Source of the DNA: a virus
Direction: 5' to 3' (one strand)
IMG/VR virus record: IMGVR_UViG_3300039018_000309
Span: 1-24,123 of that record
Length of the DNA stretch: 24,123 nucleotides
The notes beneath the pieces are model-generated. The model made no database searches and was not told the origin of the DNA. It saw only the letters and a list, made by a program, of their open reading frames with translations. A program made the position numbers and the translations under genes. Positions within the stretch are counted from its first letter, which is position 1. Each line of letters opens with the position of its first letter. This document shows positions 1 to 24,123 of the stretch, piece by piece.

Positions 1-462
1 GTCTTAGACCATGGCATTGACTCGCCGGAAGCGCAGGACGCGCTTAACGAGCATCTGAGCGGTTTAGATGAAGCCTTAGATCTCTCAGCGGAACGGTATT
101 GTGGTTTTATACGCGAGCTAGAGATGCGAGCGGAGGCGAGGAGCAAGGAAGCTTCTCGCATCCGTGCGCTCGCGGCGGCTGATGATGCCCTTGCCACGCG
201 CCTCAAGGAAAGACTAAAGGCGGCAATGGAGACGGCTGGCAGGTTGAAGATGGAACTGCCGAGTTTCAAACTTTCGATTGCTAGCAACGGAGGCAAGCAG
301 TCGCTTCAGATTGACGACGATGCCATCAAGGGACTTGAAGTCCCGCTCGTCAAGATCGTCACCGAGCCAAACAAGGAAGCGATCCGAATTGTCCTTGAGG
401 CTGGCGGCGAGATCCCCGGATGCCGCTTGCTCCCTCGCGGGACAAGCCTTCGCATCCGCTGA
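1..462 (+). CDS. Siphovirus Gp157-family protein (5' end outside the window)
   Basis: The frame is open from the first base to the TGA at 460-462, so the gene enters from the left and its start is not visible; the ATG at 124 is internal. The visible part has 153 residues. The first half is a charged helix typical of a coiled coil (ERYCGFIRELEMRAEARSKE onward). It is followed by a basic helix (RLKERLKAAMETAGRLKME), a beta segment (SFKLSIASNGGKQSLQI) and a C-terminal part in which a lysine-aspartate-glycine region is followed by IPGCRLLPRGTSLRIR. This architecture, helix then 'm...gr.k..', 'f.l.i' and a final 'iPGcrL..g.sLrIr', is that of the Sipho_Gp157 family. These are small phage proteins of the early/replication region, proposed to act in resistance to superinfection or as nuclease inhibitors. 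It is the only gene on the + strand and is followed by a strong terminator, so it probably ends an early transcript. Family call fairly sure, function unsure. Confidence 0.8.
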   Translation, partial: VLDHGIDSPEAQDALNEHLSGLDEALDLSAERYCGFIRELEMRAEARSKEASRIRALAAADDALATRLKERLKAAMETAGRLKMELPSFKLSIASNGGKQSLQIDDDAIKGLEVPLVKIVTEPNKEAIRIVLEAGGEIPGCRLLPRGTSLRIR

Positions 463-466
463 CCTA

Positions 467-895
467 CTACCTTGCCTCTCCCTCGCCGTTGCCTTCGGGT
501 GGCGGCGAGGTTTCTTTTTGCCCGAATGGGATCAGGCGGTTCAGCGCCTCGCGCCGCTTCGCGCACGGGCCGCAGGAACCCGCCTTGATGCCAACGGCGC
601 TCGTCATCGCTGCGACCACGTCACCGAGTCCACGCATCCGAGGGGGCGCAACCGTTCCCGGCGCTGGTGGCTGCATTTCGGTGGTCAGCTTGGCGCGGGC
701 AACGGCAGGTCGAGCGCCGAGGAAGAGGGGCGGGTCAACGACATTGCCTTCCCGCGTCTCGCGCTCCTCGCAGGTCGCGCACTTGGCTACGTCAAGGTTC
801 TTGAGGCAGATGGGTTGTGTGCCAGCCACGCGCCACGACTTGCAATCCATGATCGGGAGCGAGATGCCGGATACGTTGAGCGTGCCGATGGTCAT
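467..895 (-). CDS. Small Cys-pair protein, possible zinc-binding virion or late protein
   Basis: This is a 142-residue ORF whose ATG overlaps the stop of the upstream Cys-rich gene (ATGA at 892-895), so it is the last gene of the late operon. Two short cysteine clusters stand out: ICLKNLDVAKCATCEERE (C-x8-C-x2-C) near residues 29-40, and SCGPCAKRREALNRLIPFG near residues 108-125. Together with C18 they could make one or two zinc knuckles. Between them is a low-complexity Pro/Ala/Thr linker, and the tail is rich in Glu/Gly/Pro. The C-terminal CxxC-x-(K/R)R-x-x-LN pattern is common in small phage proteins of unknown role. The final codons overlap the + strand terminator. I do not recognise the family. 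The gene is supported by the ATGA coupling and the two CxxC pairs. Confidence 0.6.
   Translation of the reverse strand: MTIGTLNVSGISLPIMDCKSWRVAGTQPICLKNLDVAKCATCEERETREGNVVDPPLFLGARPAVARAKLTTEMQPPAPGTVAPPRMRGLGDVVAAMTSAVGIKAGSCGPCAKRREALNRLIPFGQKETSPPPEGNGEGEAR
481..519 (+). terminator. Intrinsic terminator after the Gp157-like gene
   Basis: A 13-bp stem (481-493 with 498-510, including G-U pairs) closes a UUCG tetraloop at 494-497 with C-G next to the loop, and is followed directly by TTTCTTTTT at 511-519. This is a classic rho-independent terminator for + strand transcription, 18 nt after the Gp157-like stop. It lies within the last codons of the opposing minus-strand gene (stop at 467). 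It has no U-tract on the minus strand, so it should act in one direction only. Confidence 0.9.
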
Positions 896-2739
896 GATGT
901 GAGGGCGACGATTGAGCCGTCAGACTTGCAGTAAATTTTGGGGTCTTGGAACGAGCGTAAGCAAGGTTGCGGAAGGGGATGGTCGATATCCCATTGACCG
1001 CCCGGCGAGCAGTCTGCTCCCTGTGGGCAACACGGCGCGACTTCATAGGTGAATGGGTAGGCGTAGCAACCCGTGCGCGGGTCAGGCATCCCGGGACAGA
1101 GCGAAGACCAGCCGTAGACAAGGACGATGATGTTGTTGCCAATCGTGACCGTGATGTCATCAAGCGGCCAACCATCGCGGGCTTCGCAGTTGGTCGCGTC
1201 TTGGTAGAAAGCAATGTCCACGCAGATCGGGATATCTGGCGACGCGTATTCCTGCACGCGCTTCATGGTGTACCGCTGCCCAAACGAATACTCAGGGAAG
1301 GACAGGCATTGAATGACGAAGTTGTTCGGGGTCGCGGTGATAGCCGAGATGGACGCGTTACAGGTGTTTTCGCTTGTCATCCGCCAAGGGTGATCGACAA
1401 GCAAGGTCTGCGACGCGCAGGCGTAGTAGCGAGTGGACGCGCCAACGAGCGTGACGGTGATGTCTTGATTTCCGTTCGTGAACTCCACGCGGTCAACCGT
1501 CAACGTGTCGCCCTCAGAGAACCCGGGGCGGTCGTTTGGGGTTTGCCAGTCGCAGGTAACGCAGGACTGGCGATTGCCGAACCAGAAGTATGCCGACCAC
1601 GGTGGGATGCCGGAAGCCGTCACCAGCGCACCAATGCGGGTATTGATGCGCTCGGCAATGTGCGCGGCGTTGCCGGAGAAGATGACGATGTCAAGACCGC
1701 AGACACTCAGCTTGGGCGCTCCGAGTGTTCCCCAGCCTGTGGCAACTGTGTTGTTTTGGTCGATATGGACAATCCCGGACACACCAAGGAAGAGGGCATT
1801 CAGCGCTGCCTGAGCGCCCGGGCTTTCGGGGTCGATCCCCGGCGCAAAGCAGGCCGGGAAGACGATGGTCATGATGTCCTCTTCATGGACGGGGCATCCG
1901 AAACTGCCGAGCGAGTAGCACGTCCGTACGTCATACGTCTCAAAGCGATCCTCGAAACTATCGCAGAAGTTAGGATCTTGAGCGCAGTTTCCTGTAGTGT
2001 TGCCGCAACAATCGCCTTCAGGGTCGCAATCCGGACAATTCATGTATTGGATGTAGGACTGGGTGACTTGGTTCGGGCAGTTGGCAGGGCTAGCGGGGTC
2101 GCGCACGGTGCAGAAACCCATCTCCTGCGACATACCCACGTCGAGGCTAACGATCTCAACTGGCGGCCCGTGGTCGCAACGAACGTCCCACGGCACTCCA
2201 ATCGTCTCAATGCAGGTACGGGCGGAGCTTGCAACCGTGACGCTCTTCCCCTTGACCGTGCCAGCCTGATCCTTGAAGTCGTAGCACTCGGCTACCAATT
2301 CCTCGCAAGGGAGTTGCGTGTTGTTCGCAATGGCAGGGCCGTACTGAGGGATTTGGATGTTGGCAATCCCGCCGGGGTTCCCTTGCTGCTGGGGATCGGC
2401 ATAGCAACACGGGTTTTCCCCTACAACGCGGTTCTTGATCTCGACTAAATAGCCCACGTTGACTGGGTAAATCGAGAGCGGGTTCGGGCATGGCAGGGCT
2501 TCCGTCCCGATTAGGACATAAATACAGCAGTCATAGCTGATGAAATAGCACTTTGTCGCAGTCTCTGGCGGGTCGGGAATGCCTATCGAGATCAGATAGC
2601 CGATGCAGAACTCAATGCGGTCAGGAGCTTGAGCGCAATCAGGCTCGCAGCAATAATCGGCGAAGTAGTCCTCGCACTTGAGGGCGTACCACAACACGCC
2701 GGGGTCGCAGCAACACGAAACCGCCGGGAGTGCGCTCAC
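892..2739 (-). CDS. Extremely cysteine-rich late protein, function unknown
   Basis: The product has 615 residues and begins at a GTG that overlaps the preceding stop (GTGA at 2736-2739). No Shine-Dalgarno is evident, so translation is probably coupled to the tiny ORF upstream. By my hand count it holds about 44 cysteines, including a CCC near residue 9, several CC pairs and dense clusters such as NCPDCDPEGDCCGNTTGNC. The rest is Asp/Pro/Gly/aromatic-rich and poor in lysine, as in secreted beta-rich proteins or adhesins, but I see no classical signal peptide. It follows the tailspike and membrane/lipoprotein cassette and precedes a second Cys-pair protein. Possible roles are a disulphide-stabilised host-recognition protein assembled in an oxidising compartment or after lysis, or a metal-binding virion protein. 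No known family is recognised. Confidence 0.75.
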   Translation of the reverse strand: MSALPAVSCCCDPGVLWYALKCEDYFADYCCEPDCAQAPDRIEFCIGYLISIGIPDPPETATKCYFISYDCCIYVLIGTEALPCPNPLSIYPVNVGYLVEIKNRVVGENPCCYADPQQQGNPGGIANIQIPQYGPAIANNTQLPCEELVAECYDFKDQAGTVKGKSVTVASSARTCIETIGVPWDVRCDHGPPVEIVSLDVGMSQEMGFCTVRDPASPANCPNQVTQSYIQYMNCPDCDPEGDCCGNTTGNCAQDPNFCDSFEDRFETYDVRTCYSLGSFGCPVHEEDIMTIVFPACFAPGIDPESPGAQAALNALFLGVSGIVHIDQNNTVATGWGTLGAPKLSVCGLDIVIFSGNAAHIAERINTRIGALVTASGIPPWSAYFWFGNRQSCVTCDWQTPNDRPGFSEGDTLTVDRVEFTNGNQDITVTLVGASTRYYACASQTLLVDHPWRMTSENTCNASISAITATPNNFVIQCLSFPEYSFGQRYTMKRVQEYASPDIPICVDIAFYQDATNCEARDGWPLDDITVTIGNNIIVLVYGWSSLCPGMPDPRTGCYAYPFTYEVAPCCPQGADCSPGGQWDIDHPLPQPCLRSFQDPKIYCKSDGSIVALTS

Positions 2740-2783
2740 GCGACTATGACAATGCAGAGGGCGAGGATGAAGATACGAATCAT
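2736..2783 (-). CDS. 15-residue hydrophobic leader-like ORF
   Basis: The ORF reads MIRIFILALCIVIVA then TGA. Its ATG overlaps the TGA of the 34-residue ORF upstream (ATGA at 2780-2783). Its TGA overlaps the GTG of the Cys-rich gene (GTGA). A weak AAGG lies about 7 nt before the ATG. The peptide is almost wholly hydrophobic and could sit in a membrane. Equally, it may exist only to deliver ribosomes to the GTG start that follows. No homology can be judged at this length. The evidence is the double four-base overlap and the lack of any other ribosome binding site for the next gene. Confidence 0.4.
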   Translation of the reverse strand: MIRIFILALCIVIVA

Positions 2784-2884
2784 CGCTTTGCCTTCTTCAT
2801 GCAGAGATACCAACCAGCGCCGAACGCAACGGCGGCAGCGGCGAGTGCGAACCAGATATTCCCTAAGGTGTCTGCAAGAATCAT
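2780..2884 (-). CDS. 34-residue single-span membrane protein
   Basis: The ORF encodes 34 residues: a short acidic N-terminus (MILADTLGN), one hydrophobic span (IWFALAAAAVAFGAGWYL) and a basic tail (CMKKAKR). The order, span then positive tail, fits a small inner-membrane protein. The ATG lies 2 nt after the TAG of the lipoprotein gene and has AAAGG about 7 nt upstream. The stop overlaps the next mini-ORF. Position in a membrane-protein cassette at the end of the tail module would suit a small holin or holin regulator, but size and topology are the only evidence. It could also be a membrane-anchored accessory factor. Confidence 0.55.
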   Translation of the reverse strand: MILADTLGNIWFALAAAAVAFGAGWYLCMKKAKR

Positions 2885-2886
2885 GT

Positions 2887-3378
2887 CTATGCCTTTCGTC
2901 GAGTCTTTGATTTTCTAAACGCCGCATCGAACAAAGGATCCTGTGCCCGCATCGCGGCCACCATTTCCCGCTCGCCCTCAGGGCGATCTGTATCTAGCAT
3001 ATCGACCGCAAGCTCCGCCGCAACTACTTTCCGGCGAGGAAGCCAGCCAATAGCGACCCGTATCGCCGTCCCTAGCCCGGTCTGCCACAGGACAATGACG
3101 AGCGCCACCGCGACCACGGCCACCGCCCCGTAGGTCAGCATGGTCATCCACGCAGGGGTCTTGTCCTCCACCCCGGACAGGCTGACATGAATCCCGGACG
3201 CGAGCGCCTCGATACGGGTAGCCCGGGCAACAACCTCCGCGTCCCCGGTTTCCGTCCCGCGCTGGATCAGACCCTGCGCCTCGGCGCGGATGTCGTTGGA
3301 CGACTGCGCGATCCTCTGCACGGGGCTACAACCCGCGAGGAGGGCAAGCATGGCGAAGGTGAGCCACCAACGGCTCAA
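2887..3378 (-). CDS. Lipoprotein with a central membrane span
   Basis: With the TTG at 3376-3378 as start (TTGA overlap with the upstream stop), the product has 163 residues and begins SRWWLTFAMLALLAGC. This is a lipoprotein signal: basic n-region, hydrophobic core and an LAGC lipobox with the cysteine at position 17. The frame stays open upstream to 3606, but that extension is Arg-rich, lies over the preceding gene and would bury the signal peptide, so I reject it. After the cysteine comes a polar helical stretch. A strong hydrophobic span follows around residues 85-105 (MLTYGAVAVVAVALVIVLW), then a second weaker hydrophobic segment and a charged C-terminus. A lipoprotein encoded right after a small membrane coiled-coil protein recalls an i-spanin/o-spanin pair. 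However, o-spanins normally lack a second span, so the assignment is tentative. Confidence 0.6.
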   Translation of the reverse strand: MSRWWLTFAMLALLAGCSPVQRIAQSSNDIRAEAQGLIQRGTETGDAEVVARATRIEALASGIHVSLSGVEDKTPAWMTMLTYGAVAVVAVALVIVLWQTGLGTAIRVAIGWLPRRKVVAAELAVDMLDTDRPEGEREMVAAMRAQDPLFDAAFRKSKTRRKA

Positions 3379-3638
3379 CGCTTCTCGATACGCGTAACGC
3401 GATCTTCTAGCCCGCGCACGCGCTCCCCAATGACCTGTATCTGTGCGCTGCCAGCGGTCGCCATTTCTTGAATCTTGCCTAGCTCGCTCGCCATCTTTTC
3501 GAGGCTGCGCGTCTGCTGCTCGTCGCGTTCCGAACGACTGCCAGCGTAGATAAGCGCGGCCACTAAAGCCGTGACCGCCACGCAGAACTGGGCAAAGCGA
3601 AGCCATCGGTCGATAGATGAGGCTGTTTCGAGGGTCAT
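3375..3638 (-). CDS. Small membrane protein with C-terminal coiled coil (spanin- or holin-like)
   Basis: The chosen ATG (3636-3638) follows the tailspike stop by one base and gives 87 residues. The longer frame to 3713 lies inside the tailspike gene and adds only low-complexity sequence. Residues about 13-34 (LRFAQFCVAVTALVAALIYAG) form one membrane span. The rest is a heptad-like charged helix (QQTRSLEKMASELGKIQEMA and IQVIGERVRGLEDRVTRIEK), so a membrane anchor plus coiled coil. Its stop overlaps the TTG of the lipoprotein gene. This topology is seen in i-spanins and in several small phage membrane proteins next to lysis genes. No endolysin is visible in the window, so the lysis role is inference. 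Confidence 0.6.
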   Translation of the reverse strand: MTLETASSIDRWLRFAQFCVAVTALVAALIYAGSRSERDEQQTRSLEKMASELGKIQEMATAGSAQIQVIGERVRGLEDRVTRIEKR

Positions 3639-3639
3639 G

Positions 3640-5856
3640 TTATGGAGGGGTAATGATGCTGTCGGTGTTGGCCGTGTTGTTGTATTCCGGAGGAACAAAT
3701 GTGCTTGCCACAAGCGCCCCAGCCGAACTGTATTCGGTCACGACATGGGTGTACCCATACCCACCAGTCTTTTGCACATTGCAAGCCGCCCCGGTATACG
3801 CTTGCCTTTGCGATATGTCGTTAATAAACATGATGCCGCTATTTGAATCGGCTGACGGGCGACGCGCAAGGAAAGGATACATTGGACTGTTTAAGTTTCC
3901 AATCCCTTGCAGGCTCATGTTATTAAACGAGTCTCGAATCGAACACCTAGACGCACTCTTATAGGTTGCCACGATTGGAATATTGGCTGGAATGTAGCCA
4001 CTTCCGGTGGTTAGCAGAGTCGTCCCCGTAACCACTCCTCCAGTAAGTGAAGTAGATCCTGTAGCCTGAACAACAGTACCAGCAACTACCCCGCCACCAG
4101 TTGCAAACGTCAACGTAGGCGCAGAAACATATCCTGATCCGCCGTTAAGAATAATAAGCGAATTTACTGTGCCGTCCATATTTACACGAGCGACAACAAC
4201 GGCTGTGTCTCCAGTTGGTGATGCCGAAGCGGTAACACGCGCAATATCGCCACACAGAAACGACCCTCCAAGATCACCGTTTTCAACAGTACATCCAACT
4301 GCATAGTCAAACCAAATAAGGGCTTCCCTTTTATTCGCTTCGGGCTGTGCGCTTCCGCCAGTAATAAGTGGGCCGCTTAAATTTGTATTTCTTATGCTAG
4401 TGTTGAATGTTATTTTTGCCTCACTATGGCTTCCAAATCGAATAGGGCAAGTTACATTTTCTGTATAAAAACCATCAATCGACGCGCACCTCCATGCTTT
4501 AATCCACATTCCATATCGGCCACCCTGTGCCGTCAAGTTAGAAAACGAACTTGATAAAGAAGTCCCCGAACCATGAACCCCGGTATTTGCTTGATAGTCA
4601 AGAAGGAAATTGATTTTTGTTTCTATGTTAGACGTGTACCAATTAGAACAACGATTGGCATTGAAATCAGCGCCACAAACAAAACCAATTTCCGTAATAA
4701 CCGATCCGGATGTGTTTAAGTTTTTAAGTTCACAACCCCATACCTGATTGAAAATAAATCCATACTGACCACTAAATCCACGGAGGGTAATGTTGTTAAT
4801 AATTCCGTCGGTGTAGTTTTTAACATACAAGGCGGTTGTTGCTGTTCCTGAAATTCTAAAGGCTCGCAACTCGTTTCCAAACGCAATACCAATAGGTGTC
4901 TGGGTTGTGCCGACCGCCGCTATTGCTGCGCCTGTAATGCTTGTGGCAACGATGTTTGAATTCTCGCCTACCCCGTAAATTGTGCGCTTTGGAGCGTTGG
5001 TGCTACTAGCGGGAATGGCGTTGATCGTAGACGTGATCTTGTAGTCGCCCGCTGGGATAAATACATTCAGCCCGGTAGTGATTGCCGCTTGAATTGCTGC
5101 TGTGTCATCCGCGACACCATCTCCTACTGCCCCGAAGTCTTTGACGCTCACGGTGTCGCGCAGCTTGTTCTGAAGCGTCCGCGTTGTCGCGCCGGCTCCT
5201 GCGGCAATGAACGACAGCCGCGCATCGTTGCCTATGGTCGCCGTAGTGCTTGTCGTGCCATAGGCAACGGCAAAGGAGCGGTTTGCGCTCAAGTCGCCGC
5301 CTCCGGTCAAACCCGTGCCTGCGGTCATGGTCGTAGCGCCGAGCGCCTTGGCGGCCAAGGATGCTGTTAGCCCTGTGATCTGCGCCTGCCCAAGGGTCAG
5401 GACATCAGAGCCGCCCGTTGCGTGTGAACTTGCATGGGTGTCTGGGGTGCGGGCGTTGCTTAGGCGGGCATCATTACCTACACAAGCAGTAGAGCCAGAC
5501 GTTCCGTAAAGCGTGTTGAGGGTCACGTCCGCCGAAAGAGCGCCGCCACCACTTAAACCCGTGCCAGCAACGACCTGCCGTGTAGTTGCCACCTTAGCGG
5601 CAAGAGCCGCGCTCAGGCCAGTAATTTGAGATTGCGCCAAGGTAAGGGGGTCGGTTCCAATATCCGTATGACTGCTCGCATGAGCGGCTGGTGCGCCGCC
5701 ACCTGAAAGCCGAGCATCGTTGCCTTGGCAGATCGTTCCGGCGGCTGTGCCGAAGTCTGCCGCAATGGTTCCCGTCCCGGTAACCGTTCCTCCGGTCAAA
5801 CCCGTGCCAGCGGTGATGGCGGATACCGCCCCTACGTTGATGACGACATCGGCCAT
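3640..5856 (-). CDS. Tailspike/tail fibre with pectate-lyase-type beta-helix
   Basis: The product has 738 residues. Residues 1-216 hold three tandem copies of a shaft repeat: AGTGL(T/S)GG, then GNDARLS, HASSH, a G-x-D-x-LTL segment and QITGL-x-A-x-LAAK. At about 236-275 comes KLRDTVSVKDFGAVGDGVADDTAAIQ followed by FIPAGDYKI. This is the entry motif of Pectate_lyase_3/right-handed parallel beta-helix tailspikes, which bind and often cleave surface polysaccharide. The remaining part is rich in Asn, Ser, Thr and Gly, as expected of beta-helix rungs. It contains two GSGY-x-(S/P)A motifs near its C-terminal third. Its start overlaps the upstream stop (TAATG). The beta-helix half is visibly AT-richer than the shaft and the neighbouring genes, as expected for an exchanged host-range module. 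Whether it is enzymatic is not decidable here. Confidence 0.88.
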   Translation of the reverse strand: MADVVINVGAVSAITAGTGLTGGTVTGTGTIAADFGTAAGTICQGNDARLSGGGAPAAHASSHTDIGTDPLTLAQSQITGLSAALAAKVATTRQVVAGTGLSGGGALSADVTLNTLYGTSGSTACVGNDARLSNARTPDTHASSHATGGSDVLTLGQAQITGLTASLAAKALGATTMTAGTGLTGGGDLSANRSFAVAYGTTSTTATIGNDARLSFIAAGAGATTRTLQNKLRDTVSVKDFGAVGDGVADDTAAIQAAITTGLNVFIPAGDYKITSTINAIPASSTNAPKRTIYGVGENSNIVATSITGAAIAAVGTTQTPIGIAFGNELRAFRISGTATTALYVKNYTDGIINNITLRGFSGQYGFIFNQVWGCELKNLNTSGSVITEIGFVCGADFNANRCSNWYTSNIETKINFLLDYQANTGVHGSGTSLSSSFSNLTAQGGRYGMWIKAWRCASIDGFYTENVTCPIRFGSHSEAKITFNTSIRNTNLSGPLITGGSAQPEANKREALIWFDYAVGCTVENGDLGGSFLCGDIARVTASASPTGDTAVVVARVNMDGTVNSLIILNGGSGYVSAPTLTFATGGGVVAGTVVQATGSTSLTGGVVTGTTLLTTGSGYIPANIPIVATYKSASRCSIRDSFNNMSLQGIGNLNSPMYPFLARRPSADSNSGIMFINDISQRQAYTGAACNVQKTGGYGYTHVVTEYSSAGALVASTFVPPEYNNTANTDSIITPP
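5209..5850 (-). repeat. Three tandem shaft repeats in the tailspike N-terminus
   Basis: Three protein-level repeats run from about residues 1-93, 94-175 and 176-216 of the tailspike; the last is shortened. Each contains AGTGL(T/S)GG, a threonine/alanine-rich strand and GNDARLS; the first two continue with HASSH and QITGL...LAAK. They probably form the trimeric shaft that attaches the spike to the tail. Copy number could vary by recombination. Confidence 0.8.
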
Positions 5857-6212
5857 TAGACTGCTCCTGCTTTGGTGTTTACTTGGGCAGCGCCGAGCGA
5901 GATAAGCCGCTTGGTGACGCTGGAAGGGAAGAAGATGTCGAGGTCGTACCGGGCGCTGCCAAGGGGCATAGCGGCGGTCGTAGCGGCTGGGACTTTAATG
6001 GTTGCCACGGTCATGGCTACGTTCAGGGTAATCATTGGGCTTGCCCCAATGCTAGAAGCGACAAGGAAGCCAGCCACGTCAGGCTGGGACACGGTCAAGC
6101 GCCACTCGGTAGCCGTATTGAGGGCGGGGTAGGTGTTCGGCCACGTTCCCACGCTGACCGTCTCTTGGTATTCCGCGCCCCTTGAGAAGATGATGTTCCA
6201 CCGCTGATTCAT
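5856..6212 (-). CDS. Small tail-associated beta-sandwich protein
   Basis: The product has 118 residues and starts at an ATG with a good AAGGAG site 6 nt upstream, in the 23-nt gap after the preceding gene. It begins WNIIFSRGAEYQETVSVGTW and has alternating hydrophobic strands (EWRLTVSQPDV, ITLNVAMTVATIKVPAATTA). It ends with ARYDLDIFFPSSVTKRLISLG-AAQV. The order 'W-x-I-x-x-G-x-x-Y/F', then a strand with T/S-rich turns, then 'YDL-x-(V/I/F)...(V/K)RLL.G' is the pattern of small phage beta-sandwich proteins of the LtfC/BppU-like type that sit between baseplate and fibre. The position just before the tailspike supports a connector or chaperone-like role. The family link is by pattern only. Confidence 0.5.
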   Translation of the reverse strand: MNQRWNIIFSRGAEYQETVSVGTWPNTYPALNTATEWRLTVSQPDVAGFLVASSIGASPMITLNVAMTVATIKVPAATTAAMPLGSARYDLDIFFPSSVTKRLISLGAAQVNTKAGAV

Positions 6213-6235
6213 TTCCGCTCCTTGCTTGGTTCAAC

Positions 6236-8020
6236 CTACGGCTGCTGTTCGGTGCAAGTTACCTTAACCGCGTTCGGCATTGAGAACCAATATTGCGGTT
6301 CATAGGGAGGAGTTGGCATTCCTTGATCCGTGTGCGTCGGAAACTGCTCAACCATGTGAACGATGGTGTCGTTGCAGATCGGGAGCGCCTCAACGGTCGC
6401 GTTGTTGTAGTGCGACTGAAGCACCCCGGGCGCAATGCGGGTCGGGCTGGTGTTCCCGTTCTCGGCCATGTTGCGGGCAACAACTGCGCCCGCCGCCGTG
6501 CGGGCGTATGCCCCGATGGAGACGCTTGGGGTAGCGCCAACGGTCGGGTTTGGTTCAACCTCCACAAACGAGTACGCCCAGCGCCAGTTGCCGTAGGACT
6601 GGTTACCTGTGATCTTTGCCGGGAACGAGCGGCACATAGGAGGCGGTACGTCAATGATGGTCGCCCCAACGCAGTTCCGGTACGCCTGCGCGTTGCCCTT
6701 GGCGGTAACGATATCCCTCGGCTCGCTCCAACTCGTCCCCTGCAACCCGAATCGCCAGTCGGTTTCGTCCGCCGAGGAGATCGTGTAGGGCGAGAACTCC
6801 CCATCAATGACCGCAAGGCGGTAGGAGACGTTCCCGAGTTGCCCGATGGTGACCGTTGTTGACGTGTACCACGGAATCCAACCAGCCCAGACCGTCCGCC
6901 CGAAGGGGATGTTTGAGTTTCGAGAGGCGTAGTCGTCCCGCATCTTGGTGGACAGGGTGGTCGGGTTCCAACCCGGCGAAGTCGTCAGCACCGCCCCGGT
7001 ACTGTCCTGCACCACAATAGACGCGTCCGTGATGTAGGCCGCTCCGATGTCGTTTGGGGCGCGGACAAAGGTTGCCGCCGAGCCTGCCGCGTAGACCTGA
7101 TTCGTTGTAAAACTCTGCCCGGTAGCGGGGACGTTGGCTAGGGTGCAGTTGTCGTAATAGGTCAGCCCCTCAACCATGCGCTGGGGGAACACCACGCTAC
7201 AGGTGAGCGGAGCGCGAGCTTGATACCCCGTTTGGTTGTACAGGGAAACGAGTACGTTGCTACTCGTGGACGCGCCATTGACGGGCTGCATACCGCCGCG
7301 CATGGCGGTCTGGTAGAGCTGCATCCGGGTGTTGTACTGCGCCTTGAGGTTCGACCGGGCAATAAACCGAGTCACCGACCCGTCGCTAATGATGACCTGT
7401 TGATTGGCTACCGCGACCGCGTCAAGCACCATAGCAAGGCTGACGTTCGGGGAGCCATAAAGGTCGCTCAAGCGCCTCATGTACTCCGGGCTTTGCACCG
7501 TAAACCCGGTAGGGGCGGTCAGGTTGTCGGCGCTTGCCGCCGTCCCAATCTCTGTCAGGAGTTGGGTGTAGGTCAGAATCGGGGTAACCGAGTTCGTGTC
7601 ATTGACCTGCCAGCGACCATCGGACGACCACGTTTGAGCGAGGGCGATACCAAGGACGGCCGCCGATGAAAACTGCCAGTACCAACGCTCGTCCACCAAT
7701 TCCACTAGCACCGCGCCGCCTTGTTGCGTCCAATAGAACGGCTGCGGGGGTCGAGCGTACAAGCCGCTAATGACCACCGACAAGCCACTTGAATCCTCAA
7801 GGGTCAAGGAGACGGTGAGATTTGCAAACAGCGCCGCCACCTGAGTTGATGCAATCAGGAAGCTAGCGCGGGTGTTCTGCGTCATCCCGACTGGGACATC
7901 AACCGAGAACAGGTCAGCCTCTGGGATGCCGATCTGCCGCGCCGTGTCCTGCATGACAGCGTCAGGCAACAGGACAGGGATGATCGTCTGCCCTGACGTG
8001 ATGTACGCCTGTACGCCCAT
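6236..8020 (-). CDS. Large tail-tip structural protein (putative hub or receptor-binding)
   Basis: The product has 594 residues and starts at an ATG overlapping the previous stop (TAATG). It is beta-rich, with many T/S/N/G, and has no signal peptide or coiled coil. The N-terminal 130 residues (QAYITSGQTIIPVLLPDAV..., ending in VLVELVDERWYWQ) look like a domain that packs in the tail tip. The C-terminal third contains GNWRWAYSFVEVEP, then VVARNMAENGN, then APGVLQSHYNN with ALPICNDTIVHMVE, and closes with WFSMPNAVKVTC. That end resembles a small beta domain with an N-x-x-E-x-x-N core that I associate with phage tail proteins. Placed between the short tape measure and the spike, it should belong to the tail tip. 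Exact role unknown. Confidence 0.6.
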   Translation of the reverse strand: MGVQAYITSGQTIIPVLLPDAVMQDTARQIGIPEADLFSVDVPVGMTQNTRASFLIASTQVAALFANLTVSLTLEDSSGLSVVISGLYARPPQPFYWTQQGGAVLVELVDERWYWQFSSAAVLGIALAQTWSSDGRWQVNDTNSVTPILTYTQLLTEIGTAASADNLTAPTGFTVQSPEYMRRLSDLYGSPNVSLAMVLDAVAVANQQVIISDGSVTRFIARSNLKAQYNTRMQLYQTAMRGGMQPVNGASTSSNVLVSLYNQTGYQARAPLTCSVVFPQRMVEGLTYYDNCTLANVPATGQSFTTNQVYAAGSAATFVRAPNDIGAAYITDASIVVQDSTGAVLTTSPGWNPTTLSTKMRDDYASRNSNIPFGRTVWAGWIPWYTSTTVTIGQLGNVSYRLAVIDGEFSPYTISSADETDWRFGLQGTSWSEPRDIVTAKGNAQAYRNCVGATIIDVPPPMCRSFPAKITGNQSYGNWRWAYSFVEVEPNPTVGATPSVSIGAYARTAAGAVVARNMAENGNTSPTRIAPGVLQSHYNNATVEALPICNDTIVHMVEQFPTHTDQGMPTPPYEPQYWFSMPNAVKVTCTEQQP

Positions 8021-9864
8021 TACGCGTAATCCTGTGCCGTGCCGACTTGGTAAGCCTGCGCGTTGCTACCAAGCGCCAATACGGAACTTGCTTCGATTTG
8101 GTTATTTGCGTCGTACCCAAGGGCAAGGGGAGCGGCAACGCTGGGGTTTGCGCCTGAAGGCCACCATTGTCGGCGACCGCTCACGGTTGAATACCCGTTG
8201 CTCGTTGCCCCACCGCCGTCATATGAGCAAAGCGTGCGCGTGTAGACCCCGATGAACGTGCGCTGTCCAGCCGGGTCAACGTCCCCGTGATTGACCTTCC
8301 AGTCGTCATTGATGACTATAAAGCCAGCAGGGATGGGGCGGAATGTCCGGACGGGTGGGACGTTGACGCGAGAGACAACAGTCGTTTCATCTAGGGTGAC
8401 CGATGCCTTGCCCGTCTGGAACACGAAATCCGCGCCCTCGGTGTAGAGCGTTTGCATCCTGTGCATCCGCGTCTGGGTGTTGACGTTTGTCGTTGTCTTT
8501 GACTGCTCTACGGATGTTGTTTGTTCGCTGCCATTAAACTCGACAAGTGCTTGGCTAGTCTTAAACGGCCCCGCTTGAATAACCGTATTGATTTCGTCAA
8601 ATTGAGTTTCCGGAACCCCAACATTAACGACCGGAGTTCCCAAAGGGCAATATTCGGTTAAGACATCAATGCACGAAGCGATTGCTATTGTTTGAGGGAT
8701 CGGATTCTTTGCGCTCGTCTGGTTGGCATACCAATGCGGAACACCCGCCACTCCTTGATAAGAGCCATATGGGTCAGCATTAACAGGGCAAGAACGGTTT
8801 ACATAAAGTATTTTGCCAATATAAACAGCAAGAGGAACCGGGAGAGACGCTACCCCTGCAATATCTGTTGCTATGGCTGGTGCAAGCGCGTCAATCTCAA
8901 CGCGGACTTTTGCTTTCTTGAGCATCTCTTGCTCAGTCACCGCCAAGCGCATGATCTTGCAATGCTTAAAGACAATTCGGGACTGCGCTATAACAACAGC
9001 CGCCCAAATCAAATGCCGAACGTCTCCGTTAGCCGAACCCTCTAGTTCACACGAGAAACGCAATGAAGCCCATGTCAGTTGCTGGCGATTACGCTCGTAG
9101 GTAAACTCAGCCGTACCAGCGAACGCGCCATCGGGCATATTTGTCCGGGCTTGCGTATCAACAATTTCATAAATGAGCGAATTGCCTGCCTCGTTATAAG
9201 CAAACGTCTGCGACTCGCGCCTCCAGAACCCGGGCGAACTAGGGCGAAGAGGAGAAATTGCACGACGAAATAGATCCGCCCAAGGTAATTTCCCGTTTAC
9301 CTGTGCCGCAGATCCACCGTTGACTACGACAGCCGTTGTCCCGGTCGCTGCGAGGTCAACCACCAACACGCCCGATACCGTGCGCGTGATATGCCCAGCC
9401 GCGTCAAGTGCGAAGCTTGATGTCCAGCGGTGCGAAATGATTGGATAAGGGGTAGGTGTTAAGGAATTCCCATCCGAAGACAATGCCGCTGAAATCGTGA
9501 AATTGACAACGCAAGCGCGGCGGCCGCTAATTTCAGTTACCGAAATAGACATTGTCGGCCCGCGCATGGTGTCGGGGTGGCTGATGTTGAGAAGGTTTTC
9601 CGTTCCCTCTGGCGTTGTTACGCTGACCAACACATTGTCCACGCGCCCGGTTCCAGTCCGGAACTTCTCTACCAAGTCGGTGTAGGTGTTTGTGCCGTCA
9701 GAAATCAATGCGCTGCCAGCAACATTGACCTCGTACCGGATGAGCGTGTACCCATCTTCGGCGTAGATGGGCTTCATGTCATACGCTGAAATGTTGGTGT
9801 AGGGGAGCGTGTATGTCGTTTGGTTATATTCAAACGATACGAATGTGCTTCCGTTGATTGGCAT
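8020..9864 (-). CDS. Large tail structural protein
   Basis: The product has 614 residues. Its ATG overlaps the stop of the putative tape measure gene, and its own stop overlaps the next ATG, so all three are coupled. The N-terminus (GSTFVSFEYNQTTYTLPYTN...) and the following 200 residues are beta-rich. A helical segment near residues 285-330 (VVIAQSRIVFKHCKIMRLAV, EMLKKAKVRVEIDALA) interrupts them. A QTTSVEQSKTTTNVNTQTR segment lies around residue 445. The middle part (about 8560-9060) is less GC-rich than either end. Gene order, size and composition suggest a tail-tip or distal tail component. No family is recognised. Confidence 0.6.
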   Translation of the reverse strand: MPINGSTFVSFEYNQTTYTLPYTNISAYDMKPIYAEDGYTLIRYEVNVAGSALISDGTNTYTDLVEKFRTGTGRVDNVLVSVTTPEGTENLLNISHPDTMRGPTMSISVTEISGRRACVVNFTISAALSSDGNSLTPTPYPIISHRWTSSFALDAAGHITRTVSGVLVVDLAATGTTAVVVNGGSAAQVNGKLPWADLFRRAISPLRPSSPGFWRRESQTFAYNEAGNSLIYEIVDTQARTNMPDGAFAGTAEFTYERNRQQLTWASLRFSCELEGSANGDVRHLIWAAVVIAQSRIVFKHCKIMRLAVTEQEMLKKAKVRVEIDALAPAIATDIAGVASLPVPLAVYIGKILYVNRSCPVNADPYGSYQGVAGVPHWYANQTSAKNPIPQTIAIASCIDVLTEYCPLGTPVVNVGVPETQFDEINTVIQAGPFKTSQALVEFNGSEQTTSVEQSKTTTNVNTQTRMHRMQTLYTEGADFVFQTGKASVTLDETTVVSRVNVPPVRTFRPIPAGFIVINDDWKVNHGDVDPAGQRTFIGVYTRTLCSYDGGGATSNGYSTVSGRRQWWPSGANPSVAAPLALGYDANNQIEASSVLALGSNAQAYQVGTAQDYA

Positions 9865-10601
9865 TAAACTCGCGCCCCCATGAGTCGTAGATCGTCTAGG
9901 AAAGGTTTATTGAGTTCTGAGAAGTTGACATTTGGCTTGGTATTGAGATTGATGTCCCGAATGTCTTTGCCCATTTTTTCAATCGAAACACCAAGATCCT
10001 TAAAGAAATTGCCCGGATTTGGAGGTAGAAGTTTTGCAGCCGTCTGGATTGCGCTGCCAAGCCATTCAAGAATCTTGCCAATGGTTTCAATGATTTTGGG
10101 TAGCCATGTTTCTAAATACTGCAACGCCTTGGCTAACTGTTTCATAATTGGGCCGACAATGGCGGCTCCTGCGGTAGCCAATACGGATTTAATCCGGAAC
10201 ATTGACCGCTCAACTTCACCTTCCGCCGACACCACATTCGCAGCCAATGCGCCGCCCATGTTCGCGGCTCGCATCTTCTCCCCCATCATTGCCATCTCAT
10301 TCCCAAGGTCTGCAAGCTGAACGGCGGGGCTGTACTCGCGGATGTCGTCTACAAACGCTAGAACAAACTGGCGCAACTGCATAAACGCTTCGTAGATTTG
10401 CTTGGCGGCTTTGATTGCAAGACCAGCGGCAACCTTGGCGGCAGAAGCGAGCGCACTAATGACTGGCCCGATCATTTCCGAAATGCTTGAAAGTTTCGGA
10501 AGCGAACCAGACATTCCCCCAGCCATACCGCCCGAAGCGCCGCCAGCAGACGACCCGCCGCCCTCGTTGATGTCGATGGTGATCTTGCCTAAGTCTTGCA
10601 T
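9864..10601 (-). CDS. Putative short tail tape measure protein
   Basis: I use the ATG at 10599-10601, which overlaps the upstream TAA and has GGGAGG 7 nt before it; a TTG start 15 nt upstream is less likely. The product has 245 residues. A Gly/Ser/Met-rich N-terminus (INEGGGSSAGGASGGMAGGM) is followed by long Ala-rich hydrophobic helices (ISALASAAKVAAGLAIKAAK; RIKSVLATAGAAIVGPIMK). Further amphipathic helices follow (LETWLPKIIETIGKILEWLG). The C-terminus is polar (FKDLGVSIEKMGKDIRDINL). Helical content, hydrophobic segments and position after the G/GT chaperones fit a tape measure protein, which fixes tail length and is ejected into the cell envelope. It is very short for this family, so a short tail or a divergent function is possible. 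Confidence 0.55.
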   Translation of the reverse strand: MQDLGKITIDINEGGGSSAGGASGGMAGGMSGSLPKLSSISEMIGPVISALASAAKVAAGLAIKAAKQIYEAFMQLRQFVLAFVDDIREYSPAVQLADLGNEMAMMGEKMRAANMGGALAANVVSAEGEVERSMFRIKSVLATAGAAIVGPIMKQLAKALQYLETWLPKIIETIGKILEWLGSAIQTAAKLLPPNPGNFFKDLGVSIEKMGKDIRDINLNTKPNVNFSELNKPFLDDLRLMGARV

Positions 10602-11065
10602 TACTGAACCTCCCAAGTCATTTCAAACGCGCACAGGAAAGTCTCGGTTCCACGCATCCAGCCGACCGCTTCGTCTACCGCTTCGATCTGCCCACCGCTG
10701 CGCCATGTAAGGGGAATGGTCAGCCGACCGCCGAGCGTGTTCTGGATCAGGAGCGTGCGTAGCCCGTCGATGAATTGCTCAATTCCCTCATCCCCGGCAA
10801 TGCGCTCGGTAGCCCGGTTGGTGTTGTCAAACAGGCCGCGCCACCAGACCGTGATCTGAATGGTTGACTCAAGCAGACCAACGCCGCTACGAGGGTGCAG
10901 GGCAGCGTCGCCGCTCGGGATGATCTGTACCGCATACTGGGCAAGCATCTCGTCTCCGGGCTTCTCCGCTAGATAGACGGCATCCCCGTAGTTATTCGCG
11001 GACATCCAATTTCGGATCTCGTCACGCAACGCAATCCAGATGCCCGCGTTACTTTGCACGGTCAT
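10601..11065 (-). CDS. Tail terminator/completion-like protein
   Basis: The product has 154 residues. Its ATG overlaps the stop of the frameshifted chaperone frame (ATGA) and its stop overlaps the tape measure ATG. It opens with a helix (IWIALRDEIRNWMSANNYGD), continues with a strand-rich core (AVQIIPSGDAAL, LESTIQITVWWRGL) and a helix (GIEQFIDGLRTLLIQ). It ends with (R)GTETFLCAFEMTWEVQ. The fold order, N-terminal helix, 'v.i.vw......', helix 'ie.l...L', final 'f...~~w', resembles phage tail terminator/minor tail proteins of the lambda gpU/DUF3168 type. Its place after rather than before the tube gene is unusual for that role, so the call is provisional. Confidence 0.45.
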   Translation of the reverse strand: MTVQSNAGIWIALRDEIRNWMSANNYGDAVYLAEKPGDEMLAQYAVQIIPSGDAALHPRSGVGLLESTIQITVWWRGLFDNTNRATERIAGDEGIEQFIDGLRTLLIQNTLGGRLTIPLTWRSGGQIEAVDEAVGWMRGTETFLCAFEMTWEVQ

Positions 11066-11570
11066 TGGTTTGCCGCCTTGTTGTGTTCCATGCTCATGCG
11101 GACGCGGAAGGCAAGATCGTTGTCCCCGGTAGCGGTTCGGATAGTGTGTTCTGTCAGCTCGGGCGACCCAAACGCGATAGCAATACCCTGCGCGAGCATG
11201 AGCGCGTTTCGCGCTTCAATCATGGGGATGTTCTGCGCGAGTCCCATTGCTGTTAGTCCGTCAAAGTCTGAGGGGAGCCGTCCGTAGGTTGCCAAGAATT
11301 GGGCAACCCCCCTTGTTATTTTCCCGCCTGCTCAACCGCCTTACCCATGCGAGCAAAGACTGCGAACAAGATCTCGTCCGACGCGTTAGCAGCTACTTCG
11401 GGCGAGCGCGCTACTTTTCTCAAGGCTGCGGCGACATCCGCGACTTGCGGCTGGCCGTCTTGCTTCCCGCTCAATGCGGCGAGCGCCTCGTTCCATTGAA
11501 TCACCAACGCGCCGGACGGGATTTCTACGCGGAAGAGAAGCGGGTCGGTATCTGGGGTGAGGTCGATCAT
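11062..11570 (-). CDS. Tail assembly chaperone GT fusion made by -1 frameshift
   Basis: Reading the 84 codons of the upstream frame and slipping back one base at GGGAAAA (11325 to 11319) gives a 169-residue product. After K84 it continues ITRGVAQF then LATYGRLPSDFDGLTAMG and ends at 11062. The downstream frame has no ATG near its beginning: the first candidate is a TTG, and its first ATG is well inside. Its sequence MIEARNALMLAQGIAIAFGS is helical. The lambda G/GT arrangement, short chaperone plus -1 extension between tube and tape measure genes, is matched in position, size and mechanism. The short form would bind the tape measure and the extension the tube subunit. The expected frequency cannot be read from sequence. 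Confidence 0.85.
11287..11325 (-). promoter_or_regulatory. Programmed -1 frameshift site: GGGAAAA plus hairpin
   Basis: On the minus strand the frame reads GCG GGA AAA TAA, so the heptamer G GGA AAA (11325-11319) is in the X-XXY-YYZ register and is followed at once by a stop. About 10 nt further a perfect 7-bp inverted repeat (GGTTGCC at 11308-11302 and GGCAACC at 11293-11287, 8-nt loop) can form a stimulatory hairpin. The lambda G/GT slippery site is GGGAAAG, one base different. Confidence 0.9.
11316..11570 (-). CDS. Tail assembly chaperone, short (G-like) form
   Basis: The unshifted frame gives 84 residues starting MIDLTPDTDPLLFRVEIPSG and ending ARMGKAVEQAGK then TAA. A beta N-terminus is followed by an alpha-helical C-terminus (VADVAAALRKVA, DEILFAVFARMGKAVEQ). 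The start lies one base after the tube gene stop. The size is somewhat below lambda gpG (about 140 residues), but the position directly after the tube gene and the slippery site at its last two codons identify it. It should coat the tape measure protein during tail assembly and be absent from the finished virion. Confidence 0.8.
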   Translation of the reverse strand: MIDLTPDTDPLLFRVEIPSGALVIQWNEALAALSGKQDGQPQVADVAAALRKVARSPEVAANASDEILFAVFARMGKAVEQAGK

Positions 11571-11571
11571 G

Positions 11572-12060
11572 TCAGGAAGTATAAGAGGCGGCGAGCAAAT
11601 TGCTACCGTCTGGGATGGCGCGGAAGGTCAAACCCATACGCTGCTCGACGTTGCCGAATTGCGAGTGCGCGATTGCGTCACCCATCAGGTAGCAACGCCC
11701 AAAGGTGTAGCCCGTCTTCCCGACTGTTGCCGGGGCGACCTTGATACCAAACGTCCCGCTATCGCCAACCAAGAGGCGGCCAACGGTCGAGGTGTACGCC
11801 GCCCCGCGCTGGCGCGTTTGCACGCTTGTCAAAACCGCCGCATCCCACTTGACCAGCGTGACAGTAATCGTCGCGCTCGTGTTTTGAACCACCATTTCCT
11901 CAGGAGTCGCACCCGAGGCGACGGTTTTGATTTCATGGATGTTGTCCGAGTAGGAGACTTGCGGGAGGCTGTCGTTGTCGGTCTGCCCGAGTTCGACATA
12001 CCCAGCGCCGACATTGACGAAGATTGACGTTGGGCCAGCGACGAAGATTGCGGTTGCCAT
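11572..12060 (-). CDS. Major tail tube protein
   Basis: The product has 162 residues; its ATG overlaps the stop of the joining protein gene (TAATG). It is almost all beta with Gly/Thr/Val-rich strands: FVAGPTSIFVNVGAGYVELGQT, EEMVVQNTSATITVTLVKWD, RLLVGDSGTFGIKVAP, EQRMGLTFRAIPDG. Size, beta content and position between the head-tail joining genes and the G/GT chaperones make it the tail tube subunit. There is no sheath-like gene nearby, which argues against a contractile tail. The final 'F-R-A-I-P-D' strand is typical of tube proteins ending in a beta strand. No residue-level family signature was recognised. Confidence 0.7.
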   Translation of the reverse strand: MATAIFVAGPTSIFVNVGAGYVELGQTDNDSLPQVSYSDNIHEIKTVASGATPEEMVVQNTSATITVTLVKWDAAVLTSVQTRQRGAAYTSTVGRLLVGDSGTFGIKVAPATVGKTGYTFGRCYLMGDAIAHSQFGNVEQRMGLTFRAIPDGSNLLAASYTS

Positions 12061-12749
12061 TACTTGAGTTTTCCTTTGAGGATCTTTGCTAGACCGATTT
12101 TGATCGTTTTGCCTATGGCACTAAATTCTACGGATGTCGGGACGAGGAACGGACGGGCGGGAACGTCTACGCCGCCCCACGCCATGACGTAATCCTTGCC
12201 ACGCGACAGGTTCTCGGTGTTGGGGTTCGCCCCGGTCGCATGGGTGCGCTTGCCCTTGCGGGTCAACGGGATGAAGTTCGGGCCGTCCGTTGAGAAGCCC
12301 TTCTCATGGTAGATGCCGTAGATAGCGCCGGACATCGTCACGGAGAGGCGGGCGGGGCCAGTCTGCTCGGCTTTCGCCCCAATCGACCGCAACAGGTTTC
12401 CCGTGTCGCGGAGAGGCTGACCGCCGTTCCGGTAGGACTGCCCGGACATCTTGTACTCGGTCACCATGACGTTCTTCACAACGACCGAGCCGTCTTTCTT
12501 CTTGCGGCTGATCGCCTTGAGGACTTGGCGGGTCGCGCTGGCAACCTCGCCTTCCCGGGGCTTCTTGGTCGTCCAGAACTCACCAGACATGGGCTTGAGC
12601 GCCGCGAGGGCGACTGTCTCCCCGTTCGGGCCGCGTCCTTGGCTTTGGGCAATGTGCTGCTTGGCGTAAGCCGAGATAGCCGCCGCAATGCCGTTACGGA
12701 TTGCATCGTTGGCGAGCGCCTTGCTGATTCTTTTGCGCCACGGCTCCAC
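12060..12749 (-). CDS. Virion morphogenesis / head-tail joining protein (Mu gpG or HK97 gp10 type)
   Basis: The product has 229 residues and starts at a GTG one base after the upstream stop. The diagnostic middle and end are YRNGGQPLRDTGNLLRSIG, then SGAIYGIYHEKGF, FIPLTRKGKRTHATG and VDVPARPFLVPT. The 'PLrDTGnLlrSi ... Y-x-x-yHe-G ... iPaRPFL' pattern is shared by phage virion morphogenesis proteins (Phage_tail_S, Mu gpG) and HK97 gp10-like tail completion proteins. The N-terminus is a basic helix followed by a spacer with the GFWTTKKPREGE-like loop. It probably completes the neck or joins the tail to the portal. An extra positively charged loop (ISRKKKDGSVVVKN) may be lineage-specific. Confidence 0.75.
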   Translation of the reverse strand: MEPWRKRISKALANDAIRNGIAAAISAYAKQHIAQSQGRGPNGETVALAALKPMSGEFWTTKKPREGEVASATRQVLKAISRKKKDGSVVVKNVMVTEYKMSGQSYRNGGQPLRDTGNLLRSIGAKAEQTGPARLSVTMSGAIYGIYHEKGFSTDGPNFIPLTRKGKRTHATGANPNTENLSRGKDYVMAWGGVDVPARPFLVPTSVEFSAIGKTIKIGLAKILKGKLK

Positions 12750-12750
12750 G

Positions 12751-13245
12751 TCAGTTCCCCGGCATCGTGTTCGGGAGGCGAGGGCGGAAGAAGGCGGAGT
12801 TGCTTACCCCGTTGTAATACGCGAGCGTCTGTAGTGGGGTGGCTTGCACTTCGGGTAACCCGGCATTTGCCGCCTTGGCGACCGCGCCAAAGATCATCTT
12901 CCCGTCCCGGAGTGCTTCCAGCATTGAGTACGCCTGCTTGAGGCGCTGCTCCACGGCTGGGGTAATCTTCATGGCGCGGCGCTGAAAGAGCGCCTCAACC
13001 GCCAAGTCAATAACGAGCGTCATCAGCAGGGGGTCATGAGCCGCTGAGAGCGTCGTCAAATCCAAATCCGTGTAGATGTTGCCTACACGCGTGTACGCCT
13101 GCACGATCCCCGTAGCGCGTTCTAGCGCGTGCGTAGTCACCGGGTTGGAGCCGAGCATAGGACTGCCGAGGTCGCTGCACAGTTGTGCAATGATCTGAGC
13201 GTCGAGCGCGGCTTCCAAATCGGCGTAGGTGGCGTATGCGGTCAT
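12751..13245 (-). CDS. Mu gp36-like (DUF1320) head-tail connector
   Basis: The product has 164 residues and is the first gene after the hairpin downstream of the capsid gene. It has the DUF1320 outline. First comes YATYADLEAALDAQIIAQL. A helix containing ALERATGIVQAYTRVGNIYT follows, and then the membrane-like but soluble helix DPLLMTLVIDLAVEALFQRR. After that comes QRLKQAYSMLEALRDGKMIF, with the 'a-x-x-L-x-x-(I/L)-x-x-G-x-x' end. These proteins form the adaptor ring under the portal. The C-terminal tail (ATPLQTLAYYNGVSNSAFFRPRLP) is like the S..R.FsR/F.R ends of that family. A weak AGGCGG lies before the ATG. Confidence 0.75.
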   Translation of the reverse strand: MTAYATYADLEAALDAQIIAQLCSDLGSPMLGSNPVTTHALERATGIVQAYTRVGNIYTDLDLTTLSAAHDPLLMTLVIDLAVEALFQRRAMKITPAVEQRLKQAYSMLEALRDGKMIFGAVAKAANAGLPEVQATPLQTLAYYNGVSNSAFFRPRLPNTMPGN

Positions 13246-13259
13246 GGGTTCCGCCTAGA

Positions 13260-13293
13260 GAGGGGGGTGGGAACCGAAGTCCCCACCACCCTC
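13260..13293 (-). terminator. Strong hairpin after the major capsid gene
   Basis: On the minus strand a 15-pair stem with one mismatch (13293-13279 with 13274-13260) closes a UUCG tetraloop at 13278-13275 with C-G next to the loop. It lies 20 nt after the capsid stop and about 15 nt before the next gene. There is no U-tract, so it is more likely a partial terminator or 3' mRNA stabiliser that keeps capsid message high relative to the tail genes. Confidence 0.65.
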
Positions 13294-13312
13294 ATCCTGA
13301 GAGGCTGAATAA

Positions 13313-14347
13313 TCAGGCAACGACGGTGGCGCACAGGAACCCAGAGACTGGAGCAACCAGTTCCGAGGTGCTGTTGTCAATGACGCGACCTTCAATACGG
13401 CGATCCTTCGGATCGTCCCAGTTCTCAACTGTCATATCTTCAAAGGCGAAGATTTGGCAAGTGCTGAACGAGGTCGAACCTTCGACACCAATCAAGCCAC
13501 CCGGACGGCTCACGAATACGGCAGAATTGCCGTACACGAACGAACGAGTCGCCGAGGATGCGCCCTTGCGGGTCGTAATCTTGACCGAGTCGTCAACAAC
13601 AATGGAAACGCCGAACAGATTCGGCGGGAGGCCGTAACGGCTGAAGATGTCAGAGCCTTGCAAGAACGGCAAGGCGGCTGGGTAGTTCTTCACATAGTTA
13701 CGGATTTCGTCCGCCTGTGAGATGATATTTGCAACGGTCGGACTGATGACCATGCAAATGTCTTCACTACGAACCGCGCCACCAGTAGCAAGCGAGATGC
13801 GCTGGAGCGCGTCTTGGATGCTTGCCTGAATGACGTTAGTGCTTGAACTCGTCCAAACGCCCTTCCAACCACTAGCAGTAGCCTGATAGTTGCCAGCTGC
13901 GGTGAACGCAGTCACGGCTGCGCTGTTGGTCAGCGCGGTAGCCGTTCGCATTGAGCGAGCGGTCATAGCGAGCTGTGCCTTGCTGCGAGCGTGCTGGGCA
14001 ACGATGTCCCACGCGGCTTGCTTGACTGTCTCGTTCGGAATGTAGAACGGGAAGGCAAAGCGTTGAGCCGTGAAGGTAACGAAATCATGCTCGTTCATCT
14101 TGCCAACCGGGCGGTCGTTGCCAAGAGGCCAAGCGAATTCGTTAACGTCGGTCACGCGCACGTTGTCGTCCGAATTCAGACGCAGGTAATACCCCGTCTG
14201 CTGATTGCAGGCAACGATTTGAGCGTAACGGGTAATGGCAAACGAATTCACCGCACGGGTGAACTCAACTTGGAGAGCGCCAGTTGCGAGCGCGTTGGTG
14301 GAGGGGACGTAAGTGTTTAGACCGCCTCCGACTGTTACATAGGCCAT
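13313..14347 (-). CDS. Major capsid protein
   Basis: The product has 344 residues and a near-perfect ribosome binding site, the strongest of the operon for a full-length gene. The N-terminus YVTVGGGLNTYVPSTNALATG is followed by a helix and arm region (VEFTRAVNSFAITRYAQIVA) with a gap of polar sequence. An HK97-fold-like spine helix sits near residues 108-130 (VKQAAWDIVAQHARSKAQLAM). Next come a DALQRIS...ICMVISPTVANII segment of P-domain type, SIVVDDSVKI and RSFVYGNSAVFVSRPGG. Size, position after protease/scaffold and decoration genes and the 'D-D-S-V... vYg..a.f' pattern identify it. The N-terminal peptide is echoed in the protease-scaffold gene. Confidence 0.88.
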   Translation of the reverse strand: MAYVTVGGGLNTYVPSTNALATGALQVEFTRAVNSFAITRYAQIVACNQQTGYYLRLNSDDNVRVTDVNEFAWPLGNDRPVGKMNEHDFVTFTAQRFAFPFYIPNETVKQAAWDIVAQHARSKAQLAMTARSMRTATALTNSAAVTAFTAAGNYQATASGWKGVWTSSSTNVIQASIQDALQRISLATGGAVRSEDICMVISPTVANIISQADEIRNYVKNYPAALPFLQGSDIFSRYGLPPNLFGVSIVVDDSVKITTRKGASSATRSFVYGNSAVFVSRPGGLIGVEGSTSFSTCQIFAFEDMTVENWDDPKDRRIEGRVIDNSTSELVAPVSGFLCATVVA

Positions 14348-14353
14348 TTGATG

Positions 14354-14362
14354 ACCTCCTTT
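14354..14362 (-). promoter_or_regulatory. Strong Shine-Dalgarno for the capsid gene
   Basis: The minus strand reads AAAGGAGGT, 6 nt before the capsid ATG. It pairs along nearly the whole anti-Shine-Dalgarno and explains high capsid expression without its own promoter. Confidence 0.85.
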
Positions 14363-14372
14363 CGATGATTAG

Positions 14373-14768
14373 TTACAGAGGCTTGACGGAGGGCAGGCGG
14401 TACGCCCAGAAGATGGTGTCCACGGCTGCGGCTTCAAGAGCCACGAACAGCGGGACATTGGTACTAGCAGCTGCACCCGCAGTAACCGCTACGCCCGCAG
14501 TCCCGGCGATCAAGCCAAGACCAGCAGTAATAGCGACCGATGCGCCGCACTTCAGTTGAACGCAGTTCGACGGCTGGAGACTGATTGGGTCGCCTGCTGC
14601 TGCGTGAACCGATGAGTCGAATCGACGGGTTGAACCGTCAGCAACGCCGACAACGTAGTCAGCCGCTGCCGTGGAGGCAGAACCTGAGAACGCGGTCGTT
14701 GACATCTTGACGATGGCATAGGGGTTGATGTCAGCGGTAGCAATGAGATTTGGAGAGAATTGAAGCAT
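14373..14768 (-). CDS. Small capsid decoration protein (DUF2190-like)
   Basis: The product has 131 residues, with AAGGA 7 nt before the ATG. It is a small beta protein rich in Ala/Gly/Thr/Val: NPYAIVKMSTTAFSG at the start, VVGVADGSTRRFDSSVHAAA in the middle, then DPISLQPSNCVQLKCGASV and a hydrophobic Gly-rich stretch. It ends VDTIFWAYRLPSVKPL. The pattern 'G-V-A-...-A-G-(D)-P-(V/I)-(S)-(V/L)' followed by 'v.~~~ag..v..G..l' is that of the DUF2190 capsid cement or trimeric decoration proteins, which in many phages lie between protease/scaffold and capsid genes, as here. It should stabilise the expanded head. Confidence 0.7.
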   Translation of the reverse strand: MLQFSPNLIATADINPYAIVKMSTTAFSGSASTAAADYVVGVADGSTRRFDSSVHAAAGDPISLQPSNCVQLKCGASVAITAGLGLIAGTAGVAVTAGAAASTNVPLFVALEAAAVDTIFWAYRLPSVKPL

Positions 14769-14780
14769 TGTGGTTTCCTT

Positions 14781-15395
14781 TTAGCCCTTCATCCGGGCGT
14801 TAATTGCCTTTGCAAACTCTTCTGGTTTGCCAGCAAATTGCTTGACTAATGAGCCAACGTCACCAATGTCCATGCCACGCGGCAGGGCTGCTCGGCTCAT
14901 ATCAATCTTGGTTCCGATTGGGTCGCGGGCGAACAGGTCGCGCCATGACTCAAGGAGAGCGACTGGGTTACGGGAGGCCTGCAACTGACCAACAAGCGCC
15001 TCGCGCTGTGAGTCTGGGATGCGGTAGCCCTCCTGCTCCATGATCTCCACTTCGCGCTCAAACTTCTCGCGCTTCAACTCGGCTTCAAGACGGGCGAACC
15101 GCGACTTGAGGCGAGCGTTTTCTGACCGAAGAGCGTAGGTTGAACGACGGCTGGCAATGACGGATTCGTCTTCCATTTCGTCCTCTTCGCCTGCCTCAAC
15201 GTCATGGCTCTCGATGTCGATGTGGACTTGACCGTCTTCCTCGGCCATCTCGTCCTTCATCTCATCGTCGTCCGCAGCCATCTCGTCCTTATCGTCCGAG
15301 TCGTCCGCGAACTTCTTCTTCATCATGTCCGAGAGTTCGGAGATGGCGCACTTCATGGCCTCCAACTCCTCGCGCATATCGTCGCTGGATGCCAT
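14781..15395 (-). CDS. Nested scaffold protein from internal start
   Basis: Codon 295 of the protease gene is an ATG (15393-15395) with AAGGAGGAGG at 15410-15401, 5-8 nt upstream, a much better site than that of the full gene. Starting here gives 204 residues (MASSDDMREELEAMKCAISE onward) with the acidic stretch, coiled coil and C-terminal end but no protease. This is the same arrangement as lambda C/Nu3 and Mu I/Z, where an in-frame internal start supplies excess scaffold. Confidence 0.8.
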   Translation of the reverse strand: MASSDDMREELEAMKCAISELSDMMKKKFADDSDDKDEMAADDDEMKDEMAEEDGQVHIDIESHDVEAGEEDEMEDESVIASRRSTYALRSENARLKSRFARLEAELKREKFEREVEIMEQEGYRIPDSQREALVGQLQASRNPVALLESWRDLFARDPIGTKIDMSRAALPRGMDIGDVGSLVKQFAGKPEEFAKAINARMKG

Positions 15396-16277
15396 GCTGG
15401 CCTCCTCCTTGGTAGTCGTCGGGATAAAGGTATTGAGTCCACCACCAGCCCCGACGAGGTCATGGTTGGACTTAGAACAAGTGATCTTCTCGCCCTTGCG
15501 GGTGAAATGGGTATCCGGGAGGGGACGGCGCGGGGTTTCACGCCCGAGCAGCGCCACCTCGGAGAGGTGATTTGAGCCTGACCAAATCTCAGCCGACCGA
15601 CGCGGGAAGGCGTTGGTGGCAATGAATCGGTCGAAAATATCGCGGTTTACTTCCATGTCGCCCACAATGTACCCAATTCCATCGCGTTCTTCGTAGGAAA
15701 TTGTGGGGAATCGACCGACAGCGGACTTCGGTTCCTTGCCGTCCTTCTCGTGCATGATGACGAGGCGAGGAAACGAACCGCGAGCCATGTGCTTGCGCGT
15801 CGATGCAACGATGTCCTTGAGTCGCTTGTTGTTGAACCGCTTCAGCTCTGGATCCGCCTCCCCGTCATCTATGGCTGGGTCAAACGCCATGAACAGTTCA
15901 ACGCGCTCAATCATGACCTTGTCGCCGTCTTCGGCAACGGTGTGGGATGTCTTTGCGTTCACGGTCTTCTCCTCTTTGCGGTCTAGTTCCTTGTCCTTGC
16001 GCTCCGCCCACGCCTTGCCCGCATCGCCGCCCCACAGGAGCCACGCGATATAGCCAGCGGAATCCTTGCCCCAGCCTTCGCCCTGCTTGTCCACCTCATG
16101 CCGAGCGAAGTAGGACACCATCCGGCGCACGGTTTCGGGTGAAAGGTTCGCCCGGTTCTTGATGTCACGCGCCCGCGCCACGCCGATCTCCGTGCCACCC
16201 CTGCCGTGCTTCTCGCGCAGCTCAAGGCCACGGGCAGCATTGGATGCCATCTCGGTCGTTGGCTTCAGGTCAATCAT
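14781..16277 (-). CDS. Mu gpI-type head maturation protease fused to scaffold
   Basis: The product has 498 residues in three parts. Residues about 12-95 carry a basic domain with ELREKHGRGGTEIGVARARD and RRMVSYFARHEVDK, then AGYIAWLLWGGDAG. I recall this as a small domain found beside or inside phage capsid proteases. Residues about 120-265 are the protease: ERVELFMAFDP, RLVIMHEKDG (His176), GYIVGDMEVN and FPRRSAEIWSG (Ser228), then VALLGRETPR. His and Ser are the likely catalytic residues of the Mu gpI/prohead serine protease class. Residues 295-498 are the scaffold: a very acidic stretch, a basic coiled coil (about 385-425) and a C-terminal capsid-binding end. The start overlaps the upstream stop (ATGA). 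An internal start gives the scaffold alone. Confidence 0.85.
   Translation of the reverse strand: MIDLKPTTEMASNAARGLELREKHGRGGTEIGVARARDIKNRANLSPETVRRMVSYFARHEVDKQGEGWGKDSAGYIAWLLWGGDAGKAWAERKDKELDRKEEKTVNAKTSHTVAEDGDKVMIERVELFMAFDPAIDDGEADPELKRFNNKRLKDIVASTRKHMARGSFPRLVIMHEKDGKEPKSAVGRFPTISYEERDGIGYIVGDMEVNRDIFDRFIATNAFPRRSAEIWSGSNHLSEVALLGRETPRRPLPDTHFTRKGEKITCSKSNHDLVGAGGGLNTFIPTTTKEEASMASSDDMREELEAMKCAISELSDMMKKKFADDSDDKDEMAADDDEMKDEMAEEDGQVHIDIESHDVEAGEEDEMEDESVIASRRSTYALRSENARLKSRFARLEAELKREKFEREVEIMEQEGYRIPDSQREALVGQLQASRNPVALLESWRDLFARDPIGTKIDMSRAALPRGMDIGDVGSLVKQFAGKPEEFAKAINARMKG
15401..15410 (-). promoter_or_regulatory. Internal Shine-Dalgarno for nested scaffold
   Basis: AAGGAGGAGG on the minus strand, inside the protease frame where it encodes Lys-Glu-Glu-Ala. 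Two overlapping GGAGG-type cores sit 8 and 5 nt from the internal ATG. Confidence 0.8.
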
Positions 16278-17632
16278 GGGGTGGTCAGGGTCTGAATCTG
16301 GGCATCAGACAACCGCGTAGGGAAATATTTGAGGGTGCGGATACTGTTGTTGAGCATGACACTTGTATCGGTAATGCTTGTCCCATTTATAGATGGGCCG
16401 CCAATACTTAGGAACGTCGGGGCAACACTAAACCCTAGCGTGTTGGTAGCGACCGTCCCGCCGTTCAGGCACAGGCTTGTAGCGGTACTGGCGTAACTAA
16501 ATGCGCCCTTCGTCAATGCGTTGGCTGTCAGGCTGTTTGCTGTTGTGACGGTCGCTACTGCTAGGTAGTCTGCTAGCCGCAGCGTGAGCGCGGAAGGGGT
16601 CTGGTACAAATGCAAGTGCTGGTCATCTACATCACTCGTTGCTATCACAGAGCGGGCGGTCGTACTTGACGCGCTACCGTACCAATTAGAAACAAACGTA
16701 CCCGTTGTCCCGCCCGTGTACCAAGAACTAAAGTTTGTCCCGGCGGCAATGATGGCGGTATCTACTGCTCGCGTGACTGTACTTGCACCTGTAAGAATTG
16801 TTGAAGATGCAACGGAACCTGTTTCTAGTTGTGCGCCCCAAATGTAGTTTGTGCTTGCGGCAGATGTATCAAGGTTGGGATAAACGGTTAGAAGTACACT
16901 TGATTGACCACTAACCGTAGTAAATACCACCGACACACGCACCCAACGGTCAGTTGGGATGTTGGAAAATTGTGATCCGAATCCCGATGCGTTGTTAATT
17001 GTTACAGCAGGATCGTTACAACTACCCACCGTAGTCAGCGCACTTCCGCCGTTAAACGGAGCCAATCGGAAATATGTTGCGCCGCCAGTTCCGGCGCGTA
17101 CCCACATACTGTAGGTGTATTGCTGCAATGCTGAAACTGTTTCGGCTGTAGCAAGGCGCTGAAATGTAATATTACTTGCCTTAAAGATACTTGTTCCGGT
17201 GAGCGAACCGCCGTCAGGGCCATCAATGCGAGCGACTGGGTTTGGCCCAGAAGATTGAGGTACTGAGTTAATAGAAATAGCGTTTCCGATTCCCCAATCG
17301 CCTCCCCAGCAGTATTGACCCTGCCGACACAAATTCGTTGTTGGGGCTTCTAAGAGCAAGCCTTTGGCAACCCCTCCAACGAAATCAAACCGAGGCGCTT
17401 GTGGTTGCCCGGCTGGTACTGTCTCCACATAGCCAAGGCTGTTGATGAACGTAGCCCGAGCCGTAGCGTCTGCGCGGCTAAACGTGATACGCGAGTCAAG
17501 CGTCCCGCTCATCGTTGTGAAGTCAAGGGACAAGGTCGAGCCGTCGCCAGTTTCAGCCACGCGACCCATCAGCTTGCTCGCACGAGACGAGCCGCTGATC
17601 CGTGACATCCTTGGACGATTCGCTCGATTCAT
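16274..17632 (-). CDS. Carbohydrate-binding/LamG-like virion protein
   Basis: The product has 452 residues and overlaps the protease start by four bases. After a basic N-terminus comes TFSRADATARATFINSLGYVETVP with PRFDFVGGVAKGLLLEAPTTNLC. This is a motif widespread in phage structural proteins that precedes carbohydrate-binding jelly rolls. Residues about 125-270 look like a CBM_4_9-type domain (YTYSMWVRAGTGGATYFRLA, TDRWVRVSVVFTT, NYIWGAQLETGS). Residues 290-452 look like a concanavalin/LamG-type domain ending NSIRTLKYFPTRLSDAQIQTLT. Such proteins usually bind surface or mucus glycans. Its place inside the head block, between MuF and protease genes, suggests a head-attached fibre rather than a tail part, but this is inferred from order only. 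Confidence 0.72.
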   Translation of the reverse strand: MNRANRPRMSRISGSSRASKLMGRVAETGDGSTLSLDFTTMSGTLDSRITFSRADATARATFINSLGYVETVPAGQPQAPRFDFVGGVAKGLLLEAPTTNLCRQGQYCWGGDWGIGNAISINSVPQSSGPNPVARIDGPDGGSLTGTSIFKASNITFQRLATAETVSALQQYTYSMWVRAGTGGATYFRLAPFNGGSALTTVGSCNDPAVTINNASGFGSQFSNIPTDRWVRVSVVFTTVSGQSSVLLTVYPNLDTSAASTNYIWGAQLETGSVASSTILTGASTVTRAVDTAIIAAGTNFSSWYTGGTTGTFVSNWYGSASSTTARSVIATSDVDDQHLHLYQTPSALTLRLADYLAVATVTTANSLTANALTKGAFSYASTATSLCLNGGTVATNTLGFSVAPTFLSIGGPSINGTSITDTSVMLNNSIRTLKYFPTRLSDAQIQTLTTP

Positions 17633-18472
17633 TTACAGGTTAGCCCAGAAGGTTCCCATGTCTGTTGCTGCGCTTGCCTTGAATTGCGCGGTGACGTAGG
17701 AAGCCCCGGCAACGTCAACCATTGCGTAGGCGGGTTCCACGTTTGCACCAGCCGCCGTAGCGGGCGAGTACAGGTTGGCCGCAGGGGTTCCGCTGACCTG
17801 CGTGATGCTTGAGAAGGTGCGCGTATTGAGAGCGCCGTCCATTGGGTAGTTTGGGACGGTTCCGCTCGTAAAGCCGAGCGTGAAGTCAGCGAGGACGGTT
17901 GGCATATACCAGAACGAAGAAACATTTGACCGCGTGTAGGTCACTCCGGTCGGAGTGCCAGAGGTCGTTGTAATCGCTGCACCGCCAAGCGTTGCCGAGA
18001 GTTGGAACGTGCCTGATCCGTTCGTGGCAATGATGTAGTAGGTGGTCGGGCTTGAATACGCCGGGACGGTAATTGTTCCCGTTCCGCCAAATGTTCCGGC
18101 AATAGTGACGGCCTGCCCGACCGCTAGGGTAGGGTTCGCGTTGCAGGTGAAGTTACCTGCGGTGTCGGCAATGGTGACACCCGCAAGCGTGCCAGCGGTA
18201 TCGAGGTACTTACGCCATCCGAGGAGGCGCATACCGATGGCGCTTTGCGCGGAGGTTGCCGAGATCATGAACGGCATGACGTACAGGAGGGATGGGTTCG
18301 TTCCGCTCACCGATGACGTATTGACATCCCACAAGAGGACGTTCCCAGTTCCTGAAGCGCCGCTAGAAGGGGCAGCTTGCAGGAGAATGGACGAGGCGGT
18401 GGCGTAAGCCGACGGAGCCTGCAAGGCTGTGGCGCGGCGGAAGTTCTCTTGTGCTGTGTTGATGACGGGCAT
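17633..18472 (-). CDS. Virion-associated beta protein with an inserted module
   Basis: The product has 279 residues, with a good AGAGGAG site 8-9 nt before the ATG, which abuts the upstream TAA. The N-terminal 95 residues (FRRATALQAPSAYATASSIL..., LLYVMPFMISATSAQSAIGM) and the C-terminal 95 (FWYMPTVLADFTLGFTSG..., EPAYAMVDVAGASYVTAQFK) read as one structural domain. Between them, about residues 100-178, sits a Thr/Gly-rich module (GVTIADTAGNFTCNANP..., YYIIATNGSGTFQLSATLGG, GVTYTR). I recall this as a recurrent add-on in phage structural proteins. The fourth residue onward (VINTAQENFRRA) suggests an intracellular assembly role. Likely a head accessory or fibre base protein; no family name. 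Confidence 0.6.
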   Translation of the reverse strand: MPVINTAQENFRRATALQAPSAYATASSILLQAAPSSGASGTGNVLLWDVNTSSVSGTNPSLLYVMPFMISATSAQSAIGMRLLGWRKYLDTAGTLAGVTIADTAGNFTCNANPTLAVGQAVTIAGTFGGTGTITVPAYSSPTTYYIIATNGSGTFQLSATLGGAAITTTSGTPTGVTYTRSNVSSFWYMPTVLADFTLGFTSGTVPNYPMDGALNTRTFSSITQVSGTPAANLYSPATAAGANVEPAYAMVDVAGASYVTAQFKASAATDMGTFWANL

Positions 18473-19687
18473 TTACAGTTCTCCTCTGCGCTTCATGTCG
18501 AGCGCGATTGCGACCGCTTGGTCTTGTGGCTTGCCTTCTTTGATGAGCTTGGCGATCTTCGCGCCGACGGCTGGGTCAGCGGCGGACATGATCTTCAGCC
18601 CTGCCTTCTGCTCCTCGGTCTGGTCGCGGGTCATGCGGGTCTTCGCGCCGGGGCGGGAGGATCGAGGTTTCAATGCAAACTTTGAAGCGTAACTACTTGA
18701 CAACACTTCCTGCTCAATCGCCTTGGCATCAAGACTTTGGTTTGTCATCCGATGTGATTTTGGCAGGTTCCCGTTTGTTTGAATGCGAACGGTTTCGCCT
18801 GAGTATTTCTTGAACCGCGCAATCTTGTTGCCATTTGAGTCAACATCAAACCCAAGAAACTCCGCACGAAGTTCTGGCATATCAACCTTCATCGCAAACG
18901 CGTCCTTCGCGCCGGGGCGGGAGGACAGGGTCATCCCTAATTTCCGCGCTCTCTTTTGCAACCCCCAAATCTCTGTCGATGTTTCTTTGAAAGCAATTTC
19001 CGATTTCCTATAAATTGCGTTTTCCTTATCTAGAAGTCGTTTTAGTTTTTCCCTCTTTTTCATATCAGGCGTGGTATAAGTTTTTGAGGTCAAATCATAT
19101 ATTCTTGGAGTTGCAGCTTTAATATAAGCCCCCAGTTCCCTATAACGCGGCAACAAAGTATTCAGCTTGCGTTGAATTGTCGCTTTCTCTTCATCCAGAG
19201 CAGCGGCGCGTGCGGCTGCGCGTGCGGCTGCCGCTGCCTTCTCTTGGGCGATTTCTTCCTTGCGGGCGGGCGAACCCCTGAGTGGGGCTGGGCCGAATCC
19301 AAACTCTGCCTTCGCGCCAGCGCGGGCAAAGTTATAGTCATTTAATACTTCTATGGATTCACTAATTCCGGTTGCTGCTTCATCAAAAATTGATCGATAT
19401 TCTTCAGCGTCAACATCGCCATTCACCGTTCGCGATTTTACATAAGCCAATTTTTTTGCTAAAGCAGCCGCAAGTTCCCTCATTCCGGACATGGCATCGT
19501 TGTAATCCGATTCAATTCTCTTGAGTACCGCTACATTCTTTTTGGTCAATAGCGCCTTTTTGCGTACTGCTGCTGCTGCCTTCTCTTGGGCGATTTCCGC
19601 CTTGCGTGCAGGTGACCCCTTTAATGGGGCTGGCCCCATTGCTGCAAATCCAAGACGGGCGGCGATTTCTTTGCCTGTGTTGCTCAT
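18473..19687 (-). CDS. Modular lysine/alanine-rich protein A, GAKAKF-repeat family
   Basis: I start at MSNTGKEIAARLGFAAMG (ATG 19685-19687) because two other proteins here share that leader. An ATG 9 nt upstream has GGAG nearby and one at 19711 is also open, so the start is uncertain. The 404 residues contain two coiled-coil modules (about 19-119 and 132-250), each opening with GPAPL(K/R)GSPARK(A/E)EIAQEKAAAA. A small globular module follows (265-340; ELRAEFLGFDVDSNGNKIAR, ETVRIQTNGNLPKSHRM). The C-terminal helical module ends LIKEGKPQDQAVAIALDMK. Modules are separated by ARAGAKAEF (121-129), SRPGAKDAF (256-264) and SRPGAKTRM (344-352). It lies between MuF and the accessory virion genes. Function unknown; an internal or ejected virion protein is possible. 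Confidence 0.7.
   Translation of the reverse strand: MSNTGKEIAARLGFAAMGPAPLKGSPARKAEIAQEKAAAAVRKKALLTKKNVAVLKRIESDYNDAMSGMRELAAALAKKLAYVKSRTVNGDVDAEEYRSIFDEAATGISESIEVLNDYNFARAGAKAEFGFGPAPLRGSPARKEEIAQEKAAAAARAAARAAALDEEKATIQRKLNTLLPRYRELGAYIKAATPRIYDLTSKTYTTPDMKKREKLKRLLDKENAIYRKSEIAFKETSTEIWGLQKRARKLGMTLSSRPGAKDAFAMKVDMPELRAEFLGFDVDSNGNKIARFKKYSGETVRIQTNGNLPKSHRMTNQSLDAKAIEQEVLSSSYASKFALKPRSSRPGAKTRMTRDQTEEQKAGLKIMSAADPAVGAKIAKLIKEGKPQDQAVAIALDMKRRGEL
19223..19297 (-). repeat. Direct repeat copy 2 (GPAPLRGSPARK module head)
   Basis: Encodes residues 131-155 of protein A and matches residues 14-40 (19568-19648) at nearly every position, with several synonymous differences. It marks the start of the second coiled-coil module. 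Confidence 0.85.
19568..19648 (-). repeat. Direct repeat copy 1 (GPAPLKGSPARK module head)
   Basis: Encodes residues 14-40 of protein A, directly after the shared leader. The paired copy is at 19223-19297. Confidence 0.85.
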
Positions 19688-19692
19688 GCCGT

Positions 19693-19705
19693 GCATCGTA
19701 GCGAT
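19693..19705 (-). repeat. 13-bp flank repeat upstream of protein A
   Basis: The sequence ATCGCTACGATGC (minus strand) lies just before the chosen start of protein A. An identical copy is at 23940-23952, between terminase and protein B. Shared 5' flank suggests that the two genes arose by duplication. Confidence 0.7.
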
Positions 19706-19721
19706 CTCCATTGCGATTTAT

Positions 19722-20804
19722 TTATGCGTTTACGAAACCGGGGTCAGGAACTTGGCGCGTGTCCACGAGCCGCTGACGCGCCCCGTTGTGCTTGGCAATA
19801 GCGGCTGGGTCAATCGTCCCGTTCGGGCGCGTCCAACGCTCGCGCAAAGCCTCGGCGGCGGGGACGGGAATGACGGCGCAGCGGCAGTTGAACCCAAGCG
19901 GCGGGGCAATTCCAAGGCGGTCAAAGTCTGCCATCGTCCCAACGTAGCCGTCAAAGGCTCGGTGTGTGTCCCGCGTGCGCGGGTCTCTGGTGGCGCTGAA
20001 TTGCACCAGCGGGACGAATGCCTGTACCCGCTCATCCCGTAGGACTTCGGCGCTGCCTTCGGTCATGGCGCGGTTCGTGTTCGTCCGCAGGACGGTTTCA
20101 AGGCGGGAAGCCGTCAACCCCGTCCCGGTCATCATCTGGGCGGTGGTCACGAAGTCGCCAAGGTTCATGGTCTTGATGAGCTTGCCGACCACGCTCTTGC
20201 TGGGGCGCTCCTCGATGACCTGCGCGATCAGTTCCTGCACCATCCGCGCTTGTGCGACAGGCATGGCGGTCACGAAGAAGGTGGTATCAACGATCCGCTT
20301 GACCCGGGAGATAGCCCCTTGCGGCCCTCTTGTAACACCACGTAACAACGAATCAAGGATCGGGGACTGCTTGCGGAGGTCAGGAAGGGCGTTTTCGCGC
20401 TCATGGTCGGTGACATCCCCGGCGCTGGCGGCGGCCGCCTTGACGAGTAAATCCCAATCGGCGCGGGTGATCGGGACGCGCTTACGGAACCAGCCCGTGA
20501 TCGGAGCCATCCACTTCGTCCCGAAACCCTCAAGGGAAATCGGCACATCCCGGTCAAACTTGACCGCGTCCCCGTCGTTGAGCATCCCTTCTACAGCCTC
20601 GTCTGGGATCTTGGCGGTATCGACCGTATCCCGCGCACCGAACAGCCACGATGCCATCAGGAGCGCCGCAGTCGCCTCATGGAACTCCGCCCACGCGGGG
20701 AGGGGATCTTCGCCCCGGATCTGAGCCGCGACCGCCCTGCGGTACGCCTGTTGCGACTGGCGCAGAACCTTGCGAAGGTGCTTGTCGAGGTCGGCTTTGT
20801 TCAT
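19722..20804 (-). CDS. MuF-type minor head protein (Phage_Mu_F)
   Basis: The product has 360 residues and overlaps the portal stop by four bases (ATGA). The C-terminal MuF core is clear: helix ETVLRTNTNRAMTEG (about 236-250), then FSATRDPRTRDTHRAFDGYV with His281 and Asp285, and APPLGFNCRCAVIPV with the NCRC at 306-309. These residues are the usual signature of the family, which sits on or near the portal and is packaged in small copy number. The N-terminal 200 residues are helical and include the stretch AKIPDEAVEGMLNDGDAV. No toxin or other C-terminal effector is fused after the MuF core, which ends about 50 residues later. Confidence 0.88.
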   Translation of the reverse strand: MNKADLDKHLRKVLRQSQQAYRRAVAAQIRGEDPLPAWAEFHEATAALLMASWLFGARDTVDTAKIPDEAVEGMLNDGDAVKFDRDVPISLEGFGTKWMAPITGWFRKRVPITRADWDLLVKAAAASAGDVTDHERENALPDLRKQSPILDSLLRGVTRGPQGAISRVKRIVDTTFFVTAMPVAQARMVQELIAQVIEERPSKSVVGKLIKTMNLGDFVTTAQMMTGTGLTASRLETVLRTNTNRAMTEGSAEVLRDERVQAFVPLVQFSATRDPRTRDTHRAFDGYVGTMADFDRLGIAPPLGFNCRCAVIPVPAAEALRERWTRPNGTIDPAAIAKHNGARQRLVDTRQVPDPGFVNA

Positions 20805-22294
20805 CGCTTGCGCTTGCGGACGGCGGCTACCTTCGGTGCTTCAGGGGCTGGCTCGTCACCCTCGCTCTCGTTGCCCTGCCCAAGCATGGCGGAGAGCGGG
20901 TTACTCGATGCGCCCGCGCTGCCTGCGGCTTGACCGCCGAGAACAGATTCCCCGTCTTCCGGGTCGGACAGCCCGAGGAGGTCGCGCACTTCGCGCTCGC
21001 TGACGCGGCCGCCCATCGAAATGAACGTCTGAATTGCTTCCAGCCGCTCCTTGGGGTTCGGGCGCTCAGGGGCGAACACGAACCGAATGCGGCGGGCATC
21101 CTCTTCGGAGGCTCCGAGCATCCCAGCAATGATGCGAACGAGGTCGGTGGTCAGGCTCTCCGCGAGGCAATCCGCGTGATAGCGGATTACGCGGGAAAGG
21201 GTATCGGCGTGGAGGTCAGCAACGCCTGACCCCATACCCGTCCCGCCAGCCTCGCTAGAGAGCGACTGACCGAGGATTGCTTCCTTGAGTTTCCCGGAAA
21301 GCCAGTTGACCAGCTCCATAAAGATCTGGGCGCGTCCACCGTTTGCGTCCTTGATGTCGATGTCGTACATACTCTCCGTCGGACTGATGCGGGGCAGGAC
21401 GACCGAGTTGTCATTGACCAAGTTCTGCAAGATGGTCATCATCTCGCTCTTGGCTGCATCGTTCCCTGCTGGGTAGTACCCAACGCGGATGCCGAGGGCG
21501 TACCGCTCCACATAGGCGGCGGCGTTCTGTAGGACTTCCTGTTTCAGGAGCCAGATGTACCAGCAGACATCTCGCGCACCAACGCCACGGTAGACCGTCT
21601 CGGCGCTGTTCGGGTCGATGAAGTTTGGCGCGGTGGTAAAGACGCGGTGCAGGACAATGGCGCGGCGTTCGTTGTCGTCGAACAGGTGGACGAGCGAGTC
21701 GAAGCCAAGGTCGGTGACGGAGGCCTGATTGATGTAGGCGCTACCAACGCGCATCGCCACGTTCCCGGTCTGGTCAAAGGCAAGGGTATCGGAGGCGAGC
21801 GGTAGCCATTCGCGGATGCGTACCCCAAGGCGCGGGTCGCGGTCGTAGACCACGTTCACGGCGCTGCACCCGTACCAAACGGCTTCGTGCAGGGAGCGGA
21901 ACATATCGCTTCGGCGCGGGGCTGCGCCAATGATCTCGGCAATGCGGTCGGCGAGCTTGACGAGGCGCGGGTCTGATTCGTCGTCGGAAAGTACGTTCCA
22001 CTCCAACCCGGCAAGGGTCACGAGCAGGGATCGCAGCACGCCCTCAATGTCCGCGTCTGCTCGCATCATCGCCTGATAGTTCGGGTCAAGGCGGTAGGCG
22101 AGGCTAGAGTTCCGCAGCATCAGGCTGGCGGTGCGGAAGAACGTCCGCTGCACTTCCACGGGCATGGCGAGCGGCCCGGTTAACCCGCGATCAATCGGAG
22201 GCGGCAGCGGCTTGCGCGGTCGCTTGGTTGGTGGCAAGCCTGCGCCGGGGATCGACTGACGTTGCGAAAGCGGGTTGTTGATCGGGTCGGGCAT
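20801..22294 (-). CDS. Portal protein, Mu gp29-like (DUF935)
   Basis: The product has 497 residues. Its ATG overlaps the stop of the 80-residue gene by one base (TGATG). The family pattern is clear. The early part has YQAMMRADADIEGVLRSLLVTLAGLEWNV. A central WYGCSAVNVVYDRDPRLGVRI follows. In the C-terminal half come LKEAILGQSLSSEAGGTGMGSG and ADLHADTLSRVIRYHADCLAESL, then the RIRFVFAPERPNPKERLEAI segment. The C-terminus is acidic then basic (EAPKVAAVRKRKR). The protein forms the dodecameric DNA gate of the head. The N-terminal 35 residues are proline-rich (PPTKRPRKPLPPPIDRG). Confidence 0.9.
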   Translation of the reverse strand: MPDPINNPLSQRQSIPGAGLPPTKRPRKPLPPPIDRGLTGPLAMPVEVQRTFFRTASLMLRNSSLAYRLDPNYQAMMRADADIEGVLRSLLVTLAGLEWNVLSDDESDPRLVKLADRIAEIIGAAPRRSDMFRSLHEAVWYGCSAVNVVYDRDPRLGVRIREWLPLASDTLAFDQTGNVAMRVGSAYINQASVTDLGFDSLVHLFDDNERRAIVLHRVFTTAPNFIDPNSAETVYRGVGARDVCWYIWLLKQEVLQNAAAYVERYALGIRVGYYPAGNDAAKSEMMTILQNLVNDNSVVLPRISPTESMYDIDIKDANGGRAQIFMELVNWLSGKLKEAILGQSLSSEAGGTGMGSGVADLHADTLSRVIRYHADCLAESLTTDLVRIIAGMLGASEEDARRIRFVFAPERPNPKERLEAIQTFISMGGRVSEREVRDLLGLSDPEDGESVLGGQAAGSAGASSNPLSAMLGQGNESEGDEPAPEAPKVAAVRKRKR

Positions 22295-22536
22295 CAGGAT
22301 TTCTCGTATGCAAGGGCTTTGATCTGGTCTACCGTCATGCGCTTAGAAACGCCGTTCGGCTGTTTCACTTCGTAGGACGTAGCAAAGGCTGGCGGGTTGG
22401 TCTGCCCGCTATGGAAGTCAAGCGTATACCCGCGCTGCTTGAGCGCCGCTTCGGCTTGGTCGATGGTCAGCTTGCGCTTGCTTGTCGGCATGGCGAAGAT
22501 GCCCAGTCGGCGCATGATGTCCTTACGCTGGCTCAC
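22294..22536 (-). CDS. 80-residue protein with the shared RLG(F/I) leader
   Basis: A GTG overlapping the upstream stop (GTGA at 22533-22536) starts MSQRKDIMRRLGIFAMPTSK, which matches the leaders of proteins A and B. The rest is one small alpha/beta module: TIDQAEAALKQRGYTLDF (helix), FATSYEVKQPNGVSKRM (beta hairpin), TVDQIKALAYEK (helix). TIDQA...RGYTL and TVDQI frame the hairpin. It is coupled to both protein B and the portal. Function unknown. It looks like a single free-standing module of the kind strung together in A and B, without the GAKAKF spacer. Confidence 0.7.
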   Translation of the reverse strand: MSQRKDIMRRLGIFAMPTSKRKLTIDQAEAALKQRGYTLDFHSGQTNPPAFATSYEVKQPNGVSKRMTVDQIKALAYEKS

Positions 22537-23912
22537 GCCTTCGCCTTTGCGGCGGGGCGGGCGAAACCCTTGTATGGCTTAGACAGATCCAAGATTTGAA
22601 CCCGGAACGAATGCCAGCCCGCTGCGGCTGCACGCTTCTTGACATCTTCCATCTGGGCAGGAGTCTTGGCTTGCGTTGAGAGAACCTGCTGGTGAATGGC
22701 ATCCGTCTCGCCCTTTGGCAATCCCCAAAGCACATATTCCTTTTCAAACTTCGCCTTTACGCCGGGGCGGGAGGCGGTGGTACTAGGAATACGCCACGCG
22801 CCACCGCTGTATCGAAGTCCTTGGTCGTACGCCTTTTGGTATCCGCGTTCGTACCCTTCAATTCCATTCCAAGATTCTTCGTGCGTAGTGTCGTACCGCT
22901 CCCAGCCGCTCCCTTGATTTACCTCTACGGCTATATACCCGTTGTGCAGTTTTTTCGTTCGGAACTGAGGCTTTGCAAACTTTGCTTTTGCGCCCGTGCG
23001 GGAGGACTTGGCCTTCTTCAGTTCGTCGTACACCTCGCTACCAATTCGCTTGTAGGTTCCTTCGCCAAGCACCGAGTCAATCGCCTGCGGAACCGACAAG
23101 CCCTTGGATACCAGCGTAAGAATCTTGTCGCTGATTGCCGCGTTGTTGCGGATCTGATCCAGCGCGGCATCGGCAAACTTCGCCTTCGCGCCTGCGCGGG
23201 AGAACGGAGACTTCGACGCGCCAAGGATCATCGACTGGGACTTCACGGCGATCCGCAGTTGCTCAACGTAATGCTCGATGTCCTTTGCGCTGGTCGCGGA
23301 GTTGATGACCTTGATGGCGTTGGTGACGTATGCGTCAAGAGCGGCGAGGCGCTCCTTGACCTTGTCGCGCATAAACTTGTAGTTGGTGATTGCGTCCTTA
23401 GCTGCGGCTTTTGCCTCGGAGACTTGCTTGCGATACTCCGGCGACTTGGGATCTGCTGGGTCGGCGGTCAACGCGGTAGCCGCGTAGCCAACGCGAGACA
23501 AAAAGCCCATCTCTGCCTTTGCGCCGAAGCGCGAGAAATTACCTGACCATTTAGGGTCTAATGTAATCCCTAGAGATTTTGCGTCAGCCTGATTTTCTTG
23601 AATCATCTGCCGCGCTCGTCGGAGATAAGCAACCTGATCCTTCATTTTCTTATTTTCAGCATCAAGCTTTAGGCTTAATTGCGCTTTCCTTTTGATATCA
23701 CGCGTATTTTTTATTTCGGCGGTCAATCTTTCAATTTCGTCTTTTATAAATCTCATATTGGAACTGAGATTGCGCATCTCCCCCGCCTCATACCGAATGT
23801 TGGTTTCAATTCTTCGTTGATTTTCCTTCATCTCAGACGGGGAGAGTCCGAACTTCGCCTTCGCGCCTTGCGCCGCGAATCCCAAACGCTTCTCGATGTC
23901 TTGCTTGCTCAT
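22533..23912 (-). CDS. Modular lysine/alanine-rich protein B, GAKAKF-repeat family
   Basis: I start at MSKQDIEKRLGFAAQGAKAK (ATG 23910-23912, AAAGGA about 5 nt upstream); the frame extends to 23990 but over the terminase end. The 459 residues hold six copies of the spacer: AAQGAKAKF (13-21), SRFGAKAEM (127-135), SRAGAKAKF (238-246), SRTGAKAKF (304-312), SRPGVKAKF (381-389) and ARPAAKAKA (451-459, the C-terminus). They bound two coiled-coil modules (22-126, 136-237). They also bound three small modules: 247-303 with KGLSVPQAIDSVLGEGTYKR; 313-380 with HNGYIAVEVNQGSGWERYD and GAWRIPST; and 390-450 with YVLWGLPKGETDA and AAGWHSFRV. The protein is very rich in Lys and Ala. It lies between terminase and portal. 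Function unknown. Confidence 0.72.
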   Translation of the reverse strand: MSKQDIEKRLGFAAQGAKAKFGLSPSEMKENQRRIETNIRYEAGEMRNLSSNMRFIKDEIERLTAEIKNTRDIKRKAQLSLKLDAENKKMKDQVAYLRRARQMIQENQADAKSLGITLDPKWSGNFSRFGAKAEMGFLSRVGYAATALTADPADPKSPEYRKQVSEAKAAAKDAITNYKFMRDKVKERLAALDAYVTNAIKVINSATSAKDIEHYVEQLRIAVKSQSMILGASKSPFSRAGAKAKFADAALDQIRNNAAISDKILTLVSKGLSVPQAIDSVLGEGTYKRIGSEVYDELKKAKSSRTGAKAKFAKPQFRTKKLHNGYIAVEVNQGSGWERYDTTHEESWNGIEGYERGYQKAYDQGLRYSGGAWRIPSTTASRPGVKAKFEKEYVLWGLPKGETDAIHQQVLSTQAKTPAQMEDVKKRAAAAGWHSFRVQILDLSKPYKGFARPAAKAKA

Positions 23913-23939
23913 GTGGTTCCTTTGGTGAGTAGTCCACGA

Positions 23940-23952
23940 GCATCGTAGCGAT
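23940..23952 (-). repeat. 13-bp flank repeat upstream of protein B
   Basis: Identical to 19693-19705. It begins one base after the terminase stop codon and lies 28 nt before the protein B start. Confidence 0.7.
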
Positions 23953-24123
23953 TCAGCCGAACATTCTGCGCTTGACTGCGCGAGAATCAAACATCCTGCT
24001 TGTATCGGTCGCCACCGTGACCGCGCCGCCCGAGGTCACCACCGTCCCGCTTGACGCTGCCGTGCAGAGGTCAACAACGCAATCAACCGTATCGTCGTGG
24101 CTACCAGCGGGGAAGGCGAGCAT
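23953..24123 (-). CDS. Terminase large subunit, C-terminal end (partial)
   Basis: The frame is open from the right edge to TGA at 23953-23955, 56 residues. The sequence MLAFPAGSHDDTVDCVVDL contains the FP-x-G-x-(H/K)-DD-x-VD motif that carries the last catalytic aspartates of the terminase nuclease domain. About 30 more residues follow and end VKRRMFG. The ATG at the edge is probably internal. The gene continues outside the window; it powers DNA packaging through the portal two genes downstream. Confidence 0.88.
   Translation of the reverse strand: MLAFPAGSHDDTVDCVVDLCTAASSGTVVTSGGAVTVATDTSRMFDSRAVKRRMFG

Follow-up and report, generated by a model that had tools for sequence, protein, structure and literature searches.

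In the Alteromonas phages A5, V22 and P24, tail fibres and their cognate chaperones or caps form modules common to distantly related phages (PMC10579305), and in marine phages the variable regions described as metaviromic islands are enriched in host-recognition genes among otherwise similar, co-occurring phages (PMC3909814). The locus described here resembles the Alteromonas modules in that a presumed recognition protein and a small cognate partner are transferred as a unit among phages that differ in morphology. It differs from them in that the exchanged bodies gave no sequence match to known tail-fibre families, contain 5-9% cysteine and follow a constant N-terminal part of about 11 residues with a CCC triplet, and in that exchange of the partner is confined to its N-terminal part, the C-terminal motif being constant. 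Compared with the metaviromic islands, the junctions have fixed positions within two genes, and it is unannotated families of cysteine-rich proteins that vary.

A further comparison is offered by the T4-type gp38 adhesins (S16-like), with their polyglycine motifs and exchangeable tip. One member of the present set (L061), on a contig with a T4-type gp32, is alike in having a stretch rich in glycine behind its CCC tag, whereas the protein of the window has neither a glycine-rich domain nor polyglycine motifs, and no homology to gp38 was found.

The cysteine-rich gene and its partner

The window, meaning the whole stretch of DNA analysed, is the linear 24,123-bp IMG/VR record IMGVR_UViG_3300039018_000309. 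Its late genes are those of a tailed phage, with a Mu-type portal (PF06074, E 1e-44), a MuF protein (PF04233), a head-tail adaptor and neck proteins, together with weak matches to tail-tube and major-capsid proteins. Portal and terminase gave only distant matches with respect to the host, mostly below 28% identity. The features on which the analysis rests are the following.

467-895, minus strand: partner gene, 142 aa with six cysteines; its ATG overlaps the stop of the cysteine-rich gene by 4 nt
524-631, minus strand: constant C-terminal motif of the partner, GLGDVVAAMTSAVGI..CGPCAKRREALNRLIPF, kept across unrelated bodies; matches phrog_32048
632-895, minus strand: N-terminal part of the partner (DCKSWR...C...CxxC...), varying with the body; its clusters track the body clusters
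892-2739, minus strand: cysteine-rich protein, 615 aa with 44 cysteines (7.15%), GTG start at 2739; has relatives and an AlphaFold model
895-2706, minus strand: exchangeable cysteine-rich body, replaced by unrelated bodies between near-identical flanks
2707-2739, minus strand: constant N-terminal tag of 11 codons, MSALPAVSCCC; its CCC start recurs in all full-length relatives and in unrelated bodies, and DNA homology breaks here
2736-2783, minus strand: hydrophobic 15-aa ORF MIRIFILALCIVIVA, overlapping the start of the cysteine-rich gene
2780-2884, minus strand: 34-aa ORF with a single TM segment, MILADTLGNIWFALAAAAVAFGAGWYLCMKKAKR; relatives lie just upstream of the cysteine-rich gene in several clades
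2887-3351, minus strand: lipoprotein-like protein of lysis type, with an LLAGC lipobox and a later TM segment, start uncertain; conserved in L014, L119, L133 and L135
3375-3638, minus strand: small TM protein, holin-like; weak PHROG matches including the holin phrog_4237 (E 0.1)
3640-5856, minus strand: tail spike or fibre with a pectate-lyase-like domain (PF12708, E 8.6e-12; phrog_1197, E 2.7e-35)
5856-6212, minus strand: LtfC-like beta-sandwich protein, conserved immediately ahead of the spike; the Pfam match is below cut-off

A preliminary description, drawn from the letters of the window, had singled out the open reading frame at 892-2739 for its approximately 44 cysteines in 615 residues; the coordinates proved exact, and the strand is minus. 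The cysteine clusters it had noted amount to a single CCC (residues 9-11) and five additional CC pairs (30-31, 71-72, 111-112, 244-245 and 570-571), besides two CxxC. The density, at 7.2%, stands out as claimed against mostly 0-2% in the other genes of the window (late genes 0-1.8%, partner 4.2%). The frame is coding rather than fortuitous, because relatives at 34-94% identity retain the cysteines. It lies with the tail genes in the late operon. A hydrophobic signal sequence, which had likewise been reported missing, is absent from the start of the protein, both in the window (MSALPAVSCCC) and in close relatives (MSRRRSCCC).

The second, smaller CxxC protein that the same description had pointed out is the partner at 467-895. 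Where downstream sequence is available, almost every locus has such a partner, which overlaps the 3' end of the cysteine-rich gene, usually by 4 nt, or abuts it; in L099 it was missed by the automatic choice of start, and the near-identical L100 has it. Its consensus consists of an N-terminal part, DCxSW...C...CxxC, and the C-terminal motif RGLGDVVAxxTxAVGIKPCGGCxKRREALNRLVPF. It is this motif alone that matches phrog_32048, a family of unknown function (E 3e-4 for the window, 2e-8 for L054), with the cysteine-rich body lying outside the match. The motif also occurs in the Nonlabens phage P12024S, in a gene near a terminase gene with no annotated cysteine-rich neighbour, and in a 65-kb contig (L227:4480-5150) it follows a short cysteine-rich protein that has CLPCCGC in place of CCC and stands beside tail-like proteins.

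Unrelated bodies exchanged between fixed ends

The same C-terminal partner motif is found behind at least five other cysteine-rich bodies, unrelated in sequence (279-514 aa, 19-34 cysteines), which have only the start M[ST]xxx..CCC in common with the protein of the window and gave no significant Pfam or PHROG match, only sub-threshold ones. By sequence the bodies fall into six clusters. A common N-terminal part of the partner was found in 157 of 175 body-homologous pairs as opposed to 1 of 231 other pairs, while 220 of the 231 pairs with unrelated bodies had the C-terminal motif in common; the pairs are not independent of one another, and Fisher P values are therefore only descriptive.

Three contigs (L052, L219 and L200) place the junctions precisely. 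Their flanking DNA is 92-96% identical over kilobases on both sides, and the bodies enclosed, of 601 aa (L052, window family), 489 aa (L219) and 315 aa (L200), are without detectable mutual similarity. Homology on the left ends at 8032-8034 in L052, at 3473 in L219 and at 3995 in L200, with gene starts at 8001, 3442 and 3964, so that homology takes in the first 32-34 nt of each gene, the tag itself measuring 33 nt; on the right, homology restarts inside the partner gene. The same combinations of body, tag and slot recur in all three contigs of the L219 type and in many of the L200 type, from different IMG datasets. Swapping is bounded by the codons of the tag on one side and the motif of the partner on the other. 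The variation is one of whole-body replacement, not of point changes at fixed sites. Recombination within the body as well is shown by an apparent chimera (L198:3571-4971), in which similarity to the window family covers the first ~115 residues and is lacking in the remainder. On the backbone of the window (tail gene 57-96% identical), every examined contig with more than ~4 kb of room has a CCC gene in the slot, and this gene therefore looks needed.

The cassette across phage backbones

Sequence comparison places the cassette in no fewer than three phage backbones that are unrelated to one another, and probably in four. The cysteine-rich proteins of the window and of L019 are 75% identical, and the portals belong to different Pfam families (PF06074 and PF04860); the other called genes in common are the partner and a LamG protein at 34%. 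In L135 a cysteine-rich protein 45.5% identical to that of the window is accompanied by the lipoprotein likewise shared with the window; the head is unrelated, and the cassette precedes two very large Cys-free proteins (1196 and more than 2000 aa), ~5 kb from the lipoprotein gene. The upstream late genes of L213, L216 and L217 resemble those of L135, and other bodies are carried there. The contig with the T4-type gp32 encodes a 1077-aa version (L061:3602-6835), in which a long insert rich in glycine comes immediately behind the CCC tag; in the partner of this version the N-terminal part is conserved and the C-terminal part differs, ending in another cysteine motif (weak DUF6171 match). The reverse situation is seen in L122, where tail genes 52-62% identical to those of the window are combined with a cysteine-rich protein only 39% identical. 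Unlike backbones with similar cassettes, and in L122 the opposite, thus indicate that the cassette evolves apart from the backbone.

Conservation of the cysteines and predicted fold

Scans of IMG/VR with progressively broader alignments retrieved relatives on ~60 contigs, all of them metagenomic, the identities spanning 25-94%; the scans were pattern-based, so these counts are lower bounds. The remark that no known phage family came to mind is borne out: the protein of the window found no match in Pfam, PHROGs (none at E<=1) or PDB sequences, and in the 50,697 cultured-phage records of INPHARED none was found for this protein, for L061 and its partner, or for the L219 and L222 bodies. A pattern-limited search of bacterial and archaeal genome contigs gave no confirmed relative, and no paper on comparable cysteine-rich phage proteins was found in the open-licence literature, genome collections and open papers being incomplete in coverage. 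The cysteine-rich proteins are a previously unannotated set.

Whether the cysteines are conserved among homologues, a point on which the preliminary description had made its reading depend, is answered by 35 cysteine columns that are invariant across 33 non-redundant full-length relatives. Against ten distant members the cysteines of the window protein are 92% identical, the next residue (proline) 59%, and overall identity at non-cysteine positions is 33-50%. On a tree built without the cysteine columns, the 60 inferred cysteine changes fall on 16 branches as compared to 27 expected from branch length. Lone changes number 3 where 13 are expected (P about 6e-4, same tree), and branches with an even count are slightly in excess (P 0.036), the changes often coming in twos or fours. 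Such clustering is the pattern expected from gain and loss in pairs, to which alignment error and rate variation could contribute. Near-absolute conservation with changes that occur together, as found in these 33 sequences, is what a disulphide-rich protein of secreted type would be expected to show. Odd cysteine totals (43, 49, 51 and 53) occur among the relatives and therefore not all cysteines can be in internal disulphides; the idea of parity with every cysteine paired was dropped on this account.

AlphaFold2 gave a pLDDT of 33 with an alignment of 7 sequences and of 84.8 (pTM 0.78) with 43 sequences; the latter, a monomer model, shows a mostly beta protein and is of low confidence over the tag (residues 1-12). 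The best Foldseek match of the whole-chain model (BFVD, PDB) had E 0.1, and VIA-align reached Z <= 4.2; secretins, suggested as fold relatives by weak VIA rows of Z <= 4.2, were not accepted. Profile and structure searches, which had been proposed at the outset as the way to check the protein, thus returned no ordinary family and no convincing fold match. The modelled protein appears to belong to no recognisable known family; a new fold is not thereby proven, the search having been made with the whole-chain model.

Disulphides or metal ligands

Across 23 bodies the CxxC spacing is at chance (ratio 1.01), CxC is at 0.61 and CC is raised (1.37), with no CxxC or CxC enrichment of the kind seen in zinc-binding or metallothionein-like spacing. 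Histidines number 0-8 per protein (L104 has 43 cysteines and none), and the cysteines are spread along the chain. Because CxxC is at chance, CC is raised and histidines are few, the cysteines are more likely to form disulphides than to serve as metal ligands. A thioredoxin or DsbA gene was found in none of 19 related records; given also the missing signal peptide, we infer that oxidation would have to follow lysis or to be assisted by the host or by the partner protein.

The preliminary description had left two options, a disulphide-armoured host-recognition protein that folds after lysis or a metal-rich virion part. A disulphide-stabilised host-recognition protein is now favoured, as the body swaps between near-identical phages at a fixed slot in, or at the end of, the tail/late region and moves between unrelated backbones; the metal-rich part is weakened by the lack of CxxC enrichment and the little histidine. 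A metal-binding or iron-sulphur part of the virion, with cysteines as the ligands, would be in keeping with 44 cysteines and two CxxC in the body, and the CxxC pairs of the partner could bind zinc. We nevertheless consider it improbable in view of the spacing statistics, the scarce histidines and the spread of the cysteines, to which is added that cysteine changes cluster on branches in twos and fours, as for pairs.

Proposed function and alternatives

Taken together, the gene probably represents one allele of a cassette of late genes that is open to exchange, and the most likely product is a part of the particle surface that is rich in disulphides and used in host recognition. Exchange and conservation can be read directly from the sequences; the virion location, the disulphides and the recognition role we infer. 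A part of this kind is favoured because fixed ends combined with a body-specific partner portion represent an anatomy of docking plus specificity, comparable to that of tail fibres and the chaperones or caps specific to them. As in modular receptor-binding proteins, a constant 11-residue CCC tag, by which the protein would be attached to the tail, precedes unrelated bodies in one slot, and a specific partner directly downstream changes with the variable part. Support comes further from the position of the cassette within, or at the end of, the tail/late operon and from the glycine-rich insert of L061, as in some tail adhesins. Against it count the lack of sequence or convincing fold similarity to known tail or adhesin families, the location of the window-clade gene next to lysis-type genes instead of directly after the spike, the odd cysteine totals, the lack of a thioredoxin or DsbA gene in the 19 related records, and the fact that hypervariable cassettes can have other roles.

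Mechanistically, the CCC tag and the partner motif would act as docking elements that join the exchangeable body to conserved components of the tail, and the cysteine-rich body would bind the host. The N-terminal part of the partner might help to fold, cap or attach its own body, and the cysteines, mostly as disulphides, would close once the particle leaves the reducing cytoplasm. More tentatively, and as a conjecture to which we give less than even chances, the CCC tag and the CxxC...R..ALN motif of the partner could form a shared 'socket' locked on the tail by a disulphide or a metal, with unrelated adhesin bodies and their matching partner N-terminal parts exchanged by homologous recombination and hardened by oxidation after lysis.

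The neighbourhood in the window clade, where the gene follows holin-like, lipoprotein and TM genes, invites a different reading, namely of a non-virion protein that is made late with the lysis genes, is released at lysis to act on neighbouring cells, on the envelope or on competing phages, and varies as its target varies. Release by lysis needs no signal peptide, and released proteins may be disulphide-rich. We regard it as rather unlikely, however, since in L135, L213, L216 and L217 the cassette comes after conserved late or structural genes, in L135 at a distance of ~5 kb from the lipoprotein gene, and since the constant tag and partner motif suggest docking, for which a free protein would have no need. 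Exchange of accessory genes at fixed sites is, in general knowledge, common between near-identical phages, and a hypervariable cassette with a counter-defence or accessory role, and with no part in particle structure, could be kept in such a hotspot of swapping. Yet accessory cassettes normally swap as whole genes, whereas exchange here is in frame within two genes and leaves a constant start and a constant partner end; considering also the CCC gene in every examined same-backbone slot with more than ~4 kb of room, this explanation is very unlikely. That chimeric assembly put unrelated bodies in one backbone would deserve attention in view of every sequence being metagenomic; it is largely refuted by the same body/backbone junctions in many contigs of different IMG datasets and by body types that track the partner N-terminal part, leaving it a negligible probability.

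If the preferred reading of a surface recognition module is true, annotation has overlooked a host-recognition system of uncultured phages, none of its bodies being matched by a profile. With the constant tag and the partner motif as a handle, further bodies could be found and recognition modules predicted in phages without isolates. The question is raised of the route by which a protein of 19-60 cysteines, made in the bacterial cytoplasm without a signal peptide, arrives at its mature state.

Additional observations

Hydrophobic ORFs of 14-15 codons like MIRIFILALCIVIVA overlap the start of the cysteine-rich gene in L051/52, L103, L109, L200 and L219 and are absent from SRRR-type relatives. 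They may represent a membrane micropeptide or a translational-coupling element, because hydrophobic residues are kept while codons vary. A split signal peptide, with this ORF, which overlaps the GTG start in the other frame, joined to the protein by frameshifting, was considered and rejected, the ORF being missing in the MSRRRSCCC types, L028, L029 and L054 and no slippery site being seen. One relative (L021:5293-7342) contains ~200 extra bases that repeat part of the gene and break the frame, possibly an assembly duplication. The LamG/concanavalin-like protein of the window (16274-17632, minus strand; PF13385, E 9e-7) lies among the head genes, and its relative in L019 near the cassette. At the window edge an opposite-strand gene (124-462, plus strand) encodes what we take to resemble a Gp157-type early protein.

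Follow-up and report, generated by a model that had tools for sequence, protein, structure and literature searches.

Phage protein mosaics are common, and how their junctions stay in frame is usually unseen. Two long proteins encoded on opposite sides of the portal and MuF-type genes of an uncultured bacterial virus, here called A and B, raise this question in concrete form, as both are divided into segments by copies of one short spacer. What are these proteins, and does the spacer matter as a peptide, as DNA, or as both? Because the junction is readable, short, and conserved at the DNA level, a single sequence suffices to put the in-frame exchange of domains to a direct test. The window referred to throughout is the whole stretch analyzed, positions 1 to 24,123 of IMG/VR record IMGVR_UViG_3300039018_000309 (24,123 bases, one strand).

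The head genes and the anatomy of A and B

The minus strand carries, in order, a terminase end, B, a small gene, a Portal_Mu gene, a MuF-type gene, A, and two variable genes, after which come three further genes: one probably for a protease/scaffold protein, a small one associated with the capsid, and one probably for the major capsid protein. The portal (20801 to 22294, minus strand; Pfam Portal_Mu, 9.6e-45) and the MuF-type minor head protein (19722 to 20804, minus strand; Phage_Mu_F, 2.9e-14) are the pair that marks a Mu-type head module. The product of 14781 to 16277 (minus strand) is probably a protease/scaffold protein, judging by its position; no Pfam protease family matched it, even at loose limits. 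On the plus strand the window begins inside a Sipho_Gp157 gene (1 to 462), and the early region lies outside the record.

Protein A (412 amino acids [aa]; 18473 to 19711, minus strand) is a cassette polyprotein encoded downstream of MuF. The initial annotation had placed its end at 19687; the open reading frame (ORF) in fact reaches 19711, and 19687 is the internal methionine of MSNTGKEIAARLGFAA, which is still a plausible start and is in line with the many relatives that start at MHDMSNTR. All parts of A lie on the minus strand. The leader MSNTGKEIAARLGFAA (19640 to 19687), of the type I..RLGFAA, is common to B, the small gene, and a 129-aa gene in relatives. It is followed by headpiece 1, GPAPLKGSPARKAEIAQEKAAAA (aa 26 to 48; 19568 to 19636), cassette 1, a helical coil (19328 to 19567), spacer 1, ARAGAKAEF (aa 129 to 137; 19301 to 19327), headpiece 2, GPAPLRGSPARKEEIAQEKAAAA (aa 140 to 162; 19226 to 19294), and cassette 2, a long coiled coil (18926 to 19225) that is predicted to be helical with a pLDDT of about 96 and has its homolog in cassette 1 of B. 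Spacer 2, SRPGAKDAF (aa 264 to 272; 18896 to 18922), contains the exact 18-mer TCCCGCCCCGGCGCGAAG at 18905 to 18922, and spacer 3, SRPGAKTRM (aa 352 to 360; 18632 to 18658), contains it at 18641 to 18658; between them lies the beta-rich cassette 3 (18662 to 18895), which has 39% identity to a stretch of ORF140 of Flavobacterium phage MaF61. A fixed C-terminal module of three predicted helices (18476 to 18631), matched across part of its length by phrog_2423, completes the protein. Mean pLDDT over the predicted structure of A is 69.

The three spacers of the SR/AR-x-GAK type that had been noted in A are thus all present, and the reported 21-bp identity between 18641 to 18661 and 18905 to 18925 is exact. 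The proposed internal duplication of A holds for the 23-aa GPAPL headpiece, which is repeated, and fails for the coil modules as wholes (coil 1 versus coil 2, z = 0.5; 602 of 2,000 shuffles reach the score). The similarity suggested between coil 2 of A and coil 1 of B is borne out: with the GPAPL and GAKA motifs taken out beforehand, 27 of 81 aligned residues are identical (z = 6.0), and none of 2,000 heptad-preserving shuffles reaches the score. The outcome that was to refute this similarity, statistics no better than those of shuffled coils outside the two motifs, thus did not occur.

Protein B, the cassette polyprotein upstream of the portal, occupies a listed ORF at 22533 to 23990 (minus strand) with a likely start at 23912. 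Its leader, MSKQDIEKRLGFAA (23871 to 23912), adjoins a first spacer, QGAKAKF (23850 to 23870), and all further parts are likewise on the minus strand: cassette 1, the coiled coil homologous to cassette 2 of A (23535 to 23849); SRFGAKAEM (23508 to 23534); cassette 2, helical and also found within A-type polyproteins of other lineages (23202 to 23507); SRAGAKAKF (23175 to 23201); cassette 3 (23004 to 23174); SRTGAKAKF (22977 to 23003); cassette 4 (22773 to 22976); SRPGVKAKF (22746 to 22772); and cassette 5 (22563 to 22745), whose relatives include stand-alone phage proteins of 65 to 68 aa as well as cassettes from several further lineages. The last element of B is a spacer, ARPAAKAKA (22536 to 22562). 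The predicted structure of B has a mean pLDDT of 65.

The small gene between B and the portal (22294 to 22536, minus strand; 80 to 283 aa in relatives) has a leader, RKDIMRRLGIFA, of the same type as A and B. Among the window copy and those of L010, L018, L019, and L023, it takes a simple form of 80 aa, a form with an insert after RLGIFA (175 to 195 aa), and a form with a C-terminal extension (about 270 aa). The I..RLGFAA leader is carried by 92 polyproteins, by 20 small genes, and by 18 further spacer-less ORFs of the same neighborhood, and this wide occurrence suggests that it is a common address.

Relatives and the cassette pool

Searches of viral contigs returned 9 loci with A as the query, 32 with B, and 58 with MuF, and all relatives of A and B that we found are metagenomic. 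Among cultured phages MuF had no match and the best portal identity was about 23 to 28%; in bacterial genomes, no prophage relative was found by portal, and the spacer led to one contig only, itself a phage contig placed in a Nitrospiraceae bin. In the closest group, portals are 98 to 100% identical and MuF proteins 92 to 98% identical, yet A and B are patchworked. The plan of A in relatives is a fixed leader, interchangeable cassettes, and the fixed C-terminal module; that of B is a leader followed by cassettes, usually with a bare spacer at the end. In both, the spacer (S/A)R-x-G-(A/V)-K-x-x-(F/M) stands between cassettes, which number one to nine segments per polyprotein (mostly three to five), with a median internal cassette length of 76 aa.

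Over all loci, 129 distinct polyproteins yielded 535 segments, which fall into 202 families at 40% identity, a count made with stricter coverage because single-linkage clustering had lumped some families. The pool of cassettes is large and open: 117 families were seen once and 32 twice (Chao1, 416, a rough estimate). Most of the approximately 200 families are without known relatives, and their make-up is mixed alpha/beta. Pfam gave no match above cutoff in A, B, or ten relatives; PHROGs searches of ten large relatives returned only short unnamed PHROGs and the fixed tail of A; and Foldseek searches of the predicted structures of A and B against PDB and BFVD gave no match at an E value of 0.001 or better. 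The median dN/dS over 78 cassette pairs is 0.08; the cassettes are thus under purifying selection and are working proteins. The pool constitutes a large, mostly unannotated set of small phage proteins in a place where injected antidefense proteins would be expected, and it can serve as a screening list.

Individual cassettes can be followed outside the two polyproteins. Cassette 5 of B occurs in polyproteins of up to 1,286 aa, in polyproteins with other spacer types (SRPGQPERF), and fused to a possible metallopeptidase in L227/L228 (a weak Pfam match); its stand-alone relatives include a 65-aa ORF and the 68-aa gp88 of Rhodobacter phage RcSalem, an accessory protein. Cassette 3 of A has its homolog within MaF61 ORF140 (PQ858689), which is annotated as a putative prohead scaffold. 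This long protein contains 25 (L/I)xE-(A/S/G/N) motifs where 5.5 are expected, and two of them flank the stretch homologous to the A cassette.

According to the initial annotation, A and B draw on a common pool of parts. The relatives agree with it: A, B, and polyproteins of other lineages reuse the same cassettes, each time differently ordered. Within the closest group the sharing is real but partial, as 18 of 57 families occur in A only, 33 in B only, and 6 in both.

Two observations concern the edges of this group. The contig OMJK01000020.1 (L199), binned as Nitrospiraceae, comes from a phage of this group and carries variant spacers (SRPGKPDTF); its link to that host is uncertain. A 36-aa cysteine-containing cassette, ACWEGYEAVGTKKKDGKTVPNCVPKK (in B of L020 and in others), is present in many cyanophage proteins of unknown function.

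Cassettes are exchanged between genomes with seams at the spacer

The MuF DNA just upstream of A could be aligned in 200 pairs of loci. One of these pairs had the same cassette string, and A loci 97 to 98% identical upstream had no cassettes in common. Exchange is also visible from the side of the cassettes: 272 pairs with at least 90% identity are shared across polyproteins, and at least one neighbor differs in 250 of these and both neighbors in 160. The seams were located with pairs of at least 85% identity flanked by unrelated neighbors. On the left (82 pairs), identity is 0.2 to 0.3 upstream of the spacer and 0.9 to 0.99 within the cassette; on the right (62 pairs), high identity persists to the next spacer and then fades within about 27 bases. 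Identity between cassette copies thus jumps from approximately 25% to approximately 95% at the spacer. Cassettes are exchanged between genomes, and the exchange has its seams where the spacers are.

The spacer is conserved as DNA

With up to three mismatches, the 18-mer TCCCGCCCCGGCGCGAAG has six matches in the window, all within A or B, where 0.07 are expected by chance. When viral contigs were scanned with a 24-base version, 106 stretches matched; every listed locus has the match in frame within a long ORF that nearly always adjoins portal and/or MuF, and the portals range from 40 to 99% identity to that of the window. Because such a scan favors exact spacers, codon statistics were drawn from loci found by protein. 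In the near group (147 spacers), the dominant codons are TCC CGC CCC GGC GCG AAG, and synonymous identity at the first five positions of the spacer is 0.65 to 0.90, compared to 0.20 to 0.31 expected from cassette codon use. The peptide pattern used to recognize spacers itself requires R and K, so the invariance of these two residues is not counted as evidence. Between near and far loci, synonymous identity at identical residues is 0.83 in the spacer versus 0.36 to 0.49 in the portal and 0.38 to 0.48 in MuF. Spacer codons are therefore conserved across lineages far beyond those of portal and MuF, and the spacer behaves as a DNA joint.

The suggestion that the DNA of the spacer has sufficient length for recombination is borne out, both by the switch of identity at the spacer and by codons that were kept while neighboring genes lost synonymous identity; together with the recurring cassettes, these relatives support the reading first made from the window. 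We give an even chance to the broader proposition that the spacer is a DNA-encoded standard joint of 18 to 24 bp, placed in one frame at every junction of head cargo genes, at which annealing recombinases would freely exchange domains among viruses, a prokaryotic counterpart of exon shuffling that would draw on several hundred effector cassettes in an open pool. The standard DNA spacer at every junction would be its novel core, domain mosaicism itself being well described, and the literature searched contains no account of such a spacer or of these cassettes.

Recombinases and other explanations of the mosaics

Annealing recombinases are encoded by most of the 13 near-complete relatives: 10 records carry ERF and 1 more carries RecT, while the remaining records, G009 and G010, have neither. 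ERF and RusA, the latter also found in one relative examined, lie in the early region of near-complete relatives. Rad52-like phage recombinases, including one ERF, recombine short, diverged stretches (PMC3945230), and ERF may be the enzyme that acts on these spacers.

Other origins of the mosaics have to be weighed against exchange by annealing. It is very unlikely that the cassettes are shuffled by a site-specific recombinase dedicated to this task or by a diversity-generating retroelement: a short, well-conserved DNA element at every junction is what such a system would have, but none of the 13 near-complete records contains an integrase (Phage_integrase), a reverse transcriptase, or a Resolvase match above cutoff, the spacer copies within a record are all on one strand, and the variation goes by blocks. 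Still less credible, and in our estimation hardly worth entertaining, is that the mosaics were produced by metagenome assembly at short repeats. The metagenomic origin of all members would allow it, as would one 35-kb contig (G003; L200/L201) with two versions of portal, MuF, and A at its ends. Against it, 44 distinct polyproteins are letter-identical in at least two loci (some of which are overlapping loci of one contig), some of the identical polyproteins come from different metagenomes (L014 and L015, L020 and L021), and the same cassettes reappear with diverged, lineage-specific sequence. A more serious contender, although still an unlikely one, holds that the spacer is merely a favored peptide (a protease site or a flexible tether) and that recent exchange, along with codon habit, left its DNA identical as a side effect. 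Transfer of cassettes across lineages is indeed seen and is able to bring spacer DNA along, as cassette 5 of B is, at about 92% identity, the first cassette of an A-type protein in L214 to L218, where the portal is 78% identical; identity of the spacer DNA may thus stem from exchange itself rather than from selection for a joint. Peptide variants also exist (SRPGQPERF in L219 and L220). However, spacers beside diverged cassettes retain their codons (near-far pairs at 30 to 60% and 70 to 90% protein identity, few in number; 0.7 to 1.0 in the spacer versus 0.25 to 0.54 synonymous identity in the cassette), and even unrelated spacers agree at 0.81.

A proposed role as head cargo

On balance we favor, with some reserve, a reading in which A and B are modular polyproteins that the virion carries as cargo and probably ejects, and in which cassettes exchanged in frame at a standard seam provide their diversity. 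Each would consist of a short common leader and a run of small, independently folding cassettes with the standard spacer between them. As the spacer is kept as DNA, pairing in a common reading frame would be open to every combination of two spacers, and ERF/RecT-type annealing recombinases could swap, add, or delete whole cassettes with the frame kept. We infer the subsequent steps of packaging, cleavage, and ejection as follows: the leader would take the polyproteins into the head near the portal, the prohead protease would possibly cut them at the spacers, and the cassettes would be delivered with the DNA and act on the host early in infection, for example, against its defenses. Taken together, purifying selection, the leader, the homology to the MaF61 scaffold, and the precedent of the T4 internal proteins make head cargo delivered with DNA the most likely role of A and B.

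The nearest known class is that of the polyvalent proteins, multidomain proteins encoded near virion genes, some fused to MuF, for which delivery into the host alongside the DNA has been predicted (PMC5512222); their domains are freely recombined and have stand-alone relatives, and release by a peptidase has been proposed (Iyer et al. 2017, PMC5512222). A and B have in common with them the multidomain plan (one to nine segments, mostly three to five, compared to the 2 to 15 domains per polypeptide of that class), the virion and DNA transfer gene context beside portal and MuF, and stand-alone relatives of domains, and the B-type cassette joined to the possible metallopeptidase in L227/L228 is a further likeness. 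The known disparate domains that characterize the class were not recognized by Pfam in A, B, or the ten relatives. Unlike polyvalent proteins, A and B consist of small unassigned domains, contain no embedded peptidase, and have one DNA-conserved spacer at all junctions.

Internal proteins of T4 are packed in the head and ejected, and some block restriction (PMC9026906, PMC12373910). Proteins IPI to IPIII, with their capsid targeting sequence, resemble A and B in that a short common leader is carried by a variable set of several small head proteins; the leader common to A, B, and neighboring genes is a candidate for such a head-targeting sequence. They differ in being separate genes whose products are cut after L/I-x-E, the site of gp21 (PMC9026906), whereas A and B fuse many domains per gene, are joined by a different spacer, and are only presumptively packaged; SRxGAKxxF contains no L/I-x-E site and so does not match the cleavage signal of a T4-type prohead protease. 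MaF61 ORF140 is like A in the one common cassette, its length, and its many regularly placed short motifs, but these are L/I-x-E motifs, the protease type is T4-like, and neither genome size nor gene order relates MaF61 to the phage studied here. Ongoing shuffling of phage protein fragments is described in work on domain mosaicism (Smug et al. 2023, PMC10684548) and is the likeness to A and B; that study stresses tail fibers, lysins, and other classes and, in the passages searched, describes no repeated spacer as a common joint.

A and B could instead be internal scaffold or DNA-condensing head proteins, their cassettes being interchangeable filler with no role in host conflict. Several cassettes are simple coiled coils, B terminates in a bare basic spacer, and T4 IPIII has an assembly role (PMC9026906), all of which suit this explanation. 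We nevertheless regard it as improbable. The approximately 200 families are unrelated to one another, have a mixed alpha/beta make-up, and are each under strong purifying selection; together with the near-total turnover between close genomes and the stand-alone accessory relatives, this fits effectors better than filler.

Further observations on neighboring genes

The two genes downstream of A (16274 to 18472), one of which has a Laminin_G_3 match, vary strongly among genomes with near-identical portals. The end copies on the 35-kb contig G003 are about 95% identical, with A differing by one cassette (m04), and look like two strains joined in assembly. The N terminus of the capsid protein (13313 to 14347), VGGGLNTYVPSTN, is echoed within the protease/scaffold protein as GAGGGLNTFIPTTT; the echo is seen in relatives too, and in L199, and is possibly a shared docking or cleavage peptide. 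The N-terminal domain of approximately 85 aa of the same protease/scaffold protein, MASNAARGLELREKHGRGGTEIG..AWAERK, is found in other lineages (L100, L116, and L223) in a cassette polyprotein upstream of the portal and forms part of a portal fusion in L199 and L219. The MuF gene of the window is uninterrupted by the 276-aa insert seen in the 636-aa MuF ORFs of L010, L014, L042, L044, and L031, where it lies exactly at the conserved GFN|CRC site. This insert has cysteine as its first residue, ends in ..VVSN before a cysteine, and gives weak Intein_splicing and HINT matches; it is a probable intein.
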